In this document: in pieces, positions 1 to 64,000 of the stretch
How positions within the stretch are numbered: position 1 is the stretch's first letter
Layout: every line of letters starts with the position of its first letter
Assembly (NCBI RefSeq): GCF_026248685.1
Contig: NZ_CP111042.1
Location: forward strand, 1-64,000
Direction of reading: 5' to 3'
From: Haladaptatus caseinilyticus
GTDB taxonomy: Archaea; Halobacteriota; Halobacteria; Halobacteriales; Haladaptataceae
Length of the DNA stretch: 64,000 bases
Translations under genes and position numbers: made by a program
The notes under the pieces: generated by a model
What the model was told of the DNA's origin: nothing
Databases searched by the model: none
The model's input: the letters and a program-made list of their open reading frames with translations, nothing else

Positions 1-44
1 CATCCTCTAAACAGCCGATAAAACCCTTATGGCGTGGAATTCGA

Positions 45-350
45 ACGATGTTTACGATTCGTACGGATCGTAGAGTCCGCTGTAATCGGTTCGTATCTTA
101 TCCTCTGAACCGACGACAGCGCACTCCGTACTGTGAGCCTCGCACGGTGTTTGGGATTTGTTCGATTTTTACGAATCGTACGATTCGTATGCATCGTACG
201 ATTCGCACAGTTCGCACGTAACGTTTATACAATCACAATAGAATGGTTGAAGCAGAGGCACTCGCGAGGTTTACGAACTTCGAGATTTGAAGGATGTATG
301 CGATTCTTACGATTCGCACGAATCTCACGATTCGTAACATTCGCAGAGTA
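45..350. repeat. TTCG-rich short repeats upstream of parA (candidate centromere/operator)
   Basis: Three clusters of a motif close to ACGATTCGTA or its complement ACGAATCGTA lie at about 50-75, 165-225 and 300-350, some copies roughly one helical turn apart. Nothing in positions 1-364 looks like a gene; the short frame through the repeats reads as arginine- and phenylalanine-rich noise. Partition cassettes commonly carry such repeats before the ParA gene, where they bind the partner protein for segregation and autoregulation. The centromere role here is inferred from position and repetition only. Confidence 0.6.
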
Positions 351-364
351 CAAGAGGATCAATC

Positions 365-1246
365 ATGGCAAAGGAACACAACAGCGGAGAACCGCGCGCC
401 GTTTCTGTCGGCGTGCTCAAAGGCGGGTTCGGAAAGACTACGACGGCAATTAACCTTGCCCGTGAGTTAGCTCATCGAAACGGCTCAGCTCTCGTTGTCG
501 ACCTCGACGACAACGGCCACATGAGTCAGAATCTCGGATTCACGGGTCAGTATAGTGCCGAAGAGAATCACGCCGAAGCCGTTCTCATCAACGGTGAGGA
601 TCCAACACAATACATTCAACCAGTAAGCCACGGACTCGATATTTTCCCCGCTCATGTACAACTCGAAGACGTTCAGAGTGGCTTGAAGGAAGCGACAATG
701 GGCACGACACGGCTCAAGGAAAATCTCATCAGTCCGCTACTTGGTGAGGAGTACGAGTACATTGTAGTCGACTGTCCTGCAAATCGCGGAAAGTTGAACG
801 ACAACGCCATGTATGCAACAGGGAATATCATCATCCCCCTTCGTGCAGAGAGCGGATATGAAAGCGGACTGTCCAGTACCGTGCAACGGCTTGTACAAGA
901 AGCACGGCAGTACTTCGAGTTAAACATTCTTGCGATCACACCCACGGACTTACAAGATCGTATCGACCAACATACCCGCGACCGATCGCTCCTCAGGGAG
1001 ATCAACAATCGGGATGGCGTATCGAAGCTCGTGCCAAACTATGCGCGAGTGACCGACGATGAGTGGGACGCAATTGACAACGGAAATCAAAACGGGTATT
1101 TGCCCGGGATTCGGCATCGGGCGGCGATCGACCGTGCGCATGATGAAGGAGTTCCTCTTCGGGACTACGATGAGACCTGCGACCAGCTCGAAGCCTACGA
1201 TGAACTCGCTCAAATTGTTGAGCGGGGGGAGGTAGTACACGAATGA
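365..1246 (+). CDS. parA: ParA-family partition ATPase
   Basis: A 293-residue ParA/MinD-type P-loop ATPase that probably drives segregation of this replicon. The deviant Walker A motif KGGFGKTT lies at residues 19-26, with the lysine before GG typical of the family. A VVDLDDNGHMSQ segment (about residues 44-55) corresponds to the ParA switch region, and YIVVDCPAN (about 132-140) is the Walker B-like strand. There is no N-terminal DNA-binding domain, so autoregulation would need a partner. The stop overlaps the start of the next gene (ATGA), indicating an operon and translational coupling. The gene sits directly behind TTCG-rich repeats. Confidence 0.9.
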   Translation: MAKEHNSGEPRAVSVGVLKGGFGKTTTAINLARELAHRNGSALVVDLDDNGHMSQNLGFTGQYSAEENHAEAVLINGEDPTQYIQPVSHGLDIFPAHVQLEDVQSGLKEATMGTTRLKENLISPLLGEEYEYIVVDCPANRGKLNDNAMYATGNIIIPLRAESGYESGLSSTVQRLVQEARQYFELNILAITPTDLQDRIDQHTRDRSLLREINNRDGVSKLVPNYARVTDDEWDAIDNGNQNGYLPGIRHRAAIDRAHDEGVPLRDYDETCDQLEAYDELAQIVERGEVVHE

Positions 1247-1650
1247 CGGCGTTTGACGATCTTGAAAACGCAATCAACGGGGAAGCAGCGAAGACACCAA
1301 CTTCGGACAGTTCGTCCGATTCGAGCGAGTCTAGCGAATCGCAAACATCGACCGAATCGAACGAGCCGCACGAATCGCAGACATCGGAAGAACCAAAAGA
1401 TCCACGAAAAACGCCTGCATTCGAATTTTCCCCAGATCTGCGACGGAGTATCTATGCACGCGAAGAATCGTGGCAGGAGTTCGAAGATGCACGTGATCTC
1501 GAGATGACGCGAGAGTTACGAGACGCAGGCGTTCGAAATCACGAGAGTCGTGAGGTTCATGACGCAATGGTTCGGTTAGCGGCGGACAATCCCGAAAAGA
1601 TGACACGGTTGATCCTTGACGCACGCGGTGTCGACGAAGACAGTAGCTAG
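1243..1650 (+). CDS. Small acidic partner protein of ParA (putative ParB-like/accessory)
   Basis: A 135-residue protein translationally coupled to ParA by a 4-base overlap. Residues about 18-50 are a low-complexity Ser/Glu/Thr linker. The C-terminal half, about 60-135, is charged and probably helical. No classical ParB HTH or CTPase motif is visible, so the ParB-like role rests on position: haloarchaeal parA genes are often followed by a short protein of this design. The DNA encoding the linker repeats CGAATCG-type words that resemble the repeats upstream of parA. Confidence 0.7.
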   Translation: MTAFDDLENAINGEAAKTPTSDSSSDSSESSESQTSTESNEPHESQTSEEPKDPRKTPAFEFSPDLRRSIYAREESWQEFEDARDLEMTRELRDAGVRNHESREVHDAMVRLAADNPEKMTRLILDARGVDEDSS

Positions 1651-2240
1651 GGGAGTCCTTCAGCACATTCTAAAAGGTCATCCTCGGTCTGCCAGATACA
1701 CAGGCGGCCTGCATCATTTAGCATATCGAAAATTGCAGTCTGCATCCCACTGTATGGCTTCTCGAGATCGACGTTCGTATCGACTGTCTCGGAATCCAGA
1801 GTGGAATATTCACGCTTGAAAACTCGAGTCTTCGTAAAATAAGACCCCAGAGCAGTGAAGTATCCCTGTTCAACAAGAAAACCACCACGGTCGTGCTCGG
1901 TTATCCCGGCAATATAGTCAGTATAGTCCGCTAGAAGGCGGAATTTGACATAGGTGTTGACCCATTCACTCCGGATATCCACCATGAGAAATGCATAGGT
2001 ATCGCTCCGCCGGTTGAGACGATCCTTGACCAACTGAAGTCGGTATATTTCCGGGCGACCGTAACTACCGAGAACGAAGTAGGAAGACTCGTTTGTAAAA
2101 ATCGGCGAGAGCTCTGCAATACTATGTTTGAGGTCTTCGTATTCCTGCGGAGTGAGCGAAGTGTCGTGCAGATGCTCCTCGGCTTTCTCTGCCAATTCCT
2201 CGATAGTCGGCTCCTTTGTGCTCATTGTCTCCGTACTCAC
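1647..2240 (-). CDS. TIR/nucleoside-deoxyribosyltransferase-like protein (function unknown)
   Basis: A 197-residue soluble protein convergent with the ParA operon. Residues 1-50 are helical and charged. A Rossmann-like pattern follows: a strand ending in FVLGSYG (about 55-61), a helix, a strand FLMVDI (84-89), then ADYTDYIAGITEHDRGGF followed by VEQGYF (104-128). This strand, polar turn and Gly-Gly plus conserved Glu order resembles TIR-like and deoxyribosyltransferase-like folds, where the Glu is catalytic; E124 would be the candidate. The similarity is judged by eye, and enzymatic activity (for example NAD or nucleotide cleavage) is inference. It is divergent from the next gene across about 100 bp. 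Confidence 0.55.
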   Translation of the reverse strand: MSTETMSTKEPTIEELAEKAEEHLHDTSLTPQEYEDLKHSIAELSPIFTNESSYFVLGSYGRPEIYRLQLVKDRLNRRSDTYAFLMVDIRSEWVNTYVKFRLLADYTDYIAGITEHDRGGFLVEQGYFTALGSYFTKTRVFKREYSTLDSETVDTNVDLEKPYSGMQTAIFDMLNDAGRLCIWQTEDDLLECAEGLP

Positions 2241-2344
2241 AATCGCTGAGTATCAATACATCGACTTCATCAGGGACTGCATCGTAATGAACCGATTCGT
2301 ATTTCGACGAAACGCTTTTGCACGCACTACTCGAAGACACTAGT

Positions 2345-2755
2345 ATGAGTACGTCTGGTCACACGTCATCCAACCTCGACAACGTTCGAAAACGGTTGAA
2401 CGTTGTCACCCAAGAAACGCGGTTCTCGCTCATCCAAGACATCCTCGGACACCCATCCCAGCTTCCAACGCTGAAAGAACTGGACTACGTGAATCCAAGC
2501 AAGAGCCAGACGACGATCCGTCAGCACCTCCAGCAACTCGTTGATGTGGGAATCGTCGAAGAGGTGTTCCTCCCTGACAAGCAACGACAGAACGATCTCC
2601 CATACAAGTTCTACGGAATCAGTAACGAGGGACGAACGTTTCTCGGCGAACACGGGTTACTACGTGCCGAAGAAACGTTGCAGACGGTATATACTCGCGT
2701 AGAGAAGTCCGACGCGATTGAACGGTATCAAACTGCTCCTCGTCCTGAGCGTTGA
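2345..2755 (+). CDS. Winged-helix DNA-binding protein
   Basis: A 136-residue protein with an ArsR/MarR-like winged helix. Residues about 17-75 contain RKRLNVVTQETRFSLIQDIL, then LKELDYVNPSKSQTTIRQHL and QQLVDVGIVEE, the usual helix and recognition-helix order. PYKFYGISNEGRTFL is the wing and following helix. The ATG at 2345 is preferred over the frame start at 2318 because the leader in between (HALLEDTS) does not resemble the domain. Haloarchaeal transcripts are often leaderless, so the lack of a ribosome-binding site is no objection. It probably regulates the divergent TIR-like gene or the nearby replication genes. Confidence 0.8.
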   Translation: MSTSGHTSSNLDNVRKRLNVVTQETRFSLIQDILGHPSQLPTLKELDYVNPSKSQTTIRQHLQQLVDVGIVEEVFLPDKQRQNDLPYKFYGISNEGRTFLGEHGLLRAEETLQTVYTRVEKSDAIERYQTAPRPER

Positions 2756-2849
2756 TCGTCTTCTAGTGAGGTTTCGAAGCCATACGACGCATTGTAGCCG
2801 AAAATCGTATGACTGAAAAGTACCTGGAAGCAGTAGTTACAGGAAAAAG

Positions 2850-3420
2850 TTAGCGTCCCACGAGGCCAACAATCTGCTGGCGCATTTGGGTGTCAATCGG
2901 GATTCGAGAACACTGATCACCAAGTCCAATCGACTGAAGAAGAAGGCTTGCTTCATCCAACAGAGAGAGCGTTAGATACGTTCCTTCACGGTAACCATCA
3001 CTCGTTCGGGTCATTCGAGAGATGAATGACAGTCTGAACTTCCGAACGACGTTGGGCACAGTCGATAATTGCCCGACCGATTCGGGTATCATTCTCTGCA
3101 CCACGTTCTTCGACCTCCCGACTCACATATCGGGTGACAAGCGTCTTTCCGGAACCAGACTTGGTAAGAAGGAGAGTTCCTTTTCTAGATCCTCCCGTGA
3201 TTGTCGGTTTGAGTCGCCGAGCGACAGTGTCAATCTGGTTGTTTCGACCGACGATTTTGTCATGCTCGAGGATGTGGTCGATACGAAGTAAATCTTCGTT
3301 GGCGAAAATAGGATCATCCTCGTCAAGCACGGAAAGAGGAGCATCGCGAGCCTGAGAGCGAGAATGGGCAACAGCCCCATGCTCGCCGAGTGTTTTCACC
3401 TGTGCTGTGCCAGAATCCAT
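2850..3420 (-). pseudogene. Truncated Orc1/Cdc6 initiator remnant
   Basis: From the ATG at 3420, about 140 codons encode an Orc1/Cdc6 N-terminus: DDPIFANEDLLRIDHILEHD, a VGRNNQ segment and a P-loop KSGSGKT, closely parallel to the intact orc gene at 4438. The frame ends at 2998. The rest of the AAA+ domain (Walker B, sensors) and the C-terminal winged helix are absent. A different frame then runs to 2850 (REGTYLTLSLLDEASLLLQS...) and does not match Orc proteins; it looks like the 3' end of another gene joined by deletion. It is non-functional as an initiator. Confidence 0.75.
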
Positions 3421-3554
3421 ACACCGGATTTCAAATGAATTCAGGCACGATTCAGGCGGGAACAGAGCGAAGGAGAACAAGAAAAACACAATTAAACGGC
3501 CGTTTAACGAGCGGTAGAAGCGTAATGCCGTGGTTATCATTTGAAATCCGGTGT
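3421..3554. repeat. Perfect 18-bp inverted repeat around a 16-bp palindrome (candidate relic origin)
   Basis: The 18-mer at 3421-3438 (ACACCGGATTTCAAATGA) recurs exactly in inverted orientation at 3537-3554. Between the arms, 3492-3507 is a perfect palindrome, TTAAACGGCCGTTTAA. The pair begins one base upstream of the start codon of the dead orc fragment. Inverted origin-recognition boxes beside the cognate orc gene are the normal haloarchaeal arrangement, so this may be the origin of a second, inactivated replicon. The sequence differs from the ORB-like repeats at 3856-4401. Confidence 0.6.
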
Positions 3555-3855
3555 CAATTGGTGGGACACAACCGATCAGACGAATATTTATTATCAAACA
3601 GTGGTTCAGTGTTTAATATATAAATAAAGCTGTCGTAAACGTTAGTTCCATTTCAGAGTGGTTGTATCATTAAGAATTTGGATTCTTGCACGTTACTAAT
3701 ACTACTACTATCTCACCTTAATGGTAAAATATATACACATAACAACGCGACTTTCAGTGCTGTTTTCCAATTGAATTCAATTACCGGGGATTCAAAGAAT
3801 ACTCGTTTGTAAGAAGACGCCCTATGCGGGTGATTCTGAAACTTGAGACGAAGAC

Positions 3856-4401
3856 AGACACACCATGGTCGCGGATGTAAGCAACGAAAACGCGTGTGCT
3901 GTCGTTCAAATTAGAAGGTCACACACCACCATCGCGAATGTAACGCCCAATGAACCAGGGGTCAACTGAGGATGTTCATTGGTGTCCCATATCTTATTAG
4001 AAACTTACTTGTAGCATAGGACCGTAAAGTCCACTAAGTTAATTCTAATTAGTTCAAAGAGTGGTCGCTTATTCGACCACTCTCGTTTTCCTCATCTGCC
4101 GAATTACGTGAGCTTGGGTAATCGTCTACCCCTTTGCTATACTCGTTACATCCGCGACGGTGGTGTGTGTGATTACACGTCTTCTCACGACTTTAGTAAT
4201 TCATCAACAGATCGTGTGAGCCCCCTATCTCAGATATTTCTTGTATTTACATACGCGACACTGGTGTCTGACGCTGCAATCTGATATCGCCTTTCAGTAT
4301 TTCATCCGCGATGCCACCCTATTCCGACAGTAAGCCCAAATATCGATCTCGAAAGCTATGTGTAGTGATTCTCCCCGAATTACATCCGCGGCTCCCCTCC
4401 C
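3856..4401. other. Candidate replication origin with six ORB-like repeats
   Basis: Six copies of a motif near TTACATCCGCGACGGTGGTGTGTG are present. Two are in reverse orientation at 3856-3880 and 3920-3943. Four are in forward orientation at 4146-4171, 4247-4270, 4300-4320 and 4380-4401; the last two keep mainly the TTACATCCGCG core. The reverse and forward groups face each other across an A+T-richer stretch (about 3960-4140), which fits a DNA-unwinding element. The array ends about 40 bp before the intact orc gene. Paired, inverted ORBs around an AT-rich element next to orc are the standard haloarchaeal origin layout. The 3555-3855 stretch is AT-rich and shows no gene. Confidence 0.75.
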
Positions 4402-4437
4402 TTTATTACGTATGAGAAATATGTAATAGTCAATCGT

Positions 4438-5682
4438 ATGGTGTCCGATGAGTCTGACGATCGTGATCCACTCTTTCGGTACGATGATCCGGTCTTCGCC
4501 CGAGAAGAACTCTTGAAAATTAAGCATATCCCTGGATCAGATCGAATCGTTGGTCGGGATGAGCATATGAAACAAGTCGCTGAAGCCCTCAATCCTGCAA
4601 TTTTCGGCCGTGAACCGACTCACCTCCTCATTTTCGGCGAAACAGGCACAGGAAAGAGTTTGATTTCGCGAAGTGTGACAGAGCGTGTTATCAAAGAAGC
4701 TAAGCGAGACGACATTACGGTAAAAGCTGCCTATGTTGATTGTGGCGAACAAAATACCGAAGCTGGTGTCGTTAAGACCATTGGTCGTGAACTGAACAAT
4801 CCGACTCAGAGCGGTATTACTATTCCAGAACGGGGGCTTGCGACTGGTGATTATTATCGACGTTTATGGGATGTTCTCGATATGTGTTGTGACGTTGCAA
4901 TTCTTATCCTTGATGAAATCGACCTTCTGGAGGACGATGAAGTCCTTCGGAAGCTATCTCGTGCGGGTGAAAATCAGCAAATCTCCGACTCGAATATCGG
5001 TATCATCGGTATCTCCAACAAAATCAATTTTGCTGATGAACTCGGAGAACGCGTCAAATCCAGCTTCGCACGTGATGAATTGGTTTTCCCTGCCTATGAC
5101 GCAACCCAACTCGTTGATATCCTTCAAAACCGTCGTGATGCCTTTCGTGAGAATGTCCTCGAAGGCGACGTTATCCCACTTACTGCGGCCCTTGCGGCTC
5201 AAGAACACGGTGATGCCCGCAAGGCAATTGATATTCTTCGAAACGCTGGGCGCATCGCTGCTCAATCGGATACTATTCCGGTAACTGATGAGCACGTTCG
5301 CCAGGCAAAGAAAAAAACGGAAGCCGACCGATTTGCCGAGTTAATTGCTGGAGCCCCAACGCAAGCAAAGACAATCCTGTTGGCACTCACCAACCTTACC
5401 GAGTCTAAACAAGCCGATGAGTTTTCTACGAAGGAAATTTATCGACGGTATCAACAAATAGCACGGGGAACAGGTCTCGATATGCTCTCTGAACGTCGTA
5501 CCCAGGAGATTTTGAAAGAACACGATTTCTTGAACGTGATTCAGTCGGAGCGCCGAGGTCGAGGGCGTGGTCAAGGGGTTCATGCAAAGCATCGTCTCCT
5601 TGAGGAACCCGATATCGTCAAATCCGTACTCGAACAAGATTCTCGCATTAGCGATTTTCTCTCGTCGACTGATAACGATTAA
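4438..5682 (+). CDS. orc: Orc1/Cdc6 replication initiator
   Basis: A full-length 414-residue initiator ATPase that would recognise the adjacent ORB-like repeats and load the MCM helicase. The AAA+ domain has Walker A GETGTGKS (67-74), Walker B LILDEID (156-162) and a sensor-1 strand IGIIGISNKINF (about 187-198). The lid region contains HGDARKAIDILRNAGRIA. The C-terminal winged helix lies at about 300-400 (STKEIYRRYQQIA ... LSERRTQEILKEHDFLNVI). The DDPVFAREELLKIKHIPGSD leader is typical of haloarchaeal Orc proteins. It is probably autoregulated through the repeats just upstream. The A+T bias is higher than in many later genes. Confidence 0.95.
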   Translation: MVSDESDDRDPLFRYDDPVFAREELLKIKHIPGSDRIVGRDEHMKQVAEALNPAIFGREPTHLLIFGETGTGKSLISRSVTERVIKEAKRDDITVKAAYVDCGEQNTEAGVVKTIGRELNNPTQSGITIPERGLATGDYYRRLWDVLDMCCDVAILILDEIDLLEDDEVLRKLSRAGENQQISDSNIGIIGISNKINFADELGERVKSSFARDELVFPAYDATQLVDILQNRRDAFRENVLEGDVIPLTAALAAQEHGDARKAIDILRNAGRIAAQSDTIPVTDEHVRQAKKKTEADRFAELIAGAPTQAKTILLALTNLTESKQADEFSTKEIYRRYQQIARGTGLDMLSERRTQEILKEHDFLNVIQSERRGRGRGQGVHAKHRLLEEPDIVKSVLEQDSRISDFLSSTDND

Positions 5683-6060
5683 TCTGCACTTCTTGAGTGA
5701 CTCTTTTTCACTCTGTTCTTTGCGTTCCACTCGTTCAATGCGCTCTTTGAACTCTTTCCTTCCTTTGGTTTTTATTCTCAGTAAAGTCAGTGTCTGACAT
5801 CTTGCTTTTGAATCCACACGAGCGGATTAACCGATTATATCGCTTATCGTGCTACGAGATTAGCTCTTGCAGACGCTAATCTCCATCCTCGACGCGCTTC
5901 GTGCGTGTGATAGGGTAGGTTACAATCCATCCCCTGCTTTCTCTTATTTCCATGCGTTCCACTCCTTCCTTGCGTTCTTTGAATTTACCAAAATCGCAAT
6001 TTCACTAATTATCTGGCTCAGTGTCGACTTCTGGTTCCTGATCGACAAATATCTCCACTT
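5683..6060. other. Gene-free spacer with a degenerate 37-39 bp repeat
   Basis: No coding signal is seen between orc and the AbrB-like gene. Two pyrimidine-rich segments, 5720-5758 and 5953-5989, share the order TGCGTTCCACTC, then TGCG(C/T)TCTTTGAA, at roughly three-quarters identity. They could be remnants of a duplication or initiator-related sites; no function can be assigned. Confidence 0.4.
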
Positions 6061-6480
6061 TCAGACTTGCTCACGCCGAATCGTCGCCATATCTGCTGCC
6101 ACTCGTTTGGATCCTTCTGCCGCAATCACAAGGATATTCGGCGCTGGCGTACAGGGCGCTCGATCTCCGACGTGAAATCCAGCATCTGCAGCACCCGGCA
6201 GTTGCACTTGATACCCATTCCCCGCTATCTGGAGAGAAGCGTTTGCAACTCGGTGGATCGAGACAGTGTCGAGGGCGGCGGAGGTCGCGAGTTCGACCAT
6301 ATTCTCATTAGTGATGCGGTCGATGTCGACGACAAGAAGGAGACCGTCGAATGCAAACACGCGGATGTTGGCACGACGGGTGGTCTCCTCGTCATTCTCT
6401 TCGACGATTTTAGCGGCTCGGGCTGGTTTTGTGACCTGGAGAGCGAGACCATCGCCGGAGCGTTTGATTTTGTTCGCCAT
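6061..6480 (-). CDS. SpoVT/AbrB-like DNA-binding protein
   Basis: A 139-residue protein whose start (ANKIKRSGDGLALQVTKPAR) matches the swapped-hairpin AbrB pattern of a basic strand, RSG-turn and LALxVTKP strand. FAFDGLLLVVD at about 43-53 completes the first unit. A second similar unit is visible at about 82-122 (SLQIAGNGYQVQLPG, then GFHVGDRAPCTPAPNILVIAA), suggesting two AbrB-like units in one chain. Such proteins act as plasmid regulators or antitoxins; no toxin partner is adjacent. A perfect inverted repeat (6486-6504) lies immediately upstream of the start and is a candidate autoregulatory operator. The overlapping plus-strand frame lacks recognisable protein character. Confidence 0.7.
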   Translation of the reverse strand: MANKIKRSGDGLALQVTKPARAAKIVEENDEETTRRANIRVFAFDGLLLVVDIDRITNENMVELATSAALDTVSIHRVANASLQIAGNGYQVQLPGAADAGFHVGDRAPCTPAPNILVIAAEGSKRVAADMATIRREQV

Positions 6481-6485
6481 TGAGC

Positions 6486-6504
6486 GTTAGTATGCTATAC
6501 TAAC
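6486..6504. promoter_or_regulatory. Palindromic operator candidate GTTAGTAT-N3-ATACTAAC
   Basis: Perfect 8-bp arms with a 3-bp spacer sit 6 bp upstream of the AbrB-like start codon. A near-identical site (one arm mismatch) occurs at 43922-43940 and a looser one at 8009-8031, so a shared DNA-binding protein is likely. Confidence 0.55.
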
Positions 6505-6533
6505 CTAAGAAGATTCGCCTCACCTCTTGAGGT

Positions 6534-6710
6534 TCAGTTCTGTTTCACTCCATACTGGATATAAACTGACTTCAGTTCGTATATACCAGATGTAAATGCA
6601 GCTCGTGTACCCCACGGACGGCATCGGATCTTGCACTCTTTCCAAACCCATACGTCCATGCCGTTTTTCTCCCAATGTGTCATGGTACTCTCTTCAGTAA
6701 GAGGCAACAT
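6534..6710 (-). pseudogene. Possible 3' remnant of an unidentified gene
   Basis: About 58 codons on the minus strand (MLPLTEESTMTHWEKNGMDV, then WVWKECKIRCRPWGTRAAF and SGIYELKSVYIQYG) read like real protein, with Trp, Cys and Gly at positions that do not look random. Upstream of about 6745 the frame runs into antisense of the next gene and loses this character. It is either a small gene starting at 6710 or the tail of a truncated one. I do not recognise the family. Confidence 0.35.
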
Positions 6711-6756
6711 CTCCTCCAAGGGTTTACGTGGCGAGTGCGCGAATTGGTGAGTACCA

Positions 6757-6996
6757 ATGGTTGGACAGGGAGGATCACCACTCTCACCCCTTGCGCAAGA
6801 CGCCCTTGATGCGCTTGCGGCAGCACTGCCGGAGGAGGGAGAATTCACGTACGAGCAAGCGTATACTGTTCTAGCTGAGAACGAAGAGCTTGGGCGGCCT
6901 GCAGCCGAGGATATCATCGAACGGCTGTACAATAAGGGTCATCTCTATGAAGTTGAGGGAAAGCTTCGACTCACTGATTATGGATCTACACAGTAA
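6757..6996 (+). CDS. Small winged-helix-like haloarchaeal protein
   Basis: A 79-residue protein. LSPLAQDALDALAAALPEEG leads into a FTYEQAYTVLAENEE helix, then GRPAAEDIIERLYNKGHLYE and VEGKLRLTD. This is the helix, recognition helix and wing order of a minimal winged helix, a common small-protein design in haloarchaea. It probably binds DNA, but the target is unknown. The ATG at 6757 is the only sensible start. It lies alone between a remnant on the opposite strand and a polymerase fragment downstream. Confidence 0.7.
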   Translation: MVGQGGSPLSPLAQDALDALAAALPEEGEFTYEQAYTVLAENEELGRPAAEDIIERLYNKGHLYEVEGKLRLTDYGSTQ

Positions 6997-7200
6997 CGAG
7001 CGTGCTACTACCCAGCGCTCACGAATTGGTATCCGTTCGTTGTAAAGAGGGATGTGGCGGGGCAAAGACGGACCAGGAGTGATGGCGCCAGATCCGGAAC
7101 TTGTCAGAGCGGCCTCGCCACATGCTAGACAATATCTGCCACAATTAAATGCTTTGTGGTGGATAAAACCTAAAAATTTGATAACAAAATATTATCTATT

Positions 7201-7312
7201 GTTGCTGGATCGGCACCATCATGAACACGATACTCACTATGATCAGATTGCGTTCGTGTCCTTACGTGGTTCGGATGCTAGTGCCTTAACGAAGTACTTC
7301 AGTCGATGCTAG
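7201..7312 (+). pseudogene. Short fragment of a family B DNA polymerase (PolB2-like)
   Basis: About 37 codons (EHDTHYDQIAFVSLRGSDASALTKYFS) correspond to the same segment found at about 22890-22960 and 36480-36560. There it is followed by the C-terminal region of a haloarchaeal PolB2-type polymerase. In this copy the frame stops immediately after TKYF. The upstream part of the open frame (7052-7195) is not polymerase-like. Confidence 0.6.
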
Positions 7313-7842
7313 TGACTCGACTTGTTATCAGATGCTTGCATCGATTGAATCTTGAGGATGACAATGTTGTTTGTTGTATCCGTGCTCTCGAGTTCACCTT
7401 CGATTTCTAGGTTCGAGAGCGGGGTCGGTCCAACACGAATTAAATCACCAGTGTGGAAATCGCTCAAAGACCCTTGAATATGAACCTCTGCACGGCAGCG
7501 CTCTGGGTGATGCACACTACTCAGCGAAATCTGATTAACAGTTGCGTTCTCGACAGGCTCGTCGTTGTGGACTAGTGGTACCTCCGCAGCTTCATCCAGT
7601 GTCTGGATATCAAGAACATTAAAGGCGGTTGCTGTGGGTTTGTACCCACCCTTCGGCCCAGGCACTCCTTCGACGAGCTGGAGGGCCTTGAGGCTCTGCA
7701 TCTGATTCCGAATCGTCCCTGGGTTGCGGTCGATGTCGTCTGCAATCTCTTCACCCTTCACTGCGCTTTCGGACTCGCCGTGGAGATTTACGAGTGCAGT
7801 GAGAATCTTCTTCTGACTTGCTGTCAGCTCGATCGATGACAT
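7309..7842 (-). CDS. HTH transcriptional regulator (conserved haloarchaeal family)
   Basis: A 177-residue regulator. The N-terminal winged helix (about 4-62) reads SQKKILTALVNL, GEEIADDIDRNPGTIRNQMQ and SLKALQLVEGVPGPKGGYKP, the last being a basic wing. The C-terminal half (about 90-165) is a beta-rich domain with the conserved-looking SSVHHPERCRAEVHIQGSL and VGPTPLSNLEIEGELEST. This architecture recurs in haloarchaea and is often labelled as an Rrf2- or TrmB-like regulator; the ligand is unknown. The ATG at 7842 (MSSIELTASQ) is chosen over 7881 because family members begin there. The last few codons overlap the polymerase fragment on the opposite strand. Confidence 0.8.
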   Translation of the reverse strand: MSSIELTASQKKILTALVNLHGESESAVKGEEIADDIDRNPGTIRNQMQSLKALQLVEGVPGPKGGYKPTATAFNVLDIQTLDEAAEVPLVHNDEPVENATVNQISLSSVHHPERCRAEVHIQGSLSDFHTGDLIRVGPTPLSNLEIEGELESTDTTNNIVILKIQSMQASDNKSSH

Positions 7843-8008
7843 ACTGAACGATCTAATCTTCCAGCGGTTAAATCCAGCCACTTTAAATAAATATAATGAT
7901 CGTTGCTGATGTCCTTCTCTTACTAACCTCTTTACACGATTGCGAATGTATTGCGCTATTTTCTATTCACATCCCTCGCTTTGTGAGGGTAATGCAGTAT
8001 GAACAAAG

Positions 8009-8031
8009 TTAGTATGATATAATAACTAACT
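8009..8031. promoter_or_regulatory. Second GTTAGTAT-type inverted repeat
   Basis: GTTAGT and ACTAAC arms are separated by 11 bp. The left 8 bp match the operator at 6486 exactly. No gene starts nearby; the closest is the HTH regulator starting at 7842, about 170 bp away. Confidence 0.4.
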
Positions 8032-8789
8032 GTGATTCGATGGTCAATCTCCGACCGCCTGTCTGTCTGAAACCGAGCTTTCGAGAAATCCAAATCGGAA
8101 ACGGATAAGACGTATTAAGTTCACTTGCCGCTTAGACATTTCAGATTGTGGTTGACTATTGACTACTGTGTATTCGTGTCCCTTTCGGACGTGATGTGGA
8201 TCTGGCCATACTACTCTCCAGGTAGGTCGTCTAGGATTGGTAGCTGAAGTTTCGCATTCGCGTCAAGATCCGGCCTTGCTGGTTGGGACTAGAACGTTCA
8301 GAGTTGTCTTCTGCCACCGCCATTATCGCTGAATTAAGGGTGAAAACATGGATTGGCGTGAGTCGCGCTAAGGTATTAGCGAAGATAAACAGTCTAATAC
8401 TATGAGCCTAATTGCGTAGACTGTCGGGATTTACCTTGGTTCATCGCCGCTCCCCGACAAAGCTCGTGATGGTTTGACTGCCATTTCACGTAGTTCCCAT
8501 TCCCCCCTTTGCAAACGAGAGGTGTATTAAATATCGATACTATTGCCGCCATCAAAATAGCCATGACCTTTGGTACCATGAGATGCACTGTCGAGTAGTG
8601 CAACGGAGATCATCACTCGACGAAAACGTGGTTTCGAAGAAATTCATCTAACTCTCCACGTTTTGTCACTCATTGTCGATCAGAGTCCAACGACAACGGC
8701 TTTCCCGACCCACTGGTACGGTTCTTCGGGCGATGGCTCCCCATAGATTCCATCCAACAATCTCGAATCATTGTCGTTCATCCATTCTG

Positions 8790-9295
8790 CTGAAGAAGAC
8801 GAGATCGGTAGCTGGGTTATGCACGGCGAATGGGTGCGGACGATTATACCGTTGTAATAGAGTGGGATTCGCGAGAGTGATCCCCTCTGTTTCGCAGAAA
8901 ACGACGCATTCCACCGTAACCCACCGATTACTACCACCATGTGTCACCTGCAACGCGGTGTGAATTTCGTGCGGTGGTGTGGTTCGAAAGGGGGTTCTAC
9001 GAACCCTCGTGATTACAACGCTAAAATCAGCACCCTTCGTTTCTTCCCGCGTTGGTTTCGTCAACTCGCATCCACCCCGCGAGGTCGGGATGGGTGAACG
9101 TGACTTCGGTGTGATGCTCACCAACGCCCATCGCGTCGTCGATCGCAACGTTCGAGATGTCTTGTAGCTCACGCCCGGCACACGTTCAGCCATCTCCTCC
9201 ATCACCCGATAGCCGTCGTCTGTGTACGCACAGCCGTAGTGAGTCACACGAAATTCACACTGTGGTCTGTTATCGCTCCACTCAGACTCTGAGAT
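8790..9295 (-). pseudogene. Frameshifted remnant of an unidentified haloarchaeal gene
   Basis: On the minus strand a coding-like segment reads CEFRVTHYGCAYTDDGYRV, then MEEMAERVPG. After a shift of frame near 9165 it continues as ELQDISNVAIDDAMGVGEHH and VTFTHPDLAGWMRVDETN, ending at a stop. A further segment (about 8800-8960) encodes VTHGGSNRWVTVECVVFCET and YNRPHPFAVHN, matched by a second remnant at 28217-28351. The pieces look like one decayed gene or two neighbouring ones; I do not recognise the family. Confidence 0.4.
8851..8957. repeat. Dispersed ~105-bp repeat, copy A
   Basis: Matches 28246-28351 in direct orientation at roughly 80% identity by eye, including the identical run GTTTCGCAGAAAA and the ACCACCATGTGTCACC word near its right end. 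The similarity is partly kept in translation on the minus strand, so the repeat is probably a fragment of a once-coding element. Confidence 0.6.
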
Positions 9296-9417
9296 TGATT
9301 CTTATTCATTTGGGCTGAATTGGAGGAGCTCACCTGCATTTTTGTGGTACAATTGCTTATTACAGGGTCGATAGTAAGCCGAACTCTTATTGTGTTGGAT
9401 GGGCAAAAGCAATAGCC

Positions 9418-9567
9418 ATGTCACTCTCCACTGCTGTGCGGCGGTGGTTAACTGATGAGGATGTCCTCGTCTATGAGTGCCGTCATTGTGGAACGACACT
9501 AGAGGCCACCGACCAGCGGTGTCCAACCTGTGGATCGACCGAAAGCATCGAATTTGACGTTTCGTAG
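9418..9567 (+). CDS. Small zinc-ribbon protein
   Basis: A 49-residue protein too short for ordinary gene calling. Residues 1-20 are MSLSTAVRRWLTDEDVLVYE. Then come CRHCGTTLEATDQRCPTCGS, two CxxC knuckles 12 residues apart that form a rubredoxin-like zinc ribbon. Haloarchaea encode many such single-ribbon microproteins that probably mediate protein or nucleic acid contacts; the role of this one is unknown. The frame is clean, starts at the ATG at 9418 and ends at TAG. The neighbouring sequence is decayed, so this is a rare intact gene in the stretch. Confidence 0.75.
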   Translation: MSLSTAVRRWLTDEDVLVYECRHCGTTLEATDQRCPTCGSTESIEFDVS

Positions 9568-9733
9568 TCGAATTTCAGTACAATTCGTTCCAAACTGCTT
9601 ACAGTAGTCAGATATAAAGTAATCTCGTAGACGCGTTCTTTGACGGAGCGATTAGTCTGCTTGGAGAGCGATTGTTTCATCTAGTACAGTATGAAACGGC
9701 AGCGTTTTCTATGAAATAGTAGTTACTCGAAGC

Positions 9734-9943
9734 GTGACTGATGCCAGTTGGTTTCGCGATGCAACAGAAATTGTACTGCCGATTGGCGTGCTGGATGAGT
9801 ATCGTGACGAGCTTGAATGCCAATTCATGATTCCTGTGGTCAACAAGCAGGACACAACTCATCTGATTGGTAGTCCCGTCGTTATCCCCGAAGTACGTGA
9901 CTGGCTCGTCTCGAAGAAGATCGTTGCTCCAAAATCTGAATGA
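9734..9943 (+). CDS. Small conserved-looking protein of unknown function
   Basis: A 69-residue acidic protein starting at GTG. It alternates strands and helices: SWFRDATEIVLPIGVLDEYR, ECQFMIPVVNKQD, HLIGSPVVIPEVRDWLVSKK. No catalytic motif or membrane segment is seen. The composition is protein-like and the frame is uninterrupted, but I do not recognise the family. It may cooperate with the zinc-ribbon gene 170 bp upstream, which runs in the same direction. Confidence 0.5.
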   Translation: MTDASWFRDATEIVLPIGVLDEYRDELECQFMIPVVNKQDTTHLIGSPVVIPEVRDWLVSKKIVAPKSE

Positions 9944-9972
9944 GGATAGATGTCTTATTCTCCGTTTGCTTC

Positions 9973-10224
9973 TCAGTGCCTACGTGGACGTGAATCCAAT
10001 CGTCCCGTGTGAAAGTAGATCGCTCGTTTCTGTTCGGGAAGCTGCGTGTTGGTCTCCACATCATGTTGGGTGGTACAGCGGCGGGGATACTCTGCGAAAA
10101 AGTCGAACGGAGTCCCCGGAAAGGGATCGTCCCACCGGAATTCCTGCTCAATCACGATTTGTTGGTCATACAGTTTCCCACAGAGGGGACACTAAACCGT
10201 GTGGTGTCGGTCTCGGCATAGCAT
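9973..10224 (-). pseudogene. Zinc-knuckle protein remnant with an in-frame stop
   Basis: The minus strand encodes CPLCGKLYDQQIVIEQEFRW, then DDPFPGTPFDFFAEYPRRC, typical of a CxxC-containing haloarchaeal protein. An in-frame TAG lies immediately before the first cysteine. Ten codons further upstream an ATG (10224) opens the same frame (MLCRDRHHTV, stop). Reading through the stop would give one continuous protein of about 83 residues, so a nonsense mutation is the simplest explanation. The downstream part could still start at internal GTG/ATG codons. Confidence 0.4.
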
Positions 10225-10227
10225 AGT

Positions 10228-10599
10228 TTAGTCGGCTTTGGCAAGGATTGGTTTGATGGCGCTCGTCACCTCCTCAAATTGCATCATCGTCAATGAATCA
10301 GTCGTGAGATAGAGTCCACTCTCGTCAGCGATCACACGCACGAGATAGCCATTGTCGAAGTCTCTAAGTGTAAAGTTGTACTCACCCAGTTCAGACCAGT
10401 TGTACGTTCGTTGGTGGTCGAATCCTCTGCGCTCGGTTTCAACGAAGCCGAGTTTGTCTCCGCGTTCAAGTTCATCCCGGAGATACAAGTGTTCGGCTTC
10501 GTCTGGCGTGAAGTACGTTAGACTGCGCAGTTCGTCGCCAATCTGTGCCCGGCACGCCCGAACCAACTTCTCGGTAGTGGCATCAGCAAGCGTGCTCAT
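10228..10599 (-). CDS. Conserved haloarchaeal protein of unknown function
   Basis: A 123-residue soluble protein. The N-terminal half is helical (ATTEKLVRACRAQIGDELRS), followed by TYFTPDEAEHLYLRDELERG. The C-terminal half is beta-rich (YNFTLRDFDNGYLVRVIADE, SGLYLTTDSLTMMQFEEVTS), suggestive of a small sensor or roadblock-like fold, though this is not certain. I recall close relatives as a widespread haloarchaeal hypothetical family, often near signalling genes. The ATG at 10599 (MSTLADATTEK) is chosen over 10653, whose extra 18 residues look unrelated. Confidence 0.75.
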   Translation of the reverse strand: MSTLADATTEKLVRACRAQIGDELRSLTYFTPDEAEHLYLRDELERGDKLGFVETERRGFDHQRTYNWSELGEYNFTLRDFDNGYLVRVIADESGLYLTTDSLTMMQFEEVTSAIKPILAKAD

Positions 10600-10715
10600 G
10601 AGAGAGACTAGCCACGCGCGCTGGAAAATATGTTTTGGCAAGCCACTCTTCAATTACCATCTCAACGTGAGAACTCTCGCCTTCCAGAGTAGGGGAGAAG
10701 GCCAGGTAATTGCTT

Positions 10716-11294
10716 CTAATCGTCGGTAGAATGGAGCTCTGGCGGTGTTTCTGGAATCGTGTTCTGTGTATACCAATAGTGGGTAGCTGACAGCATCCCG
10801 AAAGCCGTTAGCACGCCGAGGATCGCTACAAACCAGGAAAGAACGGTCACTGGATAGAAATGCCCCCAGATCCCCATGAAAAGGAGTATACTCCCCAGTG
10901 TGAGTCCACAATAATAGCGGTTCCATGGAAGCATTGGCCTGGTGAACACATTCAGATAGTCGTCAAACACTCGTATGCGGCTTGTCGGCTGGATTTCTCC
11001 GGTTTCTGGGTTGTAGTCGATGATTCCAGCGTTGGCGAGTGCCGGAATGTGGGTCTGATACAGCGAAATATAGACCCGTTTTCGCTGTTCACTGAGGAGA
11101 GCTGTTGGTGTCGTATTGTATTCCCAGGCAGCGACGTGGTTGGTCACATCGGCAAAGTCGACACGACAATTTTCTCGTCGCAGATAGTGAACTGCATATC
11201 GTCGTCGCATGCTGTTCAATAACTCGAACACCTGATCCCGGGATAGTTCAGCTCGATTCATTGAATCGTTCAGCTGTTCAGTGACTGCCTTCAT
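10716..11294 (-). CDS. Membrane-anchored DUF7344-type winged-helix protein
   Basis: A 192-residue protein. Residues about 17-110 form a DUF7344-like winged helix: SRDQVFELLNSMRRRYAVHY, VDFADVTNHVAAWEYNTTP, then RKRVYISLYQTHIPALANAG as the recognition region and IIDYNPETGEIQPT as the wing. Two hydrophobic segments follow at about 123-145 (YYCGLTLGSILLFMGIWGHF) and 149-170 (VLSWFVAILGVLTAFGML). It is probably a transcription regulator tethered to the membrane, a frequent haloarchaeal design. No partner gene is clear. Confidence 0.85.
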   Translation of the reverse strand: MKAVTEQLNDSMNRAELSRDQVFELLNSMRRRYAVHYLRRENCRVDFADVTNHVAAWEYNTTPTALLSEQRKRVYISLYQTHIPALANAGIIDYNPETGEIQPTSRIRVFDDYLNVFTRPMLPWNRYYCGLTLGSILLFMGIWGHFYPVTVLSWFVAILGVLTAFGMLSATHYWYTQNTIPETPPELHSTDD

Positions 11295-11842
11295 GTCTCC
11301 CTCCTTGGTGACCGATAATCGAGTACAACGAGACAGAGGCTATCATTCTATCAGGCTAGTTTCTCTTCTTCGGCTTTGTTATCTTGCTGCTGTTTCTGGT
11401 TAGCAGCTCTCTACAGTCACTGACCTTAGAGTAGAAATCTCTCCATTCTTGAGAGGGCGTTTGAACAGTAGTTTTAGTCAAAGCAACACCAGTTGATGAG
11501 GGCTTCGCCGATTGAAGGTACTCGATACCTACTCGAAGGAATTTCCTGTTTGAAATAATGGGCCGCCTACTTCCATTCAGGCATACGAATTAGTGTTAAT
11601 TTGAGATTTTTCTGACTATTCTTCCTGATTTTGGTGGTATCATTCACATTCTCGTTTATAGACTCTCTCTATAGGATCTATGGTGGAGTCATGAAGTACT
11701 AGATGCCGGTTACAACATCCCAAAAGAGGATTTCACCAAATCGTTTTGTTGTGGATTGTGCTTTCTGTTGGAACACAAGCCAAAAAGCGTACGATATCAC
11801 GCTGGGAACCAAGAACCTAGTAGAACACTGGAAGTGATTCAG
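11295..11842. other. Intergenic stretch, no gene seen
   Basis: About 550 bp between divergent genes with no frame that reads as protein and no convincing repeat. It presumably carries promoters for the flanking genes. Confidence 0.4.
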
Positions 11843-12016
11843 ATGGCTGGACGAATCAAACGCATCGCACAGGGGATCGACGGGATCACCAAAGCGGTCT
11901 GGGACGAATCGGGAGTGTTTATGAAAATCGTTATTTTGGTGATTCTGATAATGACAGCTGCTGCAATCCCCGTTATTCCGATTGCAATCATTGCCAGATA
12001 CATCGCAAACCGGTAA
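11843..12016 (+). CDS. Small single-span membrane protein
   Basis: A 57-residue protein with a basic, amphipathic start (MAGRIKRIAQGIDGITKAVW) and one long hydrophobic stretch (about 28-52, IVILVILIMTAAAIPVIPIA). The ATG at 11843 fits; the frame upstream to 11756 is not protein-like. Its role is unknown. It converges on the glycosyltransferase gene. Confidence 0.5.
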   Translation: MAGRIKRIAQGIDGITKAVWDESGVFMKIVILVILIMTAAAIPVIPIAIIARYIANR

Positions 12017-12037
12017 CCAGCTCCAGACAGTGGTGGT

Positions 12038-13015
12038 TTATCGCGAAGGAGGTGTCTGATAGACATCTGGCGAACTGGAACGAGATGTCGACAGAACGGT
12101 CTTGTAGACCTGTTGGAGGCGGTCCCCCATCTGCGACCGGCTTACCGCGCGCGCAGCGTGGCGCCCGTTTGATTTTCGAGGGGTGGCCAACACATCGACG
12201 AGCCCATTCACCAGCTCAGTGTCCGTCTCACAGACGACTGAAGGCGACACACCGGTGACGCGGTCACGGATATCGCCGACATCCACCGCAACGACTGGCA
12301 AATTGCAGGCGAGGGCCTCTTTCACCGAATTTGGCGACCCCTCCCACTGTGAGGTCAATAAGAGGACGTCGGCTGCGTTCATATACAACGGTATTCGTGC
12401 ATGCGGCTCATCAAACACTGTGTGGAGGGTGATCGGCCGGTTAAGACAATCTTGTGCAGCGTCTACTACTCGTTTGGCGCGCGGATAATTTTTCACTGTA
12501 TGTGAAGGTGAGTAGGGAAAGAGGACATGCAAATGGGTTGGATCCCAGCCAACAGCTGCTTGAGAATCGGGTTGTGGTATGGGCCGAAACTGCTTGATGT
12601 CGACGCCATGCGGGACAACATAGCAATCCTGGTCAAGTTCCGCTACCATTGCGGTGGACATGACAATGACGGCGTCACACCAGCGTGCACAGAGCTTACT
12701 AAGCCAGCCATAGGGACCGAATAGATCCGATCCCCATAGTGAGAGAACGACTGGGAGTTGTGATTGGGCGAGGGCGAACGGGGCTGTCAATCCATAGTTG
12801 GCGTGGAGGAGGTCGTATGACGCAGAAGACTCCCTGAGGACTCGGGGGAAATACCGTAGGTAATCTACTACTGATCGACTCCCGTCCGTGTTTTCGTGTG
12901 TATGGCTACCTGGTGGTGTGAGTGTTGTGCATTGGATTCCATTTTCCTCAAGAGTGCGAATTTGATGGCGGTAGAAGCTGTCGTTCGCACCAGTCACTAA
13001 CTGCAAGACCTTCAT
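12038..13015 (-). CDS. Glycosyltransferase, GT4-like family
   Basis: A 325-residue GT-B-fold sugar transferase. The N-terminal domain carries LLHANYGLTAPFAL and LSLWGSDLFGPYG, an acceptor-side pattern of GT4 enzymes. VVPHGVDIKQFRP (about 132-144) is the linker. The C-terminal domain has DVLLLTSQWEGSPNSVKEAL followed by ACNLPVVAVDVGD, containing the E-x7-E nucleotide-sugar motif. It is probably cytoplasmic and acts on cell-surface glycans or glycolipids; donor and acceptor cannot be read from the sequence. It is slightly shorter than the usual 350-400 residues and stands alone, with no polysaccharide cluster around it. Its C-terminal tail is Ser-rich and irregular. Confidence 0.85.
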   Translation of the reverse strand: MKVLQLVTGANDSFYRHQIRTLEENGIQCTTLTPPGSHTHENTDGSRSVVDYLRYFPRVLRESSASYDLLHANYGLTAPFALAQSQLPVVLSLWGSDLFGPYGWLSKLCARWCDAVIVMSTAMVAELDQDCYVVPHGVDIKQFRPIPQPDSQAAVGWDPTHLHVLFPYSPSHTVKNYPRAKRVVDAAQDCLNRPITLHTVFDEPHARIPLYMNAADVLLLTSQWEGSPNSVKEALACNLPVVAVDVGDIRDRVTGVSPSVVCETDTELVNGLVDVLATPRKSNGRHAARAVSRSQMGDRLQQVYKTVLSTSRSSSPDVYQTPPSR

Positions 13016-13225
13016 TTGTAGACAGTGTCCTTTACCTTGCAGATGTGATCACCGGGTGACTCGGCCATAGTCGCCACACTTCGGTTGGACGTTTTGTTCT
13101 ACCGCCCTTAGCACTGCTAGTGTGAGTATACTCCGAATCCCGTATTGTCTCTCTTCCCACCTTTCAGGTATATCGACACGCCGACGCTCTCCCTCCTCGA
13201 CAGGAGGTGCAGGATTGTTAGGGGA

Positions 13226-13414
13226 TTAGTTTGGTTGTGCACTCGAGCTAGCTGTTGCTGTCGACTTCGAGTTGAGTACTCCCGCACGGTGGGTGCCATT
13301 TTCTTGGATGAATCCGTCCGTAAGCTCTTCTTCTGGAACAGTCACTGTATAGGTGCCATTCTGTTCCTCGATGCGTTCGCTGAACAAGCAGAGTAATTCA
13401 TCGGGAATCTCCTT
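13226..13414 (-). pseudogene. TRAM-domain-like small protein lacking a start codon
   Basis: The minus strand encodes EIPDELLCLFSERIEEQNGT, then YTVTVPEEELTDGFIQENGT and a short variable tail ending at 13226. It resembles small haloarchaeal TRAM-domain (RNA-binding) proteins, which typically begin Met-Glu-Ile. Here the expected start codon reads AAG, and a stop lies just upstream, so translation could begin only at an internal codon. Probably inactivated. The 13016-13225 stretch downstream shows nothing recognisable. Confidence 0.45.
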
Positions 13415-13574
13415 GCTCTATTTCGGACGCTACAGTGGTATATGCGTGCCCGTCTGAGTGAACCACTTACTTCCGGGTCCTTGACGGGTGAGTAGTCGGG
13501 AGTTATCGAGGTGACCAGTATGCTCGGGTGTGGTCGTTCGTCGCTGTTGAGTAAGTAGTGTCTTGTCAGGATAC

Positions 13575-13713
13575 TTAACAACCGAGTCTCTCCTTTGTCG
13601 TAGGCAGATTACCGAATATCTCGAGTGTTTCGTGGATGCCTATACGCCGCCCACCAAATGCTGTCTCGGTCTCGTCATCCTTAATCACATAATCGCCGTA
13701 CCGCAATTTAGTC
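13575..13713 (-). pseudogene. Short coding-like fragment, unidentified
   Basis: About 45 codons (LRYGDYVIKDDETETAFGGR, then RIGIHETLEIFGNLPTTKER) have protein-like composition, ending at a TAA. There is no ATG upstream, and a stop lies shortly before. It looks like the 3' end of a lost gene. From 13730 to 14212 I see no gene, only AT-rich sequence. Confidence 0.3.
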
Positions 13714-14212
13714 GATAATGGTTAGTTGAGCAAATCTAGATTCCGTTTATATTCCTTTTGCCAAAATCATTTAGCCACTTTGGGTTCTCGTTACTACATG
13801 AGTGCTCGGTAGCTTGGCTTTGGCCAGCTCACTGGTCGATATCATATCGTAGGACACCGAGCTACCGTGCACTCTTAGGAAAGAGAGGTGGTGAACTGAT
13901 AATTCTCCACATTTCTCTCTTTCCCTCCTTCGTTGGCCAGCTCTGCGTCTGTTTTCATCGCCAGAAATGGGTTTCCAGAAACACCGGTCAATTTCGTCTC
14001 AACAGTTGGACGCAGAACTAGGCCCAAAGCTTCGACTATCTGATTGCTAGAGTGATAAGGCAGTCCTCTCACGATTCGTCTTTGGTGAGCCGGCTATCTG
14101 TTGTGTAATATTTCTCCGTTTCCTGAACAGTAATGAAGGGAATTGATATTTGATTAATATCATTTATGGCAACAAGAATTAAACCCGCGAAAGACGTAGG
14201 ATAGCAATCACC

Positions 14213-14500
14213 ATGATCGATGGTCTTGAGAAAGAAGTCGAGATGCTCACACGGCATCTCGACGTTATGCAGTTAGTAATTGAACACGAGCCGTTTGGCA
14301 TTGTGAAAATATCGAATGAAACTGGGTATCCGCATCATAAGGTGCGCTACTCATTGCGAGTGCTTGAAGAAGAGAATTTAATTGAGCCGACCGATGAAGG
14401 GGCAATCACCACTGATCAGACAAGCAATTTCGTTGACGATCTCGAAAACAAAATTGACGATATTCAGGATACTCTTGAAGGAACGAAAATTGAGAAATAA
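14213..14500 (+). CDS. Predicted winged-helix transcriptional regulator
   Basis: A 95-residue protein. After a leucine-rich helix (EKEVEMLTRHLDVMQLVIEH), residues about 27-65 form a winged helix: GIVKISNETGYPHHKVRYSL with RVLEEENLIEPTDEGAITT as the wing. The C-terminal 25 residues are a probable coiled coil (DDLENKIDDIQDTLEG) for dimerisation. This compact design is conserved in haloarchaea. The start at ATG 14213 follows an AT-rich promoter region. Its target is not evident. Confidence 0.85.
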   Translation: MIDGLEKEVEMLTRHLDVMQLVIEHEPFGIVKISNETGYPHHKVRYSLRVLEEENLIEPTDEGAITTDQTSNFVDDLENKIDDIQDTLEGTKIEK

Positions 14501-14651
14501 GAAAAACCATCGGGAAAGTGTGACCATGAGTAGATTTCAACTTATAAATAGGATTACGACACTGTCGGTCTCGTCCGGATATTAATCCCCCTTTCGACCA
14601 CAGCGAATAGCAACCGGACTCATCGTGCTTTCAGACATAAAAGGAGTTCAA

Positions 14652-15371
14652 TCAAGGGATTAACTGCTTTACTGGTTCGGTCCCACCGAAATATCGTTGA
14701 CCGGATTCACTCAATATCAAATTCTCCACCTTTTTGAGATGTTCCCATGCCGTTGTTGGATGAACGTCCATAGCTTCACCGAGGTCATCCATGGTGATGT
14801 CCGAATTGGACTCATAGTAACCCAATGAGTACGCAGTTTCAAATGCCTCCTGTTGACGAGATGTGAGCCGGGTCAATATTGCAGTTGAATTCATAGATGG
14901 ATTATCTGAAATAGTTCCCATGTTAATGCACTTGCGCAAATCAAGGTCATTATCGAGCGTTCCAATTTTCTCGATTAGTTTATAGAGTGATTCTTTTTGT
15001 TCGATGTACACTCCCCAATGTTCGATACCCCGCTGAACACTAACGGTGCTGTCTCGGTAACAGCCATGCGATCCGAGGAGGTTTAGGATACTTGGATTGT
15101 CGCTGTTGTACTCAATCTCGCTCGTGAAATAAGCTTGTTGAGAATTCTCGTCAGAAATCCGTCGAAATGACTTAACGAACTCATGATCTCGGAAAATACT
15201 CTCGAATAGATCGATTTGTGTTTTTTCTCCTCGGAGACAGATGAGTCGCTTTGCGCGATGACCACTGATCTCAGCTTTTGATAGGTTCTGTACATTAACT
15301 TCTGGAACGTCTGCACTCGTATCGGAAATCGGGCATCCAAAGTGACGAATTGCTAGTAGTGCTTCCCACAT
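14652..15371 (-). CDS. Bacterio-opsin-activator-type HTH_10 regulator
   Basis: A 239-residue regulator divergent from the peptide importer operon. The N-terminal about 170 residues form the usual haloarchaeal ligand or interaction domain. The C-terminus is the HTH_10 domain: LTSRQQEAFETAYSLGYYE, then DITMDDLGEAMDVHPTTAWE and HLKKVENLI. Position suggests it controls the dpp operon. The spacer of 96 bp contains a perfect 14-bp palindrome (15417-15430) that could be its operator. Confidence 0.85.
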   Translation of the reverse strand: MWEALLAIRHFGCPISDTSADVPEVNVQNLSKAEISGHRAKRLICLRGEKTQIDLFESIFRDHEFVKSFRRISDENSQQAYFTSEIEYNSDNPSILNLLGSHGCYRDSTVSVQRGIEHWGVYIEQKESLYKLIEKIGTLDNDLDLRKCINMGTISDNPSMNSTAILTRLTSRQQEAFETAYSLGYYESNSDITMDDLGEAMDVHPTTAWEHLKKVENLILSESGQRYFGGTEPVKQLIP

Positions 15372-15416
15372 GTATCTATATGTGCATTCATTTAATTATC
15401 ACTCTTGTCCAGGTAT

Positions 15417-15430
15417 CCCAATATATTGGG
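15417..15430. promoter_or_regulatory. Perfect palindrome CCCAATATATTGGG in the divergent dpp promoter
   Basis: A 14-bp perfect dyad whose AATATATT core can also act as a TATA box, centred about 44 bp before the dppA start codon. An operator overlapping the TATA box would allow repression of the importer, with the divergent HTH_10 regulator as the natural candidate. Confidence 0.5.
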
Positions 15431-15467
15431 GTCAAAAGCTTTTCAATAATAATTGTAGTGTATACCC

Positions 15468-17186
15468 ATGTCAGAAGTTGACAACCGGGATTTGGAAGGC
15501 CCTGAAATTGATAGACGAACAACACTGAAGTTACTCAGCGCAGCAGGGATGACTGGACTTGCTGGATGTACTGGTGGCGACGGTGACGAGTCCGGTGGCA
15601 GCTCAAAAAACGGTGCTGACAATTCCTCAGTGACAATGGGTGGCTCCATCGAGGCTGGCTTCCAGACGGATAATCTGGAATTTCTTGATCCGCACTATGT
15701 TGATAAGGGCGCGCAGATGCAAATTGTTTCCAACGTCTTTAGTGGATTATTGAAACTTGACAAAGATAGTAAAATGGTGGGGGATCTTGCGAAGGATTGG
15801 GAAATCCCCGATAAGAAAACCTACGTGTTTCAACTGCACGAGGGAGTCACGTTTCATAATGGAGATCCATTGAAAGCAGAGCAGGTGAAGTGGTCGCTTG
15901 ATCGTCTCATGGCGGACGAGAAGTCCGAGCACCATGGGAAGGTTACAACCATAGAAAGTGTCGAGGCGACGGGTAGTCATGAGGTAACGATCAAAATGTC
16001 GGAGCCGACTGCACCGTTCTTGGCGTTTATGACCAACGTACCGGGGAGAGCAGGCTCAATCGTACACAAAAATGCGGAAGACGACCCGAAATCGTACAAC
16101 AAGAAACCAATCGGAAGCGGCCCGTTCAAAGTAAAGTCGCGCAGTATGGGAGAATCCATCACGCTTTCCAAATTTGATGACTATTGGGAGACTGACGACA
16201 AAGGAGACCAGCTTCCGTATTTGGATGAAGTAAAGATTCGGCTCATTCCCGAACCATCGACAATGTGGTCAGCTATCACATCCGAAAGCATCCAACATTG
16301 TGCCCAAATCACAGGCCAGTTTGCAAAACAGGGAGAGAACATGAGCGCTCTCAATGTCCGAAAAACTAGTTCCGGCGACTGGTCGTGTATTGCACCGCTT
16401 GGTGCAGATCCTGCAAAATATTCTGAGAAGGCGAAGGTCGCAAGTGGCTATGATAAAATCACAACTAAATGGAAGGGCAAGGATATTCCAACGGCAAACA
16501 AGAAGGTTCGTCAAGCAATTGCGATGGCCATCGACCGGGACGAAATAGTAAAAAAAGCATACTTCGGGTATGCGACTCCCGCACATTCGATTTTCAATCC
16601 GACGATGTCAATCGCTTACGAAAAAGAACCGAAGACTGGCCAGTACCACGACCCAGAGAAGGCAAAGCGACTCTTGGATGAGGCTGGCTATACCGGTAAT
16701 CCCCGGTTCTCATTCAAACTGCTTGGCATGCCCGAGTACAAACGCTGGATGACTATTATCCAACAGCAGCTTTCGGATGTTGGGATTAACGTCGAGCTCG
16801 ATATCCAGCAGCCGTCGTCGTACTGGGATTCAATCTACCGCTATGATCATATGGTGACGACCTACGGTGGATCGACAGATATCGACCCCTATATGACCTG
16901 GTGGAAGCAGCTTGGGACTCCGGATCCCGAGACAAGTCTTGGGGTCTGGCAAAAGAGCATGATGTTTGATAAGAAATTCGATGATGCGCTTCTGAAATCG
17001 TTCAAGACGCCAAAACCAAAGAAGCGTAAACAACACATCCGCAAGGCCGAGGAAGTGTTCCTCGATCAAGCGATGTACACAATGACTGTGTTCATGCTCA
17101 AAGCGAAGATCGACGTTTCGAGTCTCAAAAACGTCGGTATTCAGGCCGGGATGAGCAACTTCCACCAGGCATATCTGGAGAAATAA
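15468..17186 (+). CDS. dppA: Peptide/nickel-type ABC transporter substrate-binding lipoprotein
   Basis: A 572-residue SBP_bac_5 family receptor. The N-terminus has a twin-arginine lipoprotein signal: DRRTTLKLLSAAGMTGLAGC with the lipobox cysteine at residue 34, then a Gly/Ser/Asp linker. The mature domain contains the family pattern FQLHEGVTFHNGDPLKAEQV followed by KWSLDRLM, and later VRQAIAMAIDRDEIVKKAYF and LLDEAGY. It is exported by Tat, anchored outside the membrane, and delivers peptides or similar small solutes to the permeases encoded downstream. It is first in a five-gene operon. Confidence 0.93.
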   Translation: MSEVDNRDLEGPEIDRRTTLKLLSAAGMTGLAGCTGGDGDESGGSSKNGADNSSVTMGGSIEAGFQTDNLEFLDPHYVDKGAQMQIVSNVFSGLLKLDKDSKMVGDLAKDWEIPDKKTYVFQLHEGVTFHNGDPLKAEQVKWSLDRLMADEKSEHHGKVTTIESVEATGSHEVTIKMSEPTAPFLAFMTNVPGRAGSIVHKNAEDDPKSYNKKPIGSGPFKVKSRSMGESITLSKFDDYWETDDKGDQLPYLDEVKIRLIPEPSTMWSAITSESIQHCAQITGQFAKQGENMSALNVRKTSSGDWSCIAPLGADPAKYSEKAKVASGYDKITTKWKGKDIPTANKKVRQAIAMAIDRDEIVKKAYFGYATPAHSIFNPTMSIAYEKEPKTGQYHDPEKAKRLLDEAGYTGNPRFSFKLLGMPEYKRWMTIIQQQLSDVGINVELDIQQPSSYWDSIYRYDHMVTTYGGSTDIDPYMTWWKQLGTPDPETSLGVWQKSMMFDKKFDDALLKSFKTPKPKKRKQHIRKAEEVFLDQAMYTMTVFMLKAKIDVSSLKNVGIQAGMSNFHQAYLEK

Positions 17187-17220
17187 TGGTATCGACCATT
17201 TCTCTCGTTGTAATCCTCCC

Positions 17221-17228
17221 AGGAGGTG
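17221..17228 (+). promoter_or_regulatory. Strong Shine-Dalgarno AGGAGGTG before dppB
   Basis: A full-length anti-16S match 6 bp upstream of the ATG at 17235. It decides the dppB start against the in-frame GTG at 17226, which lies inside the site. Such strong sites mark genes internal to operons in haloarchaea. Confidence 0.7.
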
Positions 17229-17234
17229 CCTAGC

Positions 17235-18194
17235 ATGGGAATGCAGCGGTATCTCGCGAAGCGGATATTCCACGCTTTCGTCGTCATCTATGTCGTCGCG
17301 ACGGTTGTGTTCGTCGCCGTTCGCTCGATTCCTGGTGACCCAGCCCGTCTGATGCTGGGTGGTGACGCCGATCCACAGGCGCTCGCAGCGGTTAGACAGG
17401 AACTCGGGCTCAATCAGCCAATATATGTCCAATATATACGGTGGCTTGGCGAACTCGTACAGGGTGATTTTGGTGAATCGATCCATACCCAACAGAGTGT
17501 TATCACGATGCTCGTTGACGTCGCAGAGCCGACGCTGTCAATTGCTCTACTTGGAATGTTGATTGCGATCTGTATTGCAGTACCCGCTGGTATCATCAGC
17601 GCCATCCACCGATACTCCACGGAAGACTATCTTGCGACGCTCATTTCCTTTTTCGGCATTAGCATGCCGGGATTTTGGATTGGAATCCTACTGATTCTGG
17701 GTATCGGGACTCGTTTTGAAGCCATTCCGTCATTCGGATACGTCCCACTCTCAGACGGAATTGTTCCGTGGTTTAAACACATCCTCCTTCCGGCAATTGC
17801 AGTTGGCCTGCCATATGGCGGGATTCTCATGCGCATGACCCGATCTTCGATGCTAGAAGTGCTAAATGAAGATTATATGCGAACGGCTCGAGCGAAAGGA
17901 CTCTCTCCACGACTCGTGCTGTTCAAGCATGGATTCCAAAACGCGCTCATGCCAGTTGTCACAATCGCTGGAATTCTGTTGGCTGTTGTCCTCGGTGGTG
18001 TCGTCGCGGTCGAGATCGTCTTCGGCATTCAAGGACTTGGCCGGCTGCTCATTAGTTCAATCAACCGACGTGACTTCCCAGTGGTGCAGGGTACCGTTAT
18101 TATCATCTCGTTTGTGTTTGTGTTCATGAATCTCATTGTCGACATGCTATACACAGTCATCAATCCCAAAATCAAGTACGGAGGTAGTGAATAA
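17235..18194 (+). CDS. dppB: Peptide ABC transporter permease, DppB type
   Basis: A 319-residue inner permease subunit. It begins MGMQRYLAKRIFHAFVVIYV with the usual first membrane span, followed by RSIPGDPARLMLGGDADPQA, a periplasm-side segment typical of DppB. Several spans follow. The EAA loop that contacts the ATPases is RTARAKGLSPRLVLFKHGFQ (about 215-235). The C-terminal end VDMLYTVINPKIKYGG is characteristic. The stop codon shares one base with the start of dppC. Confidence 0.93.
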   Translation: MGMQRYLAKRIFHAFVVIYVVATVVFVAVRSIPGDPARLMLGGDADPQALAAVRQELGLNQPIYVQYIRWLGELVQGDFGESIHTQQSVITMLVDVAEPTLSIALLGMLIAICIAVPAGIISAIHRYSTEDYLATLISFFGISMPGFWIGILLILGIGTRFEAIPSFGYVPLSDGIVPWFKHILLPAIAVGLPYGGILMRMTRSSMLEVLNEDYMRTARAKGLSPRLVLFKHGFQNALMPVVTIAGILLAVVLGGVVAVEIVFGIQGLGRLLISSINRRDFPVVQGTVIIISFVFVFMNLIVDMLYTVINPKIKYGGSE

Positions 18195-19105
18195 TGATGT
18201 CGATACTTTCCATTGTCGGGCATGACTCCGATGGAGCAACGGTGTTCGGTATTCGAACAGACCTCATTGAACGCCTTGTAGACACTATCAAACGGGACTT
18301 CAAAGCAAAAATAGGGCTCACAATTGTCCTTACGTTCCTTGCCGCAGCGATTTTCGCGCCCGAACTCGCACCGTTCGACCCGATGGTACAGGAGTTCGAG
18401 ATGCTTCAAGCACCCACACTTACTGGTGATCATCCGCTCGGGACGGATTCATACGGCAGAGATCTCTTATCAAGGATCATGTACGGCGCACGGATCAGTT
18501 TACTTGTCGGCATCGGTGCTGTCTCCGTTGGTGCATTTGCCGGTGTTACGATCGGCCTGATTGCTGGCTACTACGGAAATTGGATCGACGATGTATTGAT
18601 GCGCATTATCGACGTTATGTGGGCTTTCCCGTGGTTGCTCATCGCGATCATGCTCGTCGCGATCTTTGGCCAGAGTCTCTGGAATGTTATTTTTGCAGTC
18701 GGGTTCGCATACATTGACGACTTCGCTCGAATCACACGTGGTGAAGTACTTTCGATTCGGGAAGAAGAGTACACGCTCGCCGCAAAAAGCGTCGGATTGG
18801 GTGACTTCCAGATCATCGCCGAAGAGGTGCTTCCGAATACCGTTGCACCACTTATCGTCCAATTTACCGTTCTAGTTGCTCGTGCGATGCTTGCAGAGGC
18901 GACACTCTCTTTCCTCGGGTTAGGTGTCAAGCCAACCACGCCGACTTGGGGAGCACTTCTCGGACAAGGTAGAAATTTCCTCACCCAGGCGTGGTGGATC
19001 TCCGTGATTCCCGGGTTGATGATCATGATTACCGTTCTTGGCATCAACCTCTTTGGTGACGCACTCAGGGACGCCTTTGACGTGAAAGATGATGGGGGTG
19101 CCTGA
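18194..19105 (+). CDS. dppC: Peptide ABC transporter permease, DppC type
   Basis: A 303-residue second permease. The N-terminal about 40 residues are cytoplasmic, then comes LTIVLTFLAAAIFAPELAPF and the family marker GDHPLGTDSYGRDLLSRIMY (about 76-95). The EAA loop is YTLAAKSVGLGDFQIIAEEV. The end NLFGDALRDAFDVK is typical of DppC. It overlaps dppB by one base and is followed one base later by dppD, so the operon is tightly coupled. Confidence 0.93.
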   Translation: MMSILSIVGHDSDGATVFGIRTDLIERLVDTIKRDFKAKIGLTIVLTFLAAAIFAPELAPFDPMVQEFEMLQAPTLTGDHPLGTDSYGRDLLSRIMYGARISLLVGIGAVSVGAFAGVTIGLIAGYYGNWIDDVLMRIIDVMWAFPWLLIAIMLVAIFGQSLWNVIFAVGFAYIDDFARITRGEVLSIREEEYTLAAKSVGLGDFQIIAEEVLPNTVAPLIVQFTVLVARAMLAEATLSFLGLGVKPTTPTWGALLGQGRNFLTQAWWISVIPGLMIMITVLGINLFGDALRDAFDVKDDGGA

Positions 19106-19106
19106 T

Positions 19107-20279
19107 ATGAACGATGAGCCATTACTAGAGGTTCGCAACCTTCGCACGAGTTTCGAAACTGAACGGGGAACTGTCGACGCTGTTGATGGGATTTCGTTCG
19201 AAATCTATCCTGGGGAAGTGTTCGGCATGGTTGGCGAGAGTGGGTCGGGAAAATCCGTCACAGCACTCTCGCTACTCCAGTTGCTTGATTCGAATAGCAC
19301 CGTCGAGGCCGACGCCGTCCGGTTCAAGGGTGAAAACCTCCTTGCCAAATCCGATGCTGAGATGCAAGACGTTCGTAGCGGCGAGATCAGCATGATATTC
19401 CAGGATCCGTCGACGTCTCTTAATCCGGTAATGACGATTGGCGAGCAAATTGCCGAAGTCTATCGGCAGCACGCTAGTTCAGCTGAATCCGGTGGGTTCT
19501 GGCCAGAGATGAAACGAAAGTATGTGTCTGGCACCAGTACAGAGAGTGAATCATGGCAGCGTGCCATCAAATTGCTCGACACAGTTGGCATTCCTGATCC
19601 GGAAGTGCGTGCCACTGAATATCCCCATCAGCTTTCAGGCGGAATGCGTCAGCGCGTCGTTATCGCACAGGCACTCGCTGGCGACCCCGAGCTCATAATC
19701 GCGGACGAACCGACTACTGCACTTGACGTGAGCATCGAAGCGCAAATCCTAAACGAACTCGTCGATCTCAAGAACGACTACGATGTCTCAGTAATGCTCA
19801 TCACCCACGATATGGGGGTTGTCAGAGAGACATGCGATCGTGTCGCGGTGATGTATGCCGGTGAACTAATGGAGCAGGCAATGGATGATGACCTCTTTGC
19901 AGAACCACACCACCCCTATACGCAGGGACTGTTGAGCTCTATCCCCCGAATTACGGACGACCGTGAATGGTTGGACGTTATCGAAGGAACTGTTCCGGAT
20001 CTCATCGACAAGCCTGCGGGCTGTCCATTCCGAGACCGATGTGATCGAGCGTTCGAAATGTGTGACCACCCACTCGTTGGGTACGATGTAAATTCGGATA
20101 TCAACTCCGAACCTAGCGGACACACAGCATATTGCCATCTACACAACGGTCACGTTGAAACCAACGCGGATGGCCACGCGGTTCACATCAATGAGGGTGC
20201 ACGTGCGGAAGTTGAATCCAAACGAGTCGAGGTAAAGAGCGATGAAATGGCACGAGCAGATGGCGGTGATACCCAATGA
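19107..20279 (+). CDS. dppD: Peptide ABC transporter ATP-binding protein, DppD type
   Basis: A 390-residue ATPase. Motifs in order: Walker A GESGSGKS, Q-loop MIFQDPST, signature LSGGMRQR, Walker B LIIADEPTTALD, switch His in LITHDMGVV. The C-terminal oligopeptide-specific extension contains the Cys pattern GCPFRDRCDRAFEMC. ATG 19107 is preferred to 19089, which lies inside dppC. An unusual about 35-residue insertion (QHASSAESGGFWPEMKRKYV region) lies between Q-loop and signature. The Asp/Glu/His-rich tail is longer than usual. The stop overlaps the next start (ATGA). Confidence 0.92.
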   Translation: MNDEPLLEVRNLRTSFETERGTVDAVDGISFEIYPGEVFGMVGESGSGKSVTALSLLQLLDSNSTVEADAVRFKGENLLAKSDAEMQDVRSGEISMIFQDPSTSLNPVMTIGEQIAEVYRQHASSAESGGFWPEMKRKYVSGTSTESESWQRAIKLLDTVGIPDPEVRATEYPHQLSGGMRQRVVIAQALAGDPELIIADEPTTALDVSIEAQILNELVDLKNDYDVSVMLITHDMGVVRETCDRVAVMYAGELMEQAMDDDLFAEPHHPYTQGLLSSIPRITDDREWLDVIEGTVPDLIDKPAGCPFRDRCDRAFEMCDHPLVGYDVNSDINSEPSGHTAYCHLHNGHVETNADGHAVHINEGARAEVESKRVEVKSDEMARADGGDTQ

Positions 20280-21433
20280 GTTCAGAGACAACTCTGATAG
20301 ATGAAGAAAAACGTGAACTACCAAAAAGTGAACCGTTGTTTCACGCAACAGGTGTGAAAAAACACTTTTCGACCGATACGGGGCTTATTGACCGCCTCAT
20401 TGGTGATGATAAATCGGTGAAAGCGGTTGATGACGTCGATATCATGGTTGGATACGAAGAAACACTCGGCCTCGTCGGTGAGTCTGGTTGCGGCAAAACA
20501 ACGCTAGGGCGGGTTCTGTCCCGACTTTATGAGCCAACGGACGGAACGCTTACGTTCGAGGGGAAAGATATAACCACTCTCGAAGGTAAAGCACTGAAAA
20601 ATCTGCGGAAAAATATACAAGTAATCTTTCAAGACCCGCTGTCTTCACTCAACCCACGAAAGACTGTTGGTGAGATCGTCGAAAAGCCCCTCAAAGTACA
20701 CGATATCGAAACAGAACAGGGAACACGTGCGCGTGTCGGTGAATTGTTCAAAGAAGTTGGTCTTCGAAAATCTCACTTAGATCGCTATCCACACGAATTC
20801 TCCGGTGGTCAGCGCCAACGCGTTGGTATTGCACGTGCCCTTGCTGTTGAGCCCAAATTGATCATTGCAGACGAACCAGTTTCGGCATTGGACGTTTCTG
20901 TGCAAGCTCAAATCATTAATCTCTTGAAACGCCTACAAAAGGAGTACGGGCTCTCTTACCTCTTCATTGCTCATGATCTCTCTGTTGTCAAGCACATCTC
21001 CGATCGTGTCGCGGTGATGTATCTGGGCAATATCGTCGAAACGGGTCCAACAGCATACATTTACGATAATCCTCAGCATCCCTACACTCGGGCACTATTG
21101 AACTCGATTCCGAACATTGCGGGTGATGGGTCAGTGCGCGAAAATCCGCTATCGGGCACACCCCCAAGCCCCATCGATCCTCCTGAAGGTTGTCCGTTTC
21201 ACACGCGCTGTCCAGAGTATATTGGAGGCGAATGCGATGGGTCGAAGCCTGAACTTCAGTCGGTAGCCCACGCAACTGGAACCATTGGGCAGACAATGGC
21301 ACCCGAGGAGGAAATAGAGAGGATCGATGAAAGACAAGCCCATCTCGCCTCCTGTCACTGGTTAGAACACCCTGCAAACGAACGGCGTGCACAGGATCCA
21401 TATGCTGATGAGAGCGGTAGGGATTGGAAATGA
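20276..21433 (+). CDS. dppF: Peptide ABC transporter ATP-binding protein, DppF type
   Basis: A 385-residue partner ATPase. Walker A GESGCGKTTLGRVL, Q-loop VIFQDPLSSLNPRKTVGEIV, signature FSGGQRQRVGIARAL, Walker B LIIADEPVSALDVS and switch His FIAHDLSVV are all present. The C-terminus carries the family Cys motif GCPFHTRCPEYIGGEC. It forms the heterodimeric motor with DppD and completes a five-gene importer. It is coupled by a 4-base overlap. Confidence 0.93.
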   Translation: MSSETTLIDEEKRELPKSEPLFHATGVKKHFSTDTGLIDRLIGDDKSVKAVDDVDIMVGYEETLGLVGESGCGKTTLGRVLSRLYEPTDGTLTFEGKDITTLEGKALKNLRKNIQVIFQDPLSSLNPRKTVGEIVEKPLKVHDIETEQGTRARVGELFKEVGLRKSHLDRYPHEFSGGQRQRVGIARALAVEPKLIIADEPVSALDVSVQAQIINLLKRLQKEYGLSYLFIAHDLSVVKHISDRVAVMYLGNIVETGPTAYIYDNPQHPYTRALLNSIPNIAGDGSVRENPLSGTPPSPIDPPEGCPFHTRCPEYIGGECDGSKPELQSVAHATGTIGQTMAPEEEIERIDERQAHLASCHWLEHPANERRAQDPYADESGRDWK

Positions 21434-21455
21434 GTCGTAGTGAGGTGTCATTGAT

Positions 21456-21488
21456 ATGGTTGTTGAATATTTCGATGCTGAAGACTGA
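21456..21488 (+). other. Short leader frame before the MFS gene
   Basis: The 77-bp gap holds a 10-codon frame (MVVEYFDAED, stop). A further run of Met codons (21492-21510) ends in a TAA directly before the ATG of the transporter. This may be incidental, or a translational-coupling leader. No conservation can be judged. Confidence 0.2.
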
Positions 21489-21510
21489 AATGATGATGGT
21501 GGGCTGCTAA

Positions 21511-22800
21511 ATGGCTTCTGATAGCAGTAAGGACTACGCACAGCGTGCTCGCGAACAACTCGGCTTTTCGCGCTGGTGGCTCATTGTTGCCGCAGCGATA
21601 GCGATGGCTGTCGTCAGTCCATATCAGTACGTTTGGTCTTCGATCGAGGGCCCGTTAGCGAGGGATCTCGACATCCCTCTCACCCAACTTGGGCTGGTTT
21701 TCGCGCTCTTTGTCATCTTCCAGTCTGGATCACAGTTCCCGGTCGGATGGTGGCGTGACCGACACGGACCACGAGAGATAACACTTGCTGCAGCCGCGCT
21801 CGCCGGTGGTAGCTATTTCGGGCTTGCTTATTCGACAGCGATCTGGCAACTGTATGTCCTATACTCACTTGGTGCGATTGGTGTGGGTATCGTCTATACG
21901 GTCTCAGTGAATACGGCATTGAAATGGTTTCCTGACCGACGTGGTCTTACCACAGGTGCTGGGACGATGGCATTTGCAGGTGGTGCCGCACTCTTTGTTC
22001 CCTACGTTCGCGCAAATGCTTCCATCGGCGGCTATAGCGAGGTGCTACGGAACATGGGATTCGTCATCGGTATCGCCATTTTCATCGCTGCATTTGTTTT
22101 GCGTGACCCCCCGGCAAACTGGTGTTCTCAGGGTGACGTAGGTGAAAAGCACTACTCTCGGCAAGATTATAGTTGGCGCGAGGTTCTTGGTACGTGGCAG
22201 TTCTGGGTAATGTACGGAATTTTCGTCGCGGTGAGCGGGGCAGGATTAATGCTTACGGCGAAGATCGTCTTGTTCGCTCAACAGATGGAGCTGAATGCGG
22301 TGACGGCTACGATGTCGGCGACGTTCCTACCCATCGCTGGTGGTGTCGGCCGTCTCTTATTAGGAGACCTTTCCGACCGATTGGATCGGCAGAAGGCAAT
22401 GGCAGCGTCGTTTACGCTCTGTGGTCTTGGTTTGTTTGCTGTCGTCTGGTTCGGGCAAACGAACTCGAGTCTTGGCTTTATTATCTCAGTTATGATAGCG
22501 ACATTTTTCTGGAGCCCTCAGTACACGCTTTTTCCAAGTCTCGTGGCTGATTATTACGGTGAGACTCATTCTTCAGCTAATTATGCACTCCTCTACTCGG
22601 GCAAAATGTGGGGCGGCGTTTTCGGTGGTGCAATTACTGCATGGCTTGCTACGGCAACGAGTTGGGCCATTGTATTCAGTATCGGCGGTGTGTTCGCCGT
22701 CTGTGGTGGTTTGGCCGCGCTCGTTTTGCGTTCACCGACGAACAATTCACAGCCCACCAGTGAGGTTGTTCGCTCACCCGCGCCAGGGGGCGACGAATAA
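21511..22800 (+). CDS. OFA-type major facilitator transporter
   Basis: A 429-residue, about 12-span MFS protein resembling the oxalate/formate antiporter group. Markers: MAVVSPYQYVWSSIEGPLAR in the first span and loop, the MFS loop motif GWWRDRHGPREITL between spans 2 and 3, and NTALKWFPDRRGLTTGAGTM typical of OFA proteins. The repeated loop motif in the second half is GDLSDRLDRQKAM. It is probably a proton- or anion-coupled carrier for small carboxylates; the substrate is not readable. It follows the dpp operon on the same strand but has a 77-bp gap. Confidence 0.85.
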   Translation: MASDSSKDYAQRAREQLGFSRWWLIVAAAIAMAVVSPYQYVWSSIEGPLARDLDIPLTQLGLVFALFVIFQSGSQFPVGWWRDRHGPREITLAAAALAGGSYFGLAYSTAIWQLYVLYSLGAIGVGIVYTVSVNTALKWFPDRRGLTTGAGTMAFAGGAALFVPYVRANASIGGYSEVLRNMGFVIGIAIFIAAFVLRDPPANWCSQGDVGEKHYSRQDYSWREVLGTWQFWVMYGIFVAVSGAGLMLTAKIVLFAQQMELNAVTATMSATFLPIAGGVGRLLLGDLSDRLDRQKAMAASFTLCGLGLFAVVWFGQTNSSLGFIISVMIATFFWSPQYTLFPSLVADYYGETHSSANYALLYSGKMWGGVFGGAITAWLATATSWAIVFSIGGVFAVCGGLAALVLRSPTNNSQPTSEVVRSPAPGGDE

Positions 22801-22823
22801 TCGATTGACCACTGATCGAGAGA

Positions 22824-23474
22824 ATGGCACAATCGCCGCTGTTCGAGCCTATCACGGATATTTCCGAGGTAGTATAGATTCGGCTCGAACACGAAACCCA
22901 CTACAATTGGATAGCGTTCGTGCCGTTACGTGATTCGGACGCTGGTGCGTTAACGAAGTACTTCGGGAAGGTTGCTGGGGAGGACGAGTACAAGTATCGG
23001 GGCATCGAGTGTCGCCAACGGAGGACGCTGTCGTATATCGATGCAGCGCAGAAAGCGTTGATTCGAGCGGTGAATGAGTACCGTGATCCGGAGGAGGTTT
23101 GTGAGGAATTGCGGTCCTGGGTCGATCGCCTTGAACGTGGGGCGGTCGATCCGAATGAGTTGGTGATTACGAATCGGGTTTCGAAGAAACAGGAGGACTA
23201 CACGCAGTCGACGCAGAGTGTAGCAGCGCTGGAGCGGGCGGCTGATCTGGGGTTGGCGCGTGCACCCGGTCAGAGTGTATCGTATGTGGTGGTGGACGAT
23301 TCGAAGAAATCTCGGGAGCGGGTGATGTTGGCGAGTGAGTATGATCTCGGGTTTTATCGGGAATTGTTGGTTCGTGCGGCAGCGAGTGTGGTGTCACCGC
23401 TTAGGTGGCGTGAGTCGGATATTGAAAAGGAGTTAAAAGAGTATACTGAATCCAGTTTGGCGTCTTTCGGGTAA
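22824..23474 (+). pseudogene. C-terminal remnant of PolB2-type DNA polymerase (longest copy)
   Basis: About 215 codons, with an in-frame TAG at 22875, encode the end of a haloarchaeal family B polymerase: WIAFVPLRDSDAGALTKYFG, GIECRQRRTLSYIDAAQKAL, LERGAVDPNELVITNRVSKK, SVAALERAADLGLARAPGQS, ending ASVVSPLRWRESDIEKELKE. The exonuclease and palm domains are missing, so no polymerase activity is possible. The segment upstream (SPLFEPITDISEVV) still matches the longer polymerase. Related remnants lie at 7201 and 36420, all on the plus strand. Confidence 0.75.
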
Positions 23475-23621
23475 AACGACTATTTGATTGCCATAATCAT
23501 TTGCCTTGCCGTTACATGACCCTGTTTCTTTCATTTTGCACTATCCCTATGGTCTCAAAACCAGTGTTGAGTGGTTTCTTTTGACAGAATATTTTTGCAC
23601 GTCCATGCTTTCATAGGGGGT

Positions 23622-26600
23622 ATGAGTTCGTCCACACCAACACCTGCGACTGTACTTGAGGTATTTGGTACACTCGACCCACCAGGGACTCCTTTGACCA
23701 CCACAGAGGTTTCCGACGAATTCGACTGTACGACCCGAACTATTTACAACAAACTCGACACGCTCGTTGACGATGGCATGCTCAAGACAAAGCAGGTCGG
23801 TGCCCGTGGTCGAGTGTGGTGGCGAGTTCCTCCTGAGTACGATCGTCAGCCTGAACACGAAGTGAATTCAAACCAAATCGACGAAACTAGAACTCCTTCG
23901 CACGAATCAGTGACTAATTTCCCGTTCGGAAGTGAGATGGGCAAGCAGATCCGCGAATTCGACTGGTCCGAGACACCGATCGGTCCGATGGACGACTGGC
24001 CACAACAGTTGCGAATCGCAGTCGATATCATGTTGGGTGCGACCGAAGCCATCGGAATTTACTGGGGGAGTGACCTTACGCTCCTCTACAATGACGCTGC
24101 CCGGGAATTGATTGGCAATAAGCATCCAGACGCACTAGGACAGCCGGCTCGGCAGGTGTTTCCGGAGGCTTGGGAAACACTCGAACCACTATTCGACCAT
24201 GTCATGTCGGGAAATGGTGCCACTGCACTTCACGAACAGTTGATTCCTCTTGAACGGACTGGCGAAATAGAAGACGCTTGGTTCGACTCTAGTTACAACC
24301 CAATACCAATCGAGGATGGCTCAGTCGGTGGCGTATTCAACATCGCAGTTGACGTCACTGACAGAATTCAAACCGAACAAGCACTATCCGAAAGCGAGGA
24401 GCTATTGCGGATTGCGCTTGATGTAGGGGAAATTGGCGTTTGGGAACTCGACCTTCGAACCTATGAGTCTCCCTATCACTCACTACGACACGACGAAATT
24501 TTTGGGTACGAGGAACCCATCGAAAAGTGGAGCCTTGAATGTGCCTTTGATCACTTCCACCCAGAGGATCGCGAACGGATGGAAGCGTGCTTCGAAGAAG
24601 CATTACAAACGGGCGAATGTGAATTCGAGACTCGAATCGTTCGAGCCGATGGCGAACAACGGTGGATCATGGTTCAAGCCAGCTTCTATTATGACGATGA
24701 CGAGCCGATTCGAGCCGTTGGAATTGTCCAAGACATTACTGCACGCAAACAAACTGAGGCTAAGCGCGAAGTGGTACGAGACCAACTAGAATCGGAACTG
24801 AGCGATATTCTTGGGCGCGTCTCTGACGCCTTCTATGCCGTCGATGATGAGTGGCGATTCACGCATATTAACGATCGAACCGAGGAACTACTTGAACAAT
24901 CAAGAGAAGAAATGATCGGTAAACGCCTCTGGGATGTTTTTCCGGAAGCAACCGAGACTGTCGCCTGGAGCGATTTCCACGAGGCAATGGAGACGAACGA
25001 ACCCCAGAGCCACACCCTCTACTACGACTCGCTCGAGATGTGGATCGAGGAGACTGCCTATCCCTCCGAAACGGGACTATCTGTGTACTTCCGGGACGTG
25101 ACCGAGCGCAAGGAAGCCAAGGGGGCACTGCAGGAGGCTAAGGAGCAACTGGAGGTTGCGACCACCGCGGGGTCAGTCGGGGTCTGGACATGGAACATTG
25201 CGTCTAACATCGTGACCGCAGACAGGATACTCGCAAAGAAGTTTGGTATTACCCCTGAAACGGCTGCTACGGGTGCGCCTCTTGATGATTTCTTAGCGTC
25301 TGTCCATGAGGACGATCGGGCCCGAGTAAGACAGGCAATCGAGGGAGCGACTGACGAGTTCGAAGCCGAGTACCGAGTACAGGACGCAAACGGTGACGAG
25401 CGATGGGTGATGGCACGTGGTGAAGTCGAGTACAATGCCAATACTGAGCCAGCTCGGATGAATGGCGCTCTCATTGACATTACCGAGCGTAAGCGTGCCC
25501 AGCTCGCTCTCGAACGACTCAATGACGCGAGCCGTGAGCTGATAGACAGCGATACGGAGACGATTAGTAACCATATTGCTGAGCTCACACGTGATGTTCT
25601 CGGTGTCGAATTCGTCGCACTCTGGCGCTATGACGAAACGGTTGGTGAACTTCGAGAGGATGTCTGCCACACGGCTTTCGAGACAGACCTCGATGTACGT
25701 TTTCCCGCCGACTTTTCGAACCACGTTTGGCAAACATTCATCGGCGACGATCTCGATGTCGAAAATCACCTCGACTTTCCCAAGAGTTCATCATCGACGG
25801 TGCCACTGCAAAGTCGTGTGCTCGTTCCTTTGGGAAGCCACGGAGTTATCTGTGCTGGCTCGACGCGGACTGGAACGTTCGACGAGCAAACAATCGAACT
25901 CGTGGAAACGGTCGCTGCGACTGTCAAAACGGCATGGGATCGTGCCGAAGGCGAACAGGAGTTGAAACGGCAAAACCAAGAATTAGCACGTCTTGATCAG
26001 CTTAACTCCCTCATTCGGCAGATTGATCAAGCACTCGTGCAGGCCGATACAGTCACTGAGATTGATCAGTCAGTCTGTGAGCAACTAGCGGATTCTGATC
26101 TCTTCGAGTTTGCATGGATTGGCGAATTTGATGCGATCAGAGAAACAATTGAACCACGACAGTGGGCCGGTATTGATAGTAGCATTGTGGAGAATCGTAC
26201 GATTACCATCGACGACAGCACTACTAATCAAAATCCCGTGGCTACCACAGTTGCCACTCGAGATCCGCAGGTCGTTGCGGATATTGCCACCGATAGACGA
26301 ATTGGTTCGTGTCGAGAGGCCATTCTTGAGGAAGGTGCCCGTTCATGCATCAGTATTCCACTGCTCTATGAAGAAACGCTGTATGGCGTTCTCACTGTCT
26401 ATATTGCGCAGCCACAGCCGAATGAACGCAATCAGCAGGTAATGGATGAACTTGGTCGAACGGTTGCCCATGCAATTCATGCCGCCCAGAAACAAGAGAC
26501 TGCACAGACGGACAGTGTCGTTGAGCTCACGCTCCAGTTTCAGGCGCCGGGAACGGTGCTCGCGCGACTCGCTCGGGATGCTGCTGTCCAACTCCGATTC

Positions 26601-27173
26601 AAGGGCATTGTTCCCACTGGGAACGGTTCTTTACACATATTTTTCACCGGAGATCGGACGTCGGTTGATGAGATTCAAGATGCAGGAACTGATCTCTCTG
26701 GGATTTCAGCACTCACGTGTGTCGCCGAGCACGATGAGACATGTATGTACAAAGCAACCGTGTCTACTTCGCCGATTGTATCACAACTTGCCACGCAAAA
26801 GGGGACGGTACGCACGCTCATCTTCGATAGAAATACTACGGTTGCGGTCGTAGATCTCCCGTCTGCCGCTGACGTTCGAGGCTACATTGATGATCTCCAG
26901 CGTACCTATTCCTCGGTACAGCTCACGTCTCGTCGCTCGTGTGACCGGTCGCCCGAAACAGTCCAGGATGTACAGATGGCGATCAAAGAACCACTTACAG
27001 ATCGCCAAACGGGTGTACTCAAGCTTGCATATTTGAGTGGATTTTTCGAATCACCGCGGACAAACACAGGCCAAGAGATTGCGGACATGCTGGACGTTTC
27101 CCCACCGACATTTACACAGCATCTTCGGGCAGCTCAGCAGAAGGTCTTCGCACTTGCATTCGACGAGGAGTGA
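23622..27173 (+). CDS. Giant PAS/GAF sensor with N-terminal HTH and C-terminal HTH_10
   Basis: A 1183-residue signalling regulator. Order: N-terminal winged helix (about 5-68, LTTTEVSDEFDCTTRTIYNK and RGRVWWRVP); four PAS-like units, the first starting FDWSETPIGPMDDWPQQLRI, then LRIALDVGEIGVWELDL, ILGRVSDAFYAVDDEWRFTH and VATTAGSVGVWTWNIA. Two GAF domains follow (about 640-790 and 800-970), a bacterio-opsin-activator region, and a C-terminal HTH_10 (LTDRQTGVLKLAYLSGFFES, EIADMLDVSPPTFTQHLRAA). No histidine kinase is present. It probably senses redox, light or a small ligand and acts directly on DNA. ATG 23622 is chosen because the 17 residues upstream do not fit the domain. DNA-binding domains at both ends are unusual. 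Confidence 0.88.
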   Translation: MSSSTPTPATVLEVFGTLDPPGTPLTTTEVSDEFDCTTRTIYNKLDTLVDDGMLKTKQVGARGRVWWRVPPEYDRQPEHEVNSNQIDETRTPSHESVTNFPFGSEMGKQIREFDWSETPIGPMDDWPQQLRIAVDIMLGATEAIGIYWGSDLTLLYNDAARELIGNKHPDALGQPARQVFPEAWETLEPLFDHVMSGNGATALHEQLIPLERTGEIEDAWFDSSYNPIPIEDGSVGGVFNIAVDVTDRIQTEQALSESEELLRIALDVGEIGVWELDLRTYESPYHSLRHDEIFGYEEPIEKWSLECAFDHFHPEDRERMEACFEEALQTGECEFETRIVRADGEQRWIMVQASFYYDDDEPIRAVGIVQDITARKQTEAKREVVRDQLESELSDILGRVSDAFYAVDDEWRFTHINDRTEELLEQSREEMIGKRLWDVFPEATETVAWSDFHEAMETNEPQSHTLYYDSLEMWIEETAYPSETGLSVYFRDVTERKEAKGALQEAKEQLEVATTAGSVGVWTWNIASNIVTADRILAKKFGITPETAATGAPLDDFLASVHEDDRARVRQAIEGATDEFEAEYRVQDANGDERWVMARGEVEYNANTEPARMNGALIDITERKRAQLALERLNDASRELIDSDTETISNHIAELTRDVLGVEFVALWRYDETVGELREDVCHTAFETDLDVRFPADFSNHVWQTFIGDDLDVENHLDFPKSSSSTVPLQSRVLVPLGSHGVICAGSTRTGTFDEQTIELVETVAATVKTAWDRAEGEQELKRQNQELARLDQLNSLIRQIDQALVQADTVTEIDQSVCEQLADSDLFEFAWIGEFDAIRETIEPRQWAGIDSSIVENRTITIDDSTTNQNPVATTVATRDPQVVADIATDRRIGSCREAILEEGARSCISIPLLYEETLYGVLTVYIAQPQPNERNQQVMDELGRTVAHAIHAAQKQETAQTDSVVELTLQFQAPGTVLARLARDAAVQLRFKGIVPTGNGSLHIFFTGDRTSVDEIQDAGTDLSGISALTCVAEHDETCMYKATVSTSPIVSQLATQKGTVRTLIFDRNTTVAVVDLPSAADVRGYIDDLQRTYSSVQLTSRRSCDRSPETVQDVQMAIKEPLTDRQTGVLKLAYLSGFFESPRTNTGQEIADMLDVSPPTFTQHLRAAQQKVFALAFDEE

Positions 27174-27271
27174 CGCAATCTCTCTCAGATTCAGTATCTA
27201 GGTACCCTATTGACTTCCATTTCAGTATCATGGTATAAGATCCTTGTAGCATCCCTCTCTAAATAGTGCTA

Positions 27272-27622
27272 ATGACCGAGGACGTTTCCAATGAGAATCG
27301 ATCAGTCAATCTTGAACAGACGCTCCGAGCAGATCGAGTTGGATATGATCCAGAGACAGAGACCTATTACGCTCAATACGATACAGAGAATGTCGAGAAT
27401 TTAACGACCACGATTGTTCGATCAGTGTCGGCAGTCACAGGAAATCCACCTCGGGAGTTCGATCCATTATACGACGTGATTGATCCGGATGCACTCAAAG
27501 ATCTGTTTGACAAACCCAGACGCAACGCACCCAATCACGATGGAGTGTATGTCACCTTCAAATTCGCATCGTGCGAAATAGCAATTAACTGGGACGGTGA
27601 AATTCAAGTCACCCCACCATAG
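27272..27622 (+). CDS. HalOD1-like output domain protein
   Basis: A 116-residue protein close to the haloarchaeal HalOD1 family: NLTTTIVRSVSAVTGNPPRE, FDPLYDVIDPDALKDLFDK, then GVYVTFKFASCEIAINWDGE with the terminal strand IQVTPP. These domains occur alone or fused to regulators and are thought to be signalling outputs. It directly follows the large sensor-regulator on the same strand, so a role in the same response is plausible. The ATG at 27272 is favoured over 27266 (GTG). Confidence 0.8.
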   Translation: MTEDVSNENRSVNLEQTLRADRVGYDPETETYYAQYDTENVENLTTTIVRSVSAVTGNPPREFDPLYDVIDPDALKDLFDKPRRNAPNHDGVYVTFKFASCEIAINWDGEIQVTPP

Positions 27623-27674
27623 GACGTCTCATCGGCATCAAACGAAGGGTGAAATCTTGCCCGGGACAGTAATC

Positions 27675-28055
27675 CTAGCTCTGAAAATGCGTCAGTAGCG
27701 ATTCGACTCGCGGATCGTCACGATAGCGGATTGTTTCACTCCGTTTGTCAAACTCAACGAGTCCGATGTCAGCGAGCTTTGGAAGATGATGGTGGAAGAG
27801 CGTGATTTCGATCTCATTGAAAGAATCAGTCTTATTGTCGTTTTCTCGCGCTGCGATATCCTCAACCAGTTCTTGCATCGTTGCACTGTTGGACGATGTG
27901 TTGGATAGATAGGCAATCACACAACGTCTCCGTCGGTTAGTGAGGGCCGAAAAGAAATGATCCGGAATGTCGTGGAAGGAGACGTCCTGATGGTCGGTCT
28001 GTTCCTCTGGGGGATGCGAGTCAGAATCATCGTTTTCAGTAGGAAAGTCCGTCAT
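27675..28055 (-). CDS. DUF7344-type winged-helix regulator
   Basis: A 126-residue soluble protein with an acidic N-terminal tail (about 1-28) and a DUF7344-like winged helix. It contains FFSALTNRRRRCVIAYLSNT, MQELVEDIAARE, a recognition segment EIEITLFHHHLPKLADIGLV and a wing EFDKRSETIRYRDD. It converges on the HalOD1 gene and probably takes part in local transcription control. Unlike the gene at 10716 it has no membrane spans. Confidence 0.82.
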   Translation of the reverse strand: MTDFPTENDDSDSHPPEEQTDHQDVSFHDIPDHFFSALTNRRRRCVIAYLSNTSSNSATMQELVEDIAARENDNKTDSFNEIEITLFHHHLPKLADIGLVEFDKRSETIRYRDDPRVESLLTHFQS

Positions 28056-28245
28056 TGTCTGCTAGCTTAACCTGATTCTACAAAACTACTGGGGCAACTC
28101 ACAGGAAGCAATTGGCGTGTTCTCATGACGATCACGAAAGCCACGTAGACGGATTGGCTCGGTATTCTCGACAAGTTCAGTGGCGATAACAACGTATGTT
28201 TCTAATACGATTCTCGTTGACTGTCGATAGGTGGTTCGTTACAAT

Positions 28246-28351
28246 GTTGTAAAGAGGGGGATCGCGACAGCGATCCTCTCCGTTTCGCAGAAAAAAGACG
28301 TACTCCACCGTAACCAACCGATTACAACCACCATGTGTCACCGGCAACGCG
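28246..28351. repeat. Dispersed ~105-bp repeat, copy B
   Basis: Direct-orientation partner of 8851-8957, with weaker similarity reaching left to about 28217. Its right edge coincides with the point where the acyl-CoA ligase homology begins, marking a recombination junction. The 28056-28245 stretch holds nothing recognisable. Confidence 0.55.
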
Positions 28352-29304
28352 TGGGGGATGCCGTTCTCCAGCACTGCCGTCGGCGCAAAACACGTCTACC
28401 CCTGCCCCTCGCCCGCTCCTGCCGACCTCGCTCATCTCATCGAAACAGAAGGCGTTACGCTTACTGCCGGCGTCCCCACCGTCTGGCTCGGACTCCTCAA
28501 CCATATCGAAAACCACGACGTCGATCTTTCTTCACTCGAACGAATCGTCATCGGCGGGAGCGCTGCCCCAAAATCCGTTATCGAGCGGTTTGACGATCTC
28601 GGTGTCGAAGTCATCCATGCATGGGGGATGACCGAGACTGCACCCATCGGTACCGTCGCCCAATTAAAAGCCGACTTCGAAGACAGCCCTCGACAGGACC
28701 GCTTTGAGAAACGAGTTAAACAAGGGCTGGTCGTCCCCGGCCTTGAATTCAAGGTCGTAGACGACCATGGCGAAGAAGTCCCATGGAACGGTGATGACTT
28801 CGGTGAACTCTATATCCGCGATCCATGGGTTACGGACTCATATTTTGACCCCCCGACACGAACGAAGAGGATTTCGAGGGCTCATGGCTGAAAACCGGTG
28901 ATATCGTTACTGTCGATGAAGATGGATACATCGAGATGGTGGACCGCGCCAAAGACGTCATCAAATCCGGTGGCGAATGGATTTCCTCGGTCGAACTGGA
29001 GAACTCACTCATGGCGCACGATGATGTCGCAGAAGCAACCGTCATCGGAGTACCACACGAACGCTGGCAGGAACGCCCCGTCGCATTTGTCGTCCCGACT
29101 GAGGGTGCAGATACTACTGATGCCCTGAAAGAGGAGGTCCTTTCAGTCGTCCGTGAAGAGTATCCGAAGTGGTGGGCGCCCGACGAAGTTCTGTTTATCG
29201 ACGAAGTCTCAAAAACGACAACCGGGAAATTTGACAAAAAAGTACTGCGCGACGAATATGCTGATCTGTCCCTGGTCGAGGGGAAGACCCCGAGCCGAGA
29301 GTAA
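28349..29304 (+). pseudogene. Acyl-CoA ligase remnant, 5'-truncated and frameshifted
   Basis: The frame opens mid-protein at GNAWGMPFSSTAVGAKHVYP. It continues through EGVTLTAGVPTVWLGLLNHI, the adenylation motif HAWGMTETAPIG, and DDFGELYIRDPWV. A single-base indel in the C-run near 28852 shifts the frame. The next frame carries the hinge WLKTGDIVTVDEDGYIEMVD, RAKDVIKSGGEWIS and the C-terminal lysine motif KTTTGKFDKKVLRDEY. The first roughly 200 residues, including the ATP-binding P-loop TSGTTGxPKG, are missing. Two lesions make activity very unlikely. It resembles medium/long-chain fatty acyl-CoA synthetases. Confidence 0.85.
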
Positions 29305-29493
29305 CAGCAATCCGTTCCACGAAGAATTCCATACTAGCGGTGGATGTTGTCGTGTCCATTCGCCTGATTAACTCTAGCAAGGTGTTAGACCAACCACGAA
29401 CAACACAGTCCGTAATACAGACCGTCTCCGTTTTGATGGGATATCGGCTGGTACTCTCCAACTACCCTAATACAGCAAAAGAGTGAACGGAGA

Positions 29494-31248
29494 TTAGAAG
29501 TAGAGATCGGCGATACGATCAGCAGTCCGTAGTGCAAGTGCCTGGCCACTATTCGTCGGGTTCGGGCCGCCAAGCCCGTTCGCCAGCGCAGAGTGATCGG
29601 CGACGAATAGTCGATCGACGTTCTTTGCCTCGGCGTTCGAATCGAGCACCTTGCCCATGCGCATGGATGACTGCATGTGCAGGAGCAGTGGCGGCCAGTC
29701 ACATCGGTGGACGTGCTCGGCGCCGGCTTCTTTGTGGATGCGGGCTGCAATACGCGAAAGTTCGTCGCGCTTTGCATCATCTTCCGGATGTGGCTCCCAT
29801 TTGACCTTCGGTACCGCGCCGTGTTCATCGGAGAACGTATTGTCAAGCGAGATTCCGTTGTCTTGGCGCGGTAGATCGTCGGTGAGGATCAACAGCGCCT
29901 TTGTCTGTCGGTAATTGGACATCCGACGCTTTAGTTCCTTTCCGACAACGTAGCCACGGGTATCCCACGGTTCGTCCGGGTCAACCGGCGTGTCGAAGCT
30001 GTACCCCGCCTGGCTGAACAGATAGTCGGCATAGGAGACGAGGCCAGGTGACATCCCAATGTCTTCCATGCCGCCGACGCCGGGTTTATCGAATCTGACT
30101 GCAGAGTTCTGCCCGATATACGGATCCATGTGTTTCATATCGGGATTGATGTCCTCGATGGTCTCCTCGTCGTAGACGCCGACGACCCAGTCGAACCAGT
30201 GTGTCGTCAGCCCTTTGCCGACCCAGCCGTCATCCGGAAGCCCTGCGTTAAGCCACAGTCGCGGCGTCTCGATACAACCACCGGCAAGGATAATGGTATC
30301 CGCCTCGACGGTCTGCGTTTGGCCAGACCAGCTGTCGCGGAACGTGACGCCGGTCGCTTCGATACTCCCGAATCCTTCCTTAGTTTCGACGTCCGTAACG
30401 TAGGCGTTCGGTCGGATGGCGACGTTCCCCTTCGTGGCATCTTTATTAGTATCGAGGGCACGAGGCACGTAGCCCACATTGCTGGATTTTCGGGCTTTGT
30501 CACGCACAGGCGCGTCTATGGGTGTCGACGACCCCTGGAAGTGATCGCCAACGAGCGTATCACCGCGGAAGCCGTCGTCGTAGCTGAACGACCCCTCGTA
30601 CTCAGAATTGAGGGGTTCGCCGGTTGCGGTTTGTCGCCCGGGCACTTCGACCGCGTTGGCCTGCGGTCGCCATCCGGTTTCGGTCACATTCTTCGTCTCG
30701 ATGAGCGGGTAGCCCGCGTTTGTTGCTCCTTCAATGAACACCTCCTCTTTGCCCGTCATTGGGGCCTGCTGGGTGCTCGTATTCTCTTCGTTGAGTTGGT
30801 AGTAGGGAACAAGCTCCTCGTAATCGATGGGCCAGTGAGGTTGTTCGTTGATCGCGTAGGGGTACGCTCGCGGGTGGTTGGCGAAGTAGTGCAGCGATGT
30901 CCCGCCGACCGCGCTGATCTGCCAGATGAACGCGTTCTGGTGGAGGTTCCGGAACCACGGCGCCCGCGAGTGATCGGCGGGTCCAACTCGGAGGTACCCC
31001 CATGTCGGGTCATTCGCGTCGGCTTCGCGGTGCGTGAATTGCTCGTCTAATAACTTACCATCAAGGTCGTCTGGGTCTGTACTCACCGTTCCGCCTGCGT
31101 CGGCGTGGGGTTTTGGCCATTGCTTGTTGCCGTGCCATGCACCGCCTTCCAAGACGAGTACATCTAGGCCGTGGTCGTTAGCGAGTTTCCATGCGGCAGC
31201 AGGACCATCAGCACCGGCCCCAACAACGACGACATCAGGATCCCGCAT
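29494..31248 (-). CDS. GMC-family oxidoreductase (FAD-dependent alcohol/sugar dehydrogenase)
   Basis: A 584-residue flavoenzyme. The N-terminal FAD-binding Rossmann motif is VVVVGAGADGPAAAWKLAND with VLEGG closing the second strand. ISAVGGTSLHYFANHPRAYP corresponds to the GMC signature around the flavin, and TIILAGGCIETPRLWLNAGL is the second conserved block. The C-terminus has LLHMQSSMRMG and NGLGGPNPTNSGQALALRTA, where the catalytic region lies. It pairs with the gene just upstream, a gluconate-dehydrogenase subunit-3-like protein, with a TGATG overlap. Together they would oxidise a sugar acid, alcohol or steroid-like substrate and pass electrons to the membrane; the substrate is not evident. 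Confidence 0.9.
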   Translation of the reverse strand: MRDPDVVVVGAGADGPAAAWKLANDHGLDVLVLEGGAWHGNKQWPKPHADAGGTVSTDPDDLDGKLLDEQFTHREADANDPTWGYLRVGPADHSRAPWFRNLHQNAFIWQISAVGGTSLHYFANHPRAYPYAINEQPHWPIDYEELVPYYQLNEENTSTQQAPMTGKEEVFIEGATNAGYPLIETKNVTETGWRPQANAVEVPGRQTATGEPLNSEYEGSFSYDDGFRGDTLVGDHFQGSSTPIDAPVRDKARKSSNVGYVPRALDTNKDATKGNVAIRPNAYVTDVETKEGFGSIEATGVTFRDSWSGQTQTVEADTIILAGGCIETPRLWLNAGLPDDGWVGKGLTTHWFDWVVGVYDEETIEDINPDMKHMDPYIGQNSAVRFDKPGVGGMEDIGMSPGLVSYADYLFSQAGYSFDTPVDPDEPWDTRGYVVGKELKRRMSNYRQTKALLILTDDLPRQDNGISLDNTFSDEHGAVPKVKWEPHPEDDAKRDELSRIAARIHKEAGAEHVHRCDWPPLLLHMQSSMRMGKVLDSNAEAKNVDRLFVADHSALANGLGGPNPTNSGQALALRTADRIADLYF

Positions 31249-32381
31249 CAGTTCTCACCTCCGATACCGGAGAGGACGTCATCGCCGGAGAGATCGTCAG
31301 GCAAGTTCAGTTCATCCGCGTCTGGATCGGCGAATCCGCCGTCGACCGCGTGTCGCCAGTCAGCTGCATAGCCCAGAGCCGGCCCCGGATAGTCGCTCTG
31401 TTTGCGGCTCTGAACCGCTCCAGCGGGCTTCTGCATCTTACGTTCATTGGGAGTTTCGGTTTTCGTGCTGCCGTAGCCGGACCACTCGGTGTAGTAGCCA
31501 AATCCGTGAAGTCCATTGACAGCCATGACGACAAACTTCAGAATACCAAGGTCAGGAACAAGTGGTGATAGCAACTCATCCAGATCGTCGATGATGCTCC
31601 CATCGACAATGGTCCAGAGACATCGCAGTCGGTCTCGTGGGGCGAGGCGAGTGAACGTCCCACCGGCGGGGAATTTCTGGTTGGGTTCCGGCGGCTGTTC
31701 GTTGTTGCCTCGCACGAGGAACTCGGCGGCAACGACGTCGAACACGAGGGTGAACGCTGGGGCGTATGGGTAGTTCTGGAGTACTTGATGATATGTTTCG
31801 TCGTCAATATCAACGCGAATCTCGAATTCCGCGACACCTTCGGCACTGGTATCGAGGTCGACGAACGACGTCTCATAACGCTCGACAGCGCCGAACGTGA
31901 GTCGGTTTTCGAGAGCGTCACCATCGAGGCCGAGGTCGAGGAGGTCACCGAGTGTGAGGTCGGCGAGATCCAACAGAGCGTCGAGATCGGATCCGAGGCC
32001 ACCAGTGGTGAGTGTGAGTTCAAACATCGATCGGGGCATCGCAGCCTCGTTGGCTAAGAGGTCGAGTTTTTCAGTGACCATCTCCGAACGGATTTCCTGA
32101 AAATGGTTGAAATCCCAGATAAGAAACTTTTCCAGTTCAGCGTCGAGTCCACCGGGGACGTGTTCAGGGCCGAGTTCTGCTTCGAGTTCCGGTGTGCGTG
32201 GGAGTATTGCGTCGACGATGGATCGATACGTGTCAGCTGTATGCGGGTCGCTTGGGAGTTGATCGTTGACTGCTGCCTGTACGTCTGCGATGGTCGCGTT
32301 GGACATCGACAACGCTGCGAGACCGCCGATGCCTTTCATGGCGTTCCTGCGCGTTATCGAGGTGTCGTTGTTTTCGAACAT
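31248..32381 (-). CDS. Gluconate 2-dehydrogenase subunit 3-like protein, Tat-exported
   Basis: A 377-residue protein. The N-terminus has a twin-arginine signal, TRRNAMKGIGGLAALSMSNA, with no lipobox, so it is probably exported bound to its partner. This explains how the signal-less GMC subunit could be carried outside (hitchhiker export). The body has the helical subunit-3 pattern (DTYRSIVDAILPRTPELEAE, LEKFLIWDFNHFQEI). Near the C-terminus VMAVNGLHGFGYYTEWSGYG and QSDYPGPALGYAADWRHAVD are conserved-looking. It is longer than bacterial subunit 3 (about 200 residues) owing to a central insertion. First gene of the pair. Confidence 0.82.
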   Translation of the reverse strand: MFENNDTSITRRNAMKGIGGLAALSMSNATIADVQAAVNDQLPSDPHTADTYRSIVDAILPRTPELEAELGPEHVPGGLDAELEKFLIWDFNHFQEIRSEMVTEKLDLLANEAAMPRSMFELTLTTGGLGSDLDALLDLADLTLGDLLDLGLDGDALENRLTFGAVERYETSFVDLDTSAEGVAEFEIRVDIDDETYHQVLQNYPYAPAFTLVFDVVAAEFLVRGNNEQPPEPNQKFPAGGTFTRLAPRDRLRCLWTIVDGSIIDDLDELLSPLVPDLGILKFVVMAVNGLHGFGYYTEWSGYGSTKTETPNERKMQKPAGAVQSRKQSDYPGPALGYAADWRHAVDGGFADPDADELNLPDDLSGDDVLSGIGGEN

Positions 32382-32709
32382 AGTTGATACTATTGGCTTT
32401 GAACCACCAGTTGTCGGTAGCTGTTGGCCGACCGTATTGCTATGAATATTGGTGTACTAAGTTAAACCTTGTCAAATATAAGAACTTTTATTTAAATATT
32501 ACAACGACACTTCTAAAATTCGCTGAATAACCTTGTATTCTGGCGATAGTGGGGTTATGAAACTGTTTTTCGATTCGGGACAAATTAGTCCAATTGTGTG
32601 TAAGATTCATGGTATATTGGGCCGTCTCGGTTCTAATTTTGATCGGATTGACACAATATTTTCCCACATTGTCGAACAACACTAAGTGTGCTCACATCTA
32701 ATATGCTAT
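32382..32709. promoter_or_regulatory. AT-rich divergent promoter region
   Basis: About 330 bp between the divergent GMC operon and the IclR gene. It contains a strongly AT-rich stretch (about 32476-32510, including ATATAAGAACTTTTATTTAA) suited to TATA elements, and no gene. The IclR protein is a candidate to act here. Confidence 0.4.
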
Positions 32710-33513
32710 ATGAACGACCCGGAAGTTCCCATCAACTCAATTAAGCGTTCCTACGAGATTATAAATGCCATTAGTAAACAACAACAGTCCGGAGTCACCA
32801 AGCTATCGGACACATTGGATCTCCCAAAAAGCACTATTCACAATCACCTCCAAACACTCGAGACACTCGGCTATCTCGTCAAGACAAATGGAGAGTATCG
32901 GCTCAGTACACGATATCTCCAACTTGGACGCGAATCTCGCAACAATAACGAAGTATTCCTCCATGGTCGTACCGTGGTCAAGGATCTCGCAGAACAATTG
33001 AATACATACAACCAGCTCGTTATCGAGGAAAACGGCCGTGGAACGATCCTTCTTGCAACTGGATGGCAATACGAACACCTTCCACCGTCGGCCCAACATG
33101 TCTACCCCACTCACGAACATCTGCACACAAACGCTCCAGGCAAAGCGATACTCGCGTCGTTACCAACTAACCGAGTCACAGAGATCATTGAAAAGCATGG
33201 ACTAGTGAAACGCACTGAACAGACAATAACTGACGCGGCAACACTCTTTGAAGCGCTATCAACAATTCGTGCACAAGGGTACGCGGTCGACTGTGGGGAG
33301 ATGATTGACGGAATTGTCGGTGTCGCAGCGCCTATTATGACTGAAGAAACGGTCTATGGGGCCATCGGTGCTTACGGTCCAGCCAATGAGATGCAATCTG
33401 CTCTCGAAGGGGACTTACCAGAACTTGTCCGTGAAAAGGCTGACAGTATTTGTTCGGATATCGTCTTTGCAACTCACCAAACTACAAACGAGAGGAGCAA
33501 TAACGCCCATTAA
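32710..33513 (+). CDS. IclR-family transcriptional regulator
   Basis: A 267-residue regulator. The N-terminal winged helix reads IKRSYEIINAISKQQQSGVT, KLSDTLDLPKSTIHNHLQTL and ETLGYLVKTNGEYRLSTRYL. The C-terminal effector domain contains HLHTNAPGKAILASLP, GYAVDCGEMIDGIVGVAAPI and a GAIGAYGP strand, the usual IclR ligand pocket elements. IclR proteins respond to small metabolites and control catabolic genes. It lies between the divergent GMC operon and the acyl-CoA ligase downstream, and could control either. ATG 32710 (MNDPEVPINSIK) is preferred over 32686. Confidence 0.92.
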   Translation: MNDPEVPINSIKRSYEIINAISKQQQSGVTKLSDTLDLPKSTIHNHLQTLETLGYLVKTNGEYRLSTRYLQLGRESRNNNEVFLHGRTVVKDLAEQLNTYNQLVIEENGRGTILLATGWQYEHLPPSAQHVYPTHEHLHTNAPGKAILASLPTNRVTEIIEKHGLVKRTEQTITDAATLFEALSTIRAQGYAVDCGEMIDGIVGVAAPIMTEETVYGAIGAYGPANEMQSALEGDLPELVREKADSICSDIVFATHQTTNERSNNAH

Positions 33514-33545
33514 TCTGCTTGATAATAAGTGACTGATAATTGGGG

Positions 33546-33573
33546 GTTGATACCTGGTCTCCTCGATATCAAC
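33546..33573. promoter_or_regulatory. Inverted repeat GTTGATA-N14-TATCAAC
   Basis: Perfect 7-bp arms in the 215-bp gap between the IclR gene and the acyl-CoA ligase gene. The spacing of two turns fits binding by a dimeric regulator such as the IclR protein encoded just upstream. It could also be part of a transcript end. Confidence 0.35.
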
Positions 33574-33728
33574 GCCATTTCCCACATTAAGAAACGAGTA
33601 TGGAATGAATTGGTCGGAAGTAGCGTTTGCGTACGAGTGTGAGCGACGCCCCACCAAAGTATGGGTCAATATATGATATGTCGATAATAGTGGGAAAATT
33701 GGATATCTTCTTGGATTGTTCGTGATGT

Positions 33729-35237
33729 ATGAACTTCTCGAACTTTGTTGATCTCGCGGCGAACAACGTCCCAATTAAACCTGCACTGGGTGATACAGAG
33801 GATCTCCTAACCCATTCTGCACTGAAAAGCAAAACAAATGCCATGGCGAATGCACTCGAGACTCTCGGTGTATCACCAGGCGAACGGATCGCCATCCATC
33901 TCCAGAACCGCGTCGAATTTCTCATCGCACACATCGGAGCGATGAAACGCGGCGCAATACCGGTTCCCGTCAATACACACTTTACCACCGATCAGATTTC
34001 CTATGTCCTCTCCACCAGTGATATCTCAGTACTGATCACCGACGGCCAACATCCAACGATTTCCTCCAATGTCGAGACAACTATCACCGTCGATAGTAAC
34101 TCGAACACCAGCTTTTACACTCTCCTCGAAGACGAAAGCACCGACTATTCCGTGCACCCGCGTCGGAACGAGGAAATCGCAGAAATACTCTACACGAGTG
34201 GAACGACCGGTCGGCCAAAGGGCGTCCGTCATACACACGGGAATCTCCAAGCCAATGCCACAGGAATAATCAACTATCTCGGTCTATCGCGGAACGACGT
34301 CGGCTTAACAGTCTGTCACTGTTTCCACGTGGTCGGCCTCAACGTTACAACTACCCCACTCATCGTTGCCCAAGCAGAAAATCGGCTTCTTCCACACTGG
34401 GATCCCAAGCTCATGCTGGAAACCATCGAAAAGCACGGCGTTACCTATGCATTTTTCACGCCAAGTATGATTATCGATCTTCTCGAATGCCAGGATACGG
34501 ATCACTATGACCTCACCTCGTTGCAAACAGTCGGCGTTGGCGGTGCACCAATGCCAAAAGATCGACTCGATGACGCAGAAGCACTGCTCGGATGTCCCGT
34601 TCTCGAAGGATACGGGATGACCGAAACAACACCACTCGCTGCATTCAATCGACCAGACCCCATGCTACGCAAGCCGGGGAGCGTCGGCCCACCGGCACGA
34701 GAGGTCGTCGATATACGAATCGAGGATCCCCAAACAGGCGAAGCTGTTGATACTGGAGAACGGGGGGAACTTCTCTGGCGTGGTGACACGGTGACACCCG
34801 GCTATGAACAGCAGCAAAACGACTCTGATGCCTTCGTGGAACGCGACGGCCACCAATGGCTCCGCTCCGGTGATATTGGGTGGTTAGACGCAGAAGATCA
34901 TCTCTTCATCGTTGACCGACTCGAAGACATGTTTACGACTGGCTGTGCAGACGTCTATCCACGCGAAATCGAAGATACACTTTATGAAATCGATCAAATC
35001 ACTGGTGCTGCGGTCATCGACACCCGCGATGACCTTCGAGGTGCAGTAGTCACGGCAGTCATCACTCAATCAAGCGATGATCTCACTGCCGACCAGATCC
35101 TGCGTATCTGCGACAATCGGCTTGCAAGCCACGAGGTTCCTCAGCGAATCGAGTTCGTAAACGAGATTCCAACGACAGCAACTGGAAAAGTCGACCGAGT
35201 CGCCCTCCGGGAAAGGTTTGGAACCCCCTCACCATAA
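33729..35237 (+). CDS. AMP-forming acyl-CoA ligase
   Basis: A 502-residue intact adenylate-forming enzyme that activates a carboxylic acid to its CoA thioester. The P-loop is EILYTSGTTGRPKGVRHTHG (about 155-174). The adenylation motif is LEGYGMTETTPLAAF, the hinge GDIGWLDAEDHLFIVDRLED, and the C-terminal catalytic lysine lies in TTATGKVDRVALRERF. The hinge neighbour DRLEDMF replaces the usual DRxKD. It is slightly shorter than typical (510-560). The IclR regulator upstream and GMC dehydrogenase nearby suggest a catabolic role; the acid cannot be named. Confidence 0.9.
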   Translation: MNFSNFVDLAANNVPIKPALGDTEDLLTHSALKSKTNAMANALETLGVSPGERIAIHLQNRVEFLIAHIGAMKRGAIPVPVNTHFTTDQISYVLSTSDISVLITDGQHPTISSNVETTITVDSNSNTSFYTLLEDESTDYSVHPRRNEEIAEILYTSGTTGRPKGVRHTHGNLQANATGIINYLGLSRNDVGLTVCHCFHVVGLNVTTTPLIVAQAENRLLPHWDPKLMLETIEKHGVTYAFFTPSMIIDLLECQDTDHYDLTSLQTVGVGGAPMPKDRLDDAEALLGCPVLEGYGMTETTPLAAFNRPDPMLRKPGSVGPPAREVVDIRIEDPQTGEAVDTGERGELLWRGDTVTPGYEQQQNDSDAFVERDGHQWLRSGDIGWLDAEDHLFIVDRLEDMFTTGCADVYPREIEDTLYEIDQITGAAVIDTRDDLRGAVVTAVITQSSDDLTADQILRICDNRLASHEVPQRIEFVNEIPTTATGKVDRVALRERFGTPSP

Positions 35238-36419
35238 CCCCCATCGATACGTTACTTTCCTACCAATAATCGGCACTGTTGTGTTTGCTCAAACACCTCC
35301 GACTCGGATCTCCCTCGCGTATCGGCTTATCTACGGACGCGATCAAAGATCTCAGCCACCATAGTGAAGGGTATCGATCACACCAGTTAGGAATCATAAC
35401 CGATCTTGATTCGCTGATAATCTTCTTGACTAATTCGATCACGTGTTTCTCCGACCACAAACACGGTGGTCGGTACCACCTCTCCCCCTCCCGCTGGTTT
35501 GTAGCCGATAGCCGCCGATACAACTGCCGTACTCACGAGTAACCGTCCCACGTCTACCCCGAACTGTGTCAATTCGGGACGCCCATGACCGCGGTTGTGT
35601 GGATGTTCGTGTTAGATTCGTATCCCTCTCGGGTGTGTTTTCGTCCCGGCCACGCTACTCTCCGACAACCCCGTCTGTGGCCGGACTATCGTCTGTGTTG
35701 TTGTTCGTGACTTTACTGGGAAGTTCGACATCTGCTTTCAGGACGAGACGCGTTCCTTTGTAACTCAATCCGTCCTTGGATCGTTGTCGCTTGACTTCCC
35801 GAGTCGTCCATTCGAGAGTTCGTCCAATGCGTCCATCGTCTACTTTGATCTATACTCTGCAACTGACTATTCTGTGATTTTCAGTGATCTTTGAGTTTTC
35901 GTGGATACCCACTCGTCACCTCTGCTTGTTCGCTCTTCGTACCTCCCCCTCTCTTTGGACGATTTTCGAGGTACGAAAGGCGATATCACGGCCTTAAAAT
36001 TGCATATAACAATGGAAGACAGATCTCAACGGGTAAAATCGTGTTTGCAACTGATTTCTGTCCCTGGAAAAGGTAAATGCACCGAATTCAGCCTTCCACC
36101 GCATAAATACGGCATTTAACGCTAATTGCCTGTTTCATGTCTCCAATGCTATATGAAACTAGTCATCAATCGCGCATGAAAATGAGCGAGGGAAAACGGT
36201 TCATACTGCTCTATTCTCCAGCGAGACCGTCTCAATCGTGTTTGCAAATCAGTTGTTTCGAACAGTACGAATCAGCAGTCTCTGAGTAGGTACTCAATGT
36301 GATAGGACGGGGGTAGACCGTCTTCTCACAGCAGGCTATCACCTGCCAAAGTTTCGGGAGCACGGAGGGCGCATTGTGCATGGCATCGTCGATAGCGGTG
36401 GGTGACACCGATCGAAGGA
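35238..36419. other. Decayed spacer containing a copy of the minus-strand small-gene cassette
   Basis: No intact gene apart from the cassette pieces at 35387-35811. From 35830 to 36419 the sequence is featureless by eye; short frames there do not read as protein. Confidence 0.4.
35387..35811 (-). pseudogene. Degraded copy of the repeated small-gene cassette
   Basis: Two pieces match the cassette at 43133-43640. 35387-35572 encodes MTQFGVDVGRLLVSTAVVSA, then AIGYKPAGGGEVVP with one membrane-like segment, and diverges after the VVG that follows. 35655-35811 matches the 52-residue protein at 43482 in its C-terminal half, but a one-base deletion near the start breaks the frame. The third cassette gene is missing. 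DNA identity with the other copy is high over about 350 bp. Confidence 0.6.
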
Positions 36420-37078
36420 GAAGAACAGACGTCGTTGTCTGCGCCTGTCTCGGAGATTTCCGAGCAAGTAGAGATTCGGCTTGAGCACGAAGCCCACTGT
36501 GACTGGATAGCGTTCCATTGCGTGATTCGGACGCTGGTGCGTTAACGAAGTATTTCGGGAAGGTCGCTGAGGAGGACAAGTACAAGTAATGGGGCATCGA
36601 GTGCCGCCAGCGGAGTACGCCGTCGTATATCGATGAAGCGCAGAAAGCGTTGATTCGAGCAGTGGATGAGTATCGGGATCCTGTGGCAGTTTGTGAGGAG
36701 TTGCGAACATGGGTTGATCGGCTTGAGCGTGGGGCAGTCGATCCGAGTGAGTTGGTGATCACGAATCGGGTTGCGAAGAAAAAGGAGGACTACATACAGT
36801 CGACACGGAGTGTGGCGGCATTAGAGCGAGCGGCTGAGTTGGGGCTGGCGCGTGCTGCGCCCGGTCAGAGTGTGTCGTATGTGGTCGACGATGCGAAGCA
36901 ATTGCGAGAGCGGGTGCTGTTGGCGAGTGAGGAGTTAGACGAGTATGATATCGGGTATTATCGGGAGTTGTTGATTCGTGCTGCGGCGAGTGTGGTGTCA
37001 CCGCTTAGGTGGCGTGAGTCGGATATTGAACGTGAGTTAGGGCAGTATACCGAGTTGAGTTTGGCGTCGTTCGGGTAA
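36420..37078 (+). pseudogene. C-terminal remnant of PolB2-type DNA polymerase (third copy)
   Basis: Begins VSEISEQVEIRLEHEAHCDW, loses frame at about 36505, and after an in-frame TAA within the codons for GIECRQRS-type sequence continues openly from about 36600. Segments include DEAQKALIRAVDEYRDPVAV, LERGAVDPSELVITNRVAKK and SVVSPLRWRESDIERELGQY. It is more similar to the 22824 copy than to chance at every block. The exonuclease and palm domains are missing. Confidence 0.75.
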
Positions 37079-37103
37079 GATGTATAACTCGATTTGAATT
37101 CCC

Positions 37104-39854
37104 TCAGAAGAACCGGCTGGGTTTGAGCCGCGAGAGTCGCATCGCATTCGCCGTCACCCCGATACTCATCCCCATATCGCCGACAACAACAGCCACGATG
37201 ACGTTCACGAGGCCAAACGGCACGCCGATCGCCAGCAATGTCTTGATGCCGAGACTTGCCCAGATGTTCTGGCGAATCACTGACGTCGCCGTTTGGGACA
37301 ACCCGGCGAGATACGGCAACTTCGTGAGATCATCACTCAACAAGGCAATGTCCGCTGTCTCAAGAGCGGTGTCCGTCCCCGCCGCACCCATCGCAATCCC
37401 GACAGTCGCCGTCGCGAGTGCTGGTGCATCGTTGATGCCATCTCCGACCATGGCGACGCCACTGGACTGTTTGAGAAGCTCCTCGACGACCTGCACTTTC
37501 TCGTCCGGCAGGAGTTCGGCTCGGTAGTCATCAACACCAATCTGCTCGGCAATCGCTCGAGCTGTTCCCTCGTTATCGCCGGTCAGCATGACGACACGCT
37601 CGATGCCGTGGTTGTGGAGCTGTTCGACCGTCTCGCGTGCACTAGGTCGAACCTCATCAGCCACGGCGATGAGACCATGCAACCGATCGTTCGTTCCGAC
37701 AAATACGACCGTCTTCCCATCGTTTTGGAGGCCTGGTACTGTTTCGGCCATTAAATCGAGATACTGACCGTGGTCACACTCCGCCGTCGTCATCGCGACT
37801 CCGCCATCCGCTGCGACATGGACATGACCCAGATCGAACCCGAGATCCTCGAATAGCTCCGGTTTGCCGATGTAGTACTGCTCATCGTCGATGGTACCGG
37901 TCACGCCCTTGCCGGTGAGACTCTCGAAATTAGTGATCGAGTGTTCGGTGATACCCTCAGAAGCACCCGCGTCACTAATCGCAGTCGCAATGGGGTGTTC
38001 ACTTCGCGCTTCCAGACTCTGAGCGTTCCGCAACACCTCATTGCGAGACGTTCCTTCGAGTGGGACAACGTCCGTTACGGTCAATTCGCCTTTCGTGAGT
38101 GTTCCCGTCTTGTCGAACGCAACCACGTCAACATCGCCCATCGCTTCCAAGTCTGGCCCACTCTTGATCAGGACGCCGTTTTTCGCGGCACTCGTAATCC
38201 CCGAGACGACGCTCACGGGCGTGCTGATAACCATCGCACACGGACATGCGAGGACGAGCAGCGTGAGGCCGTGAACAAAGCCAGTTCGCCACGTGGCATC
38301 GAACACGAGTGGTTGGACGAATACGAGTGCCACCGCGAGACTCACGACGACTGGTGTGTAGTAGCTGGCAAAGCGGTCGACGAACTGCTCATGGTCCGTT
38401 TTCTCGCGCTGAGCATCCTCAACCATCTCGATGATTCGTGCGATGGTGTTCTCGGCGGCTGTCGACGTGACGCGAACCTCTAGATAGCCCTCCTCGTTGA
38501 TTGTCCCGGCGTACACTTCCTCACCTTCGGTTTTATCGGCGGGCACGCTTTCGCCCGTGATCGGAGCCTGGTTAACCGCGCTTTCACCCTCAACGACCTC
38601 GCCATCCATCGGAATCTTATCCCCCGGACGGACAATAACCAGGTCGCCGACTTGGACGTCATCGATGTGGAGCGTTTGTTCCTCGCCATTGCGACGAACG
38701 GTTGCGGTCTCTGGTGCAAGCTCCATGAGTTCGTCAAGCGAACTTCGCGCTCGCCCCATCGAGTATCGTTCCATCAATTGGGCGAAGCTGAATAACACCG
38801 CGAGTGTCCCGCCTTCGAAGTAGAGTGCTTCACCAAAGATAAGACTCGCAGCGACCGCGCCAAGAATGCCAAGACTCATCAGCAAATCAATATCGAGACT
38901 CAGATTTCGGGCGGAGTAGTACCCGTTTCGGATGATCCGCTCGCCGCCTGCAATGATACCAAGGATGTAGAACACTTCCGTGAGTGTGACCGCTTGGCCA
39001 AACCCAGTCGCAAGCACGACGTTCAGCGAGGGTAGGAGATATTCGACGGCGAGTCCGAGTGCGAGAAACGCTGCACCTATGTAAATTTTGAGGGCACGTG
39101 TGCTGCGCCAAACGGCACTGGGATTTTCGCGTGGGCGTGTCTCTTGACTCGTCGATCCCTCGGTTCGACTGCCTTCGACCACGTAGCCTGCTCCTTCGAT
39201 CGCATCGGTGAGGTCGCTCTGGGTGGCAGTGTCTGGATCGTACGTTACGGTGACCGTTCCAGTCGTCGGTTGAGTGTCGTACGAGAAAATCCCATTCTGT
39301 GCGTTGAGTGCATTCTCGATCTTGCCAGCACAGGACGGACAGTCCATGTCGGGCACATCGAAGGTGGCTGTGCGTTCTGCGTGTTCTGTTTTGATCGCGT
39401 AGCCCGCTGCTTCGATTCGCTCACTGATTTGCTCGGTATCAGTCTGTGAAGAATCGTACTCGACATGGACTGTCCCCGTCGTCACTTCTGGGTCGATTGC
39501 TTCTATACCGACCAGTTGCTCGACGCTGGTGGTAATCTTACTCGCACAAGAGGGGCAATCCATGTCCGGGACACTGAACGACGTCGATTCGGGTTTCGGA
39601 ATGGACTGGACAGAATATCCCACGGCCTCAATTCGCTCGATGATGGCGGCCTGGTCGACCTGATCCGGGTGATAACTAACCGTCACCGTTCCAGTTATCA
39701 CCTGTGGATCGATCGTCTCGACGCCTGCGAGTGACTCGACGCTCTTGGTGATTTTTGCTGAACATGACGGACAGTCCATCTCGGGGACTGTGACGACTGC
39801 CGTCTCCAGTTCGGCAGTATCTGGTGGTGTCCGTCGATCTGACTCTCTACCCAT
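37104..39854 (-). CDS. zntA: P1B-type heavy-metal ATPase with three HMA domains (Zn/Cd/Pb type)
   Basis: A 916-residue metal-exporting ATPase. Three N-terminal HMA domains each carry MDCPSC (about residues 26-31, 98-103 and 169-174). The membrane CPC motif is LACPCAMVISTPVSVVSGIT, where the STP context favours the Zn/Cd/Pb group over copper (usually CPCALGLATP). The phosphorylation site is DKTGTLTKGEL, followed by the HP motif RSEHPIATAI and GDGINDAPALA. The last spans contain AVVVGDMGMSIGVTANAMRL, again ZntA-like and lacking the MxxSS of copper pumps. It probably detoxifies zinc, cadmium or lead. It follows an HTH_10 regulator gene by about 70 bp on the same strand. Confidence 0.92.
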   Translation of the reverse strand: MGRESDRRTPPDTAELETAVVTVPEMDCPSCSAKITKSVESLAGVETIDPQVITGTVTVSYHPDQVDQAAIIERIEAVGYSVQSIPKPESTSFSVPDMDCPSCASKITTSVEQLVGIEAIDPEVTTGTVHVEYDSSQTDTEQISERIEAAGYAIKTEHAERTATFDVPDMDCPSCAGKIENALNAQNGIFSYDTQPTTGTVTVTYDPDTATQSDLTDAIEGAGYVVEGSRTEGSTSQETRPRENPSAVWRSTRALKIYIGAAFLALGLAVEYLLPSLNVVLATGFGQAVTLTEVFYILGIIAGGERIIRNGYYSARNLSLDIDLLMSLGILGAVAASLIFGEALYFEGGTLAVLFSFAQLMERYSMGRARSSLDELMELAPETATVRRNGEEQTLHIDDVQVGDLVIVRPGDKIPMDGEVVEGESAVNQAPITGESVPADKTEGEEVYAGTINEEGYLEVRVTSTAAENTIARIIEMVEDAQREKTDHEQFVDRFASYYTPVVVSLAVALVFVQPLVFDATWRTGFVHGLTLLVLACPCAMVISTPVSVVSGITSAAKNGVLIKSGPDLEAMGDVDVVAFDKTGTLTKGELTVTDVVPLEGTSRNEVLRNAQSLEARSEHPIATAISDAGASEGITEHSITNFESLTGKGVTGTIDDEQYYIGKPELFEDLGFDLGHVHVAADGGVAMTTAECDHGQYLDLMAETVPGLQNDGKTVVFVGTNDRLHGLIAVADEVRPSARETVEQLHNHGIERVVMLTGDNEGTARAIAEQIGVDDYRAELLPDEKVQVVEELLKQSSGVAMVGDGINDAPALATATVGIAMGAAGTDTALETADIALLSDDLTKLPYLAGLSQTATSVIRQNIWASLGIKTLLAIGVPFGLVNVIVAVVVGDMGMSIGVTANAMRLSRLKPSRFF

Positions 39855-39927
39855 TACCTCCCAGTAGCTCTCGTTGTGGCTTACGGGTTCGTTTGGTACA
39901 CACCAAACGAATGAGCGAGAATCGGTG

Positions 39928-40683
39928 TTACTGATCGGATTGGGGAAGTTTGGTAAACGGCATATTCTTTACGTAGGACCCTGCGAGGTGTGCTTCTGCT
40001 CGCCGAAGACGATATGAGAGGGTCGAACCTGGAATTCCGAGCAGTTCAGCCAGTTCGTACGTTTCAATTGCTCGTGGGGTTTCGTAGTAGCCATGCTCGA
40101 CAGCGGCTCGTAATGCGCTTTCCTGTTCTGACGAGAGGAACTGTTCATTCTCGTCATCTACCATGTCGAGACCCGACGCATCTGTATCCTTTACACGGAT
40201 GATATCAACACCAGCAGTCTCGGCGATTTCGGCTTCGAGGGTCTCGTAGAAAGGCGTGAGCTTCGCATCATCGGGGAGAATTAAGCGCCATTGGTAGCGG
40301 CGACCGCGCCAGGTCGTCTCAAAAATGAGGCCGTCACCGAAGTGTTCGAGTGCGAGATGCGGAATTGAGGTACAGGCGACGGTGCGATTCCAGTACGAGT
40401 ACAGGATGAGTGTCTCAGTACTCCGATCGAGGACACGAGTGTCCCATTCGCCCCGGCAGTCACGCCGAACGAGACAGTCAGCGAAATAGTCCGCCGTGGC
40501 GACCGCATCGGCGACGGCATCAAGCGCTTCTTCAGCACCGCTAATATGATCGACACGCCACAGTGTGTCGGTGGTGACGTGGCATGAGAGAGAACGGAGT
40601 TGTGTCTCCGGAAACTCCGCAAGGATATCGGCGACCGGGTTGCTTCCCGGCTCGTATTCGAGAGCGAAGACGAATTCACGCAT
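39928..40683 (-). CDS. HTH_10 (bacterio-opsin-activator type) regulator beside the metal ATPase
   Basis: A 251-residue regulator. The N-terminal part (REFVFALEYEPGSNPVADIL onward) is the usual haloarchaeal sensor-like fold. The C-terminal HTH_10 reads LSSEQESALRAAVEHGYYET, YELAELLGIPGSTLSYRLRR. ATG 40683 (MREFVFALEY) is preferred over 40764. It precedes the metal ATPase in the same direction and probably regulates it, and may also act on the divergent BASS transporter, whose start lies 92 bp away. No obvious metal-binding cysteine cluster is seen (Cys and His are scattered). Confidence 0.85.
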   Translation of the reverse strand: MREFVFALEYEPGSNPVADILAEFPETQLRSLSCHVTTDTLWRVDHISGAEEALDAVADAVATADYFADCLVRRDCRGEWDTRVLDRSTETLILYSYWNRTVACTSIPHLALEHFGDGLIFETTWRGRRYQWRLILPDDAKLTPFYETLEAEIAETAGVDIIRVKDTDASGLDMVDDENEQFLSSEQESALRAAVEHGYYETPRAIETYELAELLGIPGSTLSYRLRRAEAHLAGSYVKNMPFTKLPQSDQ

Positions 40684-40775
40684 AGGAAGGTGTAGGAGAT
40701 AGACGCTGATGAGTGTGTACATCGCTTTTGCTCGTACCAATTCGAATACCAACTCACAAACCATGGGTGGCCAAA

Positions 40776-41711
40776 ATGAACGTATCGATGGTCGATAGCG
40801 CCCTGCCTCGATTTGCTGCGCTCGTCGATGATTATCTACTGATCTGGGTACTTCTCTCGGTTAGCATTGGGTTGATTGTCCCCTCAATCGCTGTTCTCAC
40901 ACCGCTATCGACACTGATTCTCGCGGTTATGATTGGATCAGTCTCGCTAACGCTTGCACCCGAGCGATTCCAGAAGCTTCGCGGACGAGTACTCGTTACG
41001 ATTCTCATCGTTCAGACCGGGATGCCACTGCTTGCGTTTGGTATCGCTCACGCTCTTGGATTGTCGCCCGCACTCACGGCCGGGTTTGTTGTATTGGGTG
41101 CGGTAACTCCTGAACTCGTCACGCCAACGATGACCGAACTTAGTGGCGGTGATACGGTCCTTGCGACAGTCGTCCTCATCGTGGTTGGTTTCGGGACGCT
41201 GGTGCTCGTCCCTGGAGTTGTCACCTTATTACTGGGCGCATCGATTGCCGTTGATCCTGTGCTCATCGTTCAGCAGCTCTTTCTTGCCGTTGTTCTCCCA
41301 ATGAGTCTCGCCGTCGCAGTTCGTTCTCGGTGGCCCGACCACATTGGTGTGTATGACGAGATCTATCCGTCGGTAGCGGGCTTGATGGTGATTCTTATCA
41401 TCGGGATTGTGACCGCGGCCAACGCATCGCTCGTTCGCGATAGCGGCGACGTGCTCGTTTCCGTAGTAGTCGGTGCGCTTGTCCTCAACAGTGGTGGCTA
41501 CATCGCTGGGTGGTTCATCAGTCGGAATTTCACTCGGGGTGAGCGTATTGCGTCGACGCTGTCTGTCGGGATGCGTGATTTTGCCGTTGCTGCTGCTTTG
41601 CTCGTTGGTGCTAGTTTCCCGACGTCGGCGACACTTCCAGCGGTCGTCTTCGGCATTGTCGAGATGACGACGAGTGCAGGCCTCGCGAAGTGGTTTCGTC
41701 GGCAGGCCTGA
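40776..41711 (+). CDS. BASS-family (bile acid:sodium symporter-like) transporter
   Basis: A 311-residue membrane protein with about nine to ten spans, for example LLIWVLLSVSIGLIVPSIAV, LTAGFVVLGAVTPELVTPTM and GLMVILIIGIVTAANASLV. The crossover-like segments AVTPELVTPTM and VGMRDFAVAAALLVGASF match the BASS/ACR3 superfamily. The superfamily carries organic anions, sodium and arsenite; the metal-resistance surroundings make an oxyanion plausible, but a conserved ACR3 cysteine is not apparent. ATG 40776 is preferred over 40713. Divergent from the HTH_10 gene. Confidence 0.78.
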   Translation: MNVSMVDSALPRFAALVDDYLLIWVLLSVSIGLIVPSIAVLTPLSTLILAVMIGSVSLTLAPERFQKLRGRVLVTILIVQTGMPLLAFGIAHALGLSPALTAGFVVLGAVTPELVTPTMTELSGGDTVLATVVLIVVGFGTLVLVPGVVTLLLGASIAVDPVLIVQQLFLAVVLPMSLAVAVRSRWPDHIGVYDEIYPSVAGLMVILIIGIVTAANASLVRDSGDVLVSVVVGALVLNSGGYIAGWFISRNFTRGERIASTLSVGMRDFAVAAALLVGASFPTSATLPAVVFGIVEMTTSAGLAKWFRRQA

Positions 41712-41717
41712 GTGCTA

Positions 41718-42080
41718 TTACGCTTCCTCGTGTTCTTCGACCCATTCGAGAAGGGGTTCGAGTCGGTGACAGAGTTGCTCGCCTGTTTCCGTTAGTTCAT
41801 ACTCTACGCGTGGAGGGATTTCTGCATACTGCTCTCGGGAGAGGTATCCCGCCTCGACTAGCTCTTCAAGTCGTGATGACAGCGTTGAGCTACTCACATC
41901 TCCAAATGTGTCTTCGATTTCGTTGTATCTGACTGGCCCGATCGCGCCAACGACACAAATCAACTGCATCGCGTAGCGACGACTAAGCAATTCCATTACA
42001 CCGCCCACGGGACAGTAACAAGTGGGTGTGTCACCTGTCGAATCAGCTGTTTGAGAGAGTATCTCTGGGTTGTTCGCCAT
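41718..42080 (-). CDS. HxlR-family winged-helix regulator
   Basis: A 120-residue regulator. TPTCYCPVGGVMELLSRRYA starts the HxlR domain with its conserved Cys-Pro, followed by IGPVRYNEIEDTFGDVSSST, LSSRLEELVEAGYLSREQY and the wing PPRVEYELTETGEQL. The two Cys (CYCP) may sense redox or metals. It converges on the BASS gene, leaving 6 bp, and is divergent from the next gene. Confidence 0.9.
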   Translation of the reverse strand: MANNPEILSQTADSTGDTPTCYCPVGGVMELLSRRYAMQLICVVGAIGPVRYNEIEDTFGDVSSSTLSSRLEELVEAGYLSREQYAEIPPRVEYELTETGEQLCHRLEPLLEWVEEHEEA

Positions 42081-42159
42081 AGCTGTAGTTCACCGCAGTT
42101 CGTTCTATACTTCGGACTTGGCAGTATAATAGGTTTGACTCTCAAAGTGAAGACGACGT

Positions 42160-42579
42160 ATGACAGATCCAACCGACGATATGAGCGCCGAACAGACTGC
42201 AGAGACACTACTCGACGAATCGATTGACGGAGAGCTTCCGGAGATCACGTGTACGCTCACGCCAGACCAAACCGACCAGCGGATGGAATGGGTCGAAGGG
42301 AGTCTTCTCCCGCACCTCGAAAGCATTCAGGAAACCGAAGACGGGTTCACATTCGTGTTTGATCGTCGCCCGGAGGCATACGCCGCAGTGGCAAGTGCGT
42401 CGTGGAAGGAGTCACAGTGCTGTGCATGGGCGACGTTCGACGTCGAACTCCCAATGAGTGATGACAGTATCAAGTGGCACGTTCGCTCCGACCGAACGGA
42501 TGGTCTCGAGTTCTTTCGCGAAGCGCTCCAAGAGACGCTTCAGCAGTTCGAAAATGCACCGTCATTGGGGCAACCTTAA
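42160..42579 (+). CDS. Cys-Cys protein of unknown function in the metal module
   Basis: A 139-residue soluble acidic protein. The core EAYAAVASASWKESQCCAWA followed by TFDVELPMSDDSIKWHVRSD resembles the bacterial family with an ECC(P/S)FxTF motif, often encoded beside mercury, arsenic or zinc resistance genes. The vicinal cysteines (about residues 87-88) could bind thiophilic metals. Function is inferred from the motif and neighbourhood only. Its start at 42160 is 79 bp from the divergent HxlR gene, suggesting shared control. Confidence 0.65.
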   Translation: MTDPTDDMSAEQTAETLLDESIDGELPEITCTLTPDQTDQRMEWVEGSLLPHLESIQETEDGFTFVFDRRPEAYAAVASASWKESQCCAWATFDVELPMSDDSIKWHVRSDRTDGLEFFREALQETLQQFENAPSLGQP

Positions 42580-42642
42580 TGTCCCCAAGAGAATTAACTC
42601 ACAGCGAGATATCTGTCACCGACGGTACTTCGATAACGTTGT

Positions 42643-43042
42643 CTATGGCTCGTCGATGATTTCTTCCGGTGAGCGTGCACCTGCTTCAATGAGCTCCTTG
42701 TCGAACGAGACTAATGTCGTGTCTTGGCTCCCGGCACAGGCTAAAATAAGACAGTCCATCGGATAGAGCAGTGTTTCCTGATGCCGTTTGTTTGCAGCAA
42801 GAATGTCGGATGCATCTGGAACGACAATTTCAACCTGGGATGTAACCCGTCGTTCTAACTCGGCAACACGCTCCTGTTTGAGTTGCTTCTTTTTCCCGGA
42901 GGACACTCCGCAACTCCATCACATTTAGTAGCGAAGTGTAGAAGTCTGCCTCGTGGTTCAAGAAGTCAGCTGCAACATCTCCTCGGTTCGGTTCATCTGT
43001 GAGTGCTGTAATGAAAATATTCGTATCGACAAAGTGCCTCAT
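42643..43042 (-). pseudogene. vapC: VapC-type PIN-domain toxin with a frameshift
   Basis: The gene starts RHFVDTNIFITALTDEPNRG and NVMELRSVL, with the first acidic residues of the PIN site (D6 and the Glu of NVMEL). At about 42900 an extra base shifts the frame. The other frame continues GKKKQLKQERVAELERRV, then LLYPMDCLILACAGSQDTTL and SFDKELIEAGARS with the remaining Asp residues. All four PIN acids are therefore encoded, but not in one frame. Unless the shift is a sequencing error or is bypassed, this toxin nuclease is inactive. Its ATG overlaps the end of vapB. Confidence 0.8.
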
Positions 43043-43182
43043 TCGCGTTCCCGTAGCTCTCGAACCGCAGCAACAGAATCCACGTCCAACTCGCTTGCTT
43101 CGCCAGCAAGCGCGTCACCTAATCGCTCTTTTTCATCGGCGGTTTTCGTCAGATCCGTGAAGTCGCTCGCTAAGATACTCAT
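43039..43182 (-). CDS. vapB: VapB-type antitoxin
   Basis: A 47-residue protein below the usual size cut-off: MSILASDFTDLTKTADEKER, then LGDALAGEASELDVDSVAAV and RELRERE. It overlaps the PIN-domain gene by 4 bases (ATGA), the classic antitoxin-first arrangement. The DELREL-like charged C-terminal helix would occupy the toxin groove. It shows no full AbrB or ribbon-helix-helix motif and may be of a haloarchaea-specific short type. The antitoxin is intact although the toxin is frameshifted. Confidence 0.65.
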   Translation of the reverse strand: MSILASDFTDLTKTADEKERLGDALAGEASELDVDSVAAVRELRERE

Positions 43183-43399
43183 TACATAGCCATTTGTGTG
43201 CCAGGCTAAGAAACCTTCCCCCGTATTTGCGAACCCGACGTGGCTCTCGAGCAGTCACGGGGTCTCGGTGTCCTGCTCCGACCACAGACGCGGTGGCCGG
43301 TACCACCTCTCCCCCTCCCGCTGGCTTGTAGCCGATAGCCGCCGATACAACTGCCGTACTCACAAGTAACCGTACGGTGTCAGTCCCGAACTGTGTCAA
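43183..43399 (-). pseudogene. Small membrane protein of the repeated cassette, 3'-truncated
   Basis: Begins MTQFGTDTVRLLVSTAVVSA, then AIGYKPAGGGEVVPATASVV, with one hydrophobic segment (about 9-25). After the VVG it becomes Arg-rich and runs into the vapB region, so the natural 3' end seems lost. The same N-terminal 40 residues occur at 35387-35572, also ending abruptly. I do not recognise the family. Confidence 0.5.
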
Positions 43400-43481
43400 T
43401 TCGGGACGTCCACGACCGCGTTTGTTTGTGCATTCGTGTTAGATTCGTGTCCCTCTCGGGTGTGTTTTCGTCCCGACCACG

Positions 43482-43640
43482 CTACTCTTCGGCAACCCCG
43501 TCTGTGGTCGGACTGTCGTCCGTGTCGTTGTTCGTGACTTTACCGGGAAGTTCCACATCGGCTTTCAGGACAAGCCGGGTCTCTTGATAACTCAGTCCGT
43601 CTTTGGACCGTTGGCGCTTGGTTTTTCCCGAGGCGGCCAT
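43482..43640 (-). CDS. Small protein of the repeated cassette (52 aa)
   Basis: MAASGKTKRQRSKDGLSYQE, then TRLVLKADVELPGKVTNNDT and an acidic end. A basic start, a central strand pair and an acidic tail suggest a nucleic-acid or protein adaptor, but the family is unknown to me. Its ATG lies directly after the stop of the 76-residue gene, so the two form an operon. A frameshifted copy is at 35655-35811, and a weakly similar end (LDANAKLQLP) is seen near 8170-8270. Confidence 0.5.
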   Translation of the reverse strand: MAASGKTKRQRSKDGLSYQETRLVLKADVELPGKVTNNDTDDSPTTDGVAEE

Positions 43641-43641
43641 T

Positions 43642-43872
43642 CTAGAGCTCATGCATCGCGTCCATTGTCCGGCGAGCGAGTACCTGTGAGTATTTCTTGC
43701 TCACGCCGGACTCCTTGAGCCGAATCCACTCGGCGAGGTCTGAAGCATCGAGATGGGTTCGGATCTCGCCACTGCCCTTCGACCATAACGAATACCGACT
43801 GGCCTCATCACGTTCGCGCGATGTCTTGCTTGCGAGTTCGTCGGGCTTGCGATTCGTGACGAATGCGAACAT
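43642..43872 (-). CDS. First protein of the repeated cassette (76 aa), unknown function
   Basis: Reads FAFVTNRKPDELASKTSRER, DEASRYSLWSKGSGEIRTHL, DASDLAEWIRLKESGVSKKY and SQVLARRTMDAMHEL: helical and charged, with no membrane span. The second half resembles a short DNA-binding helical bundle, but I cannot place it. The frame stays open upstream of the ATG (DCRGDESRLACYDNE) without a start codon, so the N-terminus may be truncated or use a non-standard start. A GTTAGTAT-type palindrome lies about 50 bp upstream. Confidence 0.5.
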   Translation of the reverse strand: MFAFVTNRKPDELASKTSRERDEASRYSLWSKGSGEIRTHLDASDLAEWIRLKESGVSKKYSQVLARRTMDAMHEL

Positions 43873-43921
43873 TTCGTTGTCGTAGCAGGCAAGACGGGAT
43901 TCATCTCCTCGGCAATCGCTA

Positions 43922-43940
43922 GTTGGTATTGAATACTAAC
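43922..43940. promoter_or_regulatory. GTTGGTAT-N3-ATACTAAC inverted repeat
   Basis: Same architecture (8-bp arms, 3-bp spacer, one arm mismatch) as the site before the AbrB-like gene at 6486. It sits upstream of the cassette operon. The rest of 43941-44440 contains no recognisable gene. Confidence 0.5.
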
Positions 43941-44440
43941 GACGACGAGCTTTATGTGGGAATGCGGCTGGAATGTGAACACAATGGCGTTCACTAGTTG
44001 TGTTAATTAATGAATATCGGCACCGTACGCCACATTTTGCGAATTATCTTGAGGATTGACACCGAGGCACTCGCCTTGATTATCTGTGGAACACCTGTTC
44101 GCAAGCAATCGGTTATCTCGAACAATATATCGTGTATCTCGTATTATAACACGACATGTATTCCTTTTCTCCGGAACCCGTCTTCTGAAATACGACCAAG
44201 ATGGTAATTAGGTCGAAATGAGCGACGCGACAGGTTTGTGGAATTCGGGACGGAAGTCTGAGATATAAACCAAACGCGTGAGTAGAACGCCTCGAGACCC
44301 CACTGTGATCTCTGTTCAGCGCATCGTGCCGATCAACTGGGAGGTCTCACACCGAACCCAACGGCAGGCAGGATGGTCACGAAGTGAGAAACCAGATGGC
44401 GTATGAGGAAATTTGATTTGAATTGTTGTCTAATTGATTA

Positions 44441-45580
44441 CTATAGCAAGCGATCAGCAATGATGTTTTTCTGTATTTCACTGGTTCCTTCGTAGATTTT
44501 CGTGATGCGAGCATCACGATAGTATCGTTCGACTGGGTGATCGGAGACGAATCCGGCACCTCCGTGTACCTGAATGGCTTCGTCGGCCACGTCGACAGCG
44601 TGTTCGGAAGCGAAGAGCTTTGCCATACTTGCGAAACGAGCAGCGATATTGTCGTCACCGCTCTCGACCTGAGAGGCGGCGCGATACGTTAGCGACCGTG
44701 CGGCCTCAACGTTAGTAGCCATCTCAGCAAGCTTGTGCTGAATGGCTTGAAACTCACCAATGGGTTGATCAAACTGCTCACGTTCACCGGCGTAGTCCAA
44801 TGCTGCATCGAGGGCCGCCTGCGCGGCTCCGACCGCCTGAGACGCGACACGAGTGCGGCCATGAGCGAAAAAGTCCATTAGCTGGTAGAATCCGTTATCA
44901 ACTTCTCCGATGACGTTCTCCTCGGAGACCCGAACATCGTCAAGGATGACCTCTGCGAGATCGGAGGCTCGAATACCGAGTTTGTTATCTATCTTCTCGG
45001 TAGAAAATCCGTCAAGATCTGTCGGCACCAAGAAGGCGGTAATACCGCGATGCCCCTCATCTGGAGAGGTTTTAGCCATCACAAGACCGACATCTGCCAC
45101 GGTTCCATTTGTAATCCACATCTTGTTACCATTGAGGATGTAACCGCCGCCGTCGCGCTCAGCGATCGTCTCGATGCCAGCCACATTCGATCCGTGTGCT
45201 GGTTCGGAGATTGCAGAGTAGGAGACTGCTTCACCGGCTGCTATTTTCGGCAACCATTCCTGTTTCATCCACTCGTCGCCGTATTTGATGATCATGTTCG
45301 TCCCGAACCCGGCGCTTCCGACAGCGCTTCCAATACCGGGATCGGCTCGCCAAAGCTGTTCAGTCACAAGCACTGCCGATAGGAGACCCATTCCAGCACC
45401 ACCATACTCGGTCGGAATGTGCGGGGCGACGAAGTCGTACTTCGCTGCCTCTTTGCGGATTGCCTTGGGGTAGCTTCCCTTCTCGTCATGTTCTTTTGCA
45501 ACCGGTGCGATTTCGTTCTCACCAAACTCACGAACAGCCTGCTGGATAGCACGGTGTTCGTCAGATAGCTGAAAAGCCAT
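44441..45580 (-). CDS. Acyl-CoA dehydrogenase
   Basis: A 379-residue FAD enzyme for the first oxidation of beta-oxidation or of short/branched acyl-CoA breakdown. The signatures are YSAISEPAHGSNVAGIETIA (flavin and substrate contact), MWITNGTVADVGLVMAKT and, near the end, IQVHGGAGFVSDHPVERYYR, DARITKIYEGTSEIQKNIIA. The Glu in IYEGTSE is a candidate catalytic base for the short/medium-chain class. ATG 45580 (MAFQLSDEHRAIQQ) is preferred over 45631. It lies downstream of an acyl-CoA ligase on the same strand and forms an activation-oxidation pair with it. Confidence 0.93.
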   Translation of the reverse strand: MAFQLSDEHRAIQQAVREFGENEIAPVAKEHDEKGSYPKAIRKEAAKYDFVAPHIPTEYGGAGMGLLSAVLVTEQLWRADPGIGSAVGSAGFGTNMIIKYGDEWMKQEWLPKIAAGEAVSYSAISEPAHGSNVAGIETIAERDGGGYILNGNKMWITNGTVADVGLVMAKTSPDEGHRGITAFLVPTDLDGFSTEKIDNKLGIRASDLAEVILDDVRVSEENVIGEVDNGFYQLMDFFAHGRTRVASQAVGAAQAALDAALDYAGEREQFDQPIGEFQAIQHKLAEMATNVEAARSLTYRAASQVESGDDNIAARFASMAKLFASEHAVDVADEAIQVHGGAGFVSDHPVERYYRDARITKIYEGTSEIQKNIIADRLL

Positions 45581-45695
45581 ATTAATAAGCTTGAATCCTG
45601 TGGCAAAGTAAATTCGGATATGTTGAGACAAATATTATTTTGATGAATGCTTGGTAACCGCTAGTAGCGAGATTCGTTCAAATGATGGACGTCGA

Positions 45696-47264
45696 TCACT
45701 TGTTCTGTCGGAGTGCATATTTTTGGACCTTGCCGGTTGTCGTTCGTGTCAGTTCCTCACAGAATTCGATGATACGGGGGTGTTTGTACTCGGCTAAGTT
45801 GGCGAGAACGTACTCGCGAATCTCGTTTTCGGTCACATCAATGCCAGGTTCGGAGCCGGGTGCCGGGACGATGAGTGCCTTGACTGTCTCGCCACGACGA
45901 TCGTCCTCGATACCGATCACTGCCGCCTCACCGACCGCCTCGTGTTCGTAGAGAACTTCCTCAACCTCGCGAGGGTACACATTGTAGCCACCAGTAATGA
46001 TCACGTGCTTCTCACGGTCGACAATGTAGAAGTAGTCGTCTTCGTCCCAGTAACCGAGATCTCCCGTATGGAACCATCGTGTCCCGTCCGCCACAGTAAA
46101 AGCACGATCGTTGGCCTCCGGCAAACCATAATAGCCTGCCATCACGTTTGGTCCGGAGACAACTAGTTCACCCACCACATCTTCGAGTGCGACAGTATTC
46201 TCGTCGACCGGCCCTTCCGCGACACGTGGGAGCTCCTTGAACTGTTGGTCAACGATCTTGGCGTTGACCGCCTCGATCGGTTGGCCGATGCTGCCCTTCC
46301 GGCGGGCACCTGGTCGGTTCGCATGAGTGACTGGACTGGTCTCGGTCAGGCCGTAGCCTTCGAACAATTCGGTATCGAACAGTTTCTCGAACTGCTCAAG
46401 AACTTCGAGTGGGAGACTGGAGCCGCCAGAATTAACAAATCGCAGTGATGAGAGATCAACTTCATCAGCATTGGGCTGGTTAATCATGTCATTAAACATT
46501 GCCGGAACACCGTACATGACGGTAATTCCATCTGTATCAATACAGTCGAAAACCTTCTGAGGATTCCACTCTGCGACCGGATAGTACGTCGCACCCGTGA
46601 ACATGGCAGCGTTCATGACAGCAGACATCCCATAAATGTGAAACAGTGGGAGCGTCCCGATAAGCCGGTCATCTGGGCCAATGGGTGGGTCAAGTAACTC
46701 CATATTAGATCGTGTATTGGATGCAAGATTGTGGTGGGTAAGGAGAACTCCCTTCGGGGATCCTGTGGTTCCCGACGTGTAGGGCTGGACAGCAATGTCA
46801 TCGTCGTTTCGTTCGACGATTTCTTTCGTTTCGTCGGCCAAGAACGACTCGAAATCCGTCCCATTGCTGACAATCTCGCCGGCGGTGACGATCCTTTCAA
46901 CGGCAGTATCTGGTTGAATTTCAGTAACCGCTTCGACGTTCTCGGAAAGCGTCACGACGGCTTTTGCGCCGCTGTCGGCGAGGAGATGACTAATCTCCTG
47001 AACCTTGTACTGGGGGTTCATGGGAACCACGATACATCCGTTGCGAAGTGCGCCATAGAACGCCGTCACGAATTGCGGGAGATTAGGAAGATAGACGGCG
47101 ATCCGGTCATCTTCATCGATCCCGTGGTTGGAAAGAGCAGCCGCAAACTGCCCTGTTCGATTCCATAAGGTCTCATAGGTCACCTCATCACCGTCGAACG
47201 AGATGGCCACCGAGTCAGGCATAGACTCAACTGTGTTGGCAAGCGTTGTAACAAGGTTCGACAT
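45696..47264 (-). CDS. AMP-forming acyl-CoA ligase (long-chain type)
   Basis: A 522-residue enzyme. P-loop AVQPYTSGTTGSPKGVLLTH, adenylation motif LFEGYGLTETSPVTHANRPG, hinge GDLGYWDEDDYFYIVDREKH, VIITGGYNVYPREVEEVLYE, and the C-terminal lysine in TTTGKVQKYALRQNK. It makes an acyl-CoA that the dehydrogenase encoded 115 bp downstream could oxidise. ATG 47264 (MSNLVTTLANTVESM) is chosen over 47285. The TRAP importer upstream may supply the acid. Confidence 0.92.
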   Translation of the reverse strand: MSNLVTTLANTVESMPDSVAISFDGDEVTYETLWNRTGQFAAALSNHGIDEDDRIAVYLPNLPQFVTAFYGALRNGCIVVPMNPQYKVQEISHLLADSGAKAVVTLSENVEAVTEIQPDTAVERIVTAGEIVSNGTDFESFLADETKEIVERNDDDIAVQPYTSGTTGSPKGVLLTHHNLASNTRSNMELLDPPIGPDDRLIGTLPLFHIYGMSAVMNAAMFTGATYYPVAEWNPQKVFDCIDTDGITVMYGVPAMFNDMINQPNADEVDLSSLRFVNSGGSSLPLEVLEQFEKLFDTELFEGYGLTETSPVTHANRPGARRKGSIGQPIEAVNAKIVDQQFKELPRVAEGPVDENTVALEDVVGELVVSGPNVMAGYYGLPEANDRAFTVADGTRWFHTGDLGYWDEDDYFYIVDREKHVIITGGYNVYPREVEEVLYEHEAVGEAAVIGIEDDRRGETVKALIVPAPGSEPGIDVTENEIREYVLANLAEYKHPRIIEFCEELTRTTTGKVQKYALRQNK

Positions 47265-47514
47265 GATATTATCGAATGATCTCAACCTCAGAAGAAAAGC
47301 TTTCCCCGATTATTCGAACATAATGGCACAGGTGACCTCGTAGTGGAGGATGGTGGTCATGCGGTTGTCACGGTTGACGGGAACACGAATCGGTTCAGAC
47401 CCAGTAACAGAGGATGACTTCTGAACAGGTCATTGTCCGGCTATACGTGGCAGTCACTATCAAGCGATATTTGTCGATAATAAATGACGAACGCGAACTC
47501 AACGAAGCGAGTTC

Positions 47515-49884
47515 TCAGCGGTCTCCAGCTTCTGCTCTGGGTGTGATAACACTCGGGAGTCGGTCTATGTGAGCGAGGCTCAGCCCCAAAAGAGCGAGCA
47601 GTGCCGTCGCGAGCTGAACCGTCGTCGCGACGCCACCACCGACAAACTGAGAGAGTGCTGATCCATACATCGACCCCAATGCCAACGCAAGGTATACGAG
47701 CCGATGTGGAAGCTGGAGCACGTGCTGACCATCGAACCCAATGGTGACGGCCGTTAGCGCGACAGTGCCGATGAAGACGCAGAAAACGGCGATTGGCGTC
47801 CCAGTAACAGTCCAATTGACGAGGCTGTCGTTCGCAACAAGTGCGAATGGGATAAGGAATCCGGCGGCACCGATTCGAAGCGCCTGCTTGGCTGAGACAA
47901 GAAATCCGCTATCGGCAATACGCGAGGCAACGGCCACCCCGACGGCAACCGGCGGCGTTATCGCCGAGAGCATCGCGAAGTAGAACACGAATAGGTGCGC
48001 AGTGATCTCCGTGACGCCGAGTTCCTGGAGCGGCGCAGTCAGGAGAGCCGCTACCAAGACATAGGCGGCTGGAGTTGGCATTCCCAGCCCGAACAGGATA
48101 CTCGTGACCATCGCGAGGAATAACGCGATGACGAGAATTCCACTAGCCAGTGCGACCATACGGAGGCTGATTTTTCCAGAAAGACCGGTTTGGGTGAGCA
48201 TTTTAATGATAACGCCCATTGCTGCAAGCACACCGACAAGCGGGGCCATGTCGAGCGCACCCTGTTTGAACCCACAGAGAGTCTTTATCGTCGTAGCACA
48301 CAACTGTCGTGGGACGGTCGATACGGTCGAGCCAAAGTCACTTACCGCTCCGTCGTAGCCAGCGACGACCCATGCGTCGTCGGACGTGCCGGTTGTCAAC
48401 AGGAGAGTGAGGTCACGGACGTACATGACAACGATGAGTGTCAACACGGTATACAAACCGGTTGCGAGTGCCGACAGCTGCATCACGGCCAACGCGTAGA
48501 CAAGTACTGCCATCGGGATGAGGAAATATCGACCGTGACAAAACCTCGCGACGGCGGTCTGCAGTTCCGACCAGCCACCCTCGTCCGAACCGGAGGCCAC
48601 GCCGTGGACGTATCGACTGAAGAGAAGCATGACTAAAGTCACGATACCCGCGACGAGTAGCGAGAGCGTCAAAACCTGACGTGCTATGTAGAACGCTCCA
48701 ACAGAGAGGGCGAAGTAGACGGCAACCAAAAGCGCACCCTTGCTGAAGGTGACCTCGAGCAACCCGCCGGTGCTCTCATCTTTTTCACTGGTCCACCCAT
48801 AGCGGAGTACCGCGAATTGAACCGCAATTGCCACGCTGAAATAGAACAGGAGTGCGGGGAAGAGCCCGGCCTGAATGATGCGGACGTAGGGAACACCAAT
48901 AAAATCAGCCATCAGGAAGGCAGCGACGCCCATGACCGGTGGCATGATCTGCCCGCCGCTCGAAGCCACTGCCTCGATAGCGGCGGTAAAGTCCTCTCGT
49001 ACACCCTGGCGTTGCATCATCGGGATGGTAAAGCTCCCAGTTGTTGCGGCGTTGGCCGCTGCGCTACCGGTGATTGACCCCATCGCCATCGACGAGACGA
49101 CGGCGACATGGACGATGCCGCTTCGGAGCCGTTTCCCGAGTCGCTGACTCAAGTCGAGGATAACGTCTAGGATACCGTAGGCCCTCGCTAGACCAGCGAA
49201 CATGATGAAGATGGCTACGTACTTCGCGCCGGCTTGGGTAATGAACCCGTACACTCCGGAGCGTTCGACCTGAGTTGCACCGTACAGAGTCACGTCTTGC
49301 AGCCCTAAACCGGTGTGATTGAGGAATCCTGGGAAATACGTCCCGTACAGCGCGTATAAGATAGAGATGACTCCCACGAGTGCGATAGACCACCCGTAGG
49401 CACGACGTGTGGCGTCAAGAATCATCACAACGACGATAAGCCCGAGGGTAAGATCGGTGTTCGAATATCCAAGAAGTATTGCGTCGCCCGTCAGTCGTCC
49501 GTACTCCGTTACAAAGTAATAGCCCGTAATTCCCGCGAGAGTCGCCATTACGAGACACACGACAGTATCAAGCTGGGCGTAGCGTTGTTGAATGGACTCG
49601 TTCACTCGACTCAATATCGATCCGTCTACCACTGATGGGCCCTCCGTCATTCGCTCAAAGGCGAGGTGCAGATAGTACAGGGCGAGTCCAAAGTGCAGGA
49701 AGATCATGCCGTGGATGATTTGTGGGAAGGGTCGGGCCCAGGCGTAGTAGATGGTATAGGATGTCAACCCAATCGCAAAAAGAACCACAGTTGACAATAG
49801 AACCTTCTCTGGCATCGAACGTGTGGCGAGAGTTTCGTGCAGACTGCGAGAAGAGGTCATCGAGTCGTCGGTAGCTTCGTTCAT
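47515..49884 (-). CDS. TRAP transporter fused permease (DctQ-DctM, TAXI type)
   Basis: A 789-residue membrane protein that fuses the small 4-span subunit (about residues 25-150) to the large 12-span DctM subunit. The DctM part shows AGLARAYGILDVILDLSQRL, SVTGSAAANAATTGSFTIPM-like sequence (GSITGSAAANAATTGSFTIP), the substrate/ion motif GGQIMPPVMGVAAFLMADFI, and a second-half mirror LGMPTPAAYVLVAALLTAPL. It works with the receptor encoded immediately upstream (36-bp gap) as a sodium-dependent importer of organic anions. Confidence 0.93.
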   Translation of the reverse strand: MNEATDDSMTSSRSLHETLATRSMPEKVLLSTVVLFAIGLTSYTIYYAWARPFPQIIHGMIFLHFGLALYYLHLAFERMTEGPSVVDGSILSRVNESIQQRYAQLDTVVCLVMATLAGITGYYFVTEYGRLTGDAILLGYSNTDLTLGLIVVVMILDATRRAYGWSIALVGVISILYALYGTYFPGFLNHTGLGLQDVTLYGATQVERSGVYGFITQAGAKYVAIFIMFAGLARAYGILDVILDLSQRLGKRLRSGIVHVAVVSSMAMGSITGSAAANAATTGSFTIPMMQRQGVREDFTAAIEAVASSGGQIMPPVMGVAAFLMADFIGVPYVRIIQAGLFPALLFYFSVAIAVQFAVLRYGWTSEKDESTGGLLEVTFSKGALLVAVYFALSVGAFYIARQVLTLSLLVAGIVTLVMLLFSRYVHGVASGSDEGGWSELQTAVARFCHGRYFLIPMAVLVYALAVMQLSALATGLYTVLTLIVVMYVRDLTLLLTTGTSDDAWVVAGYDGAVSDFGSTVSTVPRQLCATTIKTLCGFKQGALDMAPLVGVLAAMGVIIKMLTQTGLSGKISLRMVALASGILVIALFLAMVTSILFGLGMPTPAAYVLVAALLTAPLQELGVTEITAHLFVFYFAMLSAITPPVAVGVAVASRIADSGFLVSAKQALRIGAAGFLIPFALVANDSLVNWTVTGTPIAVFCVFIGTVALTAVTIGFDGQHVLQLPHRLVYLALALGSMYGSALSQFVGGGVATTVQLATALLALLGLSLAHIDRLPSVITPRAEAGDR

Positions 49885-49920
49885 TACTGGAGAGTGGTGT
49901 TGTGCTATTGTGGCGTCTCG

Positions 49921-50988
49921 TTACGGTTTTTCTCCGCGCTGGAAGTCTTCTGACCAAATGCCTTTCTCCTCGTAGAAATCGGCAGCTGCGGGGTGGAACG
50001 GGAAGTCAGTGTACGCATTCTTTACCCAGGCGTCACGTGCTGCCAATGGTTCGAGGAGCTTCGTCTGCTTCTGGAGTTTCTTGCGCTGGGCCCACAGCGC
50101 CTTGAGGAATGAATAGAGCGTGTCGTAGTCGTGATCGTCGCGAACGATGAAATTGTATGCTAGCGTTGGGGTGCTAAGCTTCTTGGGTTTATATGCATAG
50201 TTGTCAAACTGACTCATATCGATGTCAGAGACGACGATAGCCGGGTCGTCTTCAAGTTTCTTGACGATATTATCTGGCCAATCAAGCACGCGGAGGTCGA
50301 CCGTGCTTTTCATTTGCTGGAGCCATCCTGGCTCGATGGAGAGATTAACATAGGTCGCGGCACCGACATCCAGTCGCCCCTCGCTCATCGCACCCGCCTG
50401 GTCACTGTAGCTGACGCTGGTTCTTTTGTAATCACCCGACACGGAGTTCAGTGCATGTTCGAGCATCTCCGCAGTCCCGGATCCCTTTGGGGTTGGTGAA
50501 ACGTCGGATTCGCCCTTGATGTCCTTCACGCTCTTCCAGCCGTCGTTCGCCGTCGCGAGGAACCATGCCAGGTCATATAAGTGAAATACTTGGTACGGCT
50601 GGTGTTCGAGGTTCTTAAACGGCTTCTCGTTCTGACGTATCTTGTTTGCCGTCCAATTCTGGATGTACGCGATCTCCGTCTTCCCATTAATGACCTCTGA
50701 GACGTTTCGATTTGTTCCCTGACTCGGCCTGGCGTCAACCGAGACCTTCGAGTTCTGGCTGACGGTCGAGGCGATAACCTGACTCATTGAGTAGGCTGAC
50801 GTCGTCTCAGAAGCAGTTTTCATTACCATCTTGCCGTTCGTTCCGGGTTGCTTCGAACTACCTCCAGTTTTATTTTCGTCTCCAAAACAGCCAGCAAGTC
50901 CTGTTAGTCCTGCCGCCCCGGTAACTCCAGTCGAGCGTTTGAGAAACGTTCGTCTCGGCACATTCGGGGATTTGCCATGACCATGCAT
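49921..50988 (-). CDS. TAXI-family TRAP solute receptor, Tat lipoprotein
   Basis: A 355-residue extracytoplasmic receptor. The signal is PRRTFLKRSTGVTGAAGLTG followed by LAGC, with the lipobox cysteine at residue 34. The mature part matches TAXI receptors: TTSAYSMSQVIASTVSQNSK, VDARPSQGTNRNVSEVINGK and AYIQNWTANKIRQNEKPF. Late elements include YNFIVRDDHDYDTLYSFLKA and FPFHPAAADFYEEKGIW. It captures a small organic anion outside the cell and hands it to the fused permease. Confidence 0.92.
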   Translation of the reverse strand: MHGHGKSPNVPRRTFLKRSTGVTGAAGLTGLAGCFGDENKTGGSSKQPGTNGKMVMKTASETTSAYSMSQVIASTVSQNSKVSVDARPSQGTNRNVSEVINGKTEIAYIQNWTANKIRQNEKPFKNLEHQPYQVFHLYDLAWFLATANDGWKSVKDIKGESDVSPTPKGSGTAEMLEHALNSVSGDYKRTSVSYSDQAGAMSEGRLDVGAATYVNLSIEPGWLQQMKSTVDLRVLDWPDNIVKKLEDDPAIVVSDIDMSQFDNYAYKPKKLSTPTLAYNFIVRDDHDYDTLYSFLKALWAQRKKLQKQTKLLEPLAARDAWVKNAYTDFPFHPAAADFYEEKGIWSEDFQRGEKP

Positions 50989-51731
50989 ACCAAACTATTA
51001 ATTGCCCTCATGTTAAATATGCTTCTATGAAATATATGTATTAAATTTTTATGTAATAAATATATTATCCTGGGTATAAATTTTCATTTATTCTCATATA
51101 TCGACTATGGCAAATACAGAAACGTCGATTACCGAGGTTGTCCGACACCACCCAGCTCAGATAATGACACGTACGTACGAATGCCGCTACTTTCACTTCC
51201 GCTCTAGTTGGCTGAAGACTCTGTCCGTCACGCACGAAGAGTGAAATGTTGTCGTCGTGGCTCAGTAGGCGACGCGGGTACTTGCACGATACTGACCTAT
51301 TATCCCGTGTCGTTTGCTCATTTCCCCTACTGCAGTGGAGTAAACCTTAGTTGATAACGGTATAGTCGAGCAATTCAGGAACGGTCGCTAGAGTGTCTAC
51401 AAATCCAATGTGCGCTCATAGTCATCCACTTTCGTTCTACCGTCGTATCGCGTCCCGAACGTCCTGTGTAATGTTCTCGTGTCGGTGTCACCCTCCGACA
51501 TCCCGACCACGCTGTCCGTTGTTCTCGTGCGTTGGGCAGCGTCCTTAGCCGTAATTGAGTATCACTGTCTTGTTGAGCACGTTCTTTCCTCGAGATGCTC
51601 GCTGATGATCTCACCGTTGCGAATCAAACGAGTGAGAGCCGGCTATTACTCATCTATGCTGTTGCTGTCTAGAGATTCGACCGAAGAAGCTAGTAGTGCA
51701 GATCACTTAGTGTCGGTACTGGACTACTCTC
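50989..51731. other. Long intergenic stretch, no confident gene
   Basis: 51000-51110 is very AT-rich and suits promoters. In 51330-51620 two minus-strand frames both look faintly protein-like (for example TDTRTLHRTFGTRYDGRTKV), but neither is long or convincing. Possibly a decayed gene. Confidence 0.35.
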
Positions 51732-52640
51732 ATGACACGTTATGGCTATGCGGCAATGAATATCACGCTTCGCGAAAAAGGCGTGCGGACGAACCGCGGA
51801 ATGCGGAAAGCCACCTTTCAAGAGCGTGGTCTTACATACGCCGGTGAACTTGCCGAGCAGAATTGTCGCGATCTCAAACGCATTCTTGAATGGAACCTTG
51901 ATCACGATATCTACTACTATCGGATCTCATCCGATTTACTCCCGTGGTTCAGCCAGTACGATCTCGGGGATTTGCCGAACGCTTCGACGGTTCGTTCACT
52001 CCTGTCCGAGGTCGGTAACTATGCTCTCGAGCAGGACCTCCGTCTCACATTCCACCCAGATCATTTCGTGAAGTTAGCAAGTAACGACGACGCCGTCGTG
52101 GAACGGTCGATAATAGACCTAGAAAACCACGGCACTATATTAGATGTAATGGGATTACCGCGAACGCCCTACTATGCAATCAACATCCATATTGGCGCTC
52201 ACTATGGCGACAAAAAAGCGACTGGCGAACGATTCTGTGAACACTTCGAACGACTTACACCGGCTGTACGGAAACGATTGACCGTTGAAAACGACGATAC
52301 TAAATCCCTATGGAGTATCTCCGAGTTAGTCGACACAATTAATGATCGAATCGGGATTCCAATCACATATGACGCTCTCCATCATCAGTTCACGAGCCGA
52401 GGGGTGACGTTCCGTGAAGCGCTCACTCGTGCCACAGAAACGTGGGAAACGACACCAATCATCCACTATAGTGAATCTCGATGCCTCCATGAGGCCGATC
52501 CATCGATTCGACCACAGAACCACAGTGACTACGTTAAAGGACCAATCCGAACTTACGGTACAGATGTCGACGTCATGATCGAGGCAAAGCAAAAAGAGTT
52601 GGCGGTACTTCGGTACCAAAATACAACACAGACAGCGTAG
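51732..52640 (+). CDS. uvsE: UV-damage endonuclease, UvsE/UVDE family
   Basis: A 302-residue TIM-barrel repair nuclease that nicks DNA 5' to UV photoproducts. It begins TRYGYAAMNITLREKGVRTN, the family N-terminus. Typical blocks are YYRISSDLLPWFSQYDLG, LRLTFHPDHFVKLASNDDAV, INIHIGAHYGDKKATGERFC and RLTVENDDTKSLWSISELVD, which supply His, Glu and Asp metal ligands. TYDALHHQF and HYSESR complete the set. It is monocistronic and gives a light-independent backup to photolyase, sensible for a sun-exposed halophile. Confidence 0.93.
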   Translation: MTRYGYAAMNITLREKGVRTNRGMRKATFQERGLTYAGELAEQNCRDLKRILEWNLDHDIYYYRISSDLLPWFSQYDLGDLPNASTVRSLLSEVGNYALEQDLRLTFHPDHFVKLASNDDAVVERSIIDLENHGTILDVMGLPRTPYYAINIHIGAHYGDKKATGERFCEHFERLTPAVRKRLTVENDDTKSLWSISELVDTINDRIGIPITYDALHHQFTSRGVTFREALTRATETWETTPIIHYSESRCLHEADPSIRPQNHSDYVKGPIRTYGTDVDVMIEAKQKELAVLRYQNTTQTA

Positions 52641-52828
52641 CTAAGCGCTGCCTTACACGACCGGATTGACTTGTTGAAACCGCAGTGACCATACCTCCCA
52701 GTGTTCGAACGGCGTCACAGCACGTCTGTCGCCCTTAATCGAGTTTAAGGCGAGATTCAGCGAGGTCGCTAAACGAAAATGAACGGTAATATGAGTTCTG
52801 ACCAAATTCAGCGACAATCTCACTCTCT

Positions 52829-53569
52829 TCAGTCGTAAGAATTAGATCCAAGTAGATCGACGAGTTTTTCGAAATTTGGTTGGGGAAATGTCTGTTTGCT
52901 TTGGCTTATTCCATGGCGTGCCCATGTGTTTGCTTGTTCGAGGGCGATAGTTGCTGGGTCGAGGAAGGGGACATCCACTCGCTCTTGAATTTCATGGTGG
53001 CGTTGCGCAAAGGAGAGACTCATACAACCCGGAAACAGTGCTTCAGCACCATCCTCCTCGATCGCGCGCTGTCCAACGGATACCATACGTTTGACTAGCT
53101 GATTCGATTCATGGTCAATGGATTCCACTGGTGCGTCGACTGAGCGAACGCTCGCTAATTGCTCGGACAGACCATATTCGTGCGCTTGTTCACGAGACAT
53201 CGGGATTGTTTCATCAAGGATGGTCAACCATGAGAAGCGATCAGCCACTTGCGCGGCTGTATGGATAGTGGCTTCTGCCGGTCCAATGACCGGGATGTCA
53301 AGCAATTCCCGTAAGGGACGAAGGCCTGGATCTCCGAAACAGCCAATGACAATAGCGTCAAAATCATCCCTAATCTCGTATGCACGACGCATCGATCCAA
53401 CAATGCACCACGCTTCTTCGACGCTACTTTCGATGCTCGAGGGACCAGCACTCCTTGACTGGACAACCGTTACGTCCGCTGCGGTCAGCTCATTGGCAAT
53501 GCGTTCTCGACGTGTTCGTTCGTCGGCGTCGAGTCCTGTCCCCGGAACGAGGTAGGCGACATCGGACAT
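52829..53569 (-). CDS. Asp/Glu/hydantoin racemase-family enzyme
   Basis: A 246-residue cofactor-independent racemase-like protein. The two catalytic cysteines are in IVIGCFGDPGLRPLRELLDI (about 88) and EALFPGCMSLSFAQ (about 191). The N-terminal strand is VAYLVPGTGLDADE. It probably racemises hydantoins or amino-acid derivatives, or performs a related two-base reaction. ATG 53569 (MSDVAYLVPGTG) is chosen because the preceding M28-like gene stops two bases upstream at 53571, indicating an operon. Confidence 0.85.
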   Translation of the reverse strand: MSDVAYLVPGTGLDADERTRRERIANELTAADVTVVQSRSAGPSSIESSVEEAWCIVGSMRRAYEIRDDFDAIVIGCFGDPGLRPLRELLDIPVIGPAEATIHTAAQVADRFSWLTILDETIPMSREQAHEYGLSEQLASVRSVDAPVESIDHESNQLVKRMVSVGQRAIEEDGAEALFPGCMSLSFAQRHHEIQERVDVPFLDPATIALEQANTWARHGISQSKQTFPQPNFEKLVDLLGSNSYD

Positions 53570-53570
53570 C

Positions 53571-55343
53571 TCAAACCTCCCTGAGCATGTCGCGCGCTCG
53601 CCGTAGCTCATGAATCACACCATTTTGTTCACGATTTAGCTGTATTTGGAGGAACTTTCGATAGTCTCCCGTTAGGAATTCGAATTTCCGAGCTGGTGCA
53701 TACCGCGGGAATGGCTCGCGCTTTACAGCCGGATCTTGTTCAAACTGATCACGTTGTACAAGGTTAAGTCGTGTAAGGACACGGGAGAGATCTGTGATGA
53801 TATTATTCGCATCCGAAGCGTCGATTTCGCCATCGTGTGCTGCCTCCTGAAACGACACGATATCGCCCCGAAGCGAGCGAAGCTCTGCCAATGTTGGCTC
53901 GAAGTCAAAGGCATCACCCGCGGCTTCGTTGTACTCGGTAACGGTTTCTATGAGTCGGTCAGCGTTACGCGAGTGGTCGAACGGAAGGATATTTGCGTTC
54001 AAGACGCGGGCCAAACTAGTAGCATACACACGAATATCGCGAACCAGTTCTTCTTTTCCGGCTTTATCAAGCGTGTCAGTCGAAACATGCCACGCATCGG
54101 AGTTACCGCCACATCCACCGACGGGATGCCACCCATTTTCCTCACGGACGTCGGCCGGAATGTTAGAGGAAAGCATGAAGAAACCAGTGATACCCAAATT
54201 ATCGAATGAATAGTCACCGGCACGAAACGGGTGATTCTCAGCATAGGGTGCGCCAGTTACATCATCGATGGCTTCGCCCACTAGGTCGTGAGCCTCAGGT
54301 GTCCAACAAGACATATCTGTATATTCCGTCGCACCTTTTGCGCCCGGACTATCCATATTCACTTGGGCAATACAATTTTCTGCCAAGTCGAGTGCAAACT
54401 CATCAGCATACCACGTACTGCCAGCGTATCTTCCAGTGGAGTGCCCCGGCCACCATGCGACTCTCAGACTGCGATTTAATTTGTCGCTATGCATACCAAA
54501 TACGCGGGCAAGTTCGAGAAGTCCGGCATCACCGGTTGCATTGTCGGTGATACCGACATACCAAGAGTCGTAATGCCCGTGTAGTAGGACGAATTCGTCC
54601 GTGTCACTACTTCCTTCGATTTCAGCAACTACGATCGGGCACTTCATCCAGTCGGTTGTCAGGTTTGTTTCCAATTCCACCTCTAATCCATCATTCTCTT
54701 CGGCCCACTCGCGCAACTGTTGCCCGTCTGGCTTTCGAACGTTGACGATGGGGATCTCTGGGATTTGTTCCTTTTCGTCTAACCGAGGAGCACCCCCCCA
54801 AATCGGGGTTGCGATGCCATTGTGCGGTTCGCGGTCGTGTTCGTGAATAGCGATGACGCCGATTGCACCCTTTTCCTCTAGGATTCGTGTCGCGCGGATC
54901 GAGAGACTTCCTGCTGCGGTGAGAGCAATCGTGTCCGTTAGGTCATCAACGTCGGTGTATGGCTCGTGGACATCTTCATTCTGGGAAAGCAGGTCTGTAC
55001 CTGCCGACCCGACATATTCTACCTCACCTGATACGGTCGTTGAGGTAGCGAAGGAGACGGTTTTGACCGGTCCGAACTCGAATTCACGATTGAGAGTTCG
55101 AATGGTCGCATCGTGCGGTTGGCTGATATATAATTCAGGATCGTATCGTTGGTACTCAACTCCAAATTTGTCCAGTCGATCCGTGATGTATTCGGCAGCT
55201 TGTACCTCTTCGTCTGTGCCTGACACTCGTTCTAGCTCCGAAAACTCTTCCAGTAATGCCCACGGTTCATCCACCGAGACTTCATCGATTATTTCCATCT
55301 CGAAGTCGCTGAGGGCATCACTGTTTGCCACTTGGTGATTCAT
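53571..55343 (-). CDS. M28-like zinc hydrolase with altered active site (paralog 1)
   Basis: A 590-residue member of the M28 aminopeptidase fold with a PA-like inserted domain (about 100-240). Metal-site blocks: LLHGHYDSWYVGITDNATGD (His and bridging Asp), QVNMDSPGAKG (Asp) and DAWHVSTDTLDKA (His). Where active M28 enzymes have GEE (catalytic Glu plus zinc ligand), this protein reads VAWWPGHSTGRYAGSTWYAD, that is Gly-His-Ser. It is therefore either a different kind of hydrolase or inactive as a peptidase. A paralog with the same replacement is at 61976. First gene of a pair with the racemase. Confidence 0.85.
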   Translation of the reverse strand: MNHQVANSDALSDFEMEIIDEVSVDEPWALLEEFSELERVSGTDEEVQAAEYITDRLDKFGVEYQRYDPELYISQPHDATIRTLNREFEFGPVKTVSFATSTTVSGEVEYVGSAGTDLLSQNEDVHEPYTDVDDLTDTIALTAAGSLSIRATRILEEKGAIGVIAIHEHDREPHNGIATPIWGGAPRLDEKEQIPEIPIVNVRKPDGQQLREWAEENDGLEVELETNLTTDWMKCPIVVAEIEGSSDTDEFVLLHGHYDSWYVGITDNATGDAGLLELARVFGMHSDKLNRSLRVAWWPGHSTGRYAGSTWYADEFALDLAENCIAQVNMDSPGAKGATEYTDMSCWTPEAHDLVGEAIDDVTGAPYAENHPFRAGDYSFDNLGITGFFMLSSNIPADVREENGWHPVGGCGGNSDAWHVSTDTLDKAGKEELVRDIRVYATSLARVLNANILPFDHSRNADRLIETVTEYNEAAGDAFDFEPTLAELRSLRGDIVSFQEAAHDGEIDASDANNIITDLSRVLTRLNLVQRDQFEQDPAVKREPFPRYAPARKFEFLTGDYRKFLQIQLNREQNGVIHELRRARDMLREV

Positions 55344-55617
55344 CACTCAAACACTCACAGTACGTCTACAAATTTGTTTGGTATGTTATCACAAGGCTCA
55401 CCATCGAACCACTTCCTCATCGACCGTGGAAAATTGGAAGTACACGTTCGTCCTCTCACTGTTCGACAATAACACGACCGTCGGATGCGATATTGCCCTC
55501 ACTGATGAGACGACAGTCTCCAATTCGGACGGTTCTGGGCTCGGAGTTCGGCCACATGAAAGTCTCTTCGACAATCTCGATACGTAACTTTACGTATTGT
55601 GACGCAAAACCTCTGTC

Positions 55618-56652
55618 ATGCGAGCTGTTCACATTACTCGCTTTGGCTCGCCAGCAGAGGCACTATCCGTTGTAGATACAGACATACCGCAACCGGGTTC
55701 GAACGAAGTCCGCGTCAAGGTGGAAGCTTGCGCACTCAACCACCTCGATATTTTTGCCCGGCTCGATCACCCGGAGAACGACGGACAGTTCCCGAAACGT
55801 ACTGGTTGTGATATTGCGGGTGTCGTGGATGCCGTCGGCGAGGACGTTCCTGACTCGCGTGTGGGAGAAGAAATCATCGTCTATCCCGGTACCACCTGCG
55901 GTGAGTGTGAATACTGTCTCAATGGCGAACACACCATGTGTCACGAGTATCAAATCATCGGTGAAGATCTCCCGGGAGGTCTCGCTGAGTACGTCACAGT
56001 CCCAGTCTGGTGTTTAGATCCGAAGCCAGAGTCACTTGACTTCGTAACCGCGGCGGCATGGCCGGTCACCTTCACCACTGCATGGCGGATGATCGTAACC
56101 ACAGGCCGACTCCGTCCTGCAGAGACAGCACTGATTCTCGGCGCGAGTGGCGGCGTCGGAAATGCCGCTCTACAGATAGCCGATTTTCTCGGTGCGACAA
56201 CATACGCGACTACATCGACGCCAGAAAAAGCTGACCTAGTCACCGAATGGGCGGACGAAGTTATTGATTATACTGAGACGGCCTTCGATGATGCGATCGA
56301 TGATCTAACCGACGGTCGCGGTGTCGACCTTGTGGCTGACCACGTCGGTCAGGAAACGTGGCAGCGTAGTATTAATAGTCTTGCAATGGGGGGCCGAATG
56401 GTTATTTGCGGTGCGACGAGTGGCCCCAGTCCGGACATTGATATCCGATCCGTCTATCAGCATCACCGGCAAATACGTGGTGCACCGATGGGCAATCGAC
56501 AGGATTTTCGAGACGTTGGACGGCTTATTGCGTCCGGTGATCTTCACCCTGTTGTCGATCGTGTGATTCCCTTGAGTCGTATCAACGAAGGTCACGACGC
56601 CATCGAGAATCGCGAGGTGTTCGGAAAAATAGTCATAGAACCTCAATCATGA
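55618..56652 (+). CDS. Zinc-type medium-chain dehydrogenase
   Basis: A 344-residue MDR-superfamily alcohol dehydrogenase. The catalytic domain starts RAVHITRFGSPAEALSVVDT and has TGCDIAGVVDAVGEDVPDSR. The structural zinc site is CGECEYCLNGEHTMC (about 87-101). The NAD(P) fold is LILGASGGVGNAALQIADFL. The usual first catalytic zinc ligand region reads EACALNHLDIFARLDHP, with Asn-His in place of the typical Cys, as in quinone-oxidoreductase-like members. Monocistronic by spacing, in the catabolic cluster. Confidence 0.9.
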   Translation: MRAVHITRFGSPAEALSVVDTDIPQPGSNEVRVKVEACALNHLDIFARLDHPENDGQFPKRTGCDIAGVVDAVGEDVPDSRVGEEIIVYPGTTCGECEYCLNGEHTMCHEYQIIGEDLPGGLAEYVTVPVWCLDPKPESLDFVTAAAWPVTFTTAWRMIVTTGRLRPAETALILGASGGVGNAALQIADFLGATTYATTSTPEKADLVTEWADEVIDYTETAFDDAIDDLTDGRGVDLVADHVGQETWQRSINSLAMGGRMVICGATSGPSPDIDIRSVYQHHRQIRGAPMGNRQDFRDVGRLIASGDLHPVVDRVIPLSRINEGHDAIENREVFGKIVIEPQS

Positions 56653-56735
56653 GTACCTTGTTAACTCTCTTTACTCGTTCCTTACCCCGATACTGTTAAG
56701 TGGTATCTCTCAGTCTAAGTATATGAGAGTGATGC

Positions 56736-57485
56736 ATGGTGACAATACGCATTCGATATCTTCTCCAAATTTCACTCCTTCTGGTAGTCATTTTCGGAAT
56801 GAGTTTCGCCCCTACGACTGCACAAGAAGGACAAGAACCGGACGTAACACTCGCACAGACGGCAATTCAAGTAGACGCTGATGAAACGAGCACCGTTTCG
56901 GCCCAGTACCAGTTTGACGTTCAGAGTGCTGGCAGCGGAGACGCCTCACTGTCTGCGATTGAAGGAACGATATGGTTATTTCCTAACCACGAGGTTGGCG
57001 ACGTTTCCGCTACAGTGAACGGAAACGAGGTCACACCGGATGTCACCAGGCATGACCGGTACATGGATCTCGCCGTTCCCATCGAGAACGTAAGAAATGG
57101 TGAGTCGCTTACCGTTAGTGTGGAATACACTGTCCAGGGGCCACCAAACAAGCTGAAAGCTCCGATTTGGGTGCCGTCGTTCGAAACTGCCGGAACGGAG
57201 CGCGTGATTGATATGACGGTAAATCTCCCCGACGGAACACAAGTACACGGCGCGTCATTCCCGAAGGTGGGTGCACGAAGTGATGGGGGAACGACGTTGC
57301 AGTATAGTATGCTACATGTTCCCGGGTTTGTCTTAGTTAACTACGGGGAAGGAGCGGGGTCGTTCCTTACCTTAGACGTTCTGTCAACACTTATCGGTCT
57401 TGTAGTCATTGTCGGATTTTTAGGACTATGGGCGGCGTACACCCGTGGATTCATTGGAAACAGGAGGGAAGAAAATGTCACTTAG
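56736..57485 (+). CDS. Exported, C-terminally membrane-anchored protein
   Basis: A 249-residue protein with an N-terminal hydrophobic signal (about 5-27, ending TTAQEGQ), a beta-rich extracellular domain and a C-terminal span (about 212-235, STLIGLVVIVGFLGLWAAYT) with a basic cytoplasmic end. Repeated strands such as IEGTIWLFPNHEVGDVSATV suggest an Ig-like fold. The gene overlaps the next by 11 bp, in the symporter operon, so it may be an accessory to that transporter. I do not recognise the family. Confidence 0.7.
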   Translation: MVTIRIRYLLQISLLLVVIFGMSFAPTTAQEGQEPDVTLAQTAIQVDADETSTVSAQYQFDVQSAGSGDASLSAIEGTIWLFPNHEVGDVSATVNGNEVTPDVTRHDRYMDLAVPIENVRNGESLTVSVEYTVQGPPNKLKAPIWVPSFETAGTERVIDMTVNLPDGTQVHGASFPKVGARSDGGTTLQYSMLHVPGFVLVNYGEGAGSFLTLDVLSTLIGLVVIVGFLGLWAAYTRGFIGNRREENVT

Positions 57486-57630
57486 TTCGCAATTGATGAC
57501 GTTCTTGGGAGTAGCGTTGATTTACATCGGCTTCGCGTTTGTGTGGGGCTGGTATAAAGGACAACAAAAGAAAAGGAAGACAGCGGATGAAGGACAGTCC
57601 GGAAAAGAAAGTGTACGAGGTGAACAATAA
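57475..57630 (+). CDS. Small membrane subunit of the symporter operon
   Basis: A 51-residue protein: MSLSSQLMTFLGVALIYIGF, AFVWGWYKGQQKKRKTADEG, then a polar tail. It has one span followed by a Lys-rich cytoplasmic end. ATG 57475 overlaps the end of the preceding gene, and its stop shares a base with the start of the symporter gene. Small one- or two-span partners encoded next to sodium:solute symporters are known, so an assembly or regulatory role is likely. Confidence 0.75.
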   Translation: MSLSSQLMTFLGVALIYIGFAFVWGWYKGQQKKRKTADEGQSGKESVRGEQ

Positions 57631-59147
57631 TGGCACTCACGGGTGTTAGCCCACTGTTCATTGGCACTGTCGTCGTGTACTTCCTTGTCATTCTCGGCAT
57701 CGGCTATTACGGATATATTCGAACAACTGATGAAGAAGACTTTCTTGTTGCAGGTCGTGAAATCGGTCCAGTCGTCGGTGGTGCAACCCTTTCTGCTACG
57801 CAAATGAGTGCGGGAACACTGGTTGGAACATTCGGCATACACTACCTCCTTGGGTTTGGCTTTATTTGGATCTGGCCTGGATTATGGGCTGGATGGATCG
57901 TTTCACTTCTTCTCGTCGCACCGCAGATGCGGCGCTTTGGGCGAGTCACTGTGCCTGATTTTATTGCCGTACGATACGGAGATGACGGTGCCAATGGGAA
58001 TTACTCGCGTGCCATCGGAGCGATACTCATTGTCATCGCATACACCGTCTACCTTAGTGCACAAGTAACAGGCGGTGGGATAATCTTCCAGTCGATACTT
58101 GGACTTGACCCTGAAATTGGGATCATTACTATGGCTCTAATCGCAGTATTTTACACTTCTATAGGCGGCATGCGAGCAAGCATTCTGACCGACTTCGTTC
58201 AGGCTATCATCATGGCAGTCGCAGTCGTCATTGCGCTCCCACTCTCGTTTACTTTTGTTGGTGGACTGGGAACCGTCAATGCCATTTTCCAATCGTTTAA
58301 TCCTTCTTTCGTCGGACAGGCGCTATCTACGCAAGAGATTGTTGGCTTCATGGCTGCATTCGGCTTCTCCATCGCTGCCGCACCATATGAAATAACCCGC
58401 ATTTACTCGATGAAAGATGAGAAGACAGTTCGCCAAGCTATTGGCATCACCCTTATTTTCCAATCGATCATCGGAACCTCGGTCGCGTTACTTGCGATCT
58501 ACATGCGCATCATGTTTCCTGCTCTTTCGAATCCCGACCTCGCTAGCGTTATCATGAGTCTGAACGTGCTCGGACCAATCTTGGGGGCACTACTCGTCTG
58601 CGCCATCTTTTCGGCGATCCTTTCAACCGTCGACTCTGTAATGATCGTTTCTGGTGCGGGACTCGCTCACGATATTTATGTCCAACTCTTCAACCCTGAC
58701 GCGTCGGAGCGACAGAAAGTGTGGGCAAACCGCATTGCAATCGCCATCCTCGGACTTATTCCACTTGCACTTGCACTCAACCGCGGGCTTGTCGGCGATC
58801 TCGTCCAACTGATCGTTGTCCTCCAAGCATCTATGATGGGTGCGATGTTCTTCATGCCGCTTGTGCTCGGCCTACATTGGAGGCGCGCTACTACAGCAGG
58901 TGGCGTTGCTGGGATGATATTTGGGTTCTCTACGGTCGTCATCTGGCACGTCGGCACCGAGATTCTCTCATATATTCCGGAGAGCCTCGCTGGTTATGAT
59001 CCTGTCATTCCAGGTGTAATAGTGAGTTTCATCGTCATGGTCACCATCTCTTATGCCACAAAGAAACCGTCTCCCGAATCACTTGCGCCGTTCTTTGACA
59101 ACGTTGTTTCCGTCGACGGTGGCAGTGATAGCGATCAGGACACATAA
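57630..59147 (+). CDS. Sodium:solute symporter (SSS family)
   Basis: A 505-residue, about 13-span sodium-coupled importer. Family segments: DEEDFLVAGREIGPVVGGAT, LSATQMSAGTLVGTFGIHYL, VTVPDFIAVRYGDD, YLSAQVTGGGIIFQSILGLD and the signature-like IFSAILSTVDSVMIVSGAGL containing sodium-site Ser/Thr residues. The substrate is probably an organic acid, amino acid or amide, given the neighbouring hydrolases. It is translated after the small membrane protein with a one-base overlap. Confidence 0.93.
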   Translation: MALTGVSPLFIGTVVVYFLVILGIGYYGYIRTTDEEDFLVAGREIGPVVGGATLSATQMSAGTLVGTFGIHYLLGFGFIWIWPGLWAGWIVSLLLVAPQMRRFGRVTVPDFIAVRYGDDGANGNYSRAIGAILIVIAYTVYLSAQVTGGGIIFQSILGLDPEIGIITMALIAVFYTSIGGMRASILTDFVQAIIMAVAVVIALPLSFTFVGGLGTVNAIFQSFNPSFVGQALSTQEIVGFMAAFGFSIAAAPYEITRIYSMKDEKTVRQAIGITLIFQSIIGTSVALLAIYMRIMFPALSNPDLASVIMSLNVLGPILGALLVCAIFSAILSTVDSVMIVSGAGLAHDIYVQLFNPDASERQKVWANRIAIAILGLIPLALALNRGLVGDLVQLIVVLQASMMGAMFFMPLVLGLHWRRATTAGGVAGMIFGFSTVVIWHVGTEILSYIPESLAGYDPVIPGVIVSFIVMVTISYATKKPSPESLAPFFDNVVSVDGGSDSDQDT

Positions 59148-59188
59148 TCGTCGGCAACTATTAGTTCCATGGAGAGTGATGTGTTACC

Positions 59189-59380
59189 GTGCAACTTGAT
59201 CCGACGGCAGTCACCGCGATTACGCTGTTATTTTGTATGGCAGTCATATCGGCTGGACTCGGTCTCTATCTGGTCTTCACGAATCCGCCAAAAGATAACT
59301 CAAAGTTCGTCGGTCTTCGTGCACAGAAGATGACTGATGAAGAGGTGGCGCGATACGAACAGGAGAGGGCAAACGAGTGA
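59189..59380 (+). CDS. Second small membrane protein of the symporter operon
   Basis: A 63-residue protein from a GTG start: QLDPTAVTAITLLFCMAVIS, AGLGLYLVFTNPP, then a charged cytoplasmic tail (MTDEEVARYEQERANE). One span. It lies 41 bp after the symporter and completes a four-gene unit with one carrier, two microproteins and one exported protein. Function unknown. Confidence 0.65.
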   Translation: MQLDPTAVTAITLLFCMAVISAGLGLYLVFTNPPKDNSKFVGLRAQKMTDEEVARYEQERANE

Positions 59381-59387
59381 AACGAGA

Positions 59388-60773
59388 CTACACAATTTCG
59401 CTCTCAGCCAAACGGCGAAGCAACTCCGTCGTCGTCAAGATGCCATTTCGAAAGCAAGCAAGCGAAAGATTCTCATCCGGCGAATGATTGTTCTCATCGC
59501 TATTAGCATACGGTACAGTAACGCAAGGGATATCGAGTTGGTCAGCAAACACCGCCGTCGGGAGTGACCCGCCAAGTGTTGGTTTCAAGATCGGGTCAGT
59601 AGACCACCCCGTCGCAACCGCCGCCAATATTGGCTCACGAATCGGATGATCAAGCGGTGTCCGCTGAGGGCGCATCATTCCCAATTTTTCCACCGAAAGG
59701 TCAACCGTTTTCGATGCGTGTGATTCGACGTGATTCTTGAACTTCTCGAACACATCGTTCGGATCCTGATCCGCAACGAGGCGCATGTCTAACTTTGCCT
59801 GTGCTTTCGAAGGAATAATCGTCTTCATCCCCTCACCGCCGTATCCACTTGTAAAGCCAGCAATATTCAGCGTGGGAAAATAGAGCAACTTCTCCAAGTA
59901 GTTCTCACCCGCACCGGCCGCAAAGCCATCAACGTCCAGCTCCGTCTTCACTGCATCAGAGTCAAAGGGCATCGCATCGAGAATGTCTCGATCTAACTCT
60001 TTAATTGGCCGAACATCATCGTAGAACCCCTCGATCGTGATGCGACCATCTTCATCCTTCATCGAATCGAAAATACGGACGAGTTCCCATGCAGGGTTAG
60101 GAATCGGACCGCCGTAATTGCCGGAGTGAAGGTCGCGATTTGCCCCGCGTGCGTTCACCTCAACGTAACACATGCCACGCGCCCCCATGAGGATGTGTGG
60201 TCGACCTGAGGAGTCTATCGGTCCGTCTGCGACGTACGTGAGATCAGCCATCAGTTCATCGCTTCGCTCACGGACGGTGTGCTCCAGGTTAGGGCTGCCG
60301 CTCTCTTCTTCGCCTTCCAGTAGTAACGTTACGTTTGTCGGGAGCCCATCCGTTTCGCGAAGCGCGAGAACCGCACAGAGGTGTGCGAACCACTGACCTT
60401 TATTATCACCCGCGCCGCGGGCATAGATTCGTTTATCGCCGTCTGGCCCCTCACGGATCGTTGGACTAAACGGCGGTGTTGTCCATTCTTGTGGGGCTAC
60501 GGGTTGGACGTCATAGTGACCATAGATAAGAGACGTCGGTGCTTCATTATCGGGATCACCACCGACGTAGGCGTGCGCGATCACCGATGGCTGCCCTGGT
60601 GTTTCTATAATCTCGACCGTGTCAAAGCCATAGTCGCGACAGAGTTGCCCTACAAGATCGATACACTCCGAGATCCCCTCACTGGTCGCGCTGATTGATG
60701 GCTGGGCGAGAAGGTCGAAAAGGTCGTTGATAAAGCCGTCAAATTTGGATTCGACGTATTCTGTGGCACTCAT
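59388..60773 (-). CDS. M20-family dipeptidase/deacylase
   Basis: A 461-residue dizinc hydrolase. Metal and catalytic blocks: LIYGHYDVQPVAPQEWTTPP (His, catalytic Asp), RGAGDNKGQWFAHLCAV (bridging Asp), LLLEGEEESGSPNLE (catalytic Glu and ligand Glu), and a late His region NNHSPDENLSL. The dimerisation domain lies between, with NYGGPIPNPAWELV. It cleaves dipeptides or removes N-acyl/carbamoyl groups from amino acids. Its start overlaps the amidohydrolase stop by 4 bp. Confidence 0.92.
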   Translation of the reverse strand: MSATEYVESKFDGFINDLFDLLAQPSISATSEGISECIDLVGQLCRDYGFDTVEIIETPGQPSVIAHAYVGGDPDNEAPTSLIYGHYDVQPVAPQEWTTPPFSPTIREGPDGDKRIYARGAGDNKGQWFAHLCAVLALRETDGLPTNVTLLLEGEEESGSPNLEHTVRERSDELMADLTYVADGPIDSSGRPHILMGARGMCYVEVNARGANRDLHSGNYGGPIPNPAWELVRIFDSMKDEDGRITIEGFYDDVRPIKELDRDILDAMPFDSDAVKTELDVDGFAAGAGENYLEKLLYFPTLNIAGFTSGYGGEGMKTIIPSKAQAKLDMRLVADQDPNDVFEKFKNHVESHASKTVDLSVEKLGMMRPQRTPLDHPIREPILAAVATGWSTDPILKPTLGGSLPTAVFADQLDIPCVTVPYANSDENNHSPDENLSLACFRNGILTTTELLRRLAESEIV

Positions 60774-61918
60774 GCAACCACCTCTCCGCGCTTTACTACC
60801 ACACGCGGTTCAGCCACCGTTTGAGGGTTCTCCAAGGGTGGATCGTCAACAACGACGAGATCGGCGCTCTTCCCGACTTCAAGGGTGCCGACGCGGTCAT
60901 CGATGTGAGCTGCCCGCGATGCTTCGGTCGTTATCGCTCGGAGTGCAGTCGCAGGACTCGCGCCGAGATCGAGTAGATGAGAGATTTCGTCTGCGAGGTG
61001 ACCGTGCATGCTGTCGGTACCAAGTGCAATAGGCACATCTCGCGAGAGGACGTCCTCCCACGCCTCGCGTCCGCGCTCACGTGCCTCCTCAACTTTCGCC
61101 ATGACCGCCGACGAATCTGCATCTCCTGCCTCAATGCCATGCGGGTGGTAGAGGATCGAGAACGTCCCGACAACGTGTTGATCACCGCCGTCCAGCGCAT
61201 CAAGCGTATTGTGATCAAGTACACCACCATGCTCGATGGTGTCTACTCCGGCCTCGGCCGCCGAGAGTGCTCCTTGACCGCCATGGGCATGAGCGGCCAC
61301 ATGAACGCCCAGCCGATGCGCTTCATCCACGATGGCCATCACCTCTTCGTTTGTATAGAGTGGCCGGCCAACGTCACCTGTCTCGCTCGAGACGCCACCG
61401 GTGGCAAAATACTTCACATGGTGCGCGCCTTCGTCGATGTTCTCACGAATCCGCCGTCGTATCGCTTCTACTCCGTCGGTCGCAGTTAACGCTTTTCCGT
61501 GGCCGCCGGTCGGAGTAAGGTGGACACCGCTCGGGAGTAAACGTGGCGCGTCGAGTTCGCCCTGGCGCTCTAATTCAGCGAGCTGGAGGTCGAGGCCACG
61601 TTCTTCGCCCATCAGTCGCATCGTCGTCGTTCCAGCTTCGAGATCACATCGAAGGTTGCTTGTCGAACGAATCGCGCCGACGGCAGGTGGTGCCCGTAGC
61701 TGGTTTAGTTGATCGCCTTCCCACGGTCGAATAGACGCGTGTGAATGGGCGTCTACGAATCCAGGCATGGCGTACCCATCTGTGTCTACAATCACCTCGG
61801 CGTCGACGGGAATGTCGCTGCGTAGTTCCACCACAAGGCCATCCTCTACGACCACGACAGTCTCATCAAGCTGTTCTCGATCTGGGTGGTAAATACCGGC
61901 AGTTCGAATGCAGTGCAT
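60770..61918 (-). CDS. Metal-dependent amidohydrolase (imidazolonepropionase/prolidase-like)
   Basis: A 382-residue TIM-barrel amidohydrolase. Metal ligands: PGFVDAHSHASIRPWEG (HxH), HHVKYFATGGVSSETGD (likely carboxylated Lys), VHVAAHAHGGQGALSAAEAG (His), GVDTIEHGGVLD (His) and ALGTDSMHGH (Asp). The C-terminal SADLVVVDDPPLEN strand closes the small beta domain. It would hydrolyse a cyclic amide, dipeptide or similar substrate, feeding the M20 enzyme encoded downstream. ATG 61918 is preferred over 61936. Divergent from the second M28-like gene (57-bp gap), so probably co-regulated. Confidence 0.9.
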   Translation of the reverse strand: MHCIRTAGIYHPDREQLDETVVVVEDGLVVELRSDIPVDAEVIVDTDGYAMPGFVDAHSHASIRPWEGDQLNQLRAPPAVGAIRSTSNLRCDLEAGTTTMRLMGEERGLDLQLAELERQGELDAPRLLPSGVHLTPTGGHGKALTATDGVEAIRRRIRENIDEGAHHVKYFATGGVSSETGDVGRPLYTNEEVMAIVDEAHRLGVHVAAHAHGGQGALSAAEAGVDTIEHGGVLDHNTLDALDGGDQHVVGTFSILYHPHGIEAGDADSSAVMAKVEEARERGREAWEDVLSRDVPIALGTDSMHGHLADEISHLLDLGASPATALRAITTEASRAAHIDDRVGTLEVGKSADLVVVDDPPLENPQTVAEPRVVVKRGEVVA

Positions 61919-61975
61919 TGCCACCAATGGACGCACCTAGTGATTATAATACCATGTGCAACTGACCCACGGTAT

Positions 61976-63697
61976 ATGTTAAAACTCATCGATCGGGAGA
62001 TAGAAGCGACGTTTCGAGATCGCATTGATTCTGAAGAGCTCGAACGACACATCGATGCATTCGACGGATTAGAGCGCGTCTCGGGGACGGAAGACGAATG
62101 GACAGCGAGCGAATACGTCGTTGAGACGCTTACGGAATATGGTGTTGACGCGACACTCGAAGAATTTGATGCATATGTCAGTGTTCCGGAGGACGCTGAA
62201 CTTACCGTGACAACGCCGACGCATCGAGAGGTGACGGACGCCATCACCACTTCGTTCGGCGCAAGCACTCCCGCAGCCGGGATCCATGCGGAGGTCGTTC
62301 ACCTCCCGAATGTGGATGCCGAATCGGTTGCGAACACCGATATCACCGACCGTATCGTCTTTACTCGCGGTCTTCCGACACCCGAGCCAGTGCGATTACT
62401 CGAAAACGCTGGTGCCACTGCAGTAATCTTCGAATCGGTCACACCCGATGAGCTCCACGAGATGATTGTCACGCCAGTCTGGGGAACTCCTGAACTCGGT
62501 GATGAGGCGGACATTCCAAACCTTCCGGTAATCGAAATACTACAACAAGACGGCGCGTGGCTTCGTCGCCGTCTTGATGACGGGCCAGTCGAAGCAACAG
62601 TGACCACAGAAGTGACGACTGAAATACGGACACTTCCGTGTCCGGTTGGGCGTCTCGAGGGGAACAAGAGCGACCGTTTCTTTCTCATCGGTAATCACGT
62701 GGACTCGTGGTATGAAGGACTCACGGACAACGCCACTGCGATGGCGGCAACACTCGAACTTGCACGTATCTTTGCCGAGGAGCAGCCACGCCGCGGACTT
62801 GTCTTCGGGTTTTGGCCCGGTCACTCGACCGGCCGATACGCTGGCAGTGCGTGGTATGCTGACGAGTATTGGGCTGACCTACGCCAAAACGGCGTTGCCT
62901 ATCTTCACCTCGATCTGAATGGGTTACGAGGTGCCGACAGTCTCTGGTACCAGCATATGGCTGAACTCGGTGACGAACATCTCAATACCATGGAAACGGC
63001 AAGCGACTTCCCTCTCCGCGAGGACGATGAGAGCTTCCTTGGCGACTCAGATCGCCCAGCACGAAATTCGGATCAATCATTTTGGGGTGCTGGGCTTTCC
63101 TCGCTTCTCTCTGGTGCACGTCTTGACCCTGGAACACAAGATGGTGGCCCAATTGGTGGTGGGTGGTGGTGGCATACGCCTGAAGACACCCGCGACAAAG
63201 TCGATATAGACGTACTTGTCGAAGAAACCAAGCTCTACGTATCGCTGGCAGCGCGCATTTGTGAATCTCCTGTCCTCCCTCATGATTATAGCGCCACTGC
63301 GGCTGACATTCGTACTGAACTCGACGCAATCGATCCTGACGATGAGTGGTTTACTGATGTTCGATCCGAACTTGATGCCTTTGAGACAGCCATCACTGAA
63401 GCGAATGAGGTCATCGATCACGTGGATACTGAAACCGAATCGTCGTTGAAGGCCGTCGAAGATTTGCAGGTCGATCTCGGAAATTTGCTCGTTCCTGCCC
63501 TTTATACCTCCGGTAGCGAGCATCATCAGGAATCGGCACTTCCGTTTGCACCCCTTCCTGGCCTCCGAATCGATGAGTTATCGGAGCTCACCGGACGTGA
63601 GCTACTCTTCGCTAAAACGACGCTCCAACGAGAGGAAAACCGCCTTGCAGATCGTCTTCGCGCCGCGACTGATCGAATTGAGCGATTCATAGACTAG
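61976..63697 (+). CDS. M28-like zinc hydrolase with altered active site (paralog 2)
   Basis: A 573-residue paralog of the protein at 53571 with the same plan: N-terminal helices (SEELERHIDAFDGLERVSGT), a PA-like insertion (about 75-220), and the M28 core. Core blocks: IGNHVDSWYEGLTDNATAMA, FGFWPGHSTGRYAGSAWYAD with Gly-His-Ser replacing GEE, HLDLNGLRGADS and WWWHTPEDTRDKVD. The helical C-terminal extension (about 480-573) is again Asp/Glu-rich. ATG 61976 (MLKLIDREIEA) is chosen because the upstream frame is antisense to the amidohydrolase. It overlaps the convergent SDR stop by 3 bp. Confidence 0.87.
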   Translation: MLKLIDREIEATFRDRIDSEELERHIDAFDGLERVSGTEDEWTASEYVVETLTEYGVDATLEEFDAYVSVPEDAELTVTTPTHREVTDAITTSFGASTPAAGIHAEVVHLPNVDAESVANTDITDRIVFTRGLPTPEPVRLLENAGATAVIFESVTPDELHEMIVTPVWGTPELGDEADIPNLPVIEILQQDGAWLRRRLDDGPVEATVTTEVTTEIRTLPCPVGRLEGNKSDRFFLIGNHVDSWYEGLTDNATAMAATLELARIFAEEQPRRGLVFGFWPGHSTGRYAGSAWYADEYWADLRQNGVAYLHLDLNGLRGADSLWYQHMAELGDEHLNTMETASDFPLREDDESFLGDSDRPARNSDQSFWGAGLSSLLSGARLDPGTQDGGPIGGGWWWHTPEDTRDKVDIDVLVEETKLYVSLAARICESPVLPHDYSATAADIRTELDAIDPDDEWFTDVRSELDAFETAITEANEVIDHVDTETESSLKAVEDLQVDLGNLLVPALYTSGSEHHQESALPFAPLPGLRIDELSELTGRELLFAKTTLQREENRLADRLRAATDRIERFID

Positions 63698-64000
63698 GAG
63701 AGACTGGCACCGCCATCAACAGTGACGACACTTCCCGTCATGTATGCACCGCCCTCACCGGACAAAAACTCGATTACTTCGGCTACTTCGTCTGCCGAAC
63801 CCAGTCGTTGTATCGGTAGATCCGCGGTGAATGCTTCGATCTCTTCTTCCGTCCACAATCCTGAGTCGGTCGTTAATGGCGTATCGATGAGCCCTGGAAC
63901 GACGCAATTGACACGGACTGACGGTGCAAGCTGTTTTGCTAACCCCTTTGTGAGACCAAGAATCCCTGCTTTCGAAGCTGAGTAGTGAACACCGGCACTC
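63694..64000 (-). CDS. Short-chain dehydrogenase/reductase, 5' end outside the window
   Basis: The C-terminal about 101 codons of a classical SDR are present. The catalytic Tyr-Lys pair appears as HYSASKAGILGLTKGLAKQL at the window edge, followed by VRVNCVVPGLIDTPLTTDSG, the substrate loop, and the end GEGGAYMTGSVVTVDGGASL. The Rossmann N-terminus is not visible. It may oxidise or reduce an intermediate of the neighbouring hydrolase pathway. Confidence 0.88.
   Translation of the reverse strand, partial: SAGVHYSASKAGILGLTKGLAKQLAPSVRVNCVVPGLIDTPLTTDSGLWTEEEIEAFTADLPIQRLGSADEVAEVIEFLSGEGGAYMTGSVVTVDGGASLS

Follow-up and report, generated by a model that had tools for sequence, protein, structure and literature searches.

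Does the DNA ahead of an orc1/cdc6 gene some 4 kb into a haloarchaeal contig act as a replication origin, and which of the repeats that it carries would serve replication and which the control of the gene? The contig is 389,240 bp long and belongs to a 4.82-Mb genome; its first 64 kb make up the stretch that we analysed as a whole (hereafter the window).

Six repeats in two facing groups ahead of an intact orc gene

The features from which the argument starts are as follows.

4438..5682, plus strand: intact orc1/cdc6 initiator gene for a 414-aa protein, with Walker A at residue 67 and LDEID at 158
3857..3880, minus strand: ORB R1, outer reverse copy, core + GGTGT
3920..3943, minus strand: ORB R2, inner reverse copy, core + GGTGT
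4146..4169, plus strand: ORB F1, first forward copy, core + GGTGT
4247..4270, plus strand: ORB F2, core + GGTGT
4300..4311, plus strand: ORB F3, core only
4380..4391, plus strand: promoter-proximal ORB (Fp), which is core-only and a candidate operator; 58 bp before orc
4402..4406, plus strand: TATA-like TTTAT, 10 bp past the Fp core; putative orc promoter
3869-3880(-), 3932-3943(-), 4146-4157(+), 4247-4258(+), 4300-4311(+) and 4380-4391(+): the six ORB cores, each with at most one mismatch to TTACATCCGCGA

As had been predicted, orc is intact. Its 414-codon ORF matches TIGR02928 (E 1.9e-119) and encodes an AAA+ domain, a Cdc6 lid and a winged-helix domain, and the protein aligns over its full length with the nearest solved structures, which are of archaeal initiators (2qby_A, E 1.5e-87; 2v1u_A, E 2.3e-87). 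The winged helix carries ERR at residues 352-354 and GRGRG at 374, and at the level of sequence R354 is invariant in 43 aligned rows.

Matches to TTACATCCGCGA with at most one mismatch number six in the window, all of them within 3869-4391 and ahead of orc, two on the minus strand followed by four on the plus strand. The two facing groups of the original prediction are thus exactly what is found. A chance origin of the repeats can be ruled out, as only 0.29 such matches are expected in the window and none of 100 shuffles gave six or more; for the long form TTACATNCGCGANNNNGGTGTSTG (up to two mismatches) all four matches in the window lie at this locus and 0.01 are expected. The description of one six-copy motif holds for the core, which all six copies have, but not for the second part of the repeat: GGTGT(G/C)TG or a near form of it stands four bases past the core in four of the six copies, whereas the copies at 4300 and 4380, nearest orc, are core-only. 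With no mismatches allowed, the bipartite pattern occurs at precisely these four places in the entire genome. No copies lie inside or downstream of orc at this locus.

The repeat follows the initiator subfamily

Plasmid records, 391 genomes of the class that we searched, and named genome contigs supplied the orc relatives; from the named contigs we retained 80 loci, of which 70 reached at least 62% identity. A locus was counted as family, the window included, when its orc was at least 62% identical. Before counting we left out L013, which is the same locus, the gene fragments L163 and L232, which lack upstream DNA, and loci with identical 300-bp upstreams, after which 136 family loci remained, 132 of them with at least 700 bp upstream. 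The counts given here for the family are counts of related sequences and not of phylogenetically independent events.

The facing layout, reverse copies and then forward copies, precedes orc in 128 of the 132 loci, and a forward copy stands close before orc in 132 of the 136 (at -57 to -72 in 115/119 of the subset scored for position). A motif built from the family is found 5.5 times per locus (up to 1,500 bp), whereas 700 bp of shuffled upstream DNA yield 0.028 occurrences at the same threshold. By its own terms the original prediction would have been contradicted had close orc homologues lacked the motif beside them; we checked, and it is there. At orc loci of 55% identity or less it was found in 0/20 and 0/10 rows of two sets, these 30 rows including one gene twice (L009 and L015), the partial gene L011, and L165 and L235, which are probably one locus counted twice. 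Where a repeat cluster was found at such loci, it had a core of its own with a similar G-rich tail.

Two of the four layout failures (L157 and L161, Halomarina-type) keep the layout unchanged with TTACAGCGGCGA in place of TTACATCCGCGA, which argues that core and initiator change together. A third, L021, has just 770 bp of upstream sequence, and in its two nearest relatives the reverse copy lies beyond that distance; the fourth, L038, has forward copies only. Six of the 80 named loci, among them those of Halorussus aquaticus, Natribaculum breve and Natrinema zhouii, carry 'chromosome' in their titles, so that the repeat tracks the initiator subfamily and not the replicon, on plasmids and main chromosomes alike. 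The suggestion that the repeat is specific to this replicon therefore stands within this genome, where the bipartite form occurs only here, but in general it is ruled out by the shared layout.

In a tree of orc sequences the four Haladaptatus-type rows group together to the exclusion of all others (support 100/100); several branches are long and the outer joins unsafe. We set aside the reading that they are sisters, by vertical descent, of the chromosomal orc genes of Halorussus, since the tree does not resolve that relation.

Taken with the promoter copy, the conserved layout strongly supports an origin ahead of its cognate orc, and we consider it very probable that the locus is a haloarchaeal replication origin of the 389-kb element, dependent on the adjacent Orc1/Cdc6. 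It has the features of haloarchaeal origins of the kind that adjoin orc1/cdc6, namely an intact orc, inverted ORBs beside it, a G-string and a family-specific ORB sequence. It is not of the oriC1 kind, for which the Orc is found in all haloarchaea: the present Orc family is not universal, since matches at E 1e-130 or better were found in 117 of the 391 class genomes. The ORB cluster downstream of cdc6 that marks the oriC2 type is likewise absent from the window locus.

Repeats at the promoter lack the GGTGT element

Across the family, the copies flanking the predicted origin are bipartite (core, 4 nt, GGTGT) in 371 of 381 cases. With GGTGT sought 2-12 nt past the core, it was found in the outer reverse copy in 128/129 cases, in other reverse copies in 120/123 and in F1 in 123/129. 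The middle forward copies have it in 122/209 cases, copies at -155 to -130 in 0/30, and promoter copies, which retain the core, in 0/132. In 123 of 132 loci a TATA-like TTTAW is found 31-37 bp ahead of orc; in 95 of these 123 it is 14 bp from the core of the promoter copy, the spacing in the window being 10 bp. The original prediction had taken the four copies on the orc side as a sign of both origin function and autoregulation. Autoregulation may hold for the promoter copy, and for one near -140, which look operator-like in having the core without GGTGT, in the former case next to TATA; it does not extend to all four.

At other orc loci, paralogues in this genome among them, the core is different and the G-rich tail similar. 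L002, L005, L010, L024 and L164 also have, at -55 to -61, a copy that is core-only; in orc4-type loci and in L165, L235 and L237 the copy at -65 to -72 has a G-rich tail. The core-only promoter copy is thus no universal rule, as some other orc families keep the G-string there.

The promoter copy might lack GGTGT merely because an archaeal BRE/TATA fills that place, which would make it a relic instead of an operator. Indeed, Fp has a C-rich tail that runs into TTTAT, and the retention of the G-string by other families at this position points the same way. We nevertheless regard this explanation as rather doubtful: the promoter-copy core carries about 2 bits at most positions (115 loci), close to full information, its place is fixed, and the copies at -155 to -130 have lost GGTGT just as completely though they lie away from the promoter.

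The probable origin stands in place of an older one

To the left of the repeats lie a partition locus and the broken remains of a second, different orc with its repeats (2853-3793), which were absent from the original prediction.

365..1246, plus strand: ParA-type partition ATPase, 93% to the Haladaptatus salinisoli plasmid
1243..1650, plus strand: small gene overlapping parA, by its position a probable partition partner
2853..3065, minus strand: orc-II C-terminal remnant, 73% to residues 389-459
3001..3420, minus strand: orc-II N-terminal remnant (second, different orc), 91% to residues 1-144 of 459
3421..3439, minus strand: surviving ORB of old origin II
3536..3554, plus strand: surviving ORB of old origin II
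3555..3793, no strand: AT-rich tract, aligned with the AT-rich stretch of H. salinisoli origin II
3794..6058, no strand: stretch to which nothing in the collinear H. salinisoli plasmid corresponds; holds the present origin and orc

Window 176-3018 corresponds to positions 600-3435 of H. salinisoli plasmid NZ_CP085328 at 85%, and both share parA and its small neighbour (for 1243..1650 no family match was found). Collinearity continues with window 3014-3443 (4227-4668 of the plasmid), 3421-3793 (4774-5139) and, on the other side, 6059-6520 (5342-5803). No collinear match exists for window 3794-6058; a match at 5074-5219 within it is orc to orc. On its minus strand, at 3266-4645, the plasmid carries a different kind of orc, intact and with facing repeats of core TTCATTTGAAATCCGGTGT, reverse at 4646, 4712 and 4774 and forward at 4885 and 5228. 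In the window about 796 bp of this orc-II are gone, the two remnants are in different frames, and two of the origin II repeats are retained, most having been lost. (The two ends of the 796-bp deletion have five bases, 3014-3018, in common, which is what loss by microhomology would be expected to leave.) We rejected an orc-II elsewhere serving the old ORBs in trans: the genome holds no intact copy, its best other places reaching 43% or less, and the old ORB occurs only at its two relic sites.

About 2.3 kb with the present origin thus stand in place of older orc/origin DNA. Because the present origin lies where the salinisoli-type plasmid has another orc and origin, of which here there is wreckage, the comparison of the sequences indicates that one initiator/origin pair was replaced by another while the neighbouring parA locus was kept. 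The 2.3-kb stretch may have come by insertion or by recombination. The nearest relatives of the present origin, in H. halobius and Haladaptatus sp. DYF46, are without the left-hand neighbours, and in three stretches from the rest of the contig no one plasmid emerged as the donor, the matches being spread over many Haladaptatus plasmids.

The gene at 6061-6480, for a 139-aa protein of unknown function, is present on 10 Haladaptatus plasmid records; some carry it several times, and it sometimes lies near orc genes. Being multicopy, it is weak as a precise right-hand marker of the exchange; the collinearity with H. salinisoli still holds.

Candidate unwinding region

Two further features lie between the facing groups.

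3944..4145, no strand: gap between the facing groups (R2-F1), where unwinding may occur; GC is 0.436 overall and falls to 0.32 at about 3998-4057
4058..4083, no strand: hairpin with a 10-bp stem in the gap, found at this position in all 4 Haladaptatus-type origins compared

Between the groups there is, as predicted, a stretch richer in AT, but only modestly so. The lowest GC in the gap refers to a 60-bp step, and the gap as a whole compares with 0.453 for the 1.5 kb upstream, while the most AT-rich 60 bp of the locus lie beyond the facing groups, with their start at about 3580, 858 bp ahead of orc. Within the family the most AT-rich 60 bp fall inside the R2-F1 gap in 16/128 loci, and AT richness was not upheld as a strong argument. 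The place of unwinding would accordingly be the weakest link of the origin model.

The unwinding element might instead be the AT-rich tract 5' of R1 (about 3555-3793), left by the broken origin II, so that the origin would be chimeric. That tract aligns with H. salinisoli origin II, and in 86/128 family loci the most AT-rich 60 bp lie within 300 bp 5' of R1, as they lie 5' of R1 in the window. We think this improbable, given that the inward polarity of the cores in the full ORBs points to the R2-F1 gap, that the GC of the gap is below that of the F1-Fp zone in 93/127 loci, that intergenic DNA is generally AT-rich, and that H. halobius has the present origin without the origin II tract. The R2-F1 gap remains our candidate.

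A hairpin with a 9-12-bp stem is shared by the gaps, each of about 200 bp, of the window, L016, L029 and L166. The stem is common to three Haladaptatus-type origins, L016 requiring one G-T pair; that of L166 differs in sequence. A perfect stem of at least 8 bp occurs in 3/125 other family gaps.

Other candidate origins on the contig

The same contig holds a second orc (L010, C7:239187-240293) with facing repeats of GTTCACTTGCAA plus GGTGT and a core-only copy at -61, which makes it another candidate origin, and a third, partial orc (L011, C7:287946-288677). The 4-kb locus need not be the only active origin, since the orc at 239 kb also has facing repeats. Along the 389-kb contig the cumulative GC skew reaches no extremum around 4 kb, and we dropped GC, purine and keto skew as support for an origin there. 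With a second equipped orc, no skew signal and dormant origins reported for Haloferax mediterranei (PMC4595724), the repeats might be mainly an autoregulatory or titration array for Orc at a dormant locus, the replicon starting elsewhere, for example at 239 kb; this is very improbable, as the conserved facing layout and the origin-side GGTGT exceed what a titrator needs, no copies lie within or beyond orc, and orc is intact beside a decayed orc-II.

Predicted mechanism and relation to known systems

The repeats, their two site classes, their conservation across the subfamily and the intact orc are the observations from which we infer how binding, melting, repression and activity of the origin might proceed. 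From what is established for archaeal Orc1/Cdc6 proteins, the winged helix would be expected to read the core of the repeat and the AAA+ domain its GGTGT part. Orc would bind R1, R2 and F1, all of them full ORBs, in this way, winged helix on the core and AAA+ domain on the GGTGT element. The cores face inward toward the R2-F1 gap and the G-strings outward, as we also understand the arrangement described for Haloarcula hispanica oriC1 (PMC3936714); Orc would then melt the DNA in the gap and load MCM. Surplus Orc would fill the core-only site beside the orc TATA box, where orc would most likely be repressed by its own product. 

For such binding PMC9738581, in the sections compared, places arginines of the winged helix at the ORB, with the ISM contacting the G-track. 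The Saccharolobus regulator Orc1-2 treated there is likewise an Orc-type protein that binds its own promoter, with AAA+/ISM and winged helix involved. Orc1-2 differs in being a non-initiator with another motif, whereas the window Orc would do both jobs.

Family-specific ORBs, G-strings and origin turnover are already published (the parts consulted of PMC3528665, PMC3936714 and PMC4441112). Wu et al. 2012 (PMC3528665) describe haloarchaeal orc/cdc6-adjacent origins that are alike in having inverted ORBs and a G-string upstream of orc and an ORB sequence linked to the Orc family, and report that extrachromosomal replicons recruit new origins; in the sections compared, core-only promoter sites and full sites are not set apart. 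The present repeat does not appear in the main text of that paper, but its supplementary ORB tables may already list it. In Haloarcula hispanica, according to the parts of PMC3936714 consulted, oriC1 has two inverted ORBs flanking an AT-rich region, with essential G-strings at the ORB ends, against six copies in the window; oriC2 is similarly ORB-rich with its own cdc6 but has a downstream titrating array, oriC2D, whereas the window orc has no such copies. At the Haloarcula cdc6D origins gain, disruption and replacement occur at variable sites, with loss by transposase (PMC4441112, as far as consulted); in the window the old origin decayed beside its successor and parA was kept. The core of H. 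hispanica oriC1 presumably differs from that of the window. A search of the main texts of papers found neither the two-class site rule nor the half-erased predecessor, and for twelve-mer forms of the core no relevant paper and one unrelated match.

We tentatively put forward, as a possibility short of probable, that one initiator reads two classes of site, GGTGT plus core as origin and core beside TATA as operator, in a homeostatic loop; that the core is specific to the Orc subfamily and the G-rich tail shared; and that whole origin-orc cassettes are replaceable beside a constant parA, the window capturing one exchange with the replaced origin half erased. If so, the two-class pattern would provide a sharp, testable rule for telling origin from operator sites of one archaeal initiator. 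One ORB core is linked to one Orc subfamily over many plasmid and chromosomal loci, and L157 and L161, set against the TTACATCCGCGA loci, form a natural pair for the study of a shift in Orc specificity. The locus itself would be a base-level example of an initiator/origin swap in a multi-replicon archaeon that kept its partition locus.

Follow-up and report, generated by a model that had tools for sequence, protein, structure and literature searches.

Histidine at the general-base position in a branch of M28B zinc peptidases encoded within a putative amide-catabolic gene cluster of a haloarchaeon

What has become of a zinc peptidase in which the catalytic glutamate pair is replaced and the other metal ligands are kept? 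This question is raised by two genes in the 64,000 nucleotides of DNA analysed here (the window), which form the beginning of a 389 kb contig (C7) of the haloarchaeon Haladaptatus caseinilyticus. Their products, P0001 (53571..55343, minus strand, 590 amino acids) and P0002 (61976..63697, plus strand, 573 amino acids), are 31% identical over their length and score 66.9 and 57.2 bits, respectively, against Pfam Peptidase_M28 (PF04389), both above the gathering cut-off of 21.3 bits. Each carries the motif WPGHSTGRYAGSxWYAD (hereafter GHS), represented by WPGHSTGRYAGSTWYAD in P0001 (54402..54452, minus strand) and by WPGHSTGRYAGSAWYAD in P0002 (62813..62863, plus strand). They are the only members of this family found in the host genome, the remaining M28 matches being far weaker and carrying EE. 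The closest match for each is a Haladaptatus plasmid, and the sole name given to such proteins in the annotated records examined is "M28 family peptidase."

The initial annotation had placed GHS where active M28 enzymes have GEE, and alignment agrees. The GCPIII segment WDAEEFGL-LGST aligns over WPGHSTGRYAGST with His-Ser on Glu-Glu, as is also the case against canonical M28 proteins, so that H301 (P0001 numbering) takes the position of the general-base Glu and S302 that of a zinc-ligand Glu. H257, D267, D331 and H419 are retained in both proteins, which bears out the further claim that the remaining metal-site blocks had been kept. Compared with EExGLxGS, the GHS motif has one residue inserted ahead of GS, which could be taken to mean that these are ordinary M28 peptidases whose Glu pair is only shifted by the alignment. 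We reject this reading and attach almost no probability to it, because the stretch 296-314 is devoid of a conserved Glu, the alignment is held in place by W298 on one side and G308-S309 on the other, and the register is fixed by a sister clade with the motif GHE, described below. The alignment revealed no displaced Glu pair that would restore the normal M28 site, and among 109 aligned relatives there is no nearby conserved Glu able to substitute for it.

Structure prediction, which had been suggested as a check, gave high-confidence AlphaFold2 models (pLDDT 94.9 for P0001 and 92.2 for P0002) that are GCPII-like over the entire architecture. In Foldseek searches with these models the best PDB match of P0001 was GCPIII/GCPII, with a TM of 0.79 along the entire protein, and P0002 matched transferrin receptor 1 (TfR1), GCPII and NAALADase-like proteins with TM values of about 0.8. 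These full-length matches indicate that both predicted structures possess the apical and C-terminal helical dimerisation domains of the M28B architecture. With GCPII, GCPIII and the NAALADase-like proteins the GHS proteins thus share the apical domain, the M28 core and the TfR-like helical dimerisation domain (TM about 0.8), together with the His, bridging Asp, Asp and second-site His ligands. They differ in having His for Glu424 (the base) and Ser for Glu425 (a zinc ligand) of GCPII, in a loop that is one residue longer, and in an overall identity of 16-18%; moreover, no transmembrane or signal segment is apparent in the sequences of P0001 and P0002. Bacterial M28 aminopeptidases (2ek8, 6hc6 and others) are the best PDB profile match, covering the apical and core domains, but they keep Glu-Glu and have chains of 421-455 amino acids with a shorter C-terminus and without the helical domain. 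A PDB search found no solved structure for any enzyme of the clade. The E424A and E424M variants of GCPII are among the Foldseek matches and are titled in the PDB as inactive mutants; hence, loss of the Glu is harmful in the parent-type enzyme, a point that weighs against activity in the GHS proteins.

The best Foldseek match of P0002 is TfR1, a non-peptidase of M28B in which the metal site has been lost. The fold is alike and the catalytic Glu pair is missing from both, which brings up the possibility that P0001 and P0002 have no catalytic activity and serve in binding or regulation, as subunits that pair with each other or with another enzyme. The absence of the catalytic Glu and of one zinc ligand would be consistent with this, and GHS paralogues encoded side by side would suit a heterodimer formed through the TfR-like helical domain. 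We nevertheless consider it improbable. The GHS proteins conserve four metal ligands, in contrast to TfR1, and a scaffold needs neither H257, D267, D331 and H419 in more than 100 sequences nor exactly His at the base position. The GHE proteins retain the full dinuclear ligand set, and certain genomes carry subfamily I (that of P0001) alone, others subfamily II (that of P0002) alone.

A search for the GHS motif, also among the checks originally proposed, contributed to a set of 109 relatives, which was thus partly selected with the motif itself and favours it, and in which H301, S302, R305, Y306, G308, S309 and D314 are invariant (106 rows in a second alignment). The first-site ligands H257, D267 and D331 occur in 109/109 rows and the second-site H419 in 108/109. 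The general-base Glu is absent throughout, its place being taken by His in each of the 109 rows as well as in the GHE proteins, and the second-metal ligand Glu is Ser in every GHS row and still Glu in the GHE rows. Searches made independently of the motif, with the whole protein or a profile, returned strong matches whose motif, where read, was GHS or GHE only; EE proteins appeared as a separate and far weaker group (E ~1e-23 or weaker). Comparison with the Haladaptatus orthologues gave a pN of 0.10 and a saturated pS of 0.79 for P0001 and a pN of 0.14 and a pS of 0.76 for P0002, and both genes are under purifying selection. Pseudogene decay is ruled out by this selection and by the open frames of the relatives. 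The original argument for re-purposing over decay is thus well supported: the motif is invariant, the genes are under purifying selection, the clade is deep and the operon is conserved. Two further features vary within the family. An apical residue, H174, is found in 98% of GHS proteins and is absent from the aligned GHE proteins, and in five alphaproteobacterial subfamily II proteins (L030, L036, L059, L071 and L081) the HxD beside the first metal ligand is replaced by HxC; by its sequence, this branch may diverge further.

The GHE proteins were revealed by profile searches; further examples came from Alphaproteobacteria and from Acuticoccus and Pantoea plasmids. A GHE-clade protein also scores above the PF04389 cut-off (61.8 bits), and in alignment all five metal ligands are intact, only the catalytic base being altered. 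In a tree built without the motif columns and with EE proteins as the outgroup, SH-aLRT support was 99 for the GH(E/S) clade, 97 for GHE and 91 for GHS, on a topology with long branches. Mapping the motif on this tree requires two changes, the minimum: EE gives way to GH(E/S), which divides into GHE and GHS. Within GHS there are three groups, namely I (with P0001), II (with P0002) and III (Rhizobium and Agrobacterium plasmids). The I/II split has a support of 95, subject to a long-branch warning, and is old, since haloarchaea and bacteria alike have both groups. At the outset the two Glu residues were treated as lost in a single event; the GHE clade indicates two steps. On sequence grounds, the base swap is the only change common to the whole GH(E/S) clade, and the base-position His was probably the founding change, with loss of the zinc-ligand Glu coming later. 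The best-supported and probable history is the simplest, EE to HE to HS; its alternative is a return of Glu in GHE. No description of GHS or GHE M28 proteins or of their gene cluster was found in the open literature. As far as we could find, the clade is a widespread and apparently undescribed branch of zinc peptidases, and its GHE sister clade is newly found here.

How might such a site work? Four kept metal ligands and an exact His across a clade that spans Bacteria and Archaea argue for a working metalloenzyme. On balance we lean, with some reserve, towards P0001 and P0002 being active, cytosolic, metal-dependent amide hydrolases that use His as the base and serve the catabolism of peptide-like or cyclic amides. 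They belong to a monophyletic M28B clade marked by replacement of the general-base Glu with His and, in the GHS branch, also of the zinc-ligand Glu with Ser. Zinc would be held by H257, D267 and D331, water would be activated by H301, and H419 and S302 would lie close to a weakened or lost second metal site. Judged from their residues, the GHS proteins probably hold one metal, at H257, D267 and D331. The histone deacetylases, which have an Asp-His-Asp zinc and paired histidines, offer a parallel in principle: acid-base catalysis by His at a single zinc of this kind is established in them. The site could instead still be dinuclear, with H301 binding the second metal (perhaps Mn or Fe) in place of the lost Glu and a different residue serving as the base; His is commonly a metal ligand, and the other second-site ligands, H419 and D267, are conserved. 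This we think unlikely, given that GHE proteins keep the ligand Glu beside the His, which was therefore probably not gained as its replacement, and that no invariant acidic residue or His peculiar to the clade is conspicuous as a new base, save H174, which is absent from the aligned GHE proteins.

The neighbouring genes bear on the substrate. All of the neighbours listed by the initial annotation (racemase, M20 peptidase, amidohydrolase, MDR and SDR dehydrogenases and sodium symporter) are present. Directly downstream of P0001 lies an Asp/Glu/hydantoin racemase-family gene (52829..53566, minus strand; PF01177, 114.5 bits), whose likely start is 5 bases from the P0001 stop codon. The nearest solved structures to its product are hydantoin and allantoin racemases, and a pattern search found both catalytic Cys motifs in 34/34 cluster racemases. 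A zinc-binding MDR dehydrogenase/reductase (55618..56652, plus strand; Pfam/NCBIfam) is divergent from P0001. It is followed by the gene of a conserved 249-residue protein of family F22 (56736..57485, plus strand), which to judge by eye from its sequence appears to be exported and membrane-anchored; it has no Pfam or NCBIfam match, and other haloarchaeal GHS clusters also have it, placed between the MDR and symporter genes. The sodium:solute symporter (SSF; 57630..59147, plus strand; Pfam/NCBIfam) is a possible importer of the cluster substrate. An M20 peptidase (59388..60773, minus strand) scores best as the PRK08201 dipeptidase type, which is also found in the GHS clusters of Nitratireductor and Ketogulonicigenium, and no carbamoylase model is among the matches listed for it. 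The adjoining amidohydrolase (60770..61936, minus strand) resembles a Caulobacter-type Xaa-Pro dipeptidase (NF051886, 205.7 bits, below the cut-off of 500). Beyond P0002 an SDR dehydrogenase occupies 63694..64000 of the window (minus strand) and continues to contig position 64440. HyuA and HyuB are absent from this cluster; four HyuA-type genes are located elsewhere in the genome.

Other genes lie close by. A fused TRAP transporter with an NMT1-like (TAXI-type) binding protein (47515-50988) adjoins the cluster region, as does a UvsE/UvdE UV-damage endonuclease (51732-52640). Outside the window, at C7 73557-78511 (locus L002 10058-15012), two mandelate-racemase-family epimerase genes flank that of a DgcN-like DUF1611 protein, near a D-aminoacylase-like amidohydrolase and an oligopeptide-binding protein; these genes possibly serve the catabolism of D-glutamate or of D-amino-acid peptides.

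Neighbours were counted in 71 GHS loci of at least 6 kb, using reading-frame calls and models built from the same loci. Opp transporter components occur in 44-46 of the 71, MDR in 33 (within 500 bp in 25 of those), IclR in 33 and the racemase in 31. Less frequent are SSF and HyuB (14 each), M20, amidohydrolase and HyuA (12 each), and M19 and capsule-type PGA_cap (6 each). The same models applied to 15 canonical M28 control loci found MDR and Opp once each and racemase, IclR, HyuA/B and M20 never, a comparison in which the models derive from the GHS loci and certain control contigs are short. Chance clustering is rejected on the strength of these controls. Co-conservation of the neighbours in other genomes, on which the clustering argument had been staked, holds from haloarchaea to Alphaproteobacteria. 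The nine GHE loci have Opp in 8, racemase in 6, MDR in 4 and HyuA in 3, and the operon common to GHE and GHS comprises M28, racemase and SBP5 plus Opp, with MDR, M20 and HyuA/B. Among haloarchaea, subfamily I adjoins MDR and/or racemase, and subfamily II has an SDR-family gene nearby in every locus examined. Certain other frequent neighbour groups (e.g. F9, F10 and F20) were treated as antisense reading-frame artefacts, because they have no Pfam match or, in GC-rich genomes, are located opposite other genes. In L028, L034, L037, L041, L051 and L052, which are loci of Chloroflexota, Thermomicrobiota, Deinococcota and a Caldarchaeum, the GHS gene has a PGA_cap (CapA-like) gene no more than 500 bp away.

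Known Hyu clusters (HyuA, HyuB, HyuC and HyuE) have a hydantoin-type racemase and an M20 hydrolase in common with these loci, as well as HyuA/HyuB in the bacterial relatives. They differ in that the GHS/GHE clusters add an M28 protein, MDR and an Opp transporter and that the M20 enzyme of GHS clusters is dipeptidase-like and not a carbamoylase. The best score of the cluster HyuA/B was against caprolactamase subunits, below the cut-off. Taken together, the dipeptidase-like M20, the Xaa-Pro-dipeptidase-like amidohydrolase, HyuA/HyuB and the oligopeptide-type transporters point to imported peptide-like or cyclic amides, and from the neighbours we infer that the substrate is a cyclic amide or modified peptide. 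The racemase family targets alpha-carbons that are acidified by a ring or amide, as in hydantoin and allantoin racemases and OpaE. The last of these is an epimerase of the Asp/Glu racemase family whose substrates are derivatives of non-ribosomal peptides (PMC12661438, PMC7530659); by analogy this lead would fit peptide-like rings.

A reaction order may be suggested from these genes. The substrate would be imported by the SSF, Opp ABC or TRAP systems and its alpha-carbon epimerised by the racemase; amide bonds would be cleaved by the M28, M20 and amidohydrolase enzymes, in many bacteria also by ATP-dependent HyuA/HyuB, and an MDR or SDR enzyme would oxidise or reduce an intermediate. Conceivably, the clade has abandoned hydrolysis and acts on the racemised substrate as a lyase or transferase, or by cyclising it. 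The water-activating Glu has been lost, M20, amidohydrolase and in many bacteria HyuA/HyuB are already there for amide cleavage, and each M28 protein is often accompanied by a separate dehydrogenase, an MDR for I and an SDR for haloarchaeal II. No positive feature for such chemistry was found, and to our knowledge all active M28 enzymes, glutaminyl cyclases excepted, are hydrolases; we rate this reading as rather remote and retain that of a His-dependent amide hydrolase.

The distribution of the family is patchy. It occurs in 12/195 genomes of the host's order, and GHS or GHE proteins in 4/150 genomes of the Nitratireductor order, which suggests transfer or loss, and annotated plasmids of Nitratireductor, Ketogulonicigenium and Acuticoccus carry such clusters. 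Two GHS paralogues are often adjacent, as with subfamilies I and II in haloarchaea, Thermomicrobiota and Alphaproteobacteria; the adjacent pairs (L034, L037, L041, L079 and others) combine I with II or I with I. This arrangement suggests a heteromer or two linked steps.

A more far-reaching scheme, offered tentatively and as doubtful in its entirety, is that of a stepwise rewiring. Glu would first have become His (GHE, with two metals), and the second Glu would then have become Ser (GHS), giving a one-metal Asp-His-Asp amidohydrolase whose histidine acid-base chemistry resembles that of histone deacetylases. Having become fixed a single time, this change would have spread across Bacteria and Archaea as the core of an undescribed pathway for peptide-like or cyclic amides with paired GHS paralogues. 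The M28 family includes the drug target PSMA/GCPII, and a natural His clade together with a relative altered only at the base makes the Glu-to-His base swap in amide hydrolysis directly testable. The cluster itself points to a pathway common to archaea and bacteria.
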